From NCBI RefSeq assembly GCF_944324995.1, contig NZ_CALUYL010000022.1, positions 1 to 58,983 on the forward strand: a stretch of DNA of 58,983 nucleotides, given 5' to 3'. This document shows positions 1 through 58,983 of the stretch, piece by piece (position 1 is the stretch's first letter; each line of letters begins with the position of its first letter). Under the pieces are notes generated by a model. The model searched no databases. It was not told where the DNA came from and saw nothing but the letters and a program-made list of their open reading frames with translations. This DNA comes from an uncultured Mailhella sp. (GTDB taxonomy: Bacteria > Desulfobacterota > Desulfovibrionia > Desulfovibrionales > Desulfovibrionaceae). The position numbers and the translations under genes are program-made.

Positions 1-571
1 GTTTAACGGCGGGAGTGAATCCCGGCTGCTTATGCCCGTCGGTGCGACCGACATTTTCCTTTTTCCGAGTGCCGCAACTGCCCGTTTGCGCAAGACACAC
101 TGTACAGCCTGCGGGACTTGTACGGCGGCTGTGTTTAACGCTGGAAGTGAATTCCGGCTACTTATGCCCGTCGGCCGGGCTCCTGACGTCGCCCGGGGCC
201 CCAGAGCGTTGAAAGGGCGTTTTCCAGTTTACCTTTGCGGCCCTCGATGTTCCCTCCCCAAAACATCTGGAAATTCCGTCCTTTGACACGACTGTCCGGC
301 GCAGGCCGGACAGGAGTCGGCCACCGCAGGTGGGCGCGGAAGCGCACACCTGCACTGAGTCCGCAGACCGAACCGCGCACGCCAAGCACTCCGGCATCCG
401 CAGCCTGCCCCTGCCAGACATCGCTTCGGCACCTTGCTTTGCTTTCGCACTCCCGCCCCGCCGAAAGGCGAAGCCTTCGGCGGAAACAGGGGGGCGCGGG
501 GGGAATTATTTCCCCCGCATGCCTTTCCTTTCTTTCTGCCTTTCCTGCCTTTCTCGGGGCGGAGCCCCGAG
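1..571 (-). repeat. Dispersed structured repeat R1, copy A
   Basis: Long non-coding repeat that recurs at about 2266-2905, 49485-49976 and 56430-57020; this copy is in the opposite orientation. Recognisable blocks are the GGAATTCACTTCC-type inverted repeat (present twice here, about 1-42 and 132-175, so locally duplicated), the paired hairpins at 326-353 and 292-313, a GGGGGAAATAATTCCCCC-like palindrome near 500-520, a run of about ten-base AGGCAGRAAA-type units (520-552), and a GC hairpin at 553-571. The short ORFs across it are inconsistent between copies, so I do not call genes. It lies directly downstream of the HD-domain gene and may also end its transcription. Confidence 0.75.
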
Positions 572-594
572 GGCTCCAGTCTGGTTCCTTCCTT

Positions 595-1095
595 CTATTC
601 TTCTTCGAGTCCGAACATGGTTTTGCAGATTCTTGATCCGGCGGCAGTGCGGAAGATGCGGCGGAGGGCGGCGGAGGCGGCGTGTTTGCTTTCGTTGTCT
701 TCGTAGAGGTTGACGAGGAAGTCGGCCTCAACGAGGATCTGGTAGTCGGGGTCGTGGATATCGGTGTAGGTGTGGTGGTGTCCGACGAGGAAGCAGACGC
801 GGTTGACGACGTCGGGGTCGATATCGAGGTTTTCAAGCAGACGTCGGGCTTCGGCGGGGCCTTCCTGTTCCTGGAGCGCGCCGGAGCAGCTTCCGAACTT
901 GGCTTCGGCCGGGCGGATGCCGATATCGTGAACGAGGGCCGCGGATTCGAGCACGAACTGCGTGCGGGAATCGAGTCCTTCTTCGCGTCCGATGAGGCGG
1001 GCGAAGGCGTGTACCTTGGTCAGGTGCTGGATCCGTTTGGGATCATTGGCAAAGTAGTCGATCATGGCAAGAAAGATGCGGTCCGTGGCATCCAT
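595..1095 (-). CDS. HD-domain phosphohydrolase
   Basis: Protein of 166 residues with the metal-binding HD pattern: a His in the KVHAFARLIG stretch, the HD pair in ALVHDIG, a His cluster in VGHHHTY, and a late Asp in VEADFLVN. This is the HD hydrolase fold that cleaves phosphoester bonds in nucleotides or similar small molecules in the cytoplasm; the substrate cannot be read from the sequence. The start at 1095 is chosen over upstream in-frame codons because GGAG lies eight bases before this ATG and the upstream extension is Arg-rich and low in family-like sequence. It stands alone, convergent with R1 copy A and divergent from the ferredoxin gene. Confidence 0.8.
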   Translation of the reverse strand: MDATDRIFLAMIDYFANDPKRIQHLTKVHAFARLIGREEGLDSRTQFVLESAALVHDIGIRPAEAKFGSCSGALQEQEGPAEARRLLENLDIDPDVVNRVCFLVGHHHTYTDIHDPDYQILVEADFLVNLYEDNESKHAASAALRRIFRTAAGSRICKTMFGLEEE

Positions 1096-1573
1096 GGCAA
1101 ATACTCCTGCGTGAGAACTGTTGCGCCGCCGGGGAAGCGGGAGGGCGTCTCGAAGGTCGGGGCGGAAGCGTTTCTTGGGCGGTGCGGAACGGGCGCGGCG
1201 AACGGATGCGAGTTGTGGAGCGCATCTGTCGTCGGCCTCGCCGGGCGGGGTCGGACATGTCCGGAGGGCCGTTTCGGCGCAGCGTGACGCCTTTTTCCGG
1301 CGTCGGGCGAATTTCGCTCTGGTGTACGACCCCGACTTTGCGGCGTCAATGCCCGGGATCACAGAAAAATATCCTTGCGCGGCGCATGTTCGGGATTATC
1401 TTTGACGGGCGGACTCCCGCAAGCCGGGAAGGTTCGTTCCGGGCGCGGCGTTGTTGCATGCTTCGCGTTCCGGGCTTCGTCGAATTTCTTCGCGCGTCGC
1501 GGCATTCCGTCCGGCGCGGTCACGTTCACAGGCGCTCCCCGCAAGCGCTTCATCAGTTCATCAGGAGAAAATT
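1096..1573. other. Divergent intergenic region without a gene
   Basis: GC-rich gap between the HD-domain gene and the ferredoxin gene. It must hold both promoters, but I see no convincing -35/-10 pair. A small GACGCC...GGCGTC hairpin with a T-rich loop sits at about 1285-1303. Overlapping ORFs on both strands look like GC-bias shadows. Confidence 0.5.
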
Positions 1574-2242
1574 ATGCTCAGAAGAATCATCCATATTAAT
1601 GAAGACGCCTGCACCGGCTGCGGCCTGTGCGCCTCCGCCTGTCACGAAGGGGCTATCGTCATGCAGGACGGCAAGGCCCGTCTCGTGCGCGACGACTACT
1701 GCGACGGCCTCGGCGACTGCCTGCCCGCCTGCCCCGCCGGAGCCATTTCCTTCGACTTCCGTGAGGCCGACGCCTACGACGAAAACGCCGTGAAAGCCCA
1801 TCTGGAAAAGTCCGGACGTACCCTGCACGTCGAACCCGCGGGCGAAGAAATGTCGGAACTGCGCTTCTGGCCCGTGCAGATCAAGCTTGCGCCCCTCTCC
1901 GCGCCCTATTTCCAGAACGCCGATCTGCTCATCGCCGCCGACTGCACCGCCTACGCCTTTGCCGACTTCCACCGCCGCTTCATGCGCGGCCGCGTCACCC
2001 TCATCGGCTGCCCCAAGCTCGACGCCGTCAACTACGCGGAAAAACTCGGAGAAATCCTGCGTCAGAACTCCGTGCGCAGCATTACCGTCGTCCGCATGGA
2101 CGTCCCCTGCTGCGGCGGCATGGAACTCGCCGTCCAAAAGGCCGTCGCCGCCTGCGGACGGAACATCCCCTGCGAAGTCGTCACCATCGCCCGCAACGGC
2201 AACATCCTCCCCGCCGCTCCGAAACTCCGTCCCCTGCTGTAG
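1574..2242 (+). CDS. 4Fe-4S ferredoxin-domain protein
   Basis: Protein of 222 residues. The N-terminal ferredoxin domain has a complete CxxCxxCxxxC motif (Cys13, 16, 19, 23). The second motif reads CDGLGDCLPACP, with Leu46 where the second cysteine of a normal cluster would be; I know this variant from similar anaerobe proteins. The remaining 150 residues carry further cysteines, including a late PCCGG motif, so more metal or redox chemistry is likely. It is probably a cytoplasmic electron carrier or a subunit of a redox enzyme. The start at 1574 follows AGGAG by seven bases, and the 41-residue upstream extension does not resemble the family. Followed immediately by R1 copy B. Confidence 0.85.
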   Translation: MLRRIIHINEDACTGCGLCASACHEGAIVMQDGKARLVRDDYCDGLGDCLPACPAGAISFDFREADAYDENAVKAHLEKSGRTLHVEPAGEEMSELRFWPVQIKLAPLSAPYFQNADLLIAADCTAYAFADFHRRFMRGRVTLIGCPKLDAVNYAEKLGEILRQNSVRSITVVRMDVPCCGGMELAVQKAVAACGRNIPCEVVTIARNGNILPAAPKLRPLL

Positions 2243-2265
2243 AAGAGGGAAGTGGAAGGGGGCAG

Positions 2266-2905
2266 CAAGAGCCCTCGGGGCGCTGCCCCGAGAAAGGCAG
2301 GAAAGGCAGAAAAGACAGGAAAGGCATGCGGGGGAAATAATTCCCCCCGCGCCCCCCTGTTTCTGCTTCGCAGCTAACGCTGCTTCAGCAGGACAGGGTG
2401 AACGGGAAGATTATGCCCGAAGCAGAGGGCGAAAGGGGGGAGTGCAGGCCGGAAGGCCGCTTTTCAACGAACTGGGGCCCCGGGCGACGTCAGGAGCCCG
2501 GCCGACGGCAGGCGCGCAGCCGGAATTCACTTCCGGCGTTAAGCGCAGCCGCCGTCGTGCAAGCGATGCAGCTCGTACAGTGTGTCTTGCGCAAACGGAC
2601 CTGCGTGCTCTTCGGGGGAACGGCAAGGTCAGAAATAATTCCCCGACGAAGTCGGGACAAGCCCCCGCGCCCCCCTGATTCCGCCGAAGGCTGCGCCGTT
2701 CGGTGGGGCGGGAGTGCGAAAGCAAAGCGTGTTGCCGAAGATGGCGGGAGTTTGGAAAGGCAGGGGCTGCGGGGCGCGGAAAGACTTGGCGGACGCTGTT
2801 CTGTCTGCGGACGCAGTGCAGGTGTGTCCTTACGGACCCACCTGCGGTGGCCGACGCCTGTCCGACAATTGTCGGACAGGCGTGAGTATGGAAGAGATTT
2901 CCAGA
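2266..2905 (+). repeat. Dispersed structured repeat R1, copy B
   Basis: Same element as 1-571, in the opposite orientation. It starts with a GC hairpin (CTCGGGGC...GCCCCGAG), then AGGCAGRAAA-type short tandem units, a GGGGGAAATAATTCCCCCC palindrome, the CCGGAATTCACTTCCGG inverted repeat, and two hairpins: 2818-2845 (arms GCAGGTG/CACCTGC, inner stem GTCC/GGAC) and 2854-2883 (a perfect 30-base palindrome centred on CCGACAATTGTCGG). The changes in stem sequence relative to the other copies are compensated on both arms. No coding content is conserved. Confidence 0.75.
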
Positions 2906-3043
2906 TAGTTTTGTGAGGGGAGCAGGGGAGGCGGTGAAGCCGTGGGCCAGGCTTGAACTCCCGCAAAAAGCTTCCGATGTCGCCCGAACTGCCGTGTTTG
3001 CCCGCCATTTGTCGGAAAAAATGTTGAAAACGTAAAAAAATGC

Positions 3044-3072
3044 TTGACGCCTGACCCAAAAACGACTAACTA
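3044..3072 (+). promoter_or_regulatory. Promoter of the tRNA-Asn gene
   Basis: TTGACG (3044-3049), a 17-base spacer and TAACTA (3067-3072) give a sigma-70-type promoter about 28 bases upstream of the mature tRNA 5' end. Confidence 0.65.
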
Positions 3073-3099
3073 CATCCCTGCAACGACGAGTTGCTTCGT

Positions 3100-3175
3100 T
3101 CCCCGATAGCTCAATAGGCAGAGCGGGTGACTGTTAATCACTAGGTTGGCGGTTCAAGTCCGTCTCGGGGAGCCA
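3100..3175 (+). tRNA. tRNA-Asn (anticodon GTT)
   Basis: A 76-base cloverleaf including the encoded CCA. The acceptor stem TCCCCGA (3100-3106) pairs with TCGGGGA (3165-3171), followed by discriminator G and CCA (3173-3175). The anticodon loop CTGTTAA gives anticodon GTT. The T arm contains GGTTCAAGTCC. This gene is the left border of the low-GC island: its 3' half has a degenerate second copy at 17786-17832. Confidence 0.97.
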
Positions 3176-3185
3176 AAAAGAAATC

Positions 3186-3220
3186 AAGCCCTTACGATGA
3201 AAGTCGTAGGGGCTTTTTCT
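3186..3220 (+). terminator. Terminator after tRNA-Asn
   Basis: Inverted repeat AAGCCCTTACGA / TCGTAGGGGCTT around a short loop, followed by a T run. A very similar hairpin follows the tRNA remnant at 17842-17875. Confidence 0.85.
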
Positions 3221-4242
3221 TTAATCGCAACTTTTCTAGCTTTGAAGTATTTTATAGTTTTGTAATAGTGTTTTATCAAAAAAGATTGTCATTTAATATA
3301 TAATGCATTAATATGTCTAGGGATAATATGAATAGTTTTTATAGTTTATACATAAAAATTGTAACAATCGACAATGTTTTTTTTACACAGAGTACTAATT
3401 ATAACTTATATTATAGTTACAGATATAATGATTTTTTATTTTTATATAGAATGAAAAGAAAGTCATTGTTTTAAAAAATTTATACACAACTATTGAAATT
3501 TTGCGCAATAGTGTGACATGATTAATTGCTGAATATTAGCTATAGATTTAATTGATAAAGAAAAATATGACTAATATTCGAAATGGTCATAGTTCACGAA
3601 GATTCGGAAGGTACATTATTGATATTATTAAAGAATAACTTTCATATAATCAAGATATTGAATTTTCAGAAATTTACAAAAATAGTTTATTAATAACAGA
3701 TTAATTATTTATATAGATAATAAATATCTATTAAATAAGTATATTATATACACGTTATAGTTGGATAAATATAGTAAATATAATAGTAAGCATATATTAT
3801 TTGTATATAACGTAATTATAAAACAATCATTTATTTGTATGTATGGATTATTGAAGATATTACAATTAAATAGTTTACTAAAATAACTAATTTACAATAA
3901 GTTAATGATAAAAAATTGGTATTTATTGATATGTTGCATAAGATAAGAAATATTTAATTAGGAGGCGAGTATCTATGACAAAAGGTGCTCAGCATCTGTA
4001 TTACTATACAGATTCAGATTAATCTATAGAATAGAAAAATGAAATCATATAAATGAGTTTTTATATTGATAAAAGATAGAATATTATCTTTAAATGTATT
4101 GATTTATAATTTATGGATATAAAAAGTATATTTTTCATAAATATTGATATCGCAGTAATTATTTGATAAATTTATTATATTATTATGATGGTTTTTCTAT
4201 TGGTAGATATGTTTCAAATTTAGCATTAATGGAGTAAGAGTC
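3221..4242. other. Extremely AT-rich non-coding stretch with one tiny ORF
   Basis: About 1 kb with no ORF of normal gene length on either strand. It holds one short reading frame at 3975-4022 (15 codons, beginning MTKGAQHLYY) preceded by a near-perfect AGGAGG at 3960-3965. This may be a small peptide, a leader, or the stub of a lost gene. The last part must carry the promoter of the KAP NTPase gene. I see no RNA gene. Confidence 0.5.
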
Positions 4243-6195
4243 ATGGCAAAGAATAGCAGTAGCATTATTGATACGCCAATAAGGACCAAAAAAGACGATA
4301 AATTAAATGTAAGTATTCATGTCGAGGCCTTGAAAAAATTTCTGCTAGAGGCAGATACTCCACTAACGGTGGCTATTCAAGGCGAGTGGGGGAGTGGCAA
4401 GACATCGTTTATGAATCAGATTTTTGAGGGGCTCTGCGATGATGGACCGTTTATAGGCATTTGGACTCATGCATGGGAATATGCCATTTTAGGAGAGCCC
4501 AGAGATATTTTGATACATATGGTCCAGGGAATTATTCGTGATATTGAAAGAGAGGCGAAAAGATTTGGTAATTCTCTTGATATGAGCGAAGCCTTCAGCA
4601 AGGCCCGTGCAATATTCTTGCAGGTTGCAAAGATCGGCGTCAAAGTTGCTGCTGCACAGGCGGGTCTTTCCGCATCTGATAGCACTGTTTTTTTCCACAG
4701 TGAAGATGATGGCTCTAATATTGAAGCATTGAATAATGCTTTGGAAGCAGCCGTACAGCAGTGCCTTAAAATTACAAAACTTCAGAAGAAAGGCTTTATC
4801 TTCTTTATTGATGATTTAGACAGGCTTGATCCCGTTGTGGCCGTTCAATTCCTTGAACTTATCAAGAATATATTTGAACTTGAACATTGTATTTTTATTT
4901 TGGCCATCGACTATGACGTTGTTGTAAAGGGACTTAAACCTAAATTTGGCGCACGAACGGAAGAGAATGATCGCGAGTTTCGATCATTCTTTGATAAAAT
5001 TATTCAAGTTCCTTTTTCTGTGCCTATGTCGTCATACAATCTTGAAGCATATCTCGGCGATTATTTGTGTAATATCAACTTTATAAAGAAACAGGAGCTT
5101 CAGAGAAGACTGAAACTTGAAGATTTGACATCTTTTATTTCAAATATATCTGAAAATGGAATTACTACCATATCACAGATTATTACAGATGTAACAAACT
5201 ATTCAGTAGGGACAAATCCGAGAGCCATCAAGCGTATGCTGAATACGCTTTCTCTCATCTATATCATTCAAGATGAGTTGCATCATCAGAATTTAAAGAC
5301 AAACTCTGGTGATGATGTTGTTCATGATTTCGATCTGAATGAAAAGATTATATGTTTCTGCCTTGTAAGTCTGCAAATCGCGTATCCAACTTTTTATAAT
5401 TTGCTTTTGAGTAAGCCTCTTTTTACGGCTTGGGATGATGCATTAGCGAGAAAAAGAGGATACAGAGATCTGACGGATGATGAAAAGAACTATTTGCAGG
5501 AATATGATGAATTTGATGAAGACTGGGAAAAATTTATTTTCAGAGCATGTCAGAACAGTTCTTATCTTAGATCAAGGAGCAGCTCAATATCAAGTGTTTT
5601 TAATATAATGAAAGGCATTATTCTTAATGATATTCCAAAATTTTCTCCAGATACTGAAGATAGTGTTATACAGTCAGTCGAGGATGATACAATAGTAAAT
5701 GCTATAACAAATGGTCTTGGTATTGCTTCGGTAACAGGACTCAAGTCTGCTGAAGACCAAGACGAAAAGAGCACATATAATAGGATTCGCTATGAAACTC
5801 TTGAGAAATTTGATGCTTCTATTGATCAGCCGCTTAGAGATTCTTTTAATCTTTTCAAAATTATAAAGAGTCGATTTGATAACTTGTTTGGAGAAAATCG
5901 TATAAAATATGAATATAGCAAGAATAAAATTTCAGTAAAAATTGCACAAAATAAGACCTATCAGACCAACCTTGCACGAATAAAGCTGAGATCCTATGGA
6001 AAACTGAACATAACGGATTTTAATGGAGTTGCTCATATATTAGATGCTTCGAATCAGGATCTTAAGGAAAGCGTATGGAAAGAGTATTTGATTTACTTTA
6101 ATAAATACTCGAAAGATCCCATCCCTATGATATCCGATGAAGTCTCTGAGCAATCCGAACAGAATGTTTATCTGGAAGGTATAGAAAAAGAGTAG
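4243..6195 (+). CDS. KAP-family P-loop NTPase
   Basis: Protein of 650 residues. Walker A is GEWGSGKTS (residues 47-55). Walker B is FIFFIDDLDR (185-194), including the DDLDR signature of KAP NTPases. A moderately hydrophobic Ala-rich stretch at 124-142 lies between the Walker motifs, where many family members have membrane segments. The C-terminal half is alpha-helical and charged with no domain I recognise. KAP proteins include the F-plasmid phage-exclusion protein PifA, and many bacterial members sit in mobile islands, so a role in defence against phage is plausible but inferred. Start: GGAGTAAGAGTC precedes the ATG. The gene is lower in GC than the chromosome and stands alone, ending in a strong hairpin. 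Confidence 0.85.
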   Translation: MAKNSSSIIDTPIRTKKDDKLNVSIHVEALKKFLLEADTPLTVAIQGEWGSGKTSFMNQIFEGLCDDGPFIGIWTHAWEYAILGEPRDILIHMVQGIIRDIEREAKRFGNSLDMSEAFSKARAIFLQVAKIGVKVAAAQAGLSASDSTVFFHSEDDGSNIEALNNALEAAVQQCLKITKLQKKGFIFFIDDLDRLDPVVAVQFLELIKNIFELEHCIFILAIDYDVVVKGLKPKFGARTEENDREFRSFFDKIIQVPFSVPMSSYNLEAYLGDYLCNINFIKKQELQRRLKLEDLTSFISNISENGITTISQIITDVTNYSVGTNPRAIKRMLNTLSLIYIIQDELHHQNLKTNSGDDVVHDFDLNEKIICFCLVSLQIAYPTFYNLLLSKPLFTAWDDALARKRGYRDLTDDEKNYLQEYDEFDEDWEKFIFRACQNSSYLRSRSSSISSVFNIMKGIILNDIPKFSPDTEDSVIQSVEDDTIVNAITNGLGIASVTGLKSAEDQDEKSTYNRIRYETLEKFDASIDQPLRDSFNLFKIIKSRFDNLFGENRIKYEYSKNKISVKIAQNKTYQTNLARIKLRSYGKLNITDFNGVAHILDASNQDLKESVWKEYLIYFNKYSKDPIPMISDEVSEQSEQNVYLEGIEKE

Positions 6196-6301
6196 TTTGT
6201 AAGCTATGCTTTTATTACTATATTATAAATAGGATTGAAAGTATCGAAAATATGTAGATAGTGTCAAAAATATTAAGTAAATTTGTATTTAATATACAGA
6301 A

Positions 6302-6336
6302 ATAAGAGGATCGACTTTTATAGTCGATCCTCTTAT
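6302..6336 (+). terminator. Hairpin after the KAP NTPase gene
   Basis: Perfect 15-base inverted repeat ATAAGAGGATCGACT / AGTCGATCCTCTTAT with a five-base loop. There is no long T run beyond the stem, so it may act in both directions or mark the insertion sequence junction. Confidence 0.6.
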
Positions 6337-6426
6337 CGGTTAAGGCCTTTAGGCAGTTGAGGGAGCGGAAGCGACCGAAACAGAAAACCACCCGCTAAGC
6401 GGGTGGAACACAAAACGGTTATACCT

Positions 6427-6490
6427 AAAAAACACCTTTTCGATAAGACGGAGTTGTTCAGGCTCCCGTCCACATTGAAAAGGTGTTTTT
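6427..6490 (+). repeat. IS200 leader inverted repeat
   Basis: Arms AAAAACACCTTTTC (6428-6441) and GAAAAGGTGTTTTT (6477-6490) are perfect complements and end just before the tnpA start codon. IS200 elements are known for leader structures that block read-through transcription and hide the tnpA ribosome-binding site; this one is placed to do both. Confidence 0.7.
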
Positions 6491-6492
6491 TT

Positions 6493-6963
6493 ATGGCGAA
6501 AGAACAAAATCTGGCACATACGAAATGGCTGTGTAGGTACCATATTGTCTTCACTCCGAAGTATAGGAGAAAAGTGAGTTACGGGCAATACCGTGAAGAA
6601 ATAGGAAAAATAATACGACAGCTTTGTAATTACAAGGGAATTGAAATTATTGAGGGACATATGATGATAGACCATGTGCATATGCTTGTCATGATACCGC
6701 CAAAGTATGCGATATCATCCGTTATGGGGTATATAAAGGGTAAAAGTTCACTGATGATTTTTGATAAATTTTCCCAGCTGAAATACCGGTATGGCAATCG
6801 GAGATTCTGGAGCGTGGGATATTACGTCAGCACAGTAGGTTTGAACGAAGCAACAATCAGGAAATATATACGGGAGCAGGATAGAGAAGATATTATGCTC
6901 GATAAGAGGACGTGCAAAGAATATACGGATCCGTTCAGTCCAAAGCAGGGAAAGCTCCTTTAG
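6493..6963 (+). CDS. tnpA: IS200/IS605-family transposase TnpA
   Basis: Protein of 156 residues, normal for the family. The HUH motif is H61-V-H63 in MMIDHVHMLV, and the nucleophilic tyrosine is Y125 in TIRKYIREQ. Both are intact, so the enzyme is probably functional. It cuts and rejoins single-stranded DNA at the element ends ('peel and paste' transposition). Start at 6493 was chosen because family members begin with the conserved AHTKW region about ten residues in; the earlier in-frame ATG falls inside the left hairpin. Confidence 0.92.
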   Translation: MAKEQNLAHTKWLCRYHIVFTPKYRRKVSYGQYREEIGKIIRQLCNYKGIEIIEGHMMIDHVHMLVMIPPKYAISSVMGYIKGKSSLMIFDKFSQLKYRYGNRRFWSVGYYVSTVGLNEATIRKYIREQDREDIMLDKRTCKEYTDPFSPKQGKLL

Positions 6964-7069
6964 GAGCAGGCTACGAGTCAAAGTACATGGGGGCTTGAAC
7001 TGTTTGATTTGCTAAGAAAGAGGTGCGGTTTGGCAACTGCGCCCATAAGCAAATCAAAAGGCGGTCACA

Positions 7070-7303
7070 ATGGGTAACACAAAGAAGTTAGCGCATACGA
7101 AATGGAACTGCAAATATCACATAGTCTTTGCACCAAAATATCGCCGACAGGTTTTCTATGGTGAGAAGAAAAGGTCCATAGGAGAAATATTGCGGAAATT
7201 ATGTGAGTAGAAGGGCATGAACATAGCAGAAGCGGAATGTTGTCCCGACCATATTCATATGTTGCTTGAGATGCCGTCAAAAATGAGCGTATCGGCGTTT
7301 ATC
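7070..7303 (+). pseudogene. Truncated IS200-type tnpA with internal stop
   Basis: Translation from 7070 gives a transposase N terminus (KLAHTKWNCKYHIVFAPKYR) with an in-frame TAG at 7207-7209, then homology resumes through the DHIHML HUH motif and stops at about 7303 (SVSAF), losing the catalytic tyrosine half. It is related to but clearly different from the intact copy 100 bp upstream. A GATTTGCT/AGCAAATC inverted repeat at about 7012-7062 is the remnant of its own leader hairpin. Confidence 0.85.
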
Positions 7304-7890
7304 TGACGCCGTCTCCCTCCGTCCCATTCCCCCTCCGCTTTCTCTTTCCAGCGTTTTCCCTGCAATCACGCTTTTCTCTTCTTTCCTCCTCGCGTCGCAC
7401 AGAGCGGCAACGGAGTTCGTCCGCGCCGGGCGGTCTTGGACAATCCGAGGCGGGGTGGCGTAAGGCGTCTGCCGCTGCGTCCTTTGCGGACCGGCTTTCA
7501 AAGTTTCGTTTGTTTTTGCTGATTCTTCGCGATGACGCATGATCCGGCGTCATCCCAAAAGCGGTATTTCATTGCTGTGCCGGTGACGGATTATGGCGGG
7601 CCGTGACGTCACTGTCGAGACTCATCGGCTACGTTTTGCAGAGTTTGTTTCTGAGAAAGATGACGGACGCGTCAGATATTTTCCGTCATGCATCATCAAA
7701 ATGCGTCTTTTGCTTGGCGCATATGCCATAAATTATATTTAATTGCATGGAATATCAAAGATTAATTCAATATAAATAAAGAAGTATCGTAATAAATACA
7801 GAAAGTTTATGAAAAACTAAAGAGAATTGTTGAACGCGGGAATACGGGCGTTCGTTCCGGGAAAATGTATGTATTTTTTTGATAACATGT
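7304..7890. other. Intergenic region between IS200 remnant and recombinase gene
   Basis: The first 300 bases are GC-rich, like the core chromosome, and the last 200 are AT-rich, so this is a mosaic junction. No ORF has family resemblance. The GC-rich part could be a scrap of older chromosomal DNA brought in next to the insertion sequence. Confidence 0.4.
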
Positions 7891-8033
7891 CGAAAAAGTG
7901 TACTTTTTTGACGCTTCTCATAATGTCAGTTTCTGCTTAGTCCTATAGCAGGGAACCTCCGAAAATTCCAGCAAAAAAATAACGTCGATGCTGATCCGGC
8001 TTTCAGCAGCCAAAAAGTACACTTTTTGGACGC
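7891..8033 (+). promoter_or_regulatory. Pair of inverted AAAAAGTGTACTTTTT sites upstream of the recombinase-like gene
   Basis: Site 1 core AAAAAGTGTACTTTTT is at 7893-7908; site 2 core AAAAAGTACACTTTTT at 8012-8027 is its exact reverse complement. Each core is itself two A/T arms around an asymmetric six-base centre (GTGTAC). Both are followed by GACG. Centre-to-centre distance is 119 bp, and site 2 ends 25 bases before the start codon. The same arrangement, 117 bp apart, lies upstream of the autotransporter gene (32450-32592). Possible roles are inverted recombination sites of a promoter switch or paired operators; I see no clear -35/-10 pair between them. Confidence 0.6.
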
Positions 8034-8051
8034 CTGGCTGAGGAAGCGCGT

Positions 8052-8918
8052 ATGACGGGCAAGAAAAATATCATTGTCGTAGCCGATGGGAATGATATCA
8101 ATCAACTGTGTCTGTTCGATAACTTTGTCAAAAGTAAATATCTTCCCTACGTACAAAAATATAAGCGCAGCTGGAAGACGGACGAACGTTATCTGAACAG
8201 GCATATACTGCCGTATCTTGGTGACTGTCTTTTAACGGAAATATCTGAAGAAAAACTCGGCGCATGGCTCTCTGCTCTGGAAAATAACGGACTGTCCTCC
8301 AGTTCACGCTATCGTATGTTCTGGCTGACGAAGTATATTCTGAACTTTGCCGTGCGTACGGGAGCACTCAACAATGGAGATGCGTTCCGAAATATGGTCG
8401 TGCGCAGAAATGAGCCGCAAAAATCGCACAGAATGCTTACACGCGAAGAGACATTGAAGTTGATTCGTCTGCTTGAAGAATATGCCGATCGTCCCAGCGC
8501 GCAGGCCATTCATCTGCTGCTGCTTACCGGAGCCGGCAAGTCGGAAATTCTCCACGCCCGCTGGCAGGATGTGCATCTGCGACGCGCCGTTCTTGCTGCG
8601 AGAACGGTCTATACCGGCCGGAGCAGACTCATTCCGTTGAGTCCGGAAGCGGTCAGACTCATTCGTCGCCTTCCTAGGCGCAAAGACGTGCCGTGGCTCT
8701 TTGCGTCGTCGTCCGGAAAGCCTCTCACGTCTGTTTTTTACACCTGGAATCTCCTGCGAACAAAACTGGGGAAACCGGAACTGCGCATTCAGGATCTGCG
8801 ACATGTTTTTGCAACGTTTGCTTTTATGAATACTCAGAAGAAAGAAATTTTGTCTATTATCGGATGTTATCAACGTAAATATATAAACGGTATATGTAAT
8901 AATATGCTTATAGAATAA
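8052..8918 (+). CDS. Tyrosine recombinase-like protein lacking catalytic residues
   Basis: Protein of 288 residues. Residues 22-110 look like the SAM-like core-binding domain of phage-type integrases; residues 125-270 are the catalytic fold. The first catalytic Arg is replaced by Gly162 (TGAGKSEIL for the usual TGxRxSEIL), the HxxR box reads Q247-D-L-R250-H251, and the LGH box reads IIGC (Cys272). After residue 272 the sequence no longer matches the family, so the nucleophilic tyrosine is not identifiable. It is therefore probably unable to recombine DNA, but could still bind it. It is preceded by the paired inverted sites at 7891-8033. It may be the relic of the island integrase or a protein kept for DNA binding. 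No neighbouring gene is co-transcribed with it. Confidence 0.8.
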   Translation: MTGKKNIIVVADGNDINQLCLFDNFVKSKYLPYVQKYKRSWKTDERYLNRHILPYLGDCLLTEISEEKLGAWLSALENNGLSSSSRYRMFWLTKYILNFAVRTGALNNGDAFRNMVVRRNEPQKSHRMLTREETLKLIRLLEEYADRPSAQAIHLLLLTGAGKSEILHARWQDVHLRRAVLAARTVYTGRSRLIPLSPEAVRLIRRLPRRKDVPWLFASSSGKPLTSVFYTWNLLRTKLGKPELRIQDLRHVFATFAFMNTQKKEILSIIGCYQRKYINGICNNMLIE

Positions 8919-9020
8919 AATTGATGTTAATAATTAATTTATAATAAAATATTATGAATAATATAAATAAGTTTCTTATTTTTATAATGGTGCTGTGATG
9001 TCGCTATCATTTCTATAAAG

Positions 9021-9026
9021 TATAAT
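9021..9026 (+). promoter_or_regulatory. Putative -10 element of the polysaccharide operon
   Basis: TATAAT lies 24 bases before the first operon start codon, and GGAGAA at 9041-9046 serves as ribosome-binding site. I see no good -35 element at the right distance, so activation by another factor or a different start is possible. Confidence 0.35.
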
Positions 9027-9049
9027 GGTACATATCGTCAGGAGAAGAT

Positions 9050-9799
9050 ATGCTGAATATTGTACTTCCTATGGCTGGCAGAGGTAGCAGGTTCTCAAAG
9101 GCAGGGTATACCATTCCTAAGCCTTTTATTCCTATTCATGGAGTTCCCATGATTAAGGTAGTGATAGATAATCTTACTCCACGATGCGAGCATCGATTCA
9201 TCTTCATTTGCCAGAAAAAGTATCTGGAGACATATGATGTTGAACGAAGACTCCGTTCTTACACAAGGAATCCAGTAATCATTGCTATCGATGGTATTAC
9301 AGAGGGGCAGGTATGTACGGCTCTTTGTGCGCGATCCTTTTTTAATAACGATGATCCCCTGATGAGTGCCAATACCGATCAGTACATTGATATCGATATC
9401 AATGAATATCTTGATGCCATGTTTTCTCGAAATCTCGATGGTATGATTATGACCATGAAATCAACAGATCCGAAATGGTCATATGCACGTACCGATGCGC
9501 AGGGACTGGTCGTGGAAACTGCTGAAAAGAAGGTTATCTCTGAAGATGCTACAGTAGGCATATTCAACTTCGCTCATGGATCAGACTTAGTCCGTTCTGC
9601 AGAAAAAATGATTGCAGATAATATTCGTATTAATGGAGAATTTTATACTTGTCCATGTTATAATTATCTTATCAAAGAAGGGAAACGTATAGGTATATAT
9701 CCTATAGGCAAAGAATATTCCGGTATGTACGGACTTGGAATTCCTGAAGACCTGGAATTTTTTATTTCGCACCCCATCTCGCAGAAGGTCATAAGATGA
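9050..9799 (+). CDS. Sugar or polyol nucleotidyltransferase
   Basis: Protein of 249 residues with the nucleotidyltransferase Rossmann-like fold. The N terminus carries the nucleotide-binding loop GRGSRF (residues 10-15) and the IPKPF lysine (K24). An acidic metal-binding motif is in SANTDQYIDID. Enzymes of this type join a sugar, polyol or related phosphate to CTP, UTP or GTP; the product here cannot be named. It is the first gene of a nine-gene plus-strand operon; its stop overlaps the next start by ATGA. Together with the HAD hydrolase and the diesterase-like gene downstream it probably makes an activated precursor for surface polysaccharide. Confidence 0.8.
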   Translation: MLNIVLPMAGRGSRFSKAGYTIPKPFIPIHGVPMIKVVIDNLTPRCEHRFIFICQKKYLETYDVERRLRSYTRNPVIIAIDGITEGQVCTALCARSFFNNDDPLMSANTDQYIDIDINEYLDAMFSRNLDGMIMTMKSTDPKWSYARTDAQGLVVETAEKKVISEDATVGIFNFAHGSDLVRSAEKMIADNIRINGEFYTCPCYNYLIKEGKRIGIYPIGKEYSGMYGLGIPEDLEFFISHPISQKVIR

Positions 9800-10416
9800 A
9801 GATACTTTCTCATCGCGGTTGGTGGAAGACTCTTACAGAAAGAAATAAGGCAACGGCTTTTCAACGATCTTTTGCCGCTGGATTCGGCACGGAAACAGAT
9901 GTTCGAGACATTCGCGGTACGCTTGTTGTTTCTCACGACATGCCCTCTGGGGATGAGTTGCTCTTCGAGGATGTTTTGAAAATCATGGATGGGCGCAATC
10001 TTCCTCTGGCCATCAATATCAAGGCCGACGGTCTGGTCGAGCCGCTTCTGGAGATGCTGAACAGATATCGGCACACATGCTATTTTACCTTCGATATGTC
10101 GATTCCTGATCTTGTTGTTCAGACGGACTATGGAGCGAATGTCTTCACAGGACTAAGCGATATCATGCCTACCCCTGTACTTTTTGATCAGTGTCGTGGC
10201 ATATGGCTGGACGCTTTTTTTTCCGAATGGTACGGAGCGGAGCTCATCGATAGTCTGCTGGATGACGGCAAGCAGATATGTATCGTTTCTCCCGACTTGC
10301 ATAAAAGAACTCCATTTGCACACTGGGAAGTCATACGCTCATGTCGAGGATTTCAAGACAGTCGACTTATGCTCTGCACTGATATGCCTGATAAGGCCAA
10401 GGAGTTCTTTGCATGA
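9796..10416 (+). CDS. Glycerophosphodiester phosphodiesterase-like protein
   Basis: Protein of 206 residues. The N terminus has the family's HRG motif (H6-R7-G8), an E-x-D pair in ETDVRD and a His-Asp in VVSHDMP, the spacing expected for a GDPD TIM barrel. It is shorter than usual GDPD enzymes and has no signal peptide, so it acts in the cytoplasm. Placed between a nucleotidyltransferase and a phosphatase in a polysaccharide operon, it more likely works on an intermediate of a nucleotide- or phosphate-linked building block than on lipid breakdown products; this is inference. Start and stop overlap both neighbours by four bases, indicating coupled translation. Confidence 0.7.
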   Translation: MKILSHRGWWKTLTERNKATAFQRSFAAGFGTETDVRDIRGTLVVSHDMPSGDELLFEDVLKIMDGRNLPLAINIKADGLVEPLLEMLNRYRHTCYFTFDMSIPDLVVQTDYGANVFTGLSDIMPTPVLFDQCRGIWLDAFFSEWYGAELIDSLLDDGKQICIVSPDLHKRTPFAHWEVIRSCRGFQDSRLMLCTDMPDKAKEFFA

Positions 10417-11045
10417 AAGTAAAGGCTGTGCTTTTTGATATGGACGGCGTCCTTATTGAGGCGAAAGAGTGGCACTATGAGGCTCTTAATCAGGCGCTTG
10501 GAATTTTTGGATATGAAATAAACAGATTTGAGCATCTCACAAGCTATGATGGTCTGCCTACAAGTGTAAAGCTTAATAAACTTACGGTTGAGAAAGGATT
10601 GCCGGAGGCTTTGCATGGCTTCATCAACGAAATGAAACAACAATATACCATTGGGCTTATCCACAGATTCTGTAAACCCCGCTTCAATCATGAATATGCA
10701 CTCTCCAGACTGAAAGCCGAAGGCTACAAGCTGGCGGTCGGTTCCAATTCCATCCGACAGACAGTACATCTCATGATGGAAAAGGCGAAGCTGATTCAGT
10801 ATTTCAACCTGATTCTCAGCAATCAGGACGTCAGACACCCTAAGCCCTCGCCTGAAATCTACTTGACTGCCATGGAGCGACTGGGAGTACGCCCCGAAGA
10901 GTGCGTTATTGTTGAAGACAATGAGAACGGCATCAGAGCGGCGATAGCTTCCGGCGGACATGTGCTTTCCGTCAAAACCGTCGATGACGTTACGTATGAG
11001 AATATCATAGCAAGAATATACGAAGTGGAGGATGGAGTGTCATGA
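10413..11045 (+). CDS. HAD-superfamily phosphatase
   Basis: Protein of 210 residues. All HAD motifs are visible: DMDGV with nucleophile Asp9 and Asp11, the serine motif in AVGSNS, the lysine in HPKPSPEIY and the acidic pair in VEDNENG. A helical cap lies between motifs 1 and 2, as in beta-phosphoglucomutase-like phosphatases. Probably dephosphorylates or isomerises a small sugar or polyol phosphate that feeds the two nucleotidyltransferase-like proteins in the operon. Translationally coupled on both sides (four-base overlaps). Confidence 0.85.
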   Translation: MKVKAVLFDMDGVLIEAKEWHYEALNQALGIFGYEINRFEHLTSYDGLPTSVKLNKLTVEKGLPEALHGFINEMKQQYTIGLIHRFCKPRFNHEYALSRLKAEGYKLAVGSNSIRQTVHLMMEKAKLIQYFNLILSNQDVRHPKPSPEIYLTAMERLGVRPEECVIVEDNENGIRAAIASGGHVLSVKTVDDVTYENIIARIYEVEDGVS

Positions 11046-11776
11046 ATATAGTGTTTCTCATGGGAGGCAAAAATGATTCCCAGTCAAGCGGAGATTACCC
11101 TATTTATATGGCGGAAGTTCATAATCACCTGATTCTGGAAAATCAAATAAATTACGTTCAGGGCATATCTCCAGAACGTATCATTTTTTGTGTAAAAAAG
11201 CATGATATAGAACAGTATCATGTGGATTTTATTGCCAGAGCGCTGACAGATAACGCTGTTATCGTGCCTATCTGCGGTCAGACGAAAGGTGCCATTTGCT
11301 CAGCTTTGCTTGCCTGTTCCTATATCGACAACAACGAGGAACTTATTCTCTGCTCCGTTGATGACTGCGTTGATCAACCTCTGCGAGAGATTTTACAGAG
11401 TTTTCGTGAACAGAAGTGTGATGCCGGTATCGTGACGTTTCGCTCCGTCCATCCACGCTACTCCTTTGTAAAAATAGATGACAACGGAACAGTTTGTGAA
11501 TTTTCAGAAAAAAAACCAATCAGTAAAAATGCTTTGGCAAGTATATATTATTTTTCTAAAGGCAGTGATTTTGTAGATTGTGCTAAAAATGTCATACGTA
11601 AGGATAATACTATTAATGAAAAATTTTATATTAGCCAAACGCTAAATGAAATGATTTTGAAACAAAAAAAAATAACTGTCCATTCTATTGATAATCAGTT
11701 TTTTCATCCTATGAAAACAGAAATGCAACTTGCAAGCTACCTAAAAAGACTGGAAAATTCATTGGAGAGCGTATAA
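11042..11776 (+). CDS. Degenerate nucleotidyltransferase-like protein
   Basis: Protein of 244 residues with the same overall plan as the product of 9050-9799: ICCxGQTKGAICSALLA-like middle segment, SVDDCVDQPL in place of the acidic motif, and the sequence FVKIDDNGTVCEFSEKKPIS matching the product-binding strand. However, the nucleotide-binding loop is lost (LMGGKNDSQSSGDYPIYM instead of GxGSRF...PKP). It may be a non-catalytic partner of the first enzyme or use a different donor. Codon use turns AT-rich in its second half. The start codon of the next gene begins on the last base of its stop codon. Confidence 0.65.
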   Translation: MNIVFLMGGKNDSQSSGDYPIYMAEVHNHLILENQINYVQGISPERIIFCVKKHDIEQYHVDFIARALTDNAVIVPICGQTKGAICSALLACSYIDNNEELILCSVDDCVDQPLREILQSFREQKCDAGIVTFRSVHPRYSFVKIDDNGTVCEFSEKKPISKNALASIYYFSKGSDFVDCAKNVIRKDNTINEKFYISQTLNEMILKQKKITVHSIDNQFFHPMKTEMQLASYLKRLENSLESV

Positions 11777-12810
11777 TGGTACAGCGTCCTCTGGATAAAG
11801 ATATCTCCGTCGTTATCCAAGGAGCACTTTCCTCCCATACGCCGGAGGTCTTGCGTTCCGTCCGACGTTTTCTGCCAGGATCTGAGCTTATTCTTTCCAC
11901 TTGGAAGGGGACTGATGTTGGTGGACTGGATGCTGATATCGTTATTTTAAATGATGATCCCGGCGGATGCGTATGCACTCGAAGCGGGGTAGTGCAGAAT
12001 CTGAATCGGCAGCTGGTATCCACCCGTGAAGGCATACTGAGAGCGTCTCGGAAATTCGTGCTCAAGCTTCGATCGGACACAAGCCTCACCGGTACGGCTT
12101 TTCTGGACTTCTGGACGCGCTTTCCTCAACGAGAAAAAGCTTTTGCACTGTTTTCCAAACGTCTGCTCATCTGTTCTTTCTATACGCGTCCGCCTTTTTG
12201 GAGAAAGCAGGCTTATCTCTACCACCCTTCCGACTGGACAAGCTTCGGTCTGAAGGAAGACATGCTCCTTCTTTGGGATGTTCCTCCGGTTCAGGAACCT
12301 GAATTTTCACAATATTTTCGTAAAAAATATCCGAATGAAAACTGGACGAAGTTTTTTCCCGAGCAATATTTCCTCATAGCCTGCATGGCAAAGCTCGGTG
12401 TTTCTTCCGGCGTACAGAGTCAGAGAGATTATAGTAAAGATCTGGCTCGGATCTCTCAACATATTCTTTTAAATAACTTTGTTATTCTTGATTACGGAAA
12501 ACAATTTACTATTTTCTGTGCAAAATATCCTTCAATATACAGTGATTCAAAAGTACAGTCATATCGTCATTTTCTTCTTTTTTATAAAAAATATTGTGAC
12601 TGTTTTTATCCTGTTTCAAGAAAACTTGTATGGCGTGAGCTGCTTGGAATAGAAGATTCACTTGATAATATAAAGTTTCATGTTTTTCGTATTAGAAAAC
12701 ATAAAAATAAAATATTTGAAGTGATAGGGCAATCACTGGGAATATTATATTATATTATGATTATTTTATTCCGCGCTGTGTTCTTTTTATACAGACTTAT
12801 TATTTTTTGA
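11776..12810 (+). CDS. WavE-family lipopolysaccharide synthesis protein
   Basis: Protein of 344 residues. The start VVIQGALSSHTPEVLRSVR, the SELILSTWKG strand, the NLNRQLVSTREGI segment and KFVLKLRSDT are characteristic of the WavE family, glycosyltransferase-like proteins of lipopolysaccharide core or O-antigen loci. A hydrophobic C-terminal stretch (about residues 318-344) suggests membrane attachment at the inner leaflet. The C-terminal third is markedly AT-rich. A second WavE-like protein is encoded at 15617-16648. The transferred sugar is unknown. Confidence 0.8.
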   Translation: MVQRPLDKDISVVIQGALSSHTPEVLRSVRRFLPGSELILSTWKGTDVGGLDADIVILNDDPGGCVCTRSGVVQNLNRQLVSTREGILRASRKFVLKLRSDTSLTGTAFLDFWTRFPQREKAFALFSKRLLICSFYTRPPFWRKQAYLYHPSDWTSFGLKEDMLLLWDVPPVQEPEFSQYFRKKYPNENWTKFFPEQYFLIACMAKLGVSSGVQSQRDYSKDLARISQHILLNNFVILDYGKQFTIFCAKYPSIYSDSKVQSYRHFLLFYKKYCDCFYPVSRKLVWRELLGIEDSLDNIKFHVFRIRKHKNKIFEVIGQSLGILYYIMIILFRAVFFLYRLIIF

Positions 12811-12820
12811 ATGGAGTGTT

Positions 12821-13147
12821 ATGAAACTTGCGAAACTCAATGAAATGACAAAGGGCTGGTTTATCGGTGACTTTTATCCCAGTCTGCTGAGAACACAAGA
12901 CGTCGAGGTTGCCGTTAAAACTTACCGGAAGGGAGACTATGAAGAAGCTCATTTTCATAAGGTCGCAACTGAATATACCGTTATAATATCTGGCAGAGTA
13001 AAAATGAACGGCAAGGAATACACTAAAAATGATATTATTATTATAGAACCTTGTGAATCTACAGACTTTGAATGCCTTGAAAACGATACTGTAAGCGTTG
13101 TGGTGAAAATTCCAGGATCGCCCAACGATAAATATGTTCTCAAGTAA
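12821..13147 (+). CDS. Small cupin-fold protein
   Basis: Protein of 108 residues with a single cupin barrel: the first motif includes EEAHFHKVATEYTVIISG, the second ends in ECLENDTVSVVVKIPG. The HxH and Glu could bind a metal. Single-domain cupins in polysaccharide operons can be sugar isomerases, epimerases or binding proteins; the sequence does not decide. The start follows GGAG by five bases and the gene is ten bases after the WavE-like gene. Confidence 0.75.
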   Translation: MKLAKLNEMTKGWFIGDFYPSLLRTQDVEVAVKTYRKGDYEEAHFHKVATEYTVIISGRVKMNGKEYTKNDIIIIEPCESTDFECLENDTVSVVVKIPGSPNDKYVLK

Positions 13148-13158
13148 GAGGAGCATAT

Positions 13159-15624
13159 ATGCACAAGCGAATACTTCTCTGTCTGAACAGAGACCAGAGC
13201 AAAGCTTTTGACTATTCCGTTGCTCCCGAGGATGCCATGCTGATGCTTGGTGGAAACAGCGGAAACAACGTATTTCAATACACGCTTCAGAATTTGCTCC
13301 GGGGCGAAGACTGCCAAGTAGATGTAGATACGGATTTTTTTGTGGATTTTTCCGCCTTTCGGGCAAGAGCAGACGCCATTAACGCTGAATATGATGCCTT
13401 GGTTTTTTCTCCGGCCAATGTATTTGCTAAATATGCTGTTAATGCCGGACTCATATTTTGGCGCGACAACATAGAAAAGCTGCGCATCCCGGTATATGCC
13501 ATAGGGGCCGGAGCCCAGTCCGACGCCTCATTTTCCCTCTCCTTTGTTGATGAAATTCGAGAGCAGGCTACAGCCTTCATCAGGAGTATTCTGAATACCG
13601 GAGGCACACTGGGGCTCAGGGGCTATTTCACTGAAAGCGTCGTGCGAGCGCTGGGCGTCCAGCCCGATGACTACACGGTCATCGGCTGTCCTTCTATCTT
13701 TCTCAAGGGCAGAGGCCTGCGCATAGAAAAGCCGAAGCTCGCCAGAGAGGAGCTCAGAGTCGCCGTGAACGGATTTCGAGCCTGGAATGATAGGGCGTTT
13801 CACCGGCATTTTGGGGAATACCCGGGTTCCTATTTCGTCTGTCAGGAAGAATTCTATCGCCTGCTGTACGCTCCTGATAAACTGACGTGGAAAGAGCTTC
13901 AATATCTGTCAGATCCCTCGGAACTCTGGCTCTCCATGTACAGACAAGACAGGATAGCCCTGTATGGCGACATCCCGGCATGGTTCGAGGATTTGAAGCG
14001 CAGAAAGATCAACTTTTCCTTCGGATGCAGAATTCATGGCAATATTCTCCCCATACTGGCCGGCATTCCGTCGTATCTGGATGCGTTGGATTCACGAGTC
14101 AGGGAGCTGGGGGAGTTCTTCTCCATACCTGCCAGGATCTTTGACCGTAATCCTGAAGACCTCTATGAGCTCTACGAGCAGGCTGACTACACGGCGTTCA
14201 ATGCCGGCTTTGCGGCCCGCTATGATAATTTCGCCGCATTCATGAACAACTGCGGACTTCCGTGTGCTCCGGTATCCAGTGAACCGTCTCACGGCGTCGT
14301 TCCTCGCATAAAGGACGACGATAAGGATATTATCGAGCTTGTCGCCTCCTCCGTCAGCTACAACCCTTCCGTATTCAGGAGAGACATGGACACCAGAGAC
14401 GTCGTCTTTGTGGCGCATGAATTCGGTCTGTATAAGGGTCATGGAGGAATAGCGTCATATTTATATAATATATGTAAATATTTAGTAAAAAATACGAATA
14501 TAAATGTTCATGTCATATCTCCGACTGTAGATGAAACATGTGATCTTTTGAAATTTAAAAATTTTTTTATGCATCATATAAGCGGAAATATTCTCGATTT
14601 GAGGGGAAAAGTTTTTTCCATCTGCGCAGATATACAGCCTCAATATATAGAATTTGCAGAATATGCCGCTCTTGGCATGAACTGTACCATGAATAAGGCA
14701 TCTGGTCAGGATACTTTTAAAAATACTCTGCTTGTCACGAACAATCATACGGCCTCACGGGAATGTTATGAATGGTCTTCAGGGATACCGTATGAATATG
14801 CATCGGCGAGTCTTATGCAGAATGTTGCCTGGGAAAAAATACAGATGGAAACAAGCGACGTATGTATTGCTCCTTCAAAATTTCTTGGAAAATATGTTAA
14901 AAAGCAATACCAGCTCAAAGACAAAGTTCTCTTTTTTATGAATCCATTTATGACAAAAATGAAAAATAAGAGCGAGCTCCAGAGTGAACTTGATGAAAAA
15001 TATGATTTATCTCATTATAATGATTCCTTTAATATAACTCTTGTGACGCGTTTTGAAGGACGCAAGAATCAAAAGCTTCTGGTAAAGGCGTTTTTGTCTC
15101 TTATACATGCATCGACAGAGAATATTCGACTTTTTCTTGCCGGCGGCAGCACATGTAATCCTCATACGGGCGAGGACTACAGAGAAGAGATATGGCGGTC
15201 TCTTCCCGAAGATTTCAAAGACAATGTCCTGATTTATGATTTTCTATCGCAGTCCCAGCAGGAACCGCTCATGGCCGTCACAGATCTTACGGTCATGCCG
15301 TCCGTATTTGAAAACCAACCCATGGCCATGATTGAAACCACCATGCGCGAAATTCCTGTCATTGCTTCCCGCTACAGCGGCTGTGCAGACTATCTGCTGC
15401 CTGAAATGCTTTTCGATCCCTTCGTGGAAGGCAGTCTGACCGAAGTCGTCGGCAATTTCATGCGCAAATCCGCTGAAGAGCGGGCAGCCGTAGCCTTGCT
15501 TCAGAAAAGACGGCTTTCCGCCATTATTTCTCCTGAAGTGTCCATTCTTCCCCGTTTTTCCCTCTCTCCTCGACGTACTCGCAGCGGTCTGAATCTCGAT
15601 TTGCAGGAGCTTTATCATGAATAA
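13159..15624 (+). CDS. Fused polysaccharide pyruvyltransferase and GT4 glycosyltransferase
   Basis: Protein of 821 residues with two enzyme halves. Residues 1-400 resemble polysaccharide pyruvyltransferases (CsaB/WcaK type): GGNSGNNVFQYTLQ near the start, YAIGAGAQ, a GTLGLRGYF motif, GCPSIFLKG, and the GCRIHGNILPILAG histidine motif. Residues 415-800 are a GT4 (GT-B fold) glycosyltransferase: GGIASYLYN start, FNITLVTRFEGRKNQ, and the donor-binding Glu motif in FENQPMAMIETTMREIP. The fusion suggests a sugar is transferred and a pyruvyl (or other) group added in one step. The DNA switches from moderate to low GC at about 14460, near the domain junction, so the fusion may be recent. Confidence 0.8.
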   Translation: MHKRILLCLNRDQSKAFDYSVAPEDAMLMLGGNSGNNVFQYTLQNLLRGEDCQVDVDTDFFVDFSAFRARADAINAEYDALVFSPANVFAKYAVNAGLIFWRDNIEKLRIPVYAIGAGAQSDASFSLSFVDEIREQATAFIRSILNTGGTLGLRGYFTESVVRALGVQPDDYTVIGCPSIFLKGRGLRIEKPKLAREELRVAVNGFRAWNDRAFHRHFGEYPGSYFVCQEEFYRLLYAPDKLTWKELQYLSDPSELWLSMYRQDRIALYGDIPAWFEDLKRRKINFSFGCRIHGNILPILAGIPSYLDALDSRVRELGEFFSIPARIFDRNPEDLYELYEQADYTAFNAGFAARYDNFAAFMNNCGLPCAPVSSEPSHGVVPRIKDDDKDIIELVASSVSYNPSVFRRDMDTRDVVFVAHEFGLYKGHGGIASYLYNICKYLVKNTNINVHVISPTVDETCDLLKFKNFFMHHISGNILDLRGKVFSICADIQPQYIEFAEYAALGMNCTMNKASGQDTFKNTLLVTNNHTASRECYEWSSGIPYEYASASLMQNVAWEKIQMETSDVCIAPSKFLGKYVKKQYQLKDKVLFFMNPFMTKMKNKSELQSELDEKYDLSHYNDSFNITLVTRFEGRKNQKLLVKAFLSLIHASTENIRLFLAGGSTCNPHTGEDYREEIWRSLPEDFKDNVLIYDFLSQSQQEPLMAVTDLTVMPSVFENQPMAMIETTMREIPVIASRYSGCADYLLPEMLFDPFVEGSLTEVVGNFMRKSAEERAAVALLQKRRLSAIISPEVSILPRFSLSPRRTRSGLNLDLQELYHE

Positions 15625-16648
15625 TGCGTTTTCGTTGCTGATTCATGGCCCTCTGGAAGGTCAGTGGATTGATGAGATCGTGCGTGAGATCAGACAATGC
15701 CATGTTTTCTTTCAAAGCATCATTGTTGTCGGTTATGCCGCGGAAGAGGAAACATACAGACAAATTCTTGAAAAATTGTTTCAAGATATTCCATTCAGAC
15801 TGGTCTGTGTGCCCGACCTCATCAATCCCGGATTCTTCAACATCAACCGGCAGATTCATATGGTGTCCGCAGGTCTTGCTGCTTGTCCGGAAGACAGTCT
15901 GGTCTTCAAGCTGCGCAACGATCAGTGCGTCGACTTCAATGAAGTCGCCAAACTGGCACCCATTGCATCAAGTGGAAAAATCATCACCACCAATTGCTTT
16001 ACAAGAAGAGACAGACTTTATCATCCCTCGGACATGTTCCTTTTTTCCTCGTGTGCGCTGTTGAAAAAGTATTATTCCTGTCCTCTGATGAAAAGGACGC
16101 ATCTGGGGCATCAACTGGATCTTCAACTGCAATTCAGGACAGCGCCCGAAAGTATGAAGAGTCTGCCTCTTGTTCCAGAATCCTATCTTTTTCGGGAATA
16201 TTTGAAAGCCCGCGGCTACTGTATAAAAGAAACTCCCGAGGATAGTCTTCATGCATTGCGGCAGTTCATGCATGTGGTGAATAGTTGGGATATCTCTTTT
16301 CGCTGGAATAAAAAAAGAACTCCCTTCTATCCCAGGGGCAGCCTCATACTTCCCTATACGTATAATATAAGGCCATTTGCAGGAGCTCCGAAGGAACACG
16401 CCTCATGCTTTGCCCGGCATGAGGTCAACGGAGGAAAACCGACCATAAAGGATATATTCTACATCAAAAAAAGCCATATGGTCTTTTCCCTCTCCCGTGA
16501 GGTCCGTTGCGCACATAAGCCCAGAGTCAAGTATGTGACCTATAAATTGATGATGGAGTTTTTGAAGGCAATGCCGTATTTTGTTTACAAAAAATACTGT
16601 GATAAACTGAAAAGAAAAATAGAAAAATATAAGAACTGCTTGGAATAA
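15617..16648 (+). CDS. Second WavE-family protein
   Basis: Protein of 343 residues. LLIHGPLEGQWIDEIVREIR, NINRQIHMVSAGL and SLVFKLRNDQ match the WavE pattern seen in 11776-12810, and RRDRLYHPSDMFLF matches its YLYHPSDWTSF segment. The two are diverged paralogues, so two different linkages are likely. Starts eight bases inside the end of the fused transferase gene. The C terminus is Lys-rich, consistent with peripheral membrane binding. Confidence 0.75.
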   Translation: MNNAFSLLIHGPLEGQWIDEIVREIRQCHVFFQSIIVVGYAAEEETYRQILEKLFQDIPFRLVCVPDLINPGFFNINRQIHMVSAGLAACPEDSLVFKLRNDQCVDFNEVAKLAPIASSGKIITTNCFTRRDRLYHPSDMFLFSSCALLKKYYSCPLMKRTHLGHQLDLQLQFRTAPESMKSLPLVPESYLFREYLKARGYCIKETPEDSLHALRQFMHVVNSWDISFRWNKKRTPFYPRGSLILPYTYNIRPFAGAPKEHASCFARHEVNGGKPTIKDIFYIKKSHMVFSLSREVRCAHKPRVKYVTYKLMMEFLKAMPYFVYKKYCDKLKRKIEKYKNCLE

Positions 16649-16667
16649 TTCTGTTATTGGAGGCATT

Positions 16668-17693
16668 ATGCTCGTTTTTCTTGCAGGTGGCGCGGGATAT
16701 ATCGGTTCGCATACGGCCGTGGAACTTCAGAATTCCGGGCACGACATCGTCATTGCGGACAACTACAGCAACAGCAGTCCAGAGGTTATAAAACGCATCA
16801 GTGAACTCACGCATCGCGACGTTGCTGCCTATGAAGCCGACGTGTGCGACAAGGCAGCCATGCTCCGCATCATGACCGCTCACCGCATCGACTGCGTCAT
16901 GCACTTTGCCGGCCTCAAGGCCGTGGGCGAATCGGTGAAAAAGCCGCTCGCCTATTACCGCAACAATATTGACGCTACGCTTACCCTGTTGGAATGCATG
17001 CAGAAATGTGACATTCACAGCATAGTGTTTTCATCGTCTGCCACAGTGTACGGCGAGGAGAATCCCTATCCGTACGTTGAGACCATGCCGAGAGGCCGCT
17101 GCTCCAATCCCTATGGCTGGACAAAATCCATGATGGAACAGATTCTGGAGGATGCCGCCAGAGCCGATCCCCGGCTTTCGGTGGTGCTGCTTCGCTATTT
17201 CAATCCCATAGGCGCGCATCAATCCGGCCTCTTAGGAGAAGATCCGCAAGGCGTTCCGAACAATCTCATGCCTTATGTGGCGCAGGTGGCCGTGGGGCGT
17301 CGCGATCATCTCACCATATTCGGCCATGATTACCCGACCCCGGATGGAACATGCCGTCGCGACTACATCCATGTCATGGATCTTGCGGCAGGACACGTTC
17401 GGGCCGTGGAATATGCTGCCGAACACAAGGGAACGGCGGTCTTCAATCTTGGTACCGGCATGCCTTATAGCGTGCTTGATATTGTAACTGCGTTCGAGCG
17501 AAACAGCGGCGTCCGCGTGAGGTATGAATTCGGCCCGCGTCGAGAAGGAGATTTGCCCGAGTTCTGGGCCGACGCCGACAAAGCTCGAAAGATCCTTGGA
17601 TGGTCGGCTTCCCGAAACCTCGACGATATGTGTCGCGATTCATGGAACTGGCAGAAACGGAATCCCGCCGGATACAAGACTGGTTGTCTTTAA
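16668..17693 (+). CDS. galE: UDP-glucose 4-epimerase
   Basis: Protein of 341 residues, the usual length. NAD-binding GxxGxxG is in GGAGYIGSH (residues 7-15), the catalytic SSATVYG serine and the YGWTK tyrosine-lysine pair are intact, and the RRDYIHVMDLA motif is typical. Interconverts UDP-glucose and UDP-galactose (possibly the N-acetyl forms), feeding the polysaccharide operon. It is the last gene of the operon, 19 bases after the second WavE-like gene with GGAGG before its start. It is richer in GC than the genes before it, so it may have a different origin. Confidence 0.95.
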   Translation: MLVFLAGGAGYIGSHTAVELQNSGHDIVIADNYSNSSPEVIKRISELTHRDVAAYEADVCDKAAMLRIMTAHRIDCVMHFAGLKAVGESVKKPLAYYRNNIDATLTLLECMQKCDIHSIVFSSSATVYGEENPYPYVETMPRGRCSNPYGWTKSMMEQILEDAARADPRLSVVLLRYFNPIGAHQSGLLGEDPQGVPNNLMPYVAQVAVGRRDHLTIFGHDYPTPDGTCRRDYIHVMDLAAGHVRAVEYAAEHKGTAVFNLGTGMPYSVLDIVTAFERNSGVRVRYEFGPRREGDLPEFWADADKARKILGWSASRNLDDMCRDSWNWQKRNPAGYKTGCL

Positions 17694-17785
17694 TGGTAAG
17701 TAGTACTTTGCAGGCAAAAAGGACTTAATAAAGAGAACGTTTCATAGTATAATAACTCCGTAAGAAATTGTTATTTTTCTTGCAG

Positions 17786-17832
17786 CCTGATAAGTAACTA
17801 GGTCGGTGGTTCAGGTCCGTACAGGGAAGCTA
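17786..17832 (+). repeat. Degenerate copy of the tRNA-Asn 3' half (right border of the island)
   Basis: Starting at the anticodon-loop equivalent (ctgataagtaactaggt), this sequence follows the tRNA through the T arm (ggttcaggtcc) to the acceptor end (gggaagct). Mismatches break the T stem and the acceptor stem has no 5' partner, so it is not a tRNA. It fits an att-type duplicate left by integration at the tRNA 3' end. Confidence 0.7.
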
Positions 17833-17841
17833 AATTTTCGG

Positions 17842-17875
17842 AAGGGGTTGCGATGCGTGTCGCAAGCCCTTTCTG
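17842..17875 (+). terminator. Hairpin after the tRNA remnant
   Basis: AAGGGGTTGCGA / TCGCAAGCCCTT with a six-base loop and one mismatch, followed by TT. It resembles the terminator of the intact tRNA-Asn in position and sequence style, as expected if the border duplication included flanking DNA. Confidence 0.55.
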
Positions 17876-19045
17876 CGTTAATGTCTTTGTCCCCCCTCCA
17901 CGATTCCCTCCGCGCCGGGGAAAACGCAAGTTCAAGTGTTGCTTGAAGGGGAGGGCGGCGGGCTCCCCCGACGCGCCGGGGCAAAGCGACCTGCGGCGAG
18001 GCGGACTCAGGATGGGGCGGGGCCTCCCCGATTCTCCGGGGCCGGCGGGCGACGTTCGGCCGTCCGTTGTCGTGGCGATGCGCGTCGATGGCGAGTCGCG
18101 ACCCTGAGCCCTGTCGGAGCCTGTGGCTGTGCCGATGGGGCGAAGCGGGCTTCGGCCTTCATGTCCTGCAAAGCGGGGGGCGTCCTTTGTTTCCCAACGT
18201 TTCTTCCGCGTCCGGCTCGCCCGAGGCGCGACGCGCCTGCCTCCCTTGTTGAAGCATCCTCCCGTCTCCGTCATCCCCCCTTGCCGGGCCCTTGCTCCCG
18301 CCCGTCGGAGCGTTGATTTCGGGTGCGTCCGGCCCCGCCGTCTGATGCGCAGCCCGGCTCGGCGCCTGATTCCCGATTCCTCCGGCCCCCCCTACATTCG
18401 CGCCCGGGCGAAAGAGGGCCGCCGCGTCTGCCTGCTTTCCGACGAGCCCGCCGCAGGCCTGAGGATGCCGCTCCCCCGTCCCGCGCTTTCCCCTTGGCTT
18501 GCGGACGGGAACGACTACGTTGCTTGCAGCGGCTGAAAGGTGTTTGCGGTGCGTTCCGACGGCAACGCGGGTGTACTGCGTCCGGCATGTCCGCAGGAAA
18601 ATGCATATCCGGACGGGGGCATAAAAGCGCTGGAAAAAGCATCCGAAACGGCGCATGATGTGCGTCGCTGGCGTTCCGGTAGCCGCGGTGAACGAACACA
18701 GGGAACGTTGTGCTGTTTTGCGGTCTGGGCCTCTGCAAGGGGGGCGGACAACGGCGGATTCTCGTGGCTCCGACGCTTCGTGAGGGAGCAAGGGCGGCGA
18801 ATTTTCGGGAATCGCGGCGGATTATTCTCCTTCCCGGCCTTTTTCCAGATCGCGAAGTCGCGGAGCGGCGTTTTCCGCGACGCATCATATTTTTCCGCAA
18901 CGCGGGCCTTGCCCGGGGTATCTTTTCCGAAGCGGTGAAAGAGCGGCCTGCACGCGAAAGCTCAGTCTGCCGGGCCTCTGCGCCTCGGGCCGTGCGCGGC
19001 GCACGGCAATCCCTCGGAGCATGGCCCTGATGCGAAAGGCGTGTT
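17876..19045. other. GC-rich region with no supported gene
   Basis: Several ORFs of 60-280 codons overlap on both strands, but all are low-complexity Arg/Pro/Ala/Ser-rich, lack ribosome-binding sites and share no family motif, so I read them as GC-bias shadows. No RNA gene or repeat was recognised. It may be decayed coding DNA next to the island. Confidence 0.5.
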
Positions 19046-19074
19046 CCATGCCTTTCAGGCATGGCAGCTATAAT
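19046..19074 (+). promoter_or_regulatory. Promoter with palindromic operator for the DUF3737 gene
   Basis: A perfect inverted repeat CCATGCCT-TTC-AGGCATGG (19046-19064) sits directly upstream of TATAAT (19069-19074), where it would overlap the spacer and -35 region. This placement suggests a repressor site. The start codon is 75 bases downstream. Confidence 0.5.
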
Positions 19075-19148
19075 GCATAGGTATTTGCTCTTTTGCCGCA
19101 GAAGACGATATTTTGCAGGCAACGAAACATTCTGGGAGAATCGCCGTT

Positions 19149-20033
19149 ATGGAAACCATAGAAGGCAAGACGTTTGACGAAGAAAGGGCGCTGTACGGCC
19201 TTTGCCACGCGCGCATCAGGGATTGCTCGTTCACCGGCCCGGCGGACGGCGAAAGCGCGGTGAAGGAATGCGAAGACATTGTGGCGGAGCGCTGCCTGTG
19301 CAATCTGCGCTATCCGTTCTGGCACGTGCGCGGCCTGACCATACGCGACTGCGAAATCACGGAAAACGGTCGCGCCGCGCTGTGGTATTCGGATCACATC
19401 GACATTGAAAACACGAAGCTGCACGGCATCAAGGCCCTGCGCGAATGCAGCGACGTGGCCGTGCGCAACTGCGACATCATTTCCAATGAATTCGGATGGT
19501 TTTCCCGCAACTTCTCCATGCGTGACTGCACGGCGAAGAGCGACTATTTCATGCTGCACGCGCGCAACGTGGAATGCGCCGACGTAAAGTTCACGGGCAA
19601 GTACGCGCTGCAGTACATGCACGACTGCGTGTTCGAGCGCTGCGACATCACCAGTCGCGACGCCTTCTGGCACGCGCGTAACGTCACGGTGCGCGACTGT
19701 GTGCTCAAGGGAGAATTCCTCGGCTGGTATTCCGATCATCTCACGCTGGAGCGCTGCCGCATCATCAGTTCGCAGCCGCTGTGCTACTGCACCAATCTCA
19801 GGCTCGTGGACTGCGAAGTGGTGGATTCCGATCTCTGCTTTGAAAAGTCCGATCTCCACGCGGTCATCACCACGCGCGTGGACAGCATCAAGAATCCGCG
19901 CTCGGGCGTGATCGTGCTTCCCGGCGTGGACGAGCTGATCCGCGACGACGATTCCCGCGCCGAAATCATCTTCACGGAACGTCCTTCGCAGGCGTCCGAC
20001 GAAGCGCAGAAGGGCGAAGCTTCCGCCGACTGA
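19149..20033 (+). CDS. DUF3737 right-handed beta-helix protein
   Basis: Protein of 294 residues built from repeated strand units such as VRDCDI / ARNVECADVKF / CVFERCDIT, with many regularly placed Cys and aromatic residues, recognisable as the DUF3737 family. The fold is expected to be a pectate-lyase-like beta helix; function is unknown. There is no signal peptide, so it is cytoplasmic. Start at 19149 chosen because MxxIEGKTFDEERALYG is the family's usual N terminus; GGGAG lies a little far (ten bases) upstream. It has its own palindrome-containing promoter and is convergent with nrfA. Confidence 0.85.
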   Translation: METIEGKTFDEERALYGLCHARIRDCSFTGPADGESAVKECEDIVAERCLCNLRYPFWHVRGLTIRDCEITENGRAALWYSDHIDIENTKLHGIKALRECSDVAVRNCDIISNEFGWFSRNFSMRDCTAKSDYFMLHARNVECADVKFTGKYALQYMHDCVFERCDITSRDAFWHARNVTVRDCVLKGEFLGWYSDHLTLERCRIISSQPLCYCTNLRLVDCEVVDSDLCFEKSDLHAVITTRVDSIKNPRSGVIVLPGVDELIRDDDSRAEIIFTERPSQASDEAQKGEASAD

Positions 20034-20535
20034 TCCCCCGCCTTCGGGCAAAAAGCGGCAAAAGCGCGGCAAACGTGTGCCCGCAGGGGCAAACAGTCCG
20101 CCCCTCTCGAGATGGAAGGCGCAACGCGCGTTGCGTTCCGGCCCGGAAAGGCGCGGAACACCCCGCGCTCCGCTCAAAAGGCGGGCAACCTCTGCTTTCG
20201 GCGCACCATGCGCAAGACAACGCTTTTCTTCGCAAAACACGTCCTGCGCCGGAAGCGCCGTCGGCCTCCGGGTCCGGAAAAGGCCCTGCACGCGGAAAAC
20301 AAGCCCGCGTTTTTTCGGACATCGCAACGAAAAACGCTTCCGGGTTCGGAAGACGAAACAAACGCGCTTCCGCCTGAAAGCCCCGGCACGCTCCGCGTTC
20401 CGGGCCCGGAAGAGGCAGCAACACCCGTTTCCCTTCGGAAGGCGAAACAGAAGCCGCTTTTGCCGGAACGCCCCGGCAAATGCCGCTTTTCGTGAGAATC
20501 TCCAACAAATTCCGCGTCCGACCGGAAGACGCAGG
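20034..20535. other. Non-coding GC-rich gap
   Basis: Half a kilobase between the DUF3737 gene and the shared terminator. Phrases such as CGGGCCCGGAA and TTCGGAAGGCGAAAC recur loosely, but no ORF has family resemblance and I see no defined repeat unit. Confidence 0.4.
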
Positions 20536-20572
20536 AAAGCCCGCTTCCCGGCAGGGGGAGGCGGGCTTTTTG
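20536..20572. terminator. Terminator between DUF3737 gene and nrfA
   Basis: AAAGCCCGC / GCGGGCTTT stem with a GC-rich loop and A/T runs on both sides, suited to stop the convergent transcripts. Confidence 0.75.
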
Positions 20573-20621
20573 TCGTGCGCTCCGCGGCGGATCGCTTGTC
20601 CGCCGCGGGAGCGGAAGGGGG

Positions 20622-22157
20622 TCAGCGGATGCGCTTGTTGCCTTCCCACACGAGGTCGGCTTCGGGCAGCACGGGCAGGTAGGTGAGCCACTTGTGACTC
20701 TTCATGTATTCCGGATCCTGCTGGAGCTTGCGGCTGAATTCCAGAATGGGCGGCACGATGTCCTTGATGTCGCCGGCGAGGTTCGCGGCGATGCCGGCGT
20801 TCGTGGCCTCTATGCACAGATCAATGGCCTTCTGGCTGTATTCCATGGAGCTCATGAGCGTGTCGAGCGCCTTGGCCGGATTGTGGAAGCCTACGCTGTT
20901 CTCGGCGGAAATGAGATCCCAGAAGAACTGTCCCTTGCGCACGTTTTCGCGGGCGTCGGCCATGAGCTTGTCGTAGGCGGCGTTGCGTTCGCCCGTAAAT
21001 TCATTGGCGAGCCGCACGGCTTCATGCGCCTTCACGCTGGTTTCCTGCGCCTTGAGAAGCTGACGGAACGTCTTTTCCTGAATGTCGTGCACGCGGGCGC
21101 GCAGGAATTCCGGAGTCTTGTCGGAATGACAGGTGCGGCAGGCCGTCAGTTCGGGATCCTTGAGGGGCGAGGTCCACCAGTGACTCGAGAACTTCTTGCC
21201 GTCCTGCTTCTGATAGGGCATGTGGCAGTCCGCGCAGGAAACGCCCGCCGCGCCGTGCGGTCCGTTCTGCCAGGTTTCGTATTCGGGGTGCTGGGCCTTG
21301 ATGATGTTCACGCCCGAAACCGCATGCACGAAGTCGGTGAACGGTCCGTTCTTGGGGCCGTGGGTGTTGTAGTATTCATACATGTTTTCGGGATCGAAGC
21401 CGTTGTCCCACGGGAACACGGGCTTGCCGGCCGGACCGTTGTCCTTGTGGGTGAAGTAGTATTCCACGTGGCACTGACCGCACACCAGACTGCGCTTTTC
21501 GTTGCGCGAGAGGGTGGCCCAGTCCTTGCCGCTTCTGGCGAGCCAGTCCTTGAGCGGAATGGAGTAGAGCTGCAGTTCCATGTTGGTGGTGTCGTGGCAG
21601 GTGGCGCAGCTGATGCTTCCGTTCATGACGTCCACCTTGGTGCGGTACTCGTTGAAATCGCGGCTCCACACCGCGTCGCCGTCGGCGGCCACCCACTGCG
21701 ATATGGCGGGAACCTTGCAGTTCCAGCAGGTGGTGGGCATGTTGCCCTTGCCGTCGGGCGAGTAGCGGTTGATGCGGTCGATTTCGAGAATGTCCTTGAC
21801 CGCGTAGGTGTGACCGCGCGCCTCGTTGTATTCGTACATGAAAGGATAGCCCAGCCACAGATTCTTCAGATACGGCTGCGCCGCCCGGAAGCCCTTGGGC
21901 AGCGGATTCACGCCGTCGTTCTTGCGGAAGTTCACCGAACCCTTGTATTCCGTCATGACGGAACTTTCGTCGTTCTGGCGATAGGTGGCGTATTGGCGGG
22001 GGAAGGCCTTTTCAAAGGCCGAAGCGTCGAGCGTGTTTGCGGGAAGGCCGCTTTCGTAAATGGGGGTCTTCACCACGGGGGGATCGTCCTGACAGCCCGC
22101 GCTGACGATGGAACAGGCAACGATAACGCCTGTCATGAGCATGTTCATCTTATTCAT
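20622..22157 (-). CDS. nrfA: Cytochrome c nitrite reductase, catalytic subunit
   Basis: Protein of 511 residues that reduces nitrite to ammonium with six electrons outside the inner membrane. Five haem sites are visible: the special CWNCK (Cys144-Lys148) of the catalytic haem, then CATCH, CGQCH, CADCH and CRTCH. The N terminus is a lipoprotein signal with lipobox SAGC (Cys22), so the enzyme is tethered to the membrane, as in delta-proteobacterial NrfA. It overlaps nrfH by eight bases, and NrfH passes electrons from menaquinol. A downstream alternative ATG at codon 4 is possible. Confidence 0.97.
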   Translation of the reverse strand: MNKMNMLMTGVIVACSIVSAGCQDDPPVVKTPIYESGLPANTLDASAFEKAFPRQYATYRQNDESSVMTEYKGSVNFRKNDGVNPLPKGFRAAQPYLKNLWLGYPFMYEYNEARGHTYAVKDILEIDRINRYSPDGKGNMPTTCWNCKVPAISQWVAADGDAVWSRDFNEYRTKVDVMNGSISCATCHDTTNMELQLYSIPLKDWLARSGKDWATLSRNEKRSLVCGQCHVEYYFTHKDNGPAGKPVFPWDNGFDPENMYEYYNTHGPKNGPFTDFVHAVSGVNIIKAQHPEYETWQNGPHGAAGVSCADCHMPYQKQDGKKFSSHWWTSPLKDPELTACRTCHSDKTPEFLRARVHDIQEKTFRQLLKAQETSVKAHEAVRLANEFTGERNAAYDKLMADARENVRKGQFFWDLISAENSVGFHNPAKALDTLMSSMEYSQKAIDLCIEATNAGIAANLAGDIKDIVPPILEFSRKLQQDPEYMKSHKWLTYLPVLPEADLVWEGNKRIR

Positions 22158-22608
22158 CTGCCGCCTCCCTGTAGCTGACGGGGGTTTTCTTCTGATGCGC
22201 CATGGCCCGGTGGCAGTCCACGCAGTAGGGCTTGGCCATCATGACGTCTTCATTGGTGACCCGGTGACAGGCGCGACAATTGGCGTTGACCACTTCCCGG
22301 GTTTCCAGCCGCGCGAGGAGCGGCGCTTCCTTGCCCTGCAGGTTGGCGACGACGTCGCGCAGACCTTCCTGCGCCTTGAACGGCAGCTTGGCGAGCAGAT
22401 TGTGGGGCGCGTGACATTCGTTGCACGCGAGGTCGGCATGCGGCGAGAGGCTGTGCGTGAGCGCGGCCTCGCGCATGACGTGACAGGTGGAACAGAATGG
22501 TCTTGAGTCGGAAAATTGCATTCCGGCGGCTGCAAGAAGCACCAGCACAGCTCCCAGCGCGGTGCCCCCCAGCAGCATTTTCCATGGACCGTGTCTGGAC
22601 GCTTTCAT
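22150..22608 (-). CDS. nrfH: Tetrahaem menaquinol dehydrogenase subunit of nitrite reductase
   Basis: Protein of 152 residues of the NapC/NirT/NrfH family. One N-terminal membrane helix (about residues 11-30) is followed by four CxxCH haem sites: CSTCH (39-43), CNECH, CRACH and CVDCH. It takes electrons from menaquinol and delivers them to NrfA. Start at 22608 follows GGAGG closely; an earlier in-frame start adds ten residues without a ribosome-binding site. First gene of the nrfHA operon. Confidence 0.95.
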   Translation of the reverse strand: MKASRHGPWKMLLGGTALGAVLVLLAAAGMQFSDSRPFCSTCHVMREAALTHSLSPHADLACNECHAPHNLLAKLPFKAQEGLRDVVANLQGKEAPLLARLETREVVNANCRACHRVTNEDVMMAKPYCVDCHRAMAHQKKTPVSYREAADE

Positions 22609-22647
22609 GGTTCTCCTCCCTGGTTTATGAAAACACACGGCGCTTCC

Positions 22648-22690
22648 GGTATAGCGTGCCGGAGAAAAAATAACTGTGATTTAAATCACA
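22648..22690 (-). promoter_or_regulatory. nrfHA promoter with CRP/FNR-type operator
   Basis: TGTGATTTAAATCACA (22675-22690) is a perfect 16-base palindrome of the CRP/FNR superfamily type. On the minus strand TATACC (22653-22648) is a possible -10 element; the resulting start site puts the operator centre at about -41.5, the classical activator position. Desulfovibrionales often use the CRP/FNR homologue HcpR for nitrogen-oxide genes; which protein acts here is not shown by the sequence. Confidence 0.65.
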
Positions 22691-23368
22691 AAAGAGGGGT
22701 TCTTGACGAAAAATCCGGAAAAATCGTTGACGGGCCCGGCATCGGGGGATGGGAAAAGGAGAACGGACGGCGATGAAAGCATGATCGCAGTCACGGCGGG
22801 AGCGCAGAAGTTGTTTTATGTTGGCAAGCCGTGACCGGCGGAAGGCGTTGCGGGGAAGTTGCGGCGTCGGTCGGGGCGCAGTGCGCGAAGATGCGCGGCG
22901 TTGCAGAGGTTTTGCGCGACGGCGTGAAGCTTGTGTCGACTTTTCACAAATGAGGCGCAAAAAGGCGGGATGGAGTCCGGCAGAAGTGCGGGGAAAGCGC
23001 AGGAAAAGGCGCGAGGGATCGAACGCGGTGGGAGAAGCCGGAATCCGCGCGGGGAACAGAAGCAGGACAGGGGCAGGGCTGCGCGGAGGCGTCGGAACCG
23101 AGGCTGGCGGGAAAAGTGAGGGGGCGGAATCCCGCGGGCGGCGGGGTGGCGGGGAAGACGCGGATGCGGCATGTTGTGGGGAGCGTCGGACGGCTTGCGG
23201 TCTGCCCGGAGGCTGGGTGGATGGCGTCGGCGGCACGCCGTTGAACTTGCGCCGCGCGTGACGGCATTGTTTTGCGCATCTGCGGAGCGCGGCGCATCGG
23301 GCGCTGCGGCGCAGGCATGAGAGCGTCCGGCAAGAGGCCGGGCGACGGAATCATCTGGAGGTAGGATC
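22691..23368. other. GC-rich intergenic region without a gene
   Basis: Divergent spacer between nrfHA and the polyferredoxin gene. Overlapping Arg/Pro-rich ORFs on both strands have no family features. Apart from the operator at its left edge I find no regulatory site or repeat. Confidence 0.45.
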
Positions 23369-24703
23369 ATGCATCAGAACGGCGGAAGCGGAGAAAAGGC
23401 TGCTCGCGCATGGCTTGCGCCCGTGTTTTTTGTACCTGCGCTCGCGCTGGCGGCGGCGCATGTGTGGCGCGCAGGGCAGGCGGGCGAGGCCGCGGCGCTC
23501 ATGGTCTGGGCGCTCATGTGCCTGACGCGGCGCGCCTGGATGCGTCCGCTGGCGGCGGCCCTGCTTCTGCTGCTTGCGGGGGAGTGGCTGGTCACCACGC
23601 AGAGCCTCATGGAAATGCGCGTGGCTCTGGGCAGGCCCTGGACGCGTCTTGCAATCATCATGCTGGCGGTGACGGCCTTCACTGCGGGCGCGGCCCTGCC
23701 GACCTCGGCGAAGGCGGGCCGCGCGTGGTTTTGCCGAGGCCGTGAGCGGGGATTCATGCAGGCGGCGGCCTTTCTGCTCGCTTTTGCGCCGCTCTTTGGC
23801 ATGGCGCGCTTTGCACCGCAGCTCATGCTTGTTCACAGACTTGTCCCGGGCTTCGGCGTGATGCAGGCGCTCGCCGCCGGATGCTGGAGCGCGTGGGTGT
23901 GCGCCCGTCTGGCGGACAGGACAAAGGCGGGCCGGACGCGCCTGTTCGCGTGGCGGTTGTTTTCCGTGGTGTTCTTCGCGCAGTTTTTTCTTTCGCTTGC
24001 GGGCTGGTCGCTGTTTTCCATGACCGGCGAATGGCACATTCCCGTGCCGGGCGTCATCGTGGCCGGAGCGCTGTACCGCGGCGCGGCCGGATTCATGCCG
24101 CTTTTGTTTGCCGTGTCGGTGCTCGTGCTCGGGGCCGCGTGGTGCAGTCATTTGTGCTACTTCGGCTCGTGGGACGCCTGGGCCGCGTCCCGTGCAAAGC
24201 CTTTGCCGCATCCCGGCCCGCTGCGCTGGCGCGCGCTTTCGCTTCTGCTGGTCTGTCTTGCGGCGCTGGCGCTTCGCCGCTTCGCGTCGCTGCCTGCGGC
24301 CGTGGCCTGCGGCGCGGCGCTGGGGCTCGTCATGATTCCCGCAGCCTTCTTCGTCAGCCGCCGCAGAGGCTGGGCCGCCTACTGCACCCTGATTTGTCCG
24401 CTGGGGCTGCTCTCCTGCCTTGCGGGACGGCTTTCCCCCTGGCGCGTGCGTCGATCCTCCACGTGTACGCTCTGCGGCGCGTGTACGCGCGTCTGCCGCT
24501 ACGGCGCGCTCACGAAAGAACGTCTTGAAGCCGGAGGCCCCGGACTCTCCTGCACATTGTGCCGCGACTGCCTGAACGTCTGCCCCCGCGGCGGCCTGAC
24601 CATGACCTGCGCCGGGCATGGCGCAGGAGGCCGCGCGGAAAAGGCGTTCGTTGTTCTGGCGTGCGCGCTGCACGCGCTCTTTCTTTTCTCCGCCATGGTG
24701 TGA
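23369..24703 (+). CDS. NapH-like membrane polyferredoxin
   Basis: Protein of 444 residues with about nine hydrophobic segments in the first 350. Two cysteine motifs of the NapH/NosR/RdxA type lie at membrane edges (WCSHLCYFGSWD and YCTLICPLGLLS). Two 4Fe-4S motifs follow at the C terminus (CTLCGACTRVCRYG and CTLCRDCLNVCPRG), and a final hydrophobic helix ends the protein. It likely passes electrons across or along the inner membrane to a periplasmic or membrane partner not encoded nearby. GGAGG precedes the start. It may be linked to nitrite respiration through the neighbouring nrfHA, but it is on the other strand. Confidence 0.8.
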   Translation: MHQNGGSGEKAARAWLAPVFFVPALALAAAHVWRAGQAGEAAALMVWALMCLTRRAWMRPLAAALLLLLAGEWLVTTQSLMEMRVALGRPWTRLAIIMLAVTAFTAGAALPTSAKAGRAWFCRGRERGFMQAAAFLLAFAPLFGMARFAPQLMLVHRLVPGFGVMQALAAGCWSAWVCARLADRTKAGRTRLFAWRLFSVVFFAQFFLSLAGWSLFSMTGEWHIPVPGVIVAGALYRGAAGFMPLLFAVSVLVLGAAWCSHLCYFGSWDAWAASRAKPLPHPGPLRWRALSLLLVCLAALALRRFASLPAAVACGAALGLVMIPAAFFVSRRRGWAAYCTLICPLGLLSCLAGRLSPWRVRRSSTCTLCGACTRVCRYGALTKERLEAGGPGLSCTLCRDCLNVCPRGGLTMTCAGHGAGGRAEKAFVVLACALHALFLFSAMV

Positions 24704-24735
24704 TGCCGGTCGGCGCAGCGGCGCGTCATTTGTTC

Positions 24736-24764
24736 TTGTGCGCCGTGTGCCCCTGTGCCATACT
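24736..24764 (+). promoter_or_regulatory. Possible promoter of the chaperone-effector pair
   Basis: TTGTGC (24736-24741), a 17-base spacer and CATACT (24759-24764). Match to consensus is weak, but it lies in the only gap before the chaperone gene. Confidence 0.3.
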
Positions 24765-24940
24765 GAAAAAGAGTGCCGTGTGCCTGCGCGCCGAAGTTCG
24801 GACTCTTTCGCGCCTTGCCGCGTTCGACGGAAGGCGGAATCTTCGCATGCTCTTTCGCGGAGCGCCGGTTCTTTGTTCCTCGCGGGCGGCGTTGTCCACG
24901 GCACGGATTTTGCATGGAAAAGCGTGAAAGGAGCGTCATC

Positions 24941-25411
24941 ATGGATCAGGGCCTTTCCTACATTGAAGCGCTGAACAGGGAAACCGGACTGGATATTCGG
25001 CTTTCCGACGCCGGGGCCGCGTATCTGATGCTCGACGGCCGCGGACTGCTGATCCAGTGGCTGGAGGCGCAGCAGATGTTCGTGATCTACGCGGAAGTGG
25101 GCCCCCTTGCGGGCTGGCGCGACGGCGAAGTGCTGCGTCGGCTTCTGGCCGCCAACTTTCTTTTCATGCAGACCCGGGGCGGGGCGCTCAGCTACGATGC
25201 CGCCGCCAACATGGTTGGCATGAATTATGCGCTTCCCGTGTACGGTCTTTCGCCGGAAGACTTTGTGAAGAAGCTCGACGCCGTGCTGACGCTGACGGAA
25301 GAGTGGAGAGATGAGCTGCGCCGCCTGTGCGCGGAGCAGGAAAGACTTGCCGGAGGAGCGCCCCCGGAAGACGACTCCCTTGCCGCCATGCAGAACATGA
25401 TGCGGGTCTGA
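24941..25411 (+). CDS. CesT-family type III secretion chaperone
   Basis: Small acidic protein of 156 residues with the CesT/Tir chaperone pattern: an N-terminal helix, LSDAGAAYLMLDGRGLLIQWLEAQQMFVIYAEVG-type strands, the helix LLAANFLF, then YALPVYGLSPEDFVKKLDAVL and a helical acidic tail ending MMRV. Such homodimers bind the N-terminal region of one effector and keep it ready for type III export. The start at 24941 follows AAAGGAG. The large unknown gene begins 19 bases downstream, the classic chaperone-effector arrangement. No secretion apparatus gene lies in this window. Confidence 0.8.
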   Translation: MDQGLSYIEALNRETGLDIRLSDAGAAYLMLDGRGLLIQWLEAQQMFVIYAEVGPLAGWRDGEVLRRLLAANFLFMQTRGGALSYDAAANMVGMNYALPVYGLSPEDFVKKLDAVLTLTEEWRDELRRLCAEQERLAGGAPPEDDSLAAMQNMMRV

Positions 25412-25430
25412 CCCGAAAGAGGAGGCTGCC

Positions 25431-28400
25431 ATGCCTGTTGATCTGAACACGCTGTTTCAGAACGTTTCCGTTCTTGACGACAAGGTGCAGTTTCATGCCC
25501 CCGCCGCCGACGATCTGCGGCAGGGCAGCGCGCTGCACGGGTTGAAGAAGCATTTCGAGTCGGCCCGCGCCGCGGAGAACCGGGCGGCGGTGCAGGCGTT
25601 CATGACGGCCATTTCTCAGCATCCGGCCTACGCGGCGCAGCTCGGCGCGGTACGCGCGCCGCTCGACGAGCTCATGCAGAGCGGCAAGCCGCTCACGGCG
25701 GGTGCGGTGCGGCAGACGCAGCTTGCGCTGAACATGCAGCTCGCGTCCATCGCGGGCGCGGAGCTTGTCCGCCGCGGCAACCTTCCGGCGGGGCACGCCT
25801 CGTCGTTTGCGTGGTTTGCGGCGTCGCGCAATCTGCCGCTCGGCGACGAAGCGCAGCAGGCGGCGGCGCTGAAGTCGTACGTTCTTTCGGAAGTGTGTCC
25901 GAAGTTTGAGGGCCTGCTGAGCCGTCTGCCGGATCTTGGCGACGGCGAGAAGAACCGGGCCGCGCGGGAGCTCATGCTGCGGATGCGCGGTCCGCTGGAA
26001 GGCCGGAACGGCTTTTTTGCCCGCGAGCTCGACCGCGAACTTGCCCGCGGCCTGCAGGTGTTTGACTTTCGGAATTTTGAGCGGGCCTTTGCCGACGCCT
26101 GCGCGCAGGACATGGATCTGGCGCGCTCTCTGAGCGCCGAGGATCTGGAGGCCGTTGCGGCGGAAGAGAAGCCCGCAGACATTCTGGCGGCGCTTCACGA
26201 AGCGCAGAGCGAGCTCGGGGCGGACGGCATGAGCGCGCTCTGCAACAAGCTCATCGTGCGTTCGGGGCCGCTGTCCACGCGCGAGGAGCGCGCCTCGGAA
26301 ATCAGGGCCTGTCAGGTGGAGATGGCGGGCGAGCTCGCGGCGGGCGTGGCCATGCAGCGTCATGGTCTGCCTGCGAGCTTTGCCGTGGCCGTGGGGCATC
26401 ATCCCGAGGTGGAGGCGCTTGCGCGGGAAAGGCTCGGGAGCGTCTCGCCGATGCACATTCCCGACGGCAGGGAGGTGTTCGACGCGCTTTCCGAGGCGGT
26501 GGAGAAATTGCTGGAAGAGCATCTGCCGCTGCTTCAGGAACTGGCCGTGATGGCGCAGAACCCGCCCGTGAAGCTGGATCCGCCGCTCACGCCGGAAACC
26601 ATGCCGCGGTACATCAACGCCATGATGTTCGGCGATGTGCTGCTGGAGCCGCTGCTGCACGACGGCGCGCCGCTCGACGACTTTTTTCTCGACCGTCTGG
26701 TGGGGCTCACCTTGTCGCTGGATGCCGCAACCCACGCGATGGAAGGCGATTTCGGCGCCCGCGACAGGAATACCGTGCTGGAAAACGCCCTTTCGCTGAT
26801 TCTGGCGCGTCGCGGCGTGCCGCAGCAGATGCTGCCGGAAATGGTGTCGCGCGCGGTGACGAAGTTCGGACGCCTGGCCTCGGAACTCAATTCCGCGGCG
26901 GCCGCGATGCGCAGCGGGGCCTACGGACGGGACGCCATGATGATTTCGGCAAGAATGCTGCCCATGGCGGGAGCGCTTCAGATATTCGGTCAGCAGCTCA
27001 TTTCCGCCATGAGCGACGAGCAGCGCAGCGGCATGAAGCTCGACATGTTCAACGCGCCCGCGCCGGGAGCCGACGTGCGGGAGCTGCGGCGGCGGGGCGC
27101 GGCGTTTACGGAGAGCACGTTTCAGAGGGATGTTCCGCTGAACCGGCTTTCCGAGGATGTGCGCGACTTCGTGGGCGTGGCGGGCGTGCGTCTTCCGGCG
27201 ATGGATCCCGCCGTGGCGGCCGGTCTTGCGGACGAGCAGGCCGGGCGTCTGGCCGCGGACAATCTTTCCATGATGGAGGCGGTGCTCTCCACGCTGATTC
27301 CCGAAGGGACGCGCGGCACGGTTCCGCACACGGGGGAATTTCGGGCGCTGATGGCCGAGGCTGCGGCAACGCGGGACTTCTCCGGCATCGACATGGAGCG
27401 CGTGAATCTCGAACCCATGCGCGAAGCGGTGCGGCGGGCGGCTGCCGACGTGACGAAGGCCGCCGTGGACGCGGGCCGGGCCGTGGATCCTGCGGCGGTG
27501 CGTGCGGCGGCGGAAGGGGCGTTCGTTCAGGAAATGGAGCGCCTGCACCGGACGATGGCCGCCGTGGACGCGCTTGCGGCACAAACGGTGACGAACGGCG
27601 TGGCGACGGGCTTTACCGCGGCGGAAAAGGCGGCCATGAAGGAGGCCGCGCAGCTTTTCGGCCTGCGCGACGCGAACGTGCTTGCCTCCATCGCCTCGGC
27701 GGCCTGCGACGCATCGTTCGTGCGCGATCTGGTTTCGCTGGGCACTCCCGGCGTCACGGCGCGACAGGTGTTTATGGAAACGCATGCTCTGGTGGGCAAA
27801 TATCTCGCCATGCGCGACGCGCTTCCCGGCGACGCGGAAGGCGTGGAAAACGCGCTGCGCGCGGCGCTTCTCATCGGCGCGTCGCACCTTTCCCCGGCGC
27901 AGGCGGGGGCGCTTGCCGAGGCCATGCGTTCTGCGGCGGCAGAGAGCACGGCGGGCGCTCTGCTCTGGCTTCGGGATCGCGGCCTCAAGCCGAAGGACGA
28001 GCGCATGACGACCGCGATGTTCGACCTGATGAACGCCGTGCGCGGGGAAATGGAAGCCGTCGGCGGACGGGGCGACGCGGCGCGCTTTGCCCGCTGGTAC
28101 GACGTGCGCGCGACGCATCCGAGCGAGATTCCGGGCGGGCACAACGGCATCATGACGGAGCTCAAGACGCTGGGCGGCAGAGACAGCATTCCCGACTATT
28201 ATTTGAGCTTTGCCGGACACAACCCGCCGCTTTCGCGGGGAGACTGGGACACGCTGGCCGCGGTGCTGTTGCCGCTCATGGAGTCGGCGAAGTCGTCGCC
28301 GCGCAAGGACATGCTGCGGGAATGGGTGGCCTCCTCCGCGGAAGAGATTCTGGCGGCCATGCATGACGGCGGAGGTCCGCTGTCGCTGCCGCGTCTGTGG

Positions 28401-29144
28401 GACATCTTTACGGGAGGGCGTCTGGGGCCCATGCCTGCCTCGGCGAAGGGCATGGACGCCGTGGCCCGCATGCTGGACGCCGTGGACACGGCGTATCATG
28501 AGCGCGTGAAGCTTGTGGAGGGAGAGGCGTTTCCGGGGAGCAACGAGTGGAAGCTGTTCCACAACAGCGGTCTGGGTGTGCCGCCGCGGAAGCTGCTGGA
28601 ACTGATCGAACCCGGCAGCTCCCTTTCGCTCAACGATATCCGCATGAGTCTGGAAATGACGTCCATGCGCGACGTGACGCCGGAGAGCGTGTACCGGCTC
28701 GGCGAGGATTTCGTGCGGCAGGGGCAGAGCGCGACGTTGCGCTTCACGAAGGCGGACGGCACGTCTCTGAGCGTGCATCCGGTGAAGATTCCGAAGCATG
28801 AGATTTCCGAGGATCATCCGGTGCTGCGTCCGATTCTGGATTTCTGGCGGGGCATGACGCATTCCGAAGCGCAGTTTTTGCGGGTGGCGCAGGCTTTTTC
28901 GCAGACGCCGCTCATTGCGGCGAGGTTCATGAGCGGCGTGTTCCCGGGCCTGCAGTACAACGAGCACGGCGCGTTCATGATGAGTGCGGTGGAGCAGGCG
29001 GACGGATCCATAGTCATGGACATCAACGGCGACCCGACGCTTCCTTTGCAGTTCCATGAACAGTTCCTCATCCGGTCCGACGGCTCGCACGTCTGCACGG
29101 CGTTCGAGATGAGCCGTCCGGCGCTGAACGACCGGCAGGCGTGA
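25431..29144 (+). CDS. Very large unknown protein, candidate type III effector
   Basis: Protein of 1237 residues, helical and rich in Ala, Leu, Arg and Glu, without transmembrane segments or a cleavable signal peptide. No domain is recognisable to me. The N terminus (MPVDLNTLFQNVSVLDDKVQ) is polar like type III export signals. The C-terminal 250 residues look the most globular: NEWKLFHNSGLGVPPRKLLEL, VLRPILDFWRGMTHSEAQ, and a final strand-rich segment ending LPLQFHEQFLIRSDGSHVC. It is preceded by GAGGAGGCTGCC and by the CesT-type chaperone gene, with which it forms a two-gene operon closed by a strong terminator. Effector status is inferred from that pairing only. The even longer ORF on the opposite strand is a GC-bias shadow. 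Confidence 0.75.
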   Translation: MPVDLNTLFQNVSVLDDKVQFHAPAADDLRQGSALHGLKKHFESARAAENRAAVQAFMTAISQHPAYAAQLGAVRAPLDELMQSGKPLTAGAVRQTQLALNMQLASIAGAELVRRGNLPAGHASSFAWFAASRNLPLGDEAQQAAALKSYVLSEVCPKFEGLLSRLPDLGDGEKNRAARELMLRMRGPLEGRNGFFARELDRELARGLQVFDFRNFERAFADACAQDMDLARSLSAEDLEAVAAEEKPADILAALHEAQSELGADGMSALCNKLIVRSGPLSTREERASEIRACQVEMAGELAAGVAMQRHGLPASFAVAVGHHPEVEALARERLGSVSPMHIPDGREVFDALSEAVEKLLEEHLPLLQELAVMAQNPPVKLDPPLTPETMPRYINAMMFGDVLLEPLLHDGAPLDDFFLDRLVGLTLSLDAATHAMEGDFGARDRNTVLENALSLILARRGVPQQMLPEMVSRAVTKFGRLASELNSAAAAMRSGAYGRDAMMISARMLPMAGALQIFGQQLISAMSDEQRSGMKLDMFNAPAPGADVRELRRRGAAFTESTFQRDVPLNRLSEDVRDFVGVAGVRLPAMDPAVAAGLADEQAGRLAADNLSMMEAVLSTLIPEGTRGTVPHTGEFRALMAEAAATRDFSGIDMERVNLEPMREAVRRAAADVTKAAVDAGRAVDPAAVRAAAEGAFVQEMERLHRTMAAVDALAAQTVTNGVATGFTAAEKAAMKEAAQLFGLRDANVLASIASAACDASFVRDLVSLGTPGVTARQVFMETHALVGKYLAMRDALPGDAEGVENALRAALLIGASHLSPAQAGALAEAMRSAAAESTAGALLWLRDRGLKPKDERMTTAMFDLMNAVRGEMEAVGGRGDAARFARWYDVRATHPSEIPGGHNGIMTELKTLGGRDSIPDYYLSFAGHNPPLSRGDWDTLAAVLLPLMESAKSSPRKDMLREWVASSAEEILAAMHDGGGPLSLPRLWDIFTGGRLGPMPASAKGMDAVARMLDAVDTAYHERVKLVEGEAFPGSNEWKLFHNSGLGVPPRKLLELIEPGSSLSLNDIRMSLEMTSMRDVTPESVYRLGEDFVRQGQSATLRFTKADGTSLSVHPVKIPKHEISEDHPVLRPILDFWRGMTHSEAQFLRVAQAFSQTPLIAARFMSGVFPGLQYNEHGAFMMSAVEQADGSIVMDINGDPTLPLQFHEQFLIRSDGSHVCTAFEMSRPALNDRQA

Positions 29145-29173
29145 CAAGGCGCAACGCCGGAGCATGTTGAAAG

Positions 29174-29209
29174 GGACGCCCCGACTCGGGGCGTCCTGCT
29201 TCTTTTTTT
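29174..29209 (+). terminator. Terminator of the chaperone-effector operon
   Basis: GGACGCCCC / GGGGCGTCC perfect stem with a five-base loop and a run of seven T, 30 bases after the stop codon. Confidence 0.92.
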
Positions 29210-29465
29210 GGAAAAAGGGGAAGGCGGCAAGGCGCGCAGCAGGCATTCCGCCGGAATTTTTAAAGCAATGCTTTAAGTTTTTCCAAAAAGGGGAGCGCGG
29301 AGGAAGAGCCCTGCGGGGTTGCGGCGCGCGGCATGCGGCGGGCGGCGCAACCTTGCGGCATCGGGCGACGATGCGCCCCGCCCGGGGGATCGCCTTCGTC
29401 CTTCGTTTCCTTCTGCGATGCGGCGGTGCGGAACGCCGGGCCCGCCGCAGAAGGAAGGTCGGGGC

Positions 29466-32408
29466 TTAGAAGCGCCACTTGAGACCTGCGGAAACGTTGT
29501 ATTCGCGGGTGAAGTGTTCGCCGTGTTCGCGTTCCGCCTGAACATAGAGCCGCAGGTTGTCCGTGGCCTGCCAGTCTGCGCCGAGGCCGTAATAGACGCG
29601 GGTGCCTTCCATCTCGGAATTGAGATGCAGGTCGTTGATGCGTGCTTTCTGTTCGCCGAGGAATTCGTGATTCACGCCGACCTTCACATAGGGCTGCATG
29701 TAGCGTTCCCCGTTGCTGCCTTTCAATGCGAACTTTTTGCCCAGCACCACGCCTGCGCGACCGGTGAGGGTGTTCATGTCGCTCTGCTCTATGGTCATGC
29801 CGTTGCTGGTGCCGAACTCGCCGCCCCGCACCCAGAACCACGCAAGCTGCACCTGCGGCTCCACGAACCAGCTGTTCAGGCCGTTGTTGCTGAAGGCGAA
29901 GTCCATGCGGCGACCGCCTTCCAGTGAAGCGCCAACGCCGTATGAGGAGCGGTCGTCATGCACCTTGACGCCGTTGAGCATGGCGGTGCGTATTTCATGT
30001 TCGTACCAGTCCATGGCAGTCACGGCGTCCAGATACCAGCCGTCGACATGCAGCCAGGTGGAATAGAAACCCGCGCCCACGCTGTTCAGATCGCCGAATC
30101 CGCCCCAGCGTTCCTGCACTCGCTGATCGGCATGCCCGCTGCGTATCTGCATGCCCAGAATCCAGAGATGATCCTCGTTTGTGGAAACGGCCCTGTCGTA
30201 GCCCAGTGAACCGCCTGTAAGGTGTTGTGTGAAGCCGTAGCCTGCAAAGCCGTCGAGACGCGATTTATCGGCAAATCCGCGCACCCACAGACCGGTTTGC
30301 GTACCGTAGCGCACTTCGCCGAGTCTCTTGCGCAGATCGGTGAGCTGTCCGTACCACAGGGCATAGTGTCCGGCCAGCGAGGAAAGGGCTGCTTCGGTTT
30401 CTCCGGTGGGGGTTTCCGGACGGGAGGGCGTACCGGGCTTGTCGGGATCGGGTTGTTCTATGGAAGTGCGCTTGAGATACCATTCCTGCGTGTCGGGCGT
30501 GGCTGAGCCGTCTCTTTGTGCCAGTGCATAGAAGTAATTGCCCTGTTCCACAAGATGCTGCGTGCTGCCGTTGACCTCGCACTCGTTGGCGAGCGAGAAG
30601 GTGCCGTCGCCGCTCTGCTGCTGAACAATGAAGGCGTTCATGGCTTCGCGTGAGGGATCTGCGCCGGTGGGATTCACATACACGCCGTGATTTCCCGTGC
30701 CGCGGCCGATGATGATCTGATCGGTCAGATCGTTTTCGATGTCGGTATTGACGTTGAATATGCCGCCTTCGCCGGAGAGCGTTTCGGCCGTGAGCGTGCG
30801 GAATCCGGAAGCCGCCTGGGCGTTGTCGTAGGTCATGTCCACAATGCCGCCCCTGCTCACCACAAGATTGGAGACCGGAGAACTGCCGGTCATGTTCCAG
30901 CGCGCGCCGTTGTTGAAGGTGAGGTCGATCTTGCTGCCCTTGTTGCCGAACTCGTTGATGCCGGTGAAGAAGGATTTGTCGTTCAGCAGATGTGCCGTAA
31001 TGGTGTTGAGCGTTTCGTCGGCATCTACAGTGGTGTCGTAGTTGCTTCCGAAAATATAGGCCGTGGAGGTTTTGCCGGCCACGATGTTGCCGGTGAGCTG
31101 CACGACGGCATCGGGATTCTCGGAAGAGTTCACCAGAATGGTCGAGCCCTTGCCGGAGGTGTTGCCCACGGCGTTGAGTACGATGCTGCCGTCGGCAATC
31201 AGGCCCTGCTGAAAGTCGATGCTGCTTCCGGCTCGCGCCAGGGCGGAAATGGATACGGCTCCCGGATCCGCCTCTGTATGATAGGTGACGTCACCTCGGA
31301 AGGCGGCGTTGGAATACCAGTAAAGGTAAGACCCTATGGACTCTGCGTCTCCTTCGGCGATTGTGGTGATGTCGGCCGTGTTGAAGAGCGAATCCGCTAT
31401 ATAGTACATGTACATGCCGTAGTTGGATACGGCGTTGGGGAACGTTTGCAGAGACGTTCTGTTCTCGTATTTTTCAGCCCCGGAAGCATGAATGGAAAGA
31501 TGTCCGTCGACGGTGATGGACTGCTCGCCTGCGCTGTTTCTGTTTCCGTCTTTGAGGTTGATGCCGATGGAGTTGTTTCCGCCCTCGGTAACTATGGCAA
31601 GGTCTTTTTTGAAGTGAAGACGTCCGTCATTGGTACGGGCGCCGAGTCCGTAGTTCTGATCGCTGTAGTAGTTGCCTATGCCGTAAGTATAGTATGGTGC
31701 ATTTCTGACTGTTATGCTGGTGTTGCCGTCAACGGTGAGGTCGGCATTGTCGTTGACCAGAATGCCCATGGAGCGGTTGCCGTTCAGCATGGTGACGGCG
31801 AGGTCGCCTTTAATGTCAAGATCCGTGCCCGTGCCGGTCATGGAGATGCCTTTCTGGGAGTTGAGCCCGTAATCCTCATTATCGGCTGCGGGGGGATTGG
31901 TGCTGGTGTGCAGATAGTTGTCTACCAGAATAGTGGTATTGCCGCCTACAGACATGACGCCCCCGTTCTTCATGTCAATGCCTTCACGGGTGATGTCCCA
32001 CTTGCTTCCGGATATCCTTTCAGGGGCTATGGTGATTGACAGATTCTCGGCAACGTCGAGTGAACTCTTATTCCAGATAAGTACGCCGGTTCCGTATTGC
32101 TTGTGGTTGGAGCCGAACGTGCCTTCATTCGGGCGGAAATCCTCATCGTCAAAGTTTTGAGTATTGTCGCTGAAACGGCCGGTGGCGGTAATGTTTATGG
32201 TAAGGTTTCCGTCGTATTCTTTGGAATAGTCCAGAAAGTGAATGTTTTTTTGTTCCAGCGTGATATCTTCGGAAAAAGCTGGTTGGGCATTGACAAGAAC
32301 CAAAGTTCCGGAAAACAGCGTTATGGAGAGAAGAGTAAAAAATCTGTATTTTTTTATAAATGCTCGATATCTGATGACAAAATTTTTTATACAGTTTCTT
32401 GACGTCAT
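29466..32408 (-). CDS. Autotransporter (type Va) outer membrane protein
   Basis: Protein of 980 residues. The first 45 form a signal peptide with a charged extension and a hydrophobic core (FFTLLSITLFSGTLVLVNA). Residues 50-680 are a passenger of repeated Asn/Gly/Thr-rich strands such as GNTSITV and GNNSIGINLKDGN, typical of a beta helix. A linker rich in Pro/Glu/Thr (about 660-690) leads to a 12-stranded beta barrel ending in YNVSAGLKWRF with terminal Phe. Likely an adhesin or other surface factor. Start at 32408 has GGAG six bases upstream and is preferred to the in-frame ATG at 32423. Its upstream region carries paired inverted sites identical in plan to those before the recombinase-like gene. 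Confidence 0.9.
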   Translation of the reverse strand: MTSRNCIKNFVIRYRAFIKKYRFFTLLSITLFSGTLVLVNAQPAFSEDITLEQKNIHFLDYSKEYDGNLTINITATGRFSDNTQNFDDEDFRPNEGTFGSNHKQYGTGVLIWNKSSLDVAENLSITIAPERISGSKWDITREGIDMKNGGVMSVGGNTTILVDNYLHTSTNPPAADNEDYGLNSQKGISMTGTGTDLDIKGDLAVTMLNGNRSMGILVNDNADLTVDGNTSITVRNAPYYTYGIGNYYSDQNYGLGARTNDGRLHFKKDLAIVTEGGNNSIGINLKDGNRNSAGEQSITVDGHLSIHASGAEKYENRTSLQTFPNAVSNYGMYMYYIADSLFNTADITTIAEGDAESIGSYLYWYSNAAFRGDVTYHTEADPGAVSISALARAGSSIDFQQGLIADGSIVLNAVGNTSGKGSTILVNSSENPDAVVQLTGNIVAGKTSTAYIFGSNYDTTVDADETLNTITAHLLNDKSFFTGINEFGNKGSKIDLTFNNGARWNMTGSSPVSNLVVSRGGIVDMTYDNAQAASGFRTLTAETLSGEGGIFNVNTDIENDLTDQIIIGRGTGNHGVYVNPTGADPSREAMNAFIVQQQSGDGTFSLANECEVNGSTQHLVEQGNYFYALAQRDGSATPDTQEWYLKRTSIEQPDPDKPGTPSRPETPTGETEAALSSLAGHYALWYGQLTDLRKRLGEVRYGTQTGLWVRGFADKSRLDGFAGYGFTQHLTGGSLGYDRAVSTNEDHLWILGMQIRSGHADQRVQERWGGFGDLNSVGAGFYSTWLHVDGWYLDAVTAMDWYEHEIRTAMLNGVKVHDDRSSYGVGASLEGGRRMDFAFSNNGLNSWFVEPQVQLAWFWVRGGEFGTSNGMTIEQSDMNTLTGRAGVVLGKKFALKGSNGERYMQPYVKVGVNHEFLGEQKARINDLHLNSEMEGTRVYYGLGADWQATDNLRLYVQAEREHGEHFTREYNVSAGLKWRF

Positions 32409-32449
32409 GAAAATCTCCAGCATATTTCCTTTAAAAGTTAAAAATTTGT

Positions 32450-32592
32450 TGACAAAAAAGTGTACTTTTTTGACGAAAACAAAAAAAAATATTCAACTGA
32501 TATTTTTTATAGACAGTTATATGGATTATTGTTATCTTTTACATCAAGTTTTGTGCTGTTGCGCATAGGCAAAAAAGTACGCTTTCTCGCCA
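32450..32592 (-). promoter_or_regulatory. Pair of inverted AAAAAGTGTACTTTTT-type sites upstream of the autotransporter
   Basis: The gene-proximal site has core AAAAAGTGTACTTTTT on the plus strand (32455-32470), embedded in CAAAAAAGTGTACTTTTTTG. The distal site, AAAAAGTACGCTTTCT (32572-32587), is an imperfect inverted copy. Centres are 117 bp apart. Read in gene direction, the order and orientation (GYGTAC distal, GTACAC proximal) are the same as at 7891-8033. The AT-rich interval could hold a promoter (TTGATG at about 32548 on the minus strand with TATAAC-like boxes), but none is clear-cut. Confidence 0.6.
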
Positions 32593-32697
32593 ATGTGCAG
32601 TGTGTTGCAGTGTCGCTCGGCGTCATGTTTTTTCTTTTTCCCCTCTGTGCCGCAGTGACGGAGGCGGATAGGCTCTCTGGAAAAAGGGAGCTTTTTT

Positions 32698-33249
32698 ATG
32701 GGAAATTTTGAAAAAGCACATGAGTTCACATCGCGGTGGGAAGGCGGACGCGTCGGGCATGTTGCCGATTCCGGCGGCTCCGCACATGACGGCGTCAGTC
32801 CGACCGCTCTCAAGGGGCAGGAAGATCAGGGCGATATTGATGAAGACGGCGACCTTGAAGGCGACTTCGACGCCGACGATTCCGCCTTCACGCCGGAGGG
32901 CGGGCGCAGGCGCATGCGCCGCAGGTTCTGGGATGCGCTGGGCCTCGACGACGTGAAGCCTCTCTGCGCCGTGGTTGTGTATGACACTGCCGTGAACATG
33001 GGAGCCGACTGCGCCTGTCGCCTTGTGCAGAAGGCTCTCGGTCTGCGCGCGGACGGCGTATGGGGGCCCGTGACCCTTGCCGCGCTGCGCACCTGCAGCG
33101 ACCGCAAAACCGCCGTGGCCGTCTGCCATCTGCGCCGGGCCCGCTACCACGAACTCGTCAACGGCAACGGCAGCCTGAAACCCTTCCTCGACGGGTGGCT
33201 CCGTCGCGTGGATTCCCTCGAAAAAACCGTGGAAGCCGACAACGGCTGA
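32698..33249 (+). CDS. GH108 lysozyme-like muramidase
   Basis: Protein of 183 residues. The N terminus has the catalytic Glu in WEGGRVGHVADSGG, matching the EGGxxxDxGG motif of the glycosyl hydrolase 108 (ZliS) family. After an acidic insert rich in Asp and Glu (about residues 44-66), DTAVNMGADCACRLVQKALG followed by ADGVWGPVTLAAL is the peptidoglycan-binding-type second domain of this family. It has no signal peptide, as with phage endolysins. It could be a phage relic or a wall-opening enzyme used with the secretion genes nearby. GGGAG lies seven bases before the ATG. Confidence 0.85.
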   Translation: MGNFEKAHEFTSRWEGGRVGHVADSGGSAHDGVSPTALKGQEDQGDIDEDGDLEGDFDADDSAFTPEGGRRRMRRRFWDALGLDDVKPLCAVVVYDTAVNMGADCACRLVQKALGLRADGVWGPVTLAALRTCSDRKTAVAVCHLRRARYHELVNGNGSLKPFLDGWLRRVDSLEKTVEADNG

Positions 33250-33259
33250 AGGAGACGCC

Positions 33260-33433
33260 ATGAATGACGCTGCATGCATCGGCCGCGGCGTGCCTTTTGA
33301 GCGCATCCGCCGCATCACCGGCTACCTCGTGGGCACCACGGACAGATTCAACAACGCCAAACGCGCCGAAGAACGCGACCGCGTGAAACACTGCACTCTC
33401 GAACCCGTGACCCCCTCCGCGGAAAGGGAATAG
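33260..33433 (+). CDS. Small NrdD C-terminal-like protein
   Basis: Protein of 57 residues, too short to be called routinely. ERIRRITGYLVGTTDRFNNAKRAEERDRVKH resembles the C-terminal segment of anaerobic ribonucleotide reductase (NrdD), where RITGYL follows the zinc-binding cysteines. Here it stands alone: the glycyl-radical motif and the zinc cysteines are missing. Starts ten bases after the muramidase stop with GGAG at the correct distance, so the two genes are co-transcribed. Its role is unknown; the name is based only on similarity of this stretch. Confidence 0.6.
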   Translation: MNDAACIGRGVPFERIRRITGYLVGTTDRFNNAKRAEERDRVKHCTLEPVTPSAERE

Positions 33434-33828
33434 AGAGGAGATGAGGAAGGGGAACAGGCCGGAGCCTCGGGGCAAGTCCTGATGGGGAGGAACAGGCAGG
33501 ATGACAGGCCGGAGTCTTGGGGCGCTGACCGAACGCCGTCGGTGGGAAGGATTCCCCGACAGGTCGGGCCCCGACTCCTTCACGATTTCAGGGAGTCCGG
33601 CGCGTGGGGAAGAGCGTCTTTACGTCGGCCATGAGCCGCGGGCGGCGCTGAGGCGTTTCCGGGGCGAGAAAAAAAGATTTTTCAGAGGACTTTCGACGCT
33701 TCGCTTCGGAAAAGCCGGGGAGGCGGAAAGAAGGCAGGCAGAAGGGGAGGGAGAGAAAAAGGAGGAAAAGGACGGGGGAAGAATTGCCGGGGCCCGCAGC
33801 GCAGCGGGCTTCCGGCTTTTTTTGTGGG
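33434..33828. other. Repeat fragments downstream of the muramidase operon
   Basis: Non-coding. Phrases such as CAGGCCGGAGTCTTGGGGCGCTG and CCCCGACAGGTCGGG resemble pieces of R1 copy C (around 49500-49620), so this looks like a degraded R1 end. The part near 33725-33770 is purine-rich. Confidence 0.45.
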
Positions 33829-34032
33829 CTACTTCTTGTCCCATTCGTGCCCGTTGGCCTTCCACCAGCGGCACGATTCCCGGCACCAGTATTCGGTAAC
33901 GATGAAGGCGTCCTTTTCGTAGGTCAGATCCGTGGGGCGGCAGCCCGTTTCCTCGCAGGGCATTTTGCACAGCACCACAAGGTTGGAACGCTCGCCGTGC
34001 GGGCAGGGATATTTCTTTTTGTTTTCTTCCAT
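33829..34032 (-). CDS. Small cysteine-rich protein
   Basis: Protein of 67 residues with six cysteines spaced as CPHG, CKMPCEETGC and CRESC, which suggests zinc or iron-sulfur binding. It ends RWWKANGHEWDKK. I know no function. AGGA precedes the start at a good distance; the longer in-frame extension upstream overlaps the chaperone pseudogene on the other strand and has no family character. Confidence 0.6.
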   Translation of the reverse strand: MEENKKKYPCPHGERSNLVVLCKMPCEETGCRPTDLTYEKDAFIVTEYWCRESCRWWKANGHEWDKK

Positions 34033-34226
34033 GATCTCGTCCTGTCGAACATGCTGTGTCCGCCGCTTCGGGGGCGGGCGTTGCCGGCGCAGGCGCGGGG
34101 CTGCGGGAGCAGGCCGCAGCTTTGGAAAACGTTGCTGCCGTGGTTTCGCGGGAGTGCCCCGGGGAATCGGCGTCCGGGCGTTTTGTCCTCCGGCGTTTCT
34201 CGCCGCGTTTCTGCGCAGCCGCAGCA

Positions 34227-34702
34227 TGGCACAAAAAGACGCAAAGTGCCAGCGCGGCCCCGGCATTGCGCCCGGCGCTTCCGCAGTCAGACGGACGCGC
34301 CGGGGCATCGTGCGCGAGGACGATCCTTCCTGCCTTCTGGTCATCGACGATGTTGAAGTCAGCCTCCGCTGGCTGGAGGAAGCCGACATGGTGATGATGT
34401 TCACCGTGGCGGTGCCGCTGCCCCGGGAGGAGCGGGAAGTGTTCTACGCCGAGCTTTTGAACGCCAACACGTTTTTCACGGCACGCAGGGCTTTACGCTG
34501 GCCGCGCGGGAAGACACGGGAGTGACGCTTCAGGGCGAGATGTCCATGCGCCTGCTCGACGGCTCGAACGTGGCGCAGTGGTCGCAGAACTTTGTGGACG
34601 TGGCTTCGGAGTGCAGAGCGTCTGCCTGAAGGAGCCGGAAACGCAGCCCGGCGCGCAGCCGGAGCCGCAGGCCGTGTTCCCGCAGGACATGCTGCGGGTG
34701 TA
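34227..34702 (+). pseudogene. CesT-type secretion chaperone pseudogene
   Basis: Three reading frames must be joined to give a CesT-like protein: SCLLVIDDVEVSLRWLEEAD then VFYAELLNANTFF (to about 34475), then GFTLAAREDTGVTLQGEMS with QWSQNFVDVA (about 34487-34610), then LKEPETQPGAQPEP ending MLRV (34625-34702). The joined product resembles the intact chaperone at 24941-25411, including the terminal LRV/MRV. At least two frameshifts, and an N terminus that no longer resembles the family, make it non-functional. No effector remnant follows. Confidence 0.65.
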
Positions 34703-35067
34703 AACACGCTGATCCGTCCGGACGGGCGAAGAGCAGGAGGAGCGTCTGCAACCGTTCGTGCCGAAAAAGAAAGGCCGTCTTCGGGGGTCTTTTCTGTGCG
34801 CTCTCGCTGCCTGGGCGGGGGAAAAGAGGGGGCGGAGCGGAGGCGCAAGCCGGGTACGAACGAAGCACGAACAGCTCCGGACGGGGAAAACATGGGCGCG
34901 ATGTGAGTCCAGACGAACGTAATCGAATCGTCGATCCGATCCGTTTTGCGTTGCATGTGCATAGTAAGCATATATGGAGCAAGTTTGTGCAATATGTTTT
35001 TTCGTATTTCTTCAAATCATTGATGAGAAAGATATTTTTTATGAATGTATAGAGTTTGTGAATCACG
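34703..35067. other. Intergenic region
   Basis: GC-rich first, with a weak GGCC-type hairpin before a short T run near 34770-34795. It then turns AT-rich from about 34960. No gene seen. Confidence 0.4.
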
Positions 35068-35134
35068 GTATCAGCTGATACAAACAAAGTAATATGCGGG
35101 CATTATTGACAGTAAAAATGGTTTTTACTATGAA
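35068..35134 (+). promoter_or_regulatory. Promoter with two palindromes upstream of the exported dehydroquinase
   Basis: TTGACA (35106-35111), 17-base spacer and TATGAA (35129-35134) form a good sigma-70 promoter. The spacer itself is a perfect inverted repeat, GTAAAAA-TGG-TTTTTAC. A second perfect palindrome, GTATCAGCTGATAC (35068-35081), lies upstream. The layout suggests one repressor site inside the promoter and one regulator site above it. Confidence 0.65.
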
Positions 35135-35176
35135 AAAAAGAAGTTGTTTGTTAAATATGAACCGAAAGGAGGGTGT

Positions 35177-36043
35177 ATGAACATCAAAAAAATGCTCGTT
35201 TCTCTTCTCGCTGCGGTCGTCGTCATTCCGGCCGCAGTGTCCGTGGCCTTTGCCGAAGGCTATACGCGTCCCATGCCCACCAAGCCCATTACGAGCGGTC
35301 CCACCGTGCTCGGCGGCCCCACGCCTGTCGTGTGCGTGCCTCTGACCGCCACTACCAGGGATAAGCTGCTCGACGAAGCCAGGTTCGTGGCCGATCTCAA
35401 GCCCGACATGATCGAAGTGCGTGCCGACTACTGGGATTTCATTGAAGACACCAAGGCTTCCGTGGCCATGCTGCGCGACATCAACAAGGTGTTCGGCGAC
35501 ACGCCCATTCTGCTGACCGTGCGCATCAAGGCCGAACGCGGCTACAAGGACGTTTCCGACGCGGCGAAGTTCAATTTCTACAAGGCGGCCATCAAGGAAA
35601 AGCTGGCCGACTTCATCGACATGGAACTGGCTTACGGCCCTGAAAAGATCAAGGCTTTCAAGAAGGAACTGGCCGGTTCCGGCATTTCTCTGGTTGTTGC
35701 CCATCACGACATGAGCGCCACGCCTTCCACCGAGGAAATCGTGAAGATCATGGAACGTGAAATCAACGCCGGCGGCGACGTGGCCAAGATCGTGGTGAAG
35801 CCCAACAAGGAAGAAGACGTGCTTACCTTCCTGAACGGCACGCTGGCCTTCCGTCGCGCGCATCCCGAGTATCCCATCATTGCTTCCGGCAGCGGCGACA
35901 CCGGTCGCATCACCCGTCTCATCGGCGGCCTGTTCGGCATTGATCTGACCTTCTCCTCCGGCGTGAAGGGCTCCAATCCCACGCAGATGCCTGTGCCCGT
36001 GGTGCGCGAAGCCATTTCCGTTATTTATCCCACGGCAAAGTAA
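35177..36043 (+). CDS. Exported type I 3-dehydroquinate dehydratase
   Basis: Protein of 288 residues. Residues 1-26 are a Sec signal peptide ending AFA. The mature part is a type I dehydroquinase: E80 and R82 in MIEVRAD, catalytic His177 in VAHHDMS, Schiff-base Lys204 in DVAKIVVKP, the late Arg in GRITRL, and Gln270. All expected catalytic positions are present. It removes water from 3-dehydroquinate to give 3-dehydroshikimate, here in the periplasm, so it probably serves use of plant-derived quinate or shikimate rather than aromatic amino acid synthesis. It stands alone, behind a strong promoter with operator-like palindromes; AAAGGAGG precedes the start. Confidence 0.88.
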   Translation: MNIKKMLVSLLAAVVVIPAAVSVAFAEGYTRPMPTKPITSGPTVLGGPTPVVCVPLTATTRDKLLDEARFVADLKPDMIEVRADYWDFIEDTKASVAMLRDINKVFGDTPILLTVRIKAERGYKDVSDAAKFNFYKAAIKEKLADFIDMELAYGPEKIKAFKKELAGSGISLVVAHHDMSATPSTEEIVKIMEREINAGGDVAKIVVKPNKEEDVLTFLNGTLAFRRAHPEYPIIASGSGDTGRITRLIGGLFGIDLTFSSGVKGSNPTQMPVPVVREAISVIYPTAK

Positions 36044-36150
36044 GTTTGCCGACGCGGCAGTAGCCGCGGCCTGATCGGCCGATTCGCTCCTGCCGCCCCG
36101 GAATATTCGAAAAGCGCCTCACTCCCTGAGTGATGCAGAGACTTGTACAC

Positions 36151-36190
36151 AGGCCCGACGACCGCTGCGGTTCGCCGGGCCTTCTTTTTT
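36151..36190 (+). terminator. Terminator of the dehydroquinase gene
   Basis: AGGCCCG / CGGGCCT stem with a GC-rich loop, followed by CTTTTTT. Confidence 0.85.
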
Positions 36191-36429
36191 AAGCGCGTTT
36201 TTATTGGAAAGATGTTTTTTTCCGCCCGGCCCGGTGCCGTGCGCTTCGTCGCGGTTTCTTTTCTGCCGCAGAGGGGCCGCTTCTCCGGCCGCGGATGGCT
36301 GCAACGTTTCTGCATGCCGAGGGCGTCCGCGAAACATACTTGACGAACGCGCCGTTGCCGTGGCTCACTGAAAGAACGCGCGTTTTTCGCGCGCCGAACG
36401 CAACCGTCAACGCAAAGCGAGGAAACATC

Positions 36430-37098
36430 ATGGCCGTGGTGCTTTCATACCGATGGCGAAGGAACCCCGAACGCCTGCTCCGATCGTGGGGCATGGGGGG
36501 GCGCGTGCGCTCGTCGCGCGAGGAAAAGCGTTTTCTTGACCGCCTGGACGACGCGCCCGACAACGAACTCGGCAATTTCTGTCTGGTCATGGGCGGCTTT
36601 ACCGACGCCTTTTTCGGCCGGGCCTACGCCATTCTCGGCGACCTGCCCGCGCTTCTCGGCGAAGATTTCGACATCTATTACCGCGAATACGATGAAATTG
36701 CCGCCGCCCGACGCCTTCTTCGCCGCTACGGCGGACTCCCGCGCCGTCTGGTGCTCATTGGACACAGCTGGGGCGCAAGCTCCCTCGCCCGGGATGTCGT
36801 GCCCGCCTGCCGCAGCGTTCGCGTGGATGCCCTCGTCACCCTGGACCCCGTGGGCGTGCGCGGCCCGCTCTTCCTGCCGCAGGTTCGCCGCTGGCTGAAC
36901 GTCTATGTCCCCTACGACAAGGCCGCATGGTCCCGGGAAAACAATATCGCCAGACTCGGCAGACCCTGGGAATTCGTGCGGCAGGCCAGCGTCAACCGCA
37001 TCTTCCCGCCCCTCCGACACGCCGACGCCCGCGGCATGTTCCGCGCCTTCGGCGAAGGCTTCATCAGACTCGTGCTGCTGGAGAGGGGGGAGAGATAG
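36430..37098 (+). CDS. Alpha/beta hydrolase
   Basis: Protein of 222 residues. The nucleophile elbow is GHSWG, and a candidate catalytic Asp lies in VTLDPVG. Similar proteins are lipase- or esterase-like; substrate unknown. There is no signal peptide. An upstream in-frame start would add 45 residues without a ribosome-binding site, so the ATG at 36430, with AGGA upstream, is chosen. Isolated between two terminator-like structures. Confidence 0.75.
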   Translation: MAVVLSYRWRRNPERLLRSWGMGGRVRSSREEKRFLDRLDDAPDNELGNFCLVMGGFTDAFFGRAYAILGDLPALLGEDFDIYYREYDEIAAARRLLRRYGGLPRRLVLIGHSWGASSLARDVVPACRSVRVDALVTLDPVGVRGPLFLPQVRRWLNVYVPYDKAAWSRENNIARLGRPWEFVRQASVNRIFPPLRHADARGMFRAFGEGFIRLVLLERGER

Positions 37099-37105
37099 GG
37101 GAGAG

Positions 37106-37190
37106 GCGGGGGAAGGAGGAAACCCTTTTGAAAAAGGGCTTTCCTCCTTCCCCCGCGCCCCCATCCTCCTTCCTAAAACTTTTGTTTGGG
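37106..37190 (-). repeat. R2 hairpin repeat, partial copy d
   Basis: GCGGGGGAAGGAGGAAA and its complement flank an AAAGCCCTTTTTCAAAAGGG-like core, followed by CCTAAAACTTTTG. This is the 3' end of repeat R2 (full copies near 46193, 49977 and 50226), inverted. The stem is about 22 bp, so it can end transcription of the hydrolase gene. Confidence 0.75.
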
Positions 37191-37641
37191 CGCAGGGCGT
37201 TGCGCGCGCGGGTGTTTTGCGGGCAATGGGGAAACGTGTGTTGTGAAAGGCGCAGGGGAGAGCTTTGGGGTGTTTCGTAAAGGTGTGCGGGGCAGGTCGG
37301 CGCTGCGCGGAAGCTCGCCCGGTTATCCTTCGTCTGCGCTGCGGCGGAAGCTCACTGCGGGAGGCAAGGGGCTGCGGTCAACGGGCGCAGTGCGCGGGGT
37401 GAGTTGTTTGCCGGGGGCAGGCGGGGCGAGTGCGTTGGTACGGCGCAGGGAGTGGGCTCCGGGGCGTTGCCCGGCGCGGGAATGCCGGCATTGAAGACGT
37501 TCCCTTCATCGCAGACAATGAGCGTCGCCTCGCGCGCGCAGGAATGCCGGACAAAACGGAGCCGCGGCGGCACTGCGGCGTCGGGATGTTGCGGGGCGGG
37601 GGAGAGGCGCCCGGCGGACGCGGCTGGCGCGGGCGTCGGCG
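37191..37641. other. Intergenic region without a gene
   Basis: GC-rich gap between the hydrolase gene and the 3' end of the MFS gene. No reading frame, repeat or regulatory site that I can support. Confidence 0.4.
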
Positions 37642-38862
37642 TCAGGACGGCGTCGAGGTTCCGACCGGCGGGCGGAAGGTCCACTTGAGGGCAAAAAGCG
37701 CGAGCACGGCGGCGGCCAGCGCGTAGGCGGCGTTCATGCCCCAGAGGGAGATGGCGGCGAATCCGCCGAGAGGGCCGAGCGCCGCGCCGAGGTCGATGGC
37801 CAGCGTGTAGGCGGTCATGACGAACACCGCGTTTGAGCGCGAAGCCGCGTCTGCGGCCAGGGCGTCCGAAAGGGTGGTCATGGCGGTGCAGCACAGTTCC
37901 ACGGCCGCAATCGCGGCAAGCCACGGGCCGAGGGGCAGCGAAACGCCGATGAGCAGAAACAGTCCGGCGGCTGTCCAGCAACCGGCGGCAAACATGGTCA
38001 CGCGGCCGAGGCGGCCGTCGGAGAGGCGTCCCACGAGCGGCGAGAGCAGCGGATCCCAGCCCCAGCGCAGCGACTGCATCACGCCCGCGGCCGTGGCGCA
38101 ACCCGCCGTGACGCCGAGCACGGTGATGCTTTCGCCCCAGTGATGGGCCATGAGCGCGGACAGCGTGGACATGAAAAAGCCCTCGATGATGAGCGTGACC
38201 GCCATGCAGGTGACGAGCACCCAGAAAATTTCCGGCGAGTGCAGCAGGACTTTGGGGGAAACGGCAGCGTTTTTGCTTTTGCGCGGAGAGGGTGGCACGC
38301 CCCTCAGCAGAAAAAGAGCCGCGGGCAGGGCAAGGGCGGCCGCAGCCGCGCCGGCGAGCAGCGCGACGCGCAGCCCAGCCATGTCGGCCAGAAGACCGCC
38401 GCCCAGCATGCCCGCCAGATTGCCGAGGCGGTAGGTTCCGGTGAACAGGCCCATGAAGTAGCCCCGGTTCTTCTGCCCCGCCGCGGCCATGACCGTGAAC
38501 AGGCCGCCCAGCTTGAGCAGCGACCAGGCCAGCCCCCAGAGCACGCGCAGCGCAGCCCACGCCGCCAGCGAGGACGCGAAGGCGTATCCCACGGGAATGA
38601 GCGCGGAAAGCAGCGCGGCAAACGCGGCGCAGGTTTTCGTGTTCAGGCGCGTGTACGCCCAGCCGATGAGCGGATTGAGCGGCAGCCGGGCCAGCCGGTT
38701 CAGAGCCAGCACCACGCCCACTTCCCAGAGCGAACCAAGACCGGCTTCGCGCCAGAACACGGGGAGCGTTACGTAGAGCATGGCGTCGGCGGCCACGCAG
38801 GCTGCGGTGAGCAGTGCGAAAATCAGCACTTCCCGGCGGGACGCTCCGCAAGCTTCCGGCAT
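37642..38862 (-). CDS. MFS transporter
   Basis: Protein of 406 residues with about 12 hydrophobic helices in two sets of six and a short cytoplasmic loop rich in Arg, Ser and Lys between them (about residues 192-208). RLARLPLNPLIGW after helix 2 and the matching LVGRLSDGRLGR motif in the second half fit the major facilitator family. Inner membrane exporter or importer, substrate unknown. GAGGAGG precedes the start. Ten bases downstream of the DeoR-type regulator gene, so probably one operon. Confidence 0.85.
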   Translation of the reverse strand: MPEACGASRREVLIFALLTAACVAADAMLYVTLPVFWREAGLGSLWEVGVVLALNRLARLPLNPLIGWAYTRLNTKTCAAFAALLSALIPVGYAFASSLAAWAALRVLWGLAWSLLKLGGLFTVMAAAGQKNRGYFMGLFTGTYRLGNLAGMLGGGLLADMAGLRVALLAGAAAAALALPAALFLLRGVPPSPRKSKNAAVSPKVLLHSPEIFWVLVTCMAVTLIIEGFFMSTLSALMAHHWGESITVLGVTAGCATAAGVMQSLRWGWDPLLSPLVGRLSDGRLGRVTMFAAGCWTAAGLFLLIGVSLPLGPWLAAIAAVELCCTAMTTLSDALAADAASRSNAVFVMTAYTLAIDLGAALGPLGGFAAISLWGMNAAYALAAAVLALFALKWTFRPPVGTSTPS

Positions 38863-38872
38863 GACGGCCTCC

Positions 38873-39634
38873 TCAGGCGAGGTAGAGGTGAGCGCCGGAA
38901 TCCCGAATGAGACTCTGCCAGCGGGAGGGCAGGGGCCCGTCGGAAAACACGGCTTCGAGCTGGCTCACATGTCCGACCCGCACCATGGCCGGACGCCCGA
39001 ACTTGGATTTGTCGCACACGAGAAACACCCGCCGGGAATGCGCAATGATGGCGCGCGCCACCGAAACTTCCCGATAGTCGTAATCGAGCAGATTCCCTTC
39101 CCCGTCGATGCCCGAAATGCCGATAATGCCGAAATCCATGCGGAATTCCTGAATGAACTGTTCGGTTTCGGGGCCGATGACGCCGAGATCGTGGGAACGC
39201 ACCGTGCCGCCCGCAATGATGACCTCGAACGATTCGTTGCCTGCGCAGATGCGCGCCACGTTGAGATTGTTGGTGAGAATGCGCAGATTCTTGTGACCGA
39301 GCAGGGCGAAGGCCACCGCCTCGGTGGTGGTGCCGATGTTGATGCACAGCGACGCCCCGTCGGGAATGTGCCGGGCGGCAAGCTCGGCAATGCGGCGCTT
39401 TTCGTCGGTGAAGAGCAGCTTGCGCTGATCGTAAATGATGTTTTCCGTGCTGAGGGGCATGCCCACGCCGCCGTGAAAACGCTGCACCCGTCCTTCGTCG
39501 GCGAGCTGATTGATGTCCCGGCGCATGGTCTGCGGCGTGACGGAAAAATTCTGCGCGAGTTCCTCAATGGTCGCGTAGCCGCGCTTGTTGAGGAATTCCA
39601 GAAGATTCTTCTTTCGGCTGTCTGCTTTGTTCAT
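38873..39634 (-). CDS. DeoR/GlpR-family transcriptional regulator
   Basis: Protein of 253 residues, standard length. The N-terminal winged helix has EFLNKRGYATIEELAQ and the recognition helix in SVTPQTMRRDINQL; the C-terminal domain has the sugar-phosphate-sensing signatures INIGTTTEAVA and the NNLNVA segment. Such regulators are usually relieved by a phosphorylated sugar. Likely controls the MFS gene downstream and perhaps the divergent 39904-42954 gene. Start at 39634 follows AGGA; the longer GTG-initiated extension is unlike the family. Confidence 0.88.
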   Translation of the reverse strand: MNKADSRKKNLLEFLNKRGYATIEELAQNFSVTPQTMRRDINQLADEGRVQRFHGGVGMPLSTENIIYDQRKLLFTDEKRRIAELAARHIPDGASLCINIGTTTEAVAFALLGHKNLRILTNNLNVARICAGNESFEVIIAGGTVRSHDLGVIGPETEQFIQEFRMDFGIIGISGIDGEGNLLDYDYREVSVARAIIAHSRRVFLVCDKSKFGRPAMVRVGHVSQLEAVFSDGPLPSRWQSLIRDSGAHLYLA

Positions 39635-39735
39635 AGGCGGTCCTGCGGGGAAGTGCCCGGAGTATAAAAGCATCGGAACGCTTCCGCAAGCAGAAAAGAA
39701 TATTGCGGAAAATGATTGTGTGAAAAAAAACACTA

Positions 39736-39765
39736 TTGACACATTGACGTAACAAAGACTACACT
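39736..39765 (+). promoter_or_regulatory. Promoter of the 1016-residue membrane protein gene
   Basis: TTGACA (39736-39741), 18-base spacer, TACACT (39760-39765). A second TTGACG at 39744 lies inside the spacer. It faces away from the DeoR-type gene. Confidence 0.55.
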
Positions 39766-39903
39766 CACTGTCTTATTGTAGAAGAAGCGTCCGGTTTCTC
39801 GGCAGGGCAGAGCTTTTGCCGGAGAATCCGCGCATTCGTCCCGGCGGACTTGCCGCCGGTGAAGATACGCGCTCAGGCGCGACAGCGACACATGGAGAGG
39901 AGC

Positions 39904-42900
39904 ATGTCGGTAAGTTTCTATTTTGACAGGCAGGACAGAGAAATCCTGACTCTGGTCAACAGAATACTGGAATGCCCGGACAAGGCGCAGAGCCGCGTTT
40001 TCGACGCCAATCTGCATCCGCACGGCATCAAGGGACTGGTGATTTCCCGCGTTTCGCGGGTGGCCTATGCCGTCATCAACCTGCTCACCAATCTGGAAGT
40101 CGGCCAGGCGGACGACCGCATCATGGCGCTCCAGGCCCTGTACGACGAAGTGATGAGCAGCGCGCACTCCATGCTGCGGCGCAACACGGCCCGCGTGCTT
40201 CTCCAGATCATGAAGGATCTCGTGCGCGCGCAGGATTCTCCGCTCACGCAGCTCAAGCTGGCGCACGATTTCCGCAAGGCCGCGCAGGGCACGCCGCGCG
40301 TGGTGCGCAAGATGCTCGCGCGCTATCATCTGCCGGAAATGCCGGAAGAGTGGAATCAGCTTTCCTTCGACGATCATGTGTACGACGCCCATTCGCGCGG
40401 CCGCAAGACGCCCACGCATCTCATCATGGACGCCTGGATCAAGGGATTGCGCTATCTCACGGTGGTGTATTCCAACTACATAGACTACGCGGCCGCCAGG
40501 GAAATTCTCGACGCCGCGGCCATCATGGGCATTCACGTGCGCGTGGGTCTTGAGGTGCGCTGTCCGTTCCGCGGGCGCTACGTGAGCATGGTGTGGGTGC
40601 CGCGCGGCTTCAGCGCGTCCGGAGACTTCCTCGAATTTCTGGAGTCGGACAAGATGCAGGCCCTCACCGCGCAGGGCCGCGAGGCCGTGGAATGGCGCAA
40701 GGCCCGCACGCTCGACGCCCTCGATCGCTGGAACGAAGGCAAGCGCAGGGAACTTTCCCGGGCGTGGGGCACGGAAATACCCGAAATCAAGGCCGGACGC
40801 CTCATGGCCTGCGTGGGCCTCGGTCAGCCTTCGTTCGAGCATCTGGCCGAGTGCATGCACGGTCACGTGCTGCCCTTTGCGAAGATTCGCGCCCAGGAGC
40901 TCAAGAAACGCGTGGCTGCCGGTCAGGACGACGACGGCGCCGCCGAACGCGAGATTCTGGAACTCGAGAATCTCACGAGCGCGGTCATCGCCAGAGACTG
41001 GCTTGAGGGGTCGGATCTGCCCGAAATCGGCGCGGATCCGAAGGACGTGCCCGTGATGTTCACGCGCTCGCCCGCGCAGATGGTGGAGGAGCTCTCCACC
41101 CTGCACACCGGCTACCGCCTCATTCTGAACCTCGCCGGACTCAACGTGCGCGACGTGCTCGAACTGCTCTACGACTGCGACTGCTGTATCACGCATCTGG
41201 AGCTCTTTAATCTTAAGGACTGGCACGAAGGTCTGCTCAACGATCTGCCCGCCATCAACGAGCTCCAGCGCGTGCTCAACGAAGGCCGCGGCCCCCGCAT
41301 CAAGCAGATGGTTCACGAGATTCTCGACAATCTGGAAGAAAGCGGCGAAGTCGAACGCGCCGCCAAGTTCCGCAGCATTCAGAGCAACATTCCCACGCTC
41401 TGGGAATATTACCGCAAGAATCCGCTGAAAAGCCGCATCGGTTCCAATTCCGTGCGCGACAACAACGGCCGTTCCTTCGGCATGGGCTTCGTCTATACCG
41501 AAACCCTGCCTTCCCGCGCCAAGAAAACCCTGCGCGAAAACAGCGAGTACATGGGCGAAATTCCCGTGCACACCCGCATCGAGGAACGCGTAAGCTACGA
41601 GGACGACAGGGAAAACGTTTCCGGTCTCACCCGCGCCATCCGTCACGTGCCGGGGTTTCGCCACTTCCGGCAGGCCAGACATCGCGCCTGGCTCCCCGAC
41701 GACAACAGCGAAATTCAGCGTCCGGGCAACGTGGTGAGCCTCGGCGGCATCAACACGCCTCCGGCCAACGCCCTGCTCGAAGACAGGGAGCCCCGCAGGG
41801 AAGACAAGCCCGGTTCCGCCTATCTCAGCACCACCGTGACCAACTGGATCAAGGTCATGGCGGGCTTCATTCCCTCGGTGGCCTCCTTCCTCTATACCCA
41901 GGACTGGTGGTTCCTCGCCTGGTTCGGCACGTTCATATGGTTCGGCATCACGGGCATACGCAACATCATTCAGATGGTCGTCGCCGGCAACGGCACCACG
42001 CGCAACACCCTGCTGCGATGGAAGGATCACGTGAGCATCAGCCGCATCTGCGATTCGCTCATGTACACCGGCATATCCGTGGCGCTGCTCGAGGTCATCG
42101 TGCGCGTCTGGTTCCTCGAAAACCTCTGCGGACTCAGCGTGCGCGAGCATCCCGGCATCGTGTTCGCCGTGCTCAACTTCGTGAACGCCATCTACATCTG
42201 CGCCCACAACATCTATCGCGGCTTCCCCCGCGAGGCGGCCATCGGCAACCTGTTCCGCAGCGCGCTCGCCATTCCCGTGTCGTCGTGGTACAATCAGGCG
42301 TTCGTGGCCATCCTGCTGCTGTCCGGCGTGGCCGATCCGCTGTTCTACACCGTGCCGAGCGCGGCCATCATTTCCAAGCTCGCCTCCGACACCGTGGCCG
42401 CCGTCATCGAGGGCTACGCCGACAGTCAGAACAACCGCCGCATGCGCCGCTGGGACTACGACGGCAAGATCTCCCGCGTGTTCGCCTGCTACACCAGACT
42501 CGAGCTCCTCTTCCCCGAAGAGGACATACTCATCAAGCTGGCCCGCTCCGAAGGCCGCGTGGACGAACTTTCCGGCGAGGCCCGCAAGCTTGAGCTCGCG
42601 CTCATCATCAACGCCCTCGACCTCATGTACTTCTGGTACTACCAGCCCCGCGCCCAGGACGCCTTCCGCCGACTGGTGAAGAACATGAGTCAGGCCGACA
42701 GAACCGTGTTCGCACGCGCGCAGCTCGTGCTCCTGCGCGAACGCGACATCAGTCAGCTTTTCGTGGACGGCCTTGTGGGACGTAACTTCTCCCAGCCCCT
42801 GGCCTTCTATCTCGACAAGCGCCGCGACTACCTCAACGCCATGATGAAGCTCTGCCGACCCGGCCGCAGAACCGTTCAGCCGCTGCCTTCCATTGTCTTT

Positions 42901-42954
42901 GAAGAGCCCTCGTCGAACGCTTCGGCCAAGGAACCTTCTTCCGCGCAGGCATAA
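39904..42954 (+). CDS. Large unknown membrane protein
   Basis: Protein of 1016 residues with no family name I can give. Residues 1-620 are soluble. They contain MDAWIKGLRYLTVVYSNYIDYAAAREIL and GIHVRVGLEVRCPF, phrased like a TIM-barrel or PHP-type hydrolase core, and LNLAGLNVRDVLELLYDCDCCITHLELF, a similar second alpha/beta unit. Residues 640-850 carry several hydrophobic segments (such as VMAGFIPSVASFLY and WFLAWFGTFIWFGITGI). The C-terminal part is again soluble. Start: GGAGAGGAGC directly before the ATG at 39904. The gene stands between a DeoR-type regulator and a TRAP transporter and has its own promoter. Function not known. Confidence 0.75.
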   Translation: MSVSFYFDRQDREILTLVNRILECPDKAQSRVFDANLHPHGIKGLVISRVSRVAYAVINLLTNLEVGQADDRIMALQALYDEVMSSAHSMLRRNTARVLLQIMKDLVRAQDSPLTQLKLAHDFRKAAQGTPRVVRKMLARYHLPEMPEEWNQLSFDDHVYDAHSRGRKTPTHLIMDAWIKGLRYLTVVYSNYIDYAAAREILDAAAIMGIHVRVGLEVRCPFRGRYVSMVWVPRGFSASGDFLEFLESDKMQALTAQGREAVEWRKARTLDALDRWNEGKRRELSRAWGTEIPEIKAGRLMACVGLGQPSFEHLAECMHGHVLPFAKIRAQELKKRVAAGQDDDGAAEREILELENLTSAVIARDWLEGSDLPEIGADPKDVPVMFTRSPAQMVEELSTLHTGYRLILNLAGLNVRDVLELLYDCDCCITHLELFNLKDWHEGLLNDLPAINELQRVLNEGRGPRIKQMVHEILDNLEESGEVERAAKFRSIQSNIPTLWEYYRKNPLKSRIGSNSVRDNNGRSFGMGFVYTETLPSRAKKTLRENSEYMGEIPVHTRIEERVSYEDDRENVSGLTRAIRHVPGFRHFRQARHRAWLPDDNSEIQRPGNVVSLGGINTPPANALLEDREPRREDKPGSAYLSTTVTNWIKVMAGFIPSVASFLYTQDWWFLAWFGTFIWFGITGIRNIIQMVVAGNGTTRNTLLRWKDHVSISRICDSLMYTGISVALLEVIVRVWFLENLCGLSVREHPGIVFAVLNFVNAIYICAHNIYRGFPREAAIGNLFRSALAIPVSSWYNQAFVAILLLSGVADPLFYTVPSAAIISKLASDTVAAVIEGYADSQNNRRMRRWDYDGKISRVFACYTRLELLFPEEDILIKLARSEGRVDELSGEARKLELALIINALDLMYFWYYQPRAQDAFRRLVKNMSQADRTVFARAQLVLLRERDISQLFVDGLVGRNFSQPLAFYLDKRRDYLNAMMKLCRPGRRTVQPLPSIVFEEPSSNASAKEPSSAQA

Positions 42955-42965
42955 AAAGACCGGAC

Positions 42966-43096
42966 TTCATATTGCATAACTCACGGAAGTATAGTACACA
43001 AAAGACAGACTCGCATATGCGGACAAGCCGCATGCGGGTGAGCCGTCGGCGTTGGTTCACGCCGGCGGCGCAACACAATATGCCAAGGCGGCATAT
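42966..43096 (+). promoter_or_regulatory. TRAP operon promoter region and structured leader
   Basis: Possible promoter TTGCAT (42972-42977), 17-base spacer, TACACA (42995-43000); TATAGT at 42990 is an alternative -10. Downstream lie palindromes CGCATATGCG, a GCCG-GGCG/CGCC-CGGC hairpin (about 43042-43068), and ATATGCC/GGCATAT (43078-43084 and 43090-43096), the last ending 24 bases before the dctP start. These may be a regulator site and mRNA-stabilising structures. Confidence 0.4.
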
Positions 43097-43120
43097 CCGA
43101 ACAAGTTCTGAGGAGGACTT

Positions 43121-44131
43121 ATGAAACGCTTTGTTGCTCTTTCCCTGATCATGGGTCTGATGATCGGCGCCACCGCCATGGTCGGCACCGCCCAGGCCGC
43201 CAAAGTCATCAAGATTGCCGGCATGAAGGCCGAAGGCGAACCGGAAACCATCGGCATGCACAAGTTCGGCGAATATCTTGAAAAGCTTTCCAACGGCAAG
43301 TACAAGGTCAAGGTGTACCCCAACAGCTCTCTCGGAAAGGAAGACAAGTATATCGCCGACACCCGTCGCGGCACCATTGAAATGTGCGCCACCGGCACTC
43401 AGGTTGCCTCGTTCCATCCCGCCATGGCCATGATGGAAACCCCCATGCTCTACGACAGCTATGAGCACGCCTACAAGGCCATCAACGGCGGCATCTTCGA
43501 CCTCCTCACCGACGGCTTCACCGAAAAGTCCGGCCTGCGCACCCTCAACATGTTCCCTCTGGGCTTCCGTCACTTCTACACCAAGAAGCCCGTCCACAGC
43601 ATTGACGACATCAAGGGCCTCAAGCTCCGCGTGCCGAACATCACCCTGTACACCACCTTCGCCAAGGAATGCGGCATCAACGGCCAGGCCATGCCCTTCG
43701 CCGAAGTTATGAGCTCCGTTGACCAGGGCGTCATCGACGGCGGCGACAGCCCGCTCTCCGACATCACCTCTACCAAGGTTTACGAAAAGTGCCCCCAGAT
43801 CACTCTGACCGGTCACATCCTCGTTATCCACAGCCTCTTCATCAATGAAAAGCTGTATCAGTCCCTGCCCGATCAGGACAAGGCCTGGTTCAACGAAGCC
43901 GCCAAGATGGCCGCTGAAGACATCTGGAAGCTCGTGCAGGAAATGGATAAGAAGTCCATCGCCGAAATCGAAAGCCACGGCGGCACCGTTTCCGAACCCA
44001 CTCAGGCCATGAAGGACTTCATGACCGACGCCGCCAAGCGCACCTGGACCATGTTCACCGACGCTTCCAACGACAAGACCTACGTGCCCAACGCTCAGGC
44101 CGTCTTCGACAAGGCCGCCAGCTTCAAGTAG
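43121..44131 (+). CDS. dctP: TRAP transporter solute-binding protein
   Basis: Protein of 336 residues of the DctP family. Signal peptide 1-26 ends AQA. KLRVPNITLYTTFAKECG contains the conserved Arg that binds the substrate carboxylate, and MPFAEVMSSVDQGVIDGGDSPLSDI is the family's dimer and ligand hallmark. Captures an organic acid in the periplasm and delivers it to the DctQM membrane unit encoded next. Exact substrate (C4-dicarboxylate, keto acid, aromatic or sulfonate) cannot be told from the sequence. AGGAGG precedes the start. Confidence 0.95.
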   Translation: MKRFVALSLIMGLMIGATAMVGTAQAAKVIKIAGMKAEGEPETIGMHKFGEYLEKLSNGKYKVKVYPNSSLGKEDKYIADTRRGTIEMCATGTQVASFHPAMAMMETPMLYDSYEHAYKAINGGIFDLLTDGFTEKSGLRTLNMFPLGFRHFYTKKPVHSIDDIKGLKLRVPNITLYTTFAKECGINGQAMPFAEVMSSVDQGVIDGGDSPLSDITSTKVYEKCPQITLTGHILVIHSLFINEKLYQSLPDQDKAWFNEAAKMAAEDIWKLVQEMDKKSIAEIESHGGTVSEPTQAMKDFMTDAAKRTWTMFTDASNDKTYVPNAQAVFDKAASFK

Positions 44132-44146
44132 TCTTTGCCTGTAACC

Positions 44147-44177
44147 GGGAGCCTGTCTTGAGGCAGGCTCCCTTTTT
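44147..44177 (+). terminator. Attenuator-like hairpin between dctP and dctQ
   Basis: GGGAGCCTG / CAGGCTCCC stem followed by TTTTT. It would let the binding protein be made in excess over the membrane subunits, as is common in such operons. Confidence 0.85.
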
Positions 44178-44212
44178 GTCTCTGAATCTCTGGCTGGTTC
44201 TCTGAGGTCTCT

Positions 44213-44749
44213 ATGAGTGAATCTTCTTCTACCAGGAATAAGGCCAACCAGGCCGGCGCAGTGGCGTTCCAGATTTTCTGCGCCTGCATCTTCCTTGGCA
44301 TGATCGGCCTGGTGTTCCTTAACGCCGTTCTGCGCTACTGCTTCAACTCCGGCTATCCGCCGAGCGAGGAATGGGCGCGCTTCCTCTTCATCTACATCAC
44401 CTTCTTCGGCGCCATCGAAGCCTTCTACCGCAAAAAGCACATCGCCGTGGAAATGGTGGTGGATCTTCTGCAGGGCAACTGCCGCAAGGTGGTGAACATC
44501 ATCGCCATTCTGCTGACCATTGCGGCCCTCGTCGTGCTGCTTCAGGGCGGCGTCTCCTATGTGATGATGACCCTTGACACCTACGCCATCGCCACCTACG
44601 TCAATATGTCCATCATCAACTCCACGCTCCCCATCATGGCCGCCGCAGCCATCGTTCTGCAGCTGCGCGATCTCATCACCGTCATCCGCACCCCCGCCTC
44701 TGAATTCAAGAAGAGCGAGGGTATGGATCTGTCCGAGCTTCAGCACTAA
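44213..44749 (+). CDS. dctQ: TRAP transporter small membrane subunit
   Basis: Protein of 178 residues with four hydrophobic helices (about 15-38, 55-75, 95-118, 135-158) and the family segment SEEWARFLFIYITFFGAIEAFYRKKHIAVEMV. Forms the membrane unit with DctM. The C-terminal tail is charged and cytoplasmic. The next gene starts 15 bases later. Confidence 0.93.
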   Translation: MSESSSTRNKANQAGAVAFQIFCACIFLGMIGLVFLNAVLRYCFNSGYPPSEEWARFLFIYITFFGAIEAFYRKKHIAVEMVVDLLQGNCRKVVNIIAILLTIAALVVLLQGGVSYVMMTLDTYAIATYVNMSIINSTLPIMAAAAIVLQLRDLITVIRTPASEFKKSEGMDLSELQH

Positions 44750-44763
44750 TAAGAGGAGAGAGT

Positions 44764-46044
44764 ATGGAACTTTTTCTTTTTCTTGGATCTCTCTTCGTTT
44801 TCCTGTGCTTCGGCATCCCGATCGCCATGGTGCTCGTGCTCTGCGCCATGGTCCTCATGTTCCACGCCGACATGTGGGACCCCATGACCATCGCTTCCTG
44901 CATGCTCGACGGCGCCAACAACTATCCGCTGATGGCCATTCCCTTCTTCGTGTTCGCCGGTGAAATCATGGCTGCCGGCGGCCTGTCGAAACGCGTCGTG
45001 CAGTTCGCCCAGCTTCTCATCGGCGGCGTGCGCGGCGGCCTCGGCTATGCCGCCATCGTGGCTTCCGTCATCTTCGCAGGCCTCATGGGCAGCTCCGTCG
45101 GCGAAGCCGCCGCCCTCGGCGGCCTGCTCCTGCCCATGATGAAGCAGGTCGGCTATCGTCCCGGCCGCGCGGGCGCCATCATCTCTTCGGGCGCCATCCT
45201 CGGCCCCATCATCCCGCCCAGCACCAACTTCATCATCCTCGGCTCCTGCGTGAGCGGCCTGTCCATCACCAAGCTGTTCATGATCGGTCTTTTCCCCGGT
45301 CTCTTCATCGGCCTCGCCCTGATGATCATGTGGTTCGTCATCGTTCGCCTCGACGGCTACCATGAAACCATCAAGTTCACCCGCGAAGAGAAGAAGAAGA
45401 TTCTTATCGACGCCACCCCCGCCTTCATGATGCCCGTGCTCCTGCTCGGCGGCATCCGCTTCGGCGTGTTCACCCCCACCGAAGGCGGCGCCTTCGCCGC
45501 TGTGTACGCCATCCTGGTGTGCCTGCTCTGGTACCGTGAAATCGGCCTCAAGGACCTGCTCAAGGTCAGCGCCTCTTCCGCCCGTACCACCGCCGCCGTT
45601 ATGATGATCGTGGCCACCGCTACCGCCATCGGCTACTTCATCACCCTCGCCGACATCCCGCAGCAGATCATCTCCCTGTTCGCTCCGTTCAAGGATTCCC
45701 CGATCATCCTGCTGCTGCTCATCAACGTGTTCCTGTTCCTGATCGGCATGGTCATGGACCTTACCCCCAACGTCCTCATCTTCGCGCCTGTGTTCTATCC
45801 GCTGATCCTGGACGCCGGTATCGATCCTTACCACTTCGGCCTCATCTTCATCCTGAACCTCGGCATCGGCGTCATCACGCCCCCCGTCGGCACGGTTCTC
45901 TATGTGGTGTGCGGCATCGGCAACCTCAAGCTGCCGGCCCTGGTCAAGAACCTGCTCCCCTTCCTGTTTGTGGAAGTCGTCATGCTCCTCCTGCTCACGG
46001 TCTTCCCCAAGCTGTCCCTTATCCCCATGGGCTGGCTTATCTGA
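44764..46044 (+). CDS. dctM: TRAP transporter large permease subunit
   Basis: Protein of 426 residues with about 12 hydrophobic segments. GLMGSSVGEAAALGGLLLPMM, GPIIPPSTNFIILG and ITPPVGTVLYVV are the conserved ion- and substrate-site loops of DctM. Sodium- or proton-driven transport step of the DctPQM system. Ribosome-binding site AGGAGAG. Last gene of the operon. Confidence 0.95.
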   Translation: MELFLFLGSLFVFLCFGIPIAMVLVLCAMVLMFHADMWDPMTIASCMLDGANNYPLMAIPFFVFAGEIMAAGGLSKRVVQFAQLLIGGVRGGLGYAAIVASVIFAGLMGSSVGEAAALGGLLLPMMKQVGYRPGRAGAIISSGAILGPIIPPSTNFIILGSCVSGLSITKLFMIGLFPGLFIGLALMIMWFVIVRLDGYHETIKFTREEKKKILIDATPAFMMPVLLLGGIRFGVFTPTEGGAFAAVYAILVCLLWYREIGLKDLLKVSASSARTTAAVMMIVATATAIGYFITLADIPQQIISLFAPFKDSPIILLLLINVFLFLIGMVMDLTPNVLIFAPVFYPLILDAGIDPYHFGLIFILNLGIGVITPPVGTVLYVVCGIGNLKLPALVKNLLPFLFVEVVMLLLLTVFPKLSLIPMGWLI

Positions 46045-46068
46045 CGGCCTGACCTTGGATGAACTCTC

Positions 46069-46097
46069 GGGGCGACTCCTTCACGGGGTCGCCCCTT
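46069..46097 (+). terminator. Hairpin after dctM
   Basis: GGGGCGAC / GTCGCCCC stem with an 11-base loop, 25 bases after the stop; only two T follow directly, so termination may be moderate. Confidence 0.6.
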
Positions 46098-46192
46098 GGC
46101 GTTTAAAGAGGAAGAAGAACAGGCCAGAGCAGCGGGGCGCTGCCCCGGGAAAGGCGGGATAAGGACGACATCAGGCCCCCCGGCCGACGGCA

Positions 46193-46420
46193 AACTTCGA
46201 TGACGGCTGTTGAAGCTTTGGGAGAGAGTTTGCGCTCAGCGGTAACGTGTGCGCCGCTCAGGCACAAAAAAGGGCAGCACAGTGAAGAAAGCTTCGCCGT
46301 GCGCCCTTGAAAAGAGAGAGATCAGCCTGAAAATAATAAAAGTTTTAGGAAAGGGGATAGGGGTGCGGGGAAAGGGGAAAAGCCCTTTTTCAAAAGGGTT
46401 TTCCCCTTTCCCCGCCATCT
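46193..46420 (+). repeat. Dispersed repeat R2, copy a
   Basis: About 230-base non-coding unit: a CTTCGATGACGGCTGTTGAAGC start, GGTAACGTGTG, TCAGGCACAAAAAAGGGCAG, a GCAC...GTGC hairpin, CAGCCTGAAAATAATAAAAG with TTTTAGGAAAG, and a final hairpin with arms GGGGAAAAGCCCTT / AAGGGTTTTCCCC. Nearly the same unit is found at 49977-50204 and 50226-50454. A short R1-like fragment (46115-46165, with GGGGCGCTGCCCC) precedes it. Confidence 0.8.
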
Positions 46421-46451
46421 CTCTCACTCTCACACTCTCTTTCTCTCTTCA

Positions 46452-47102
46452 TCAGTACACGATTTCGATTTCCGAGCGGCCCTGATAGAGGTTCCAGAAC
46501 AGTTCGGCGATGTTGTCCGGCATGTATTTTTCGGATCCGCCGATCAAGCCGCAGACCTGAACGGAACCGAGGTAGATTCCCTGTTCCTTCAGGACCGGAT
46601 GCAGTGCCAGCACCATGGCGCGCAGTGCGGCCTTGTCCATGGAAAGGGGGAGATAATCCGCGCTGGGATACAGCGACAAGCCGCCGCCGGTAATGAGCAC
46701 GGCTCCCTGCTTTTGGCGGAAGGCCTCGCAGTTCATTTCCTGAATGCAGGTGTATGCGCCGAGCACGTCGCCGGCATAGCGCTGCCGCATGATTTCCGCG
46801 TTCATGTTCTCGGCAAGGTCGGCGTCTGCCGTCGTCGTGCCGACGTTGTAGAACAGAACGTCCGGCACGCCGTACCGCTGCACGGCTTCCCGCAGAGACG
46901 CGGCAAGAGCGCTTTGATCCGCGGCGTCGGCGACCTGCGTTTCCACGTCCATGCCTTGCGCGCGCAAAGCGTTCCGGTATTCGGTCAGACGTTCCGCGTT
47001 GCGGCACATCAGTACCACGCGAAAATCGTGTTCCGCAAACATCCGGGCAACGGCGTTGCCCAGCCCCTTGCCTGCACCTACCACAAACAGCGTCTTTTTC
47101 AT
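46452..47102 (-). CDS. Short-chain dehydrogenase/reductase-like protein without the usual Tyr
   Basis: Protein of 216 residues. NAD(P)-binding GAGKGLGNAVARMF near the N terminus and the VLFYNVGTTT strand fit the SDR fold, with CRN at the end of strand 2 suggesting NADPH. The region of the catalytic YxxxK reads LPLSMDKAALRA: the Lys is there but Leu replaces Tyr, so normal SDR chemistry is doubtful. Last gene of the minus-strand operon with the flavin reductase and aldo-keto reductase. Start at 47102 follows AAGGAAC; the longer frame upstream overlaps the flavin reductase gene. Confidence 0.8.
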   Translation of the reverse strand: MKKTLFVVGAGKGLGNAVARMFAEHDFRVVLMCRNAERLTEYRNALRAQGMDVETQVADAADQSALAASLREAVQRYGVPDVLFYNVGTTTADADLAENMNAEIMRQRYAGDVLGAYTCIQEMNCEAFRQKQGAVLITGGGLSLYPSADYLPLSMDKAALRAMVLALHPVLKEQGIYLGSVQVCGLIGGSEKYMPDNIAELFWNLYQGRSEIEIVY

Positions 47103-47124
47103 GTGATGTTCCTTTTTTTGAAGC

Positions 47125-47634
47125 TTAGAGAGAAGCGCCGAGCCGTCGGGCGGCGTCCGTTTTTCCGCTTCCCAGAATTTCGCCCCGGTTCTTCCAGCCC
47201 AGATTCCGCTCATAGGTGCGGTACCATGTGACCGCCTGCGAATAGTCCGAACCTCCGGCCGTCATGAGCAGCACGCTTTCCCGCGCAAAACCCGCGTATC
47301 CCAGACATTCCAGTTCCGCATACAGGCGATCCGCCGCCGTCTTCAGCGGTCCGGTCACCGTCCAGAAATACACGGGAGATGCAAACGTCACCACATGGCA
47401 TTCCGCAAACGCGGCGTAAATCTGTTCCATGTCGTCTTTCTGCACGCAGGGACTGTGGGCGTTCCGTCCTGCGTGCAGACATCCCAGGCATCCGTGTATG
47501 TTCATGTCGGTCAGATAAAACTCGCGAACCCGGTGTCCTGCGCGGCGCGCGCCTTCCGCAAAGGCTTGAATCAGTCCGGCTGTGCGTCCGTTTTTTCTGG
47601 CCGCGCCGTTTAAAATCAGAATGTTTTTGGGCAT
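47125..47634 (-). CDS. NADPH-dependent FMN reductase / flavodoxin-fold protein
   Basis: Protein of 169 residues. ILILNGAARKNGRTAGLI is the phosphate-binding loop of flavodoxin-like reductases; FASPVYFWTVTGPLKTAADRLY is the second flavin-binding segment. The Cys-rich stretch GCLGCLHAGRNAHSPC is like that of iron-sulfur flavoproteins. Probably uses FMN to pass electrons from NAD(P)H to small acceptors in the cytoplasm. AGGAG precedes ATG 47634. Middle gene of the three-gene operon. Confidence 0.88.
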   Translation of the reverse strand: MPKNILILNGAARKNGRTAGLIQAFAEGARRAGHRVREFYLTDMNIHGCLGCLHAGRNAHSPCVQKDDMEQIYAAFAECHVVTFASPVYFWTVTGPLKTAADRLYAELECLGYAGFARESVLLMTAGGSDYSQAVTWYRTYERNLGWKNRGEILGSGKTDAARRLGASL

Positions 47635-47645
47635 GACTTCTTCTC

Positions 47646-48443
47646 CTACCACCAGCCGAACAGACTCCGACCTTCGTCGAGTCCTTCGATGGTCTGCATG
47701 TCTTCCGTGCTCAGATCAAAGTTCAGGGAATCCAGATTTTCCCGCATGTGCCGCGGATCGGTGCTCTTGGGAATGACCACGATTCCCTGCTGCGTGAGAA
47801 AGCGCAGCGCAATCTGCGCAACGGTTTTCTCATATTGCGCGGCCATGTCGAGCAGCTCGGGCTGCTGATGTATGCCGTGACGCCCGCAGGCCAGCGGCGA
47901 CCAGCTTTCATGGATAGTGCCCAGTTGCTGTTCCAGCTCCCGGAGCTTCTTCTGCTGGCGGAAAACGTGGGTTTCCACCTGATTGACGGCCGGAATCACC
48001 GTGCAGTGACGCGTCAGATCCAAATAGCGCTCTTCCAGAAAGTTGGAAACGCCGATGGCTCGAAGCAGACCTTTTCCATAGGCGGTTTCCATGGCGCGAT
48101 AAATTTCGTGCGTGTCTCCCGAGGGCTCGTGAATCAGCAGAAGATCAATATAGCCGAGATCCAGGGCGTTCAGAGAGGCGTCGATGGAGCGGAGCGTGTC
48201 CGAATAGCCGCGGCAGCCCCACAGCTTGGTGGTGATGAACAGCCGCTCGCGCGCAATTCCGGATCGCCGGCAGGCAAGACCGACTTCCCGTTCGTTGCCG
48301 TAGCATTGCGCCGTGTCTATGGAAAGGTATCCCGCGGAAAGCGCGGCGGCCACGCATGCTTCCGTCAGGCGCGGCGGCGTTTGATACGTGCCGTAGCCGA
48401 CAACGGGCATGGACACGCCGTTGTTCAGAATGGTTGTTTTCAT
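47646..48443 (-). CDS. Aldo/keto reductase
   Basis: Protein of 265 residues, usual for the family. The catalytic tetrad is visible: Asp and Tyr in SIDTAQCYGNE, Lys in TTKLWG, His in LLLIHEPSGD. The NADPH-binding IPKSTDPRHMREN is present near the C terminus. Reduces aldehydes or ketones with NADPH in the cytoplasm. First gene of the operon; GGAGG precedes the start. The divergent LysR-type gene is the likely regulator. Confidence 0.92.
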   Translation of the reverse strand: MKTTILNNGVSMPVVGYGTYQTPPRLTEACVAAALSAGYLSIDTAQCYGNEREVGLACRRSGIARERLFITTKLWGCRGYSDTLRSIDASLNALDLGYIDLLLIHEPSGDTHEIYRAMETAYGKGLLRAIGVSNFLEERYLDLTRHCTVIPAVNQVETHVFRQQKKLRELEQQLGTIHESWSPLACGRHGIHQQPELLDMAAQYEKTVAQIALRFLTQQGIVVIPKSTDPRHMRENLDSLNFDLSTEDMQTIEGLDEGRSLFGWW

Positions 48444-48551
48444 GCTTTTCCTCCGCCTGGTGTTATGATGCTGTTGTAGCGGAGAAAAAATTGACAGAGA
48501 AGATACCAAAATATTAAAATGGTTTTTAGAAAATCTGAAAACGAGGTCGCT

Positions 48552-49457
48552 GTGTATAGTCGGGAACTGACCACGTTTATTGCGGCGGCGGAGCAGGGGA
48601 GCTTTCTGAAGGCGTCCAGAACGTTGTACACGACGCCTGCTTCCGTCATGAATCAGATCAACAAACTGGAGTCGGAAGTCGGAGTCGCGCTGCTTGAGCG
48701 CACCAACCAGGGCGTGCGCCTGACCCCGGCAGGACGCTCCATATACACGGACGCCAAAAATATTATCAGGTTGTCGGAACAGGCTATGGCCCGCGCCCGT
48801 CGCATTGCCGGCGACGCCCGACAGACGGTTCGCGTGGGCACGTCGATACTGCGCCCATGCAGAACGCTGGTGGATCTGTGGTCGGAAATTGATGACGGCG
48901 AAATTGCCTTTTCCGTGCAGATCGTTCCGTTCGACGACAGCCCGAACAGCATGGAACTTATGCTGGACTCCTTGGGCGGAGACATCGACTGCTTCGTCGG
49001 CCCCTGCGACTCGCTCACCTGGAAGCAGCGATACAACATGCTCCTGCTGGAGCCGGTGAACTGCTGCATCGCCGTGCCGAAAAATCATCGGCTGGCAGAA
49101 AAACGCGCCCTGACCTGGAACGACCTCAGCGGAGAAACGCTTATCCTCGTCCGCCGCGGAGAATCCCTCGTGCTGAATAGCATGCGCGACGATATTGAAA
49201 GGAATCACCCAGATATAGCACTCATCGATGCGCCGCATTTCTACGACGTCGGCATATTCAATGAGTGCGAACAGCGCGGATGCCTCATGGAAACGCTGGA
49301 TATCTGGAAGGGCGTTCACCCCGCCATGAAAACCCTGCCCGTCGCCTGGAACTATCCCATGCCCTACGGCATCGTTTACGCAAAACACCCCTCCGACGCC
49401 ATGCGGCAATTCATAGAGAAAATTCAAAAACACCTCTCCTCAAGAAAGGCAGAATAG
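48552..49457 (+). CDS. LysR-family transcriptional regulator
   Basis: Protein of 301 residues from a GTG start. YSRELTTFIAAAEQGSFLKASRTL with TTPASVMNQINKLE is the N-terminal helix-turn-helix, followed by an effector-binding domain of two alpha/beta halves. The GTG at 48552 is preferred because GAGG sits correctly before it and LysR proteins normally begin here; the ATG at 48519 adds 11 residues and has no ribosome-binding site. Divergent from the aldo-keto reductase operon, sharing a 108-base gap that should hold its operator. Confidence 0.9.
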   Translation: MYSRELTTFIAAAEQGSFLKASRTLYTTPASVMNQINKLESEVGVALLERTNQGVRLTPAGRSIYTDAKNIIRLSEQAMARARRIAGDARQTVRVGTSILRPCRTLVDLWSEIDDGEIAFSVQIVPFDDSPNSMELMLDSLGGDIDCFVGPCDSLTWKQRYNMLLLEPVNCCIAVPKNHRLAEKRALTWNDLSGETLILVRRGESLVLNSMRDDIERNHPDIALIDAPHFYDVGIFNECEQRGCLMETLDIWKGVHPAMKTLPVAWNYPMPYGIVYAKHPSDAMRQFIEKIQKHLSSRKAE

Positions 49458-49484
49458 GAAGACGGACAGACCGGAGTAGCGGAG

Positions 49485-49976
49485 AGGGACAGGAAGGGGG
49501 ACAGGCCGGAGCAGCGGGGCGCTGCCCCGGGGGGAGTGGAAGGGAGACCAGGCAAGAGCCATCGGGGCGCTGCCCCGGACCCCGCCGGGGGAAATAATTC
49601 CCCGACAAAGTCGGGACAAGCCCCCCGGGCCCCCCTGATTCCGCCGAAGGCTTCGCCATTCGGCGGGGCGGGAGTGCGGGAGCAGGGCGCGTTGCCGAAG
49701 ACAATCGGGAGAGGGGAAAGGCAGAGGCTGAGAGACTGCGGGGCGCGGAAAGTCTTGGCCAGCGCTGTTCGGTCTGCGGACGCAGTGCAGGTGTGCGCTG
49801 TCGCGCCCACCTGCGGTGGCCGACTCCTGTCCGACAAAAGTCGGACAGTCGTGAGTAAGGAAGAGATTTTCGGATATTTTGGAGGGATCACCGAGGGCCG
49901 GGCTGTAAAAGCAGGCCGGAAGGCTGCTTCTCCACGCTCTGGGGCCCCGGGCGACATCGTGAACCCGGACGGCGGC
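49485..49976 (+). repeat. Dispersed structured repeat R1, copy C
   Basis: Shares with copies A, B and D the block CCCCCTGATTCCGCCGAAGG, the GCGGGAGTGCG block, and two hairpins: 49787-49814 (inner stem GCGC/GCGC) and 49827-49848 (arms CTGTCCGAC/GTCGGACAG). GGGGCGCTGCCCC hairpins occur twice at its left end. Its right end passes straight into R2 copy b. Non-coding. Confidence 0.75.
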
Positions 49977-50204
49977 AAATTTCGATGCGGAGTGTTGAAG
50001 CGTTGGAAGAAGATGTTGCGTTCTTTGGTAACGTGTGTGCCGTTCAGGCACAAAAAAGGGCAGCACGGGTGAAGAATGCTTTGCCGGGTGCTTCTGAAAA
50101 GAGAGTCAGCCTGTAATAATAAAAGTTTTAAGAAAGAGGATGTGGGTGTGGGGGAAGGAAAAAAGCCCTTTTTCAAAAGGGTTTTCCTCTTTTCCCGCAA
50201 ACAC
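49977..50204 (+). repeat. Dispersed repeat R2, copy b
   Basis: Same unit as 46193-46420: TTTCGATGCGGAGTGTTGAAGC, GGTAACGTGTG, TCAGGCACAAAAAAGGGCAG, AATAATAAAAGTTTTAAG and a terminal hairpin AAAAAGCCCTTTTTC / AAAAGGGTTTTCC. The hairpin with its A/T core could stop transcription of the LysR-type gene. Confidence 0.8.
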
Positions 50205-50225
50205 TTTCTCATCTCGACACCCTCG

Positions 50226-50454
50226 GAAATTTCGATGCCGAGTGTTGAAGCGGCGGGGGAGGTCTTGCGCTTTGCGATATCGTGTTCGTTTGTCAGGCAC
50301 AAAAAAGGACACACGGTTGAAGAGACTTCGTCCGAGTGCCCTGAGAAAAGGGAAAACAGCCTGAAATAATAAAAGTTTTAGGAAAGAGAATGGGGGTGCG
50401 GGGGAAGGAGAAAAGCCCTTTTACAAAAGGGTTTTCTCCTTCCCCCGCAAACTC
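50226..50454 (+). repeat. Dispersed repeat R2, copy c
   Basis: Tandem neighbour of copy b, slightly more diverged in the middle hairpin. Ends with GGAGAAAAGCCCTTTT / AAAAGGGTTTTCTCC, where changes on the two arms match each other. Sits convergent to the 3' end of the next gene. Confidence 0.8.
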
Positions 50455-50479
50455 TCTTCTCTCGTCCTCTCTCTCTTTC

Positions 50480-51250
50480 TTACACTTCCGTGGCGTGGAG
50501 CCAGACCTGGTAGCGGGCGTTCAGGCTTTTTTTAGTAGTGGTCCAGGAGATGCCGGCGGTATAGAATTTGTCGAGTTTGAGTTCAAAGTTTTCGATTTTG
50601 GTAAGGAGGCCTTCGACGGTATTGAGGGCCTGTTCATTAGCGGCGAGCAGGGCTTCATAGGCTTCGCTGAACTGTTCGCTGTGGAACTCTTCGACCGGGG
50701 TATGGGAAGTCATTTCGTGGCCGGTTTTGAGCAGGTAGAGCTTTTTGAATTTCGCGCATTCGATGCGGTCGTAGGACACGGAGCGGATGAAGGTAGCGAA
50801 GTCGTCGTGGAGGGTTTTGAAGGCGTTGTAGGCTGCGGCGGCTTCGGAGTTGCAGAAGAAGGAGTCGCAGGAGAGCAGGAGGAAGTATTCCTCGCCGAGG
50901 AACTTCTTGATGCGGGGGAACTCGTCGGGATTATAGAGGTAGTGATCCCAGTCGGAAACGTGCTTATCGCCGTCGATGGCGCTGATGAGCAGAATCTTGT
51001 GATGCAGCAGTTCGGCGTACACGCGGCCGCCGCGGCGCTTGAGCACGGTGATGGCCGTGTTCTTGGAATGGAAGTACATGGTGAGCGAGGCGATGAGGGC
51101 GACCAGGCTGACGGAGAACACGGCCACGAACACGCCGAGGAAGGTGAACGTGGTCATGCCGTAGGTCGCGCGGGAAAAGGGAAAGATCATCGCGAGCGAC
51201 AACAGGGAGAGGAAGAACAGCGCATAGGAAAGATTACGGAAGGTACTCAT
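50480..51250 (-). CDS. Unknown protein with two N-terminal membrane helices
   Basis: Protein of 256 residues. Helices at about 8-26 and 34-58 are followed by a soluble, largely helical cytoplasmic domain with a coiled-coil-like stretch (NTVEGLLTKIENFELKLDKF). No family recognised. AAGGA eight bases before ATG 51250. It sits alone between the R2 repeats and the efflux operon. Confidence 0.7.
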   Translation of the reverse strand: MSTFRNLSYALFFLSLLSLAMIFPFSRATYGMTTFTFLGVFVAVFSVSLVALIASLTMYFHSKNTAITVLKRRGGRVYAELLHHKILLISAIDGDKHVSDWDHYLYNPDEFPRIKKFLGEEYFLLLSCDSFFCNSEAAAAYNAFKTLHDDFATFIRSVSYDRIECAKFKKLYLLKTGHEMTSHTPVEEFHSEQFSEAYEALLAANEQALNTVEGLLTKIENFELKLDKFYTAGISWTTTKKSLNARYQVWLHATEV

Positions 51251-51373
51251 GGGCAATTTCCTTATATCTCAATATCTCAGCATGGACGGAAAGAAGCGCC
51301 TCACCTGACATAGAAACAGATGGGGCGATTCTCTGCTGAAAAAAGAGAAAGGTCAATCTCATGAAGAATTTCT

Positions 51374-52726
51374 TTATCGGGACAAAATTCGTCCTCCCAT
51401 GGCCTGCCAGATGGCGTTTGAGGCGGAAATAACGCCGTATTTGCGCTCCAGAACGGAGAGTCGGGAGTCGTTGCAGGCCTTCAGCGCTTCGAGCCAGTCC
51501 TTGAGTTCGTCGGCTCCCTGATCGTATCGTGCTTTGCGGTACGCTTCCACGCGCAGATCGGCGTCATATTTTTTCTTAATGTTTTCAAACTGTTGTTCAG
51601 CATTACCCAGGGCGCTGTAGTAGAGCGACACCTCATTGAGGGCGGTGGTCACGCTCTTGGTGAAGGCAAGTTTTGCGTCTTCGTAGTCGGCCTCGGCGAT
51701 TTTCACGTTCCATTTTACACGATTCCAGTCGAGGAAGGGCAGCGTGAAGTTGACAAGTCCGCTGAGGAACGAGGAACTGAACAGATCGGAAGCCGAAGTC
51801 GCCGTGGCTCCCAGGGTTCCGCCTATGCTGACGGTGGGAAAGAGATCGGCGCGGGCGGCGCGCTGATTCCGGAACGCGGAGAGCAGGCGGAAGCTGGCGG
51901 CATTCACGTCGGGCCGTGCGCCGAGCGCTTCGATAGGCACGTTGAGATCCACGGCAGGCACGTTGACCGCGAGCAGATCGGGCAGGGGCAGGTTCAGTTC
52001 TTCCTGCGGGCGCAGGTTGAGCAGATCGCGCAGGGTCTGCCGCTCTTCGCGGAGCTGTTCTTCCAGCGTGAGCACGGTGGTTTTCTGGGCGAGCAGGCTT
52101 TGTTCGGTCTGGGCGGGATCAAGGCCGTCGGTCTGACCGGCCTGGAACTTGTTCCGCATGATGGTGAGGAGCTGTTCGTAGTAGGCGAGGCTCTGGCGGC
52201 TGAGTTCCAGCGCGCGCGAGGTGTAGGCCATGCTGTACCAGGTGTTCACCACGCTGTTGACGAGGGCGAGCCTGGTGGCTTCCCTGTCCTGTTCGGTGGC
52301 GTGGAATTCCCAGGACTGCGCCGAAGCGGCGTCGCGCAGGCGGCCCCACAGATCGAGTTCGTAGGAGAGGCCGAACGAGGCGTCGAAGCTGCGCGTGGCA
52401 TGACCGCTGTCGAGCGCGGTGCGGGAACCGGCGTCGCCGGAGCCGGAGAACCAGGGCACGAGCTCGGCGCCGAGCTGGCGGGCCTGATACAGGGCGCGGT
52501 TCACGGTGATGGCGCTGCGGGCGAGATCAATGTTGCGTTCGAGGGCCATGTCCACGAGCTTGTTGAGGGAGGGATCGTTGTACTGCGTCCACCATTGGCG
52601 GTCGATCTGGTAGTGCTGCTGCATCTGGGCTTCGGACAGGATGCCTTCGTCGGGAATCTGAGCGTCGCGGGTGGCGCAGCCGGAAAGAAGAAGCAGGGCG
52701 GCGCACAAAAGAGCGGTGTGTTTCAT
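51374..52726 (-). CDS. TolC-like outer membrane efflux lipoprotein (NodT family)
   Basis: Protein of 450 residues. Lipoprotein signal with lipobox LSGC (Cys17). Two repeated halves with long helices and the strands of the outer membrane barrel (FDASFGLSYELDLWGRLRD and FPTVSIGGTLGATAT), as in OprM/NodT proteins. Forms the outer membrane channel for the MacA-MacB pump encoded just upstream in the same transcript (four bases between macB stop and this start). Confidence 0.92.
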   Translation of the reverse strand: MKHTALLCAALLLLSGCATRDAQIPDEGILSEAQMQQHYQIDRQWWTQYNDPSLNKLVDMALERNIDLARSAITVNRALYQARQLGAELVPWFSGSGDAGSRTALDSGHATRSFDASFGLSYELDLWGRLRDAASAQSWEFHATEQDREATRLALVNSVVNTWYSMAYTSRALELSRQSLAYYEQLLTIMRNKFQAGQTDGLDPAQTEQSLLAQKTTVLTLEEQLREERQTLRDLLNLRPQEELNLPLPDLLAVNVPAVDLNVPIEALGARPDVNAASFRLLSAFRNQRAARADLFPTVSIGGTLGATATSASDLFSSSFLSGLVNFTLPFLDWNRVKWNVKIAEADYEDAKLAFTKSVTTALNEVSLYYSALGNAEQQFENIKKKYDADLRVEAYRKARYDQGADELKDWLEALKACNDSRLSVLERKYGVISASNAIWQAMGGRILSR

Positions 52727-52730
52727 GGAA

Positions 52731-54674
52731 TCACTCCTGGGCGAGCGCGTCCACGGGATTGAGCGTGGCGGCGCGGCGGGCGGGCATGTAGCCGAAAATA
52801 ATGCCGATGAAGGTGGAACAGGTGATGGCCAGCACGATGGACCCCGACGAGAACGACATGGGAAAGTCGGAGATGAAGGAGTTGAACAGCAGTCCGATGC
52901 CGGCGGAGAGCAGCACGCCCGTGACGCCGCCGATGACGCAGATGAGCACGGCTTCGATGAGGAACTGCTGGAGCACGTTGAACTGTCGTGCGCCGATGGC
53001 CATGCGCACGCCGATTTCTCTGGTGCGTTCGGTGACGGAAACGAGCATGATGTTCATCACGCCGATGCCGCCCACGAGCAGGGAGATGAAGGCGATGCAG
53101 GAAATGAGCAGGCGCATGGTGGTTGTGGTGCTTTCCATGGTTTGCCGGATGCTGTCGGTGTTCATGGTGAAGAAGTCGGTGACGCCGCGATGGCGCGAGG
53201 TGAGCAGACGGGTGAGTTCCTTTTCGGCAATCTGGGCGGAGACGCCGTCGGCGATTTTGACCGTAATGGAAGAAATGGTGCGGCTGCCGGACACCCGGGC
53301 CATGTAGGCGGTGTAGGGAGTCCAGACGGTGAGGTTGCTGCGTGGGCCGAAGGTGGCGTTGGGCTTTTTGGTGACGCCCACCACCTCGAAGGGATGCTTG
53401 TTGAACAGAATGACGGCCCCGATGGGATCTTCGCCGTTGGGAAAGAGTTCCTGCACGGTGTTGTCGTCGAGCACGGCGACGGCGCGGGCCTCGTCGATGT
53501 CGGCGCGGTTGATGAGCCTGCCGCGGGCGAGTTCGAGGCCCTTCACGCTGAAGTACTGCTCGCCCACGCCGCTCAGGGAGCCGTTGGCGGAGAGATTGCG
53601 GTACACGAAGCTGCCGCTGGAACTGGCGGAGGGGGTGGCGCTCGCAATGTAGCTTTGTTCGGCGAGCACGTCGGAGTCGTCCACGGTGAGGGTGGTGTAG
53701 CGGGCGGAGTTTCTGTCGCCGAAGCTGCGGCCGGGCATGATGTCGATGGTGTTGGTGCCCATGGCGTTGATGCCGGCCAGAATTTTTTCCTGAGAGCCGC
53801 GGCCCAGGGCGACCACGGAGACCACCGAGGCAATGCCTATGATGATGCCGAGCATGGTGAGCAGCGAACGCATTTTGTGGGCGAGTATGGCCTGCACCGA
53901 CATGCGGAAGGCTTCGGCGAGCTGATCGCGCAGATATTTCCAGGAAGCGGCGGGTGCGGCGGCGGGCTTTGCGCCCTCTGCGTTGGCGATGGGCTTTTTG
54001 CGCTGATCGCTGATGACTTCGCCGTCCTTGATTTCGATGATGCGGTTGGCGTATTCGGCGATGTGCCTGTCGTGGGTGACGAGAATGAGGGTATGGCCTT
54101 CGGCGTTGAGCTGCATGAGCAGGGCCATGACGTTTTCGCCGCTTTTGGAATCGAGCGCGCCGGTGGGTTCGTCGGCAAGGATGATGTCGCCGCCGTTCAT
54201 CATGGCGCGGGCGATGGAAACGCGCTGCTGCTGACCGCCGGAAAGTTCGTTGGGCTTGTTTCTGGTTTTGCCGTCGAGGCCGAGCTTGACCAGAAGTTCA
54301 TGGGCGCGGGCGTTGCGCTCTTGCCCGTCCATGCCTGCGTACACGGCGGGGAGAGCCACGTTTTCCTGAGCGCTCAGGCTGGCGAGCAGGTTGTAGCGCT
54401 GGAAGATGAAGCCGAATTTTTCGCCGCGCAGCTTGGCCAGAGCGTCGGGGGAGAGGCCGCGCGTGGACACGCCGTCCACGAAGTAGTCGCCTTCGGAAGG
54501 GGTGTCGAGACAGCCGAGAATGTTCATGAGCGTGGACTTGCCCGATCCGGACTGTCCGATGATGGCGACGAAATCGCCGCGTTCGATGCTCAGGCTGACG
54601 TTTTTCAGCACCTGGACGCGGCTTTCGCCGCTGCCGTAGTGCTTGCCGATGTTGCGTACTTCGAGAGTGACCAT
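52731..54674 (-). CDS. macB: MacB-type ABC exporter (ATPase-permease)
   Basis: Protein of 647 residues, the normal MacB length. N-terminal ATPase: Walker A GQSGSGKST, signature LSGGQQQR, Walker B DIILADEP. C-terminal permease: one helix at about 275-297 (LLTMLGIIIGIASVVSVVAL), a large periplasmic domain, then three helices with the FtsX domain. Exports macrolides, lipopeptides or small proteins through the TolC-like partner. GAGGAA precedes ATG 54674; the longer upstream frame lies in a non-coding GC-rich spacer. The 318-base gap to macA (54675-54992) shows nothing else. Confidence 0.94.
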   Translation of the reverse strand: MVTLEVRNIGKHYGSGESRVQVLKNVSLSIERGDFVAIIGQSGSGKSTLMNILGCLDTPSEGDYFVDGVSTRGLSPDALAKLRGEKFGFIFQRYNLLASLSAQENVALPAVYAGMDGQERNARAHELLVKLGLDGKTRNKPNELSGGQQQRVSIARAMMNGGDIILADEPTGALDSKSGENVMALLMQLNAEGHTLILVTHDRHIAEYANRIIEIKDGEVISDQRKKPIANAEGAKPAAAPAASWKYLRDQLAEAFRMSVQAILAHKMRSLLTMLGIIIGIASVVSVVALGRGSQEKILAGINAMGTNTIDIMPGRSFGDRNSARYTTLTVDDSDVLAEQSYIASATPSASSSGSFVYRNLSANGSLSGVGEQYFSVKGLELARGRLINRADIDEARAVAVLDDNTVQELFPNGEDPIGAVILFNKHPFEVVGVTKKPNATFGPRSNLTVWTPYTAYMARVSGSRTISSITVKIADGVSAQIAEKELTRLLTSRHRGVTDFFTMNTDSIRQTMESTTTTMRLLISCIAFISLLVGGIGVMNIMLVSVTERTREIGVRMAIGARQFNVLQQFLIEAVLICVIGGVTGVLLSAGIGLLFNSFISDFPMSFSSGSIVLAITCSTFIGIIFGYMPARRAATLNPVDALAQE

Positions 54675-54992
54675 GAAAGTTCCTCTGTTCGGGGAAAGCG
54701 GGGCTTTTTTGCGCTCTGTGCCGTTTTTGCGCGCCGTGCGGGGGACTCTGTTCGAGACTGCCGGAAGGGGGCGTCGGCCCCCGGCCTCCCGGAGCGGAAG
54801 TTCGGAGCGCTTGCCCCCGGCCTTCGTGCCGGGCGTCGTGCGGGGCGCTGATTCCAGAGCCTCGGGCATGTCGCGCCGCATCTTTGAATCCGGCAGCGCG
54901 TCAGCTTCGGTTCAGGCGGGGCGGCGCATCAACGGGAGCGGGCGCCTTGCGGATGTCGCAGCCTGGCGTCGGCGCTCCCGCCTGGCCCTGCA

Positions 54993-56213
54993 TCAGCGGG
55001 GCGGCCTGCGGTTGCTGCGGGGATTGGCAAGACTGTCCTGAATTTCGGAGCTCGACATCTGCGTGGCGATGACGGACTCTCCCTCGCTGAGGCCGGATTT
55101 GATTTCGGTCATCACGTTGTTGGTGAGGCCGATTTCCACCTTGCGCACTTCCACCTTGTTGTCCTTGCCGAGCACGCGCACGGAATAATTGCCGCGGCCG
55201 TCGTTTTCGAGCACCAGACTGGGCACGAGAAGCACGTTGTCGGCGGAGGCGATTTCAATGACGTTCTGGGTGGTCATGCTGAGGCGGAGCACGCCGTCGG
55301 GATTGGGCACGCGGGCCTTGGCGTAGTAGTACACCGCGGAACTCGACGACGAACTCGACGAGCTCGACGAACTCGATGACGACGCTCCCGACGAGGACGA
55401 CGTAGCGTCGGAAAGCGTGGTGTCGCCCGGATCAATGGAGGAAATAGTGGTGGTATATACCTTGTCGGGCGCGCCGAGCAGGGTGTAGCGCACCTTCATG
55501 CCTTTCTGAATAAAAGGAATGTCGCCTTCCGAGACCTCGATTTTGATTTCCATGTCGGTGAGATCGGCGATTTCGGCAATGGTGGGGGTGGTCTGATTGG
55601 CGTTGACGGTCTGACCGGCCTTCACGGGCACGGACACGATCACGCCGTCGAGCGGAGCCACGATTTTGGTGTAGCCGAGATTCGTTTCCGCCGTGTTCAC
55701 GGCAATTTCCTGCTGCAGAATCTGCGATTCCATTTCCGTGACGCTCGCGCGGGCGGCGGCCAGCGTGTTTTCGGCGTCTTCCAGATTGGCGCGCGAGGTG
55801 GAATCGCTCTTTCTCAGCTTCACTTCGCGGTCGTACTGCGTCTGCGCCACCTTGAGCGCAATCTTGCGCGACTCAAGCTGCGCCTGATACGTCTTGAGCA
55901 AAGCGCGGGCAGTGTCGAGATCGTTCTGCCGCGTGGTGGGATCAATCTGCGCAATAAGCTCGCCTTCCTTCACCTTCTGACCGATCACCGCGTTCAGCTC
56001 CATGATCTTGCCCGAAGCCTGCGAACCTACCGTGACCAGCTGCACGGCGTCCACCTCGCCCGTGGCGTTGACCGTCTTGCGAATGCTGCCCCGCACGACG
56101 GTTTCCGTAAGATAGTGAATCTGTGAGGCATTGCTGCGCTGCATGTGCCACCAGTAGCCGCCGACGCCCGCAAGCGCAATCAGAATAACAGGAATGAGGA
56201 GCTTTTTGTTCAT
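54993..56213 (-). CDS. macA: MacA-type periplasmic adaptor with poly-serine insert
   Basis: Protein of 406 residues. An N-terminal membrane anchor (about 5-22) is followed by a lipoyl half-motif, a helical hairpin (about 100-180), the second lipoyl half (LGYTKIVAPLDGVIVS) and beta-barrel domains. It connects MacB to the outer membrane channel. A run of about 20 Ser broken by Gly-Ala lies after PGDTTLSDAT (DNA 55340-55405), encoded by mixed AGC/TCG/TCA codons. This is not normal for MacA and may be a flexible loop. First gene of macAB-omf. Start at 56213 chosen for GGAAAG upstream and typical N terminus. Confidence 0.9.
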   Translation of the reverse strand: MNKKLLIPVILIALAGVGGYWWHMQRSNASQIHYLTETVVRGSIRKTVNATGEVDAVQLVTVGSQASGKIMELNAVIGQKVKEGELIAQIDPTTRQNDLDTARALLKTYQAQLESRKIALKVAQTQYDREVKLRKSDSTSRANLEDAENTLAAARASVTEMESQILQQEIAVNTAETNLGYTKIVAPLDGVIVSVPVKAGQTVNANQTTPTIAEIADLTDMEIKIEVSEGDIPFIQKGMKVRYTLLGAPDKVYTTTISSIDPGDTTLSDATSSSSGASSSSSSSSSSSSSSSAVYYYAKARVPNPDGVLRLSMTTQNVIEIASADNVLLVPSLVLENDGRGNYSVRVLGKDNKVEVRKVEIGLTNNVMTEIKSGLSEGESVIATQMSSSEIQDSLANPRSNRRPPR

Positions 56214-56429
56214 GGAAAGGCTCACTTTGCAATGTTCAACATGAAATGACGGAACCACTCCGCAAAAAAGGATATAAACAAAAAATGCGCCGCTGGTAAA
56301 TGAAACTTTGTTTCAAATCATTGCACCCGCCCCGCACGGCTGCCTCAGCCGCGCCCAGCCGCCCCGCCCCTTCGCCAAATCCCCTGTGTTTTCAACCCAT
56401 AACACTGTAACACACAGAAACATTTTTTC

Positions 56430-57020
56430 AGAAAGGCAGAAAAGGCAGGAAAGGCAGAAAAGGCATGCGGGGGAAATAATTCCCCCCGCACCCCCCTGTT
56501 TCTGCTTCGCAGCTAACGCTGCTTCAGCAGGACAGGGTGAGCGGGATGATTATGCCCGGAGATGTGGGCGAAGGGGGGAGTGCAGGTCGGAAGGCTGTCT
56601 TTCAACGCTCTGGGGCCCCGGGCGACGTCAGGAGCCCGGCCGACGGCAGGCAAGTAGCCGGAATTCACTTCCGGCGTTAAACGCAGCCGCCGTCGTGCAA
56701 GTCGAGCAGACCGTACAGCGTGTCTTGTGCAAACGGGCCTGCGTGCTTGTCGGAGGCTTGCAAGGTCAGAAATAATTCCCCCCGCACCCCCCTGTTTCTG
56801 CCTCCCGGCTTCGCCGGTTCGGCAGGGCGGGAGTTCAGGGGCAGGGAGAGTTGCCGAAGCGATGTTTGGCGGGGGCAGGCTGCGAGACTCGGGAGAGCTT
56901 GGCGGGCGCTGTTCGGTCTGCGGACTCAGTGCAGGTGTGCGCTGCTGCGCCCACCTGCGGTGGCCGACTCCTGTCCGGCCTGCGCCGGACAGTCGTGAGT
57001 AAGGAAGGGATTTCCAGATT
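56430..57020 (+). repeat. Dispersed structured repeat R1, copy D
   Basis: Order as in copy B: AGGCAGAAAAGGCAGGAAAG short tandem units, a GGGGGAAATAATTCCCCCC palindrome, TCTGCTTCGCAGCTAACGC, CCGGAATTCACTTCCGG, a second AAATAATTCCCCC, and hairpins 56931-56958 (inner stem GCGC/GCGC) and 56971-56992 (arms CTGTCCGGC/GCCGGACAG). Lies between the divergent-facing macA promoter region and tsaB. Non-coding. Confidence 0.75.
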
Positions 57021-57423
57021 TTGGGGGGAGGGTGCAAGATCAGGGGGAAAAAGGGGGAGCTGAGTTTGTCGGAGTACAACGCGGTAGCTGTTTGCGGTGG
57101 CCTGCGCGGCCTTTGATGTTCGTAGCTGATTCGCGTTAGCGGCGGTAATTCCTGAAGATTATTCGATGTTATTCAGAAAATTGCAGCAAAGGAAGATCGT
57201 CTCGGAGATTGAAGCGCAGGAAATTACGGAGAGTTGAGAAGCACAGGCGGAAAAAGTCAGATAGGCGGAGGGATAAATTTTCTCCGTTCCACCAAAAATC
57301 TGCGGGACGGACCCGCCAGGGTTCGTCCCGCAAATTATGGGGGTTCGGGGGAGATTATCTCCCCCGATGCCTTTCCTGTCTTTTCTGCCTTTTCTGTCTT
57401 CCTTGCCTTTTCTGCCTTTCATT
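57021..57423. other. Intergenic region with terminator-like hairpins downstream of tsaB
   Basis: TGCGGGACG...CGTCCCGCA (about 57300-57333) and GGGGGAGATTATCTCCCCC (57348-57366) are strong hairpins, followed by inverted AGGCAGRAAA-type units. The second part repeats the R1 module seen at 2331-2349 in the opposite orientation. These probably end tsaB transcription. No gene seen. Confidence 0.5.
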
Positions 57424-58191
57424 TCACTCAGCGAGGGGGGCGTGGGTGAGGCGATGGAGTTCCTGGTGGGCGATTTCGGGGGTACGGCCCTGGCTGCGGG
57501 CGATGGCGTCGAGGTTTTCGACGGCGTCGCAGTCGCGGAGGTAGAGGGGGGGGATATCGGCTTCGGTCTGGTTATCCCAGTTGATGCGCTGTTCCAGGGC
57601 GACGAGGGCGTCGAAGGAGGGGGCGGTTTGGTTGATGAGGAGTCTTGCGGCGGGGAGGGCGCTGCGCAGGCAGTCGGGGTTGCTGGTGAGGGCGCTGCCG
57701 ATGACGAAGGCGGGGGAGCCGAGGTCGACGCCCTCGGGCAGCGGGGGGATTGGCATGAGGAAGGTATTGTCGATAGGCTGGGGAATGCCGTTTTCATCGG
57801 CGCGGAAGCGGGCGACGTAGGCGAGTCCCTTGCGGGCGTTGGTGAGAGCGAGGACTTCTTCGCCGGGGAGGGCGGGAGCGGAAGCGGCGAGGCACTGGAG
57901 GTAGTTGAGACCGGCCTGTTTGGCGTTCAGGGCGCGGGCGAGGCCGGATGCGGTGGTGAGGCCGATGCGCAGGCCGGTGAAGTTGCCGGGGCCGGCCACG
58001 CAGGCAATGCGGCGGATGGCCGCAGGGGGCGTGCCGAGTCGGGAGCAGGCTTCGCGCAGGGCGGGGGCGAGCAGTTCGGTGCCGCCGCGCTGTGCAAGCC
58101 AGTTCTGCCCGCAGAGCAGAGCGCCGTTTTCGCACAGCGCGAACTGGACGCGCTTTTCCGCAGTATTCAGAATAAGAGTAAGTTCACGCAT
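57424..58191 (-). CDS. tsaB: tRNA threonylcarbamoyladenosine biosynthesis protein TsaB
   Basis: Protein of 255 residues with the ASKHA fold of TsaB/YeaZ: LILNTAEKRVQFALCENG at the N terminus, the GPGNFTGLRIGLTTASGLA signature, and LALTNARKG. Works with TsaD and TsaE to place the t6A modification at position 37 of tRNAs reading ANN codons. Starts directly after the rseP stop codon, so the two are probably one transcript. The C-terminal extension of about 25 residues is charged. Confidence 0.92.
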   Translation of the reverse strand: MRELTLILNTAEKRVQFALCENGALLCGQNWLAQRGGTELLAPALREACSRLGTPPAAIRRIACVAGPGNFTGLRIGLTTASGLARALNAKQAGLNYLQCLAASAPALPGEEVLALTNARKGLAYVARFRADENGIPQPIDNTFLMPIPPLPEGVDLGSPAFVIGSALTSNPDCLRSALPAARLLINQTAPSFDALVALEQRINWDNQTEADIPPLYLRDCDAVENLDAIARSQGRTPEIAHQELHRLTHAPLAE

Positions 58192-58983
58192 TTATTTGAA
58201 CCAGCGCATAACGTCGTTGAAGGTGGCGAAAATCATGAGGGCGATGAGCAGGCTTGCGCCCACGCGCATGGACCATTCCTGCACTTTTTCGGGCACGGGG
58301 CGGCGCACGATGATTTCCACGATGCAGAACAGGATGGCTCCGCCGTCGAGCACGGGAATGGGGAAGAGGTTGAGCAGGCCGAGGTTGACGCTGATGAGGG
58401 CGGTGAGCAGCAGCAGGGGCACGATGCCGGCTTCTGCCTGCTGGCCGAGCATCTGGGCGATGAGAATGGGGCCGCCCACGGAATCGGCGGACACGGAACC
58501 GGTGATCATTTTTTTCACGCCGGTGAGGGTGACGTCGATCATGTTCCAGGTCTGGCGCAGGCCGAGGGCTGCGGATTCAAGGAAGTTCTTGGGTTCGTAG
58601 CGCACCGCGCCCGAGGCCTGCACGCCGATGAGCCAGGCGATTTCCTTTTCGCCGAAGATGTTGGCGCGTTCGCTGCGGGTGGGAGTCATGTCGAAGGTGA
58701 GGGGCTCGCCGTTGCGCAGCACGTCCACTTTGAGGGTGCGGCCGCCGGAAGCGCCCACGGTTTCGGGGACCTGGGACCAGCGGTCGATTTTGACGCCGTC
58801 GATGGCGGTGATGATGTCGCCGGGGAGCATGCCTGCCTGCATGGCGGCGCTGTTCTGCACGATGGCTCCGGCCTGGGGGAGCGGAATGGCGAGGCCGGTG
58901 CTGAGGGTGAGGCCCCAGTAGATGATCCAGGCGATGACGAGGTTCATGAACGGCCCGGCAAAGGCAATGATGAGCCGCTGCCA
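58192..58983 (-). CDS. rseP: Site-2 protease RseP, C-terminal part (cut by window end)
   Basis: 264 codons visible; the N terminus with the HExxH zinc motif lies beyond the window. Visible are a membrane segment (MNLVIAWIIYWGL), one PDZ domain with GLAIPLP...GMLPGDIITAIDGVKI, and the C-terminal membrane region with NLFPIPVLDGG, whose Asp is the third zinc ligand. Cleaves membrane-bound substrates such as anti-sigma factors inside the inner membrane. Open reading continues to 58983. Confidence 0.93.
   Translation of the reverse strand, partial: WQRLIIAFAGPFMNLVIAWIIYWGLTLSTGLAIPLPQAGAIVQNSAAMQAGMLPGDIITAIDGVKIDRWSQVPETVGASGGRTLKVDVLRNGEPLTFDMTPTRSERANIFGEKEIAWLIGVQASGAVRYEPKNFLESAALGLRQTWNMIDVTLTGVKKMITGSVSADSVGGPILIAQMLGQQAEAGIVPLLLLTALISVNLGLLNLFPIPVLDGGAILFCIVEIIVRRPVPEKVQEWSMRVGASLLIALMIFATFNDVMRWFK

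Follow-up and report, generated by a model that had tools for sequence, protein, structure and literature searches.

Inverted GT-centred sites upstream of an autotransporter gene of an uncultured Mailhella sp. suggest an invertible promoter of the serine-invertase type

Organization of the autotransporter locus

The window, i.e., the whole stretch of 58,983 nucleotides of an uncultured Mailhella sp. that was analysed (contig C22), contains on its minus strand a gene whose product combines a pertactin-like part with a C-terminal beta-barrel, as expected of an autotransporter (type V secretion). Two short inverted sites lie immediately upstream of this gene, and the features of the locus are as follows.

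29466..32423, minus strand: autotransporter gene, 985 amino acids, would-be target of the switch (Pfam PF03797 and PF03212; TIGR01414)
32451..32474, minus strand: putative proximal crossover site, with an exact core at 32455-32470 and the extended palindrome GACA-core-TGAC
32471..32571: inner segment of 101 bp that would invert, by analogy with the reversed segment of contig C9
32510..32538, plus strand: sigma-70-like promoter TAGACA-17-TATCTT, located within the segment and directed away from the autotransporter gene (consensus scan)
32568..32591, minus strand: putative distal crossover site, with two mismatches in the core (32572-32587) and the GGC/GCC outer arms kept
32670..32693, plus strand: terminator-like hairpin before a GH108 gene (one found in the scan, 0.4 expected)
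~29427..32627: unit of autotransporter and switch, absent with a clean junction at the corresponding locus of genome G127 (genome comparison)

The proximal core is an exact copy of AAAAAGTGTACTTTTT, and the distal core, with its two mismatches, reads AGAAAGCGTACTTTTT on the minus strand. The spacing between the two sites is 117 bp, compared to 119 bp for a second, exact pair of the window at 7893/8012, and at both loci, read toward the downstream gene, the distal site has the GT form and the proximal site the AC form, with 31 bp between the latter and the start codon at the autotransporter gene and 24 bp at the gene starting at 8052. The near-identical spacing, the common order and orientation and the imperfection of the distal site had already been pointed out in a sequence-only reading of this DNA, and all of them were confirmed here. 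A short stretch in front of a gene is thus bounded by inverted repeats, which is the arrangement of an inverton.

A chance origin of the pair was considered and rejected. The window holds 13 matches to the site with up to three mismatches, where both-strand readings of one palindromic place give two counts, whereas 100 shuffles gave 0.22 on average and never as many as 13. Furthermore, the expected number of inverted partners with two mismatches around one exact site, counted within a band of 36 bp on each of its sides, is approximately 5e-5, an estimate based on the four independent two-mismatch places of the genome, the 32572 site being one of them; the genome-wide pairing described below argues in the same direction. 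Since a site that adjoins an invertase gene in another bacterium (locus L194) combines the same two substitutions as the distal site, they need not inactivate the 32572 site.

Distribution of the site in the genome

The sequence-only reading had suggested a genome-wide search for paired copies of the motif, and had named random, unpaired scatter as the outcome speaking against a regulatory role. In the genome (2,916,202 bases in 44 contigs), AAAAAGTGTACTTTTT occurs in 11 exact copies, every one of which belongs to one of six inverted pairs; the remaining place among the twelve is taken by the imperfect distal site 32572-32587. No such scatter was found for the exact copies. All six pairs lie in front of genes, with the following positions and spacings.

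C2:123046/123176, 130 bp: upstream of an autotransporter gene
C4:106895/107014, 119 bp: upstream of a Xer-like gene
C9:40864/40982, 118 bp: upstream of a Xer-like gene
C12:10138/10257, 119 bp: upstream of a Xer-like gene
C22:7893/8012, 119 bp: upstream of a Xer-like gene
C22:32455/32572, 117 bp: upstream of the autotransporter gene described above

Within each pair the asymmetric GT centre points in opposite directions. Autotransporter domains were found five times in the genome, two of them in the switched genes. When up to three mismatches were allowed, the genome gave 33 + 31 matches compared to 32 + 33 for a reversed control pattern, and loosely matching single copies are thus to be regarded as background. 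Across the family, exact 14-mer pairs were present in 6 of 199 genomes, the present one included, and the viral contigs of IMG/VR contained 0 exact site pairs.

The sister switch and the Xer-like genes

The second pair of the window, hereafter the sister switch, precedes the gene that had been described as recombinase-like.

7893..7908, plus strand: distal site of the sister switch, exact match
7909..8011: inner segment of the sister switch, matching that of C9 at 84/103 positions inverted and at 48/114 un-inverted
8012..8027, plus strand: proximal site of the sister switch, AC form, exact match
8052..8918, plus strand: Xer-like gene, 288 amino acids, key catalytic residues replaced (sequence comparison), apparent target of the sister switch
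9050..15624, plus strand: polysaccharide-type genes following the Xer-like gene, namely nucleotidyltransferase, WavE-like and glycosyltransferase genes (domain matches)

Similar genes follow the Xer-like genes of the other contigs, i.e., a glycosyltransferase and a nucleotidyltransferase on C4, a glycosyltransferase and a UDP-galactopyranose mutase on C12, and mannose-1-phosphate guanylyltransferase and phosphomannomutase-type genes on C9. A gene for a KAP-family P-loop NTPase (4243-6195) lies upstream of the sister switch.

The catalytic residues were compared in 23 Xer-like relatives and three controls. With respect to XerD and to the genome's own recombinases, the clade of the 8052 gene shows the replacement of Arg I in 19 of 19 members, with no Lys at the aligned column, and of the first His in all 18 members holding that region, while there is no conservation of the tail in which the nucleophilic Tyr lies, some members stopping short of it. 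More distant relatives retain Arg I, the first His and the Tyr motif in four cases out of four, the second Arg being lost in one of them. The 8052 gene thus lacks the residue set of an active tyrosine recombinase (Arg, Lys, His, Arg, His/Trp, Tyr), and is for this reason probably not the enzyme of the switch; it rather seems that the Xer-like genes are what the switch controls. The dN/dS values of the Xer-like genes, between 0.11 and 0.39 in 34 of 36 comparisons (the remaining two giving no finite dS), indicate that the proteins are maintained by selection. The last 15 to 30 residues vary from copy to copy in 8052-8918 and its paralogues, the remainder being well conserved.

At seven of eight clade loci in other Mailhella genomes, the exception being L094, an 18-bp inverted pair with at least 15 matches was found, two of the seven pairs being the GTGTAC site itself. 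Among random stretches, 9 of 150 contained a pair with at least 15 matches and 1 of 150 a pair with at least 16, and one of the four distant relatives had a 15-match pair, located far upstream. It follows that the Xer-like protein goes with invertible-looking promoters in general. Xer-like relatives stand behind inverted repeats of other sequence at L095 and L109 (G103), L096 and L110 (G138), and L125 (G163); it looks as if the same type of cluster had been put under different recombinases. Xer-like relatives were also recorded in 88 plasmid records, all below 60% identity.

Reversed segments among paralogous promoters

C4, C12 and the sister switch have inner segments that align in one direction, and the segment of C9, read in gene direction, is their reverse complement, the C9 flanks outside the sites not being reversed. 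When inverted, the C9 segment is identical to those of C4, C12 and the sister switch at 97/103, 93/103 and 84/103 positions, respectively, compared to 48/115, 50/117 and 48/114 un-inverted, and 200 shuffles gave no more than 63 matches. A similar case is found in genome G155, where the promoters on C53 and C140 share 94/103 positions inverted and 51/119 un-inverted. Both orientations are therefore present among the paralogous promoters of the genome under study and of G155, and the reversed segments are the mark of past exchange at the sites, a mark that is silent on present switching.

The C2 switch has one orientation only across G000, G127 and G191, and the inner segment 32471-32571 does not resemble those of the remaining five. 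In G127, the only other genome of the same species compared, the autotransporter and its switch are absent from the corresponding locus and the flanks are directly joined.

Site anatomy and the candidate invertase

In 22 pairs from nine genomes, the bases separated by one base from the two ends of the 16-mer are C in 43 and G in 44 of 44 sites. These positions played no part in the finding of the sites, and their conservation extends the site to a palindrome of approximately 24 bp around the asymmetric GT centre; the conservation of the GT centre itself is partly due to selection, as the site scans demanded a GT-type centre. The 22 pairs were drawn from 25, after dropping G127_255_AT, which nearly duplicates the C2 pair, and G115_C114 and G163_C28, which have the opposite site order. 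A palindrome of about 24 bp with an asymmetric 2-bp centre is the layout typical of the sites of small serine recombinases, and the sites are best read as putative places of crossover for a DNA invertase of the small serine type.

A gene for such an enzyme is present on C2, where a serine recombinase gene of 201 amino acids stops 10 bp before the pair of the other autotransporter. Its product contains the resolvase-type catalytic domain PF00239, with motifs conserved in 11 aligned sequences, as in serine DNA invertases, and matches a PHROG DNA invertase; against the Mpi family model NF009949 it scores 47.2 bits, below the curated cut-off of 272, and falls outside that family. A second copy of the invertase, 72% identical to the C2 gene and also found in G127, lies on C1 (L068:4365-5201), where 10 kb around it contain no site (up to three mismatches) and a scan of 3.2 kb gave no strong pair of inverted repeats. 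The C2 serine invertase or its C1 copy is a better candidate enzyme than the 8052 gene.

The association of site and enzyme was examined at 80 loci carrying relatives of the C2 invertase, the best 80 of at least 587 relatives in named genomes, which by their titles belong mostly to Clostridia-type gut bacteria and to a few others, including two Mailhella. A site lies within 700 bp of the invertase gene at 53 of the 80 loci, 27 having none within that distance, and an inverted pair occurs at 38, although some of these pairs are weak (e.g., that of L162), since up to four mismatches were allowed. The density of sites is 107 in 109,057 bp near the invertase genes, compared to 50 in 546,419 bp far from them. 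As judged from this co-occurrence in sequence, the site type is shown to be linked to this invertase family. Relatives of the invertase were also found in 220 phage records, all below 60% identity.

Candidate promoter and likely present orientation

A promoter scan of 32400-32760 gave the match at 32510-32538 as the only one, compared to 0.6 expected by chance. The same type of consensus scan found no promoter within the reversed segment of C9. Many of the switches share a promoter block composed of a T tract, CTGGAA and, after 17 to 18 bp, a TATA-like element, and for the segment 32471-32571 this block favours the direction away from the gene by 3.5 bits only. A motif model trained on oriented segments, with each scored segment excluded from its own training set, was applied to 25 segments, of which 4 would point toward the gene and 21 away; for 18 of the 25 (4 toward, 14 away) the gene that sets the direction is Xer-like or codes for an autotransporter, for three it is only a neighbouring invertase, and four are unassigned. 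The match at 32510-32538 and the preference of the block weakly indicate OFF as the likely present state at 32471-32571. The hairpin at 32670-32693 (fold z-score of -2.49 for 41 nucleotides) could stop transcription in the OFF state ahead of the GH108 gene.

Proposed mechanism and alternative explanations

Taken together, the pairing of the sites, their linkage to an invertase family and the past inversion at sister promoters lead us to consider it quite probable that the two inverted sites serve a serine invertase for crossover and flank a 101-bp invertible promoter, which would be switched in trans by an enzyme encoded elsewhere. The C2 invertase or its C1 copy would bring the 32455 and 32572 sites together, cut at the central GT and rejoin the ends, reversing the promoter segment, so that in one orientation the autotransporter gene would be transcribed and in the other the promoter would face away from it. 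A single site type would thus serve six switches, those of two autotransporters and those of four Xer-like genes followed by polysaccharide-type genes. From these comparisons we infer the activity of the 32455/32572 pair, the acting enzyme, the place of the promoter and the OFF orientation; the action of one enzyme on several distant promoters is suggested by the identical sites at six loci and the two invertase copies. The proposal of one regulatory circuit for the on/off control of a surface protein, made from the sequence of the window, is supported by the shared architecture, the pairing in front of genes and the past inversion at sister promoters, whereas operation of the switch by the 8052 gene is not supported.

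The main alternative is a decayed or locked switch, once invertible, in which the imperfect distal site is inactive and the autotransporter gene is fixed in one state. We regard it as unlikely, although it would account for the two mismatches of the distal site, for an inner segment differing from those of the other five switches, and for the fact that no flip was seen at 32471-32571, where G127 lacks the unit. Against it, the distal site has kept its outer arms and shares its two substitutions with the L194 site next to an invertase gene. That the sites are instead paired transcription-factor sites looping the promoter, with no recombination at present, would agree with their palindromic nature, near-constant spacing and location in front of genes; the reversed inner segments at C9 and in G155, the oppositely directed GT centres of all six pairs and the occurrence of the site type next to serine invertase genes in other bacteria make this reading very improbable. 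As four of the six pairs precede a Xer-like gene, the 8052 protein or one of its three paralogues could be thought to be the recombinase itself; this candidate was rejected on the catalytic residue losses described above, which contrast with the residues kept by the more distant relatives, and on the association of the clade with unrelated inverted repeats as well, and we give it hardly any credence.

Returning to the invertible promoter switched by a serine invertase, it is possible to hypothesize, as a guess that we hold to be doubtful, that the polysaccharide clusters have co-opted tyrosine recombinases no longer active as enzymes and encode them as their first product, each of which would bind at or near its own switch and hold or read its state. 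The serine invertase would flip the segment and the dead tyrosine recombinase would lock it, with the autotransporters behind the same site flipping without a lock.

Comparison with known systems

The sites of the Hin/Gin type are inverted and palindromic, with a 2-bp centre. Like the phage and flagellar DNA invertases of this type, the candidate enzyme is a small serine recombinase and matches a PHROG DNA invertase; the distance between the sites in Mailhella is approximately 101 to 114 bp.

In Bacteroides fragilis, Mpi is reported to invert 13 regions, seven of which are polysaccharide promoters (PMC4747536). The Mailhella switches resemble this system in that one serine recombinase would act on many distant promoters, including those of polysaccharide genes (PMC4747536), and the C2 invertase matches the Mpi model, but weakly (47 bits against the cut-off of 272). 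Different from Mpi, autotransporters share the site in Mailhella, the polysaccharide clusters start with a Xer-like protein, and the action in trans is presumed. An autotransporter gene preceded by an invertible promoter element is also known from uropathogenic Escherichia coli, where UpaE is under the control of the element ipuS, on which shared tyrosine recombinases act (PMC6083910), whereas the type in Mailhella is that of a serine invertase. A survey of invertons in gut bacteria linked groups of invertons and invertases by proximity (PMC11892184), and the Mailhella switches are like the surveyed ones in having promoters between short inverted repeats with invertase genes nearby. According to its main text, the strongest link in Clostridia involves tyrosine-type invertases; that text does not mention Desulfovibrio or Bilophila, and the supplements could list Clostridia sites (PMC11892184).

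Among the matches listed by a literature search over titles and the beginnings of abstracts, with supplements and subscription papers outside its scope, there was nothing on an inverton of Mailhella or Desulfovibrio or on this site. The feature is in our view real and, as promoter inversion, of a known kind; its setting in Mailhella is new, in that autotransporters and polysaccharide-type clusters share a single family of sites. Part of this setting is a tyrosine recombinase, degenerate as judged by its catalytic residues, that heads each polysaccharide-type cluster. If our reading is true, Mailhella, a gut genus of the Desulfovibrionaceae, would be a further case in which one site family coordinates surface proteins and polysaccharides by inversion. 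A GT-centred site of about 24 bp by a small serine invertase gene would provide a simple signature for finding switches in other gut bacteria, and the Xer-like genes draw attention to recombinases with degenerate catalytic residues, a conserved family at the head of switched clusters.

Genes adjoining the sites

In other bacteria, the genes 3' of the invertase-linked pairs (L133-L212) are diverse, with three of the helicase/restriction type and two each of the AMP-binding, leucine-rich repeat and IS605 types, and sugar transferase, EAL, methylase and TadZ-like genes once each (25 of 55 families among the matches listed). Surface genes are therefore not the rule beside such pairs elsewhere. Downstream genes were listed for 36 of the 38 pair loci (without L162 and L177), with an open frame in 35, and 33 were scanned (without L167 and L179).

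At the C2 locus of two genomes of the same species (L019:10235-13144 and L070:2165-4960), the invertase is 98% identical and the switch nearly identical and in the same orientation. The autotransporters of the two genomes at this locus match at only approximately 35% over passenger residues 172 to 680.
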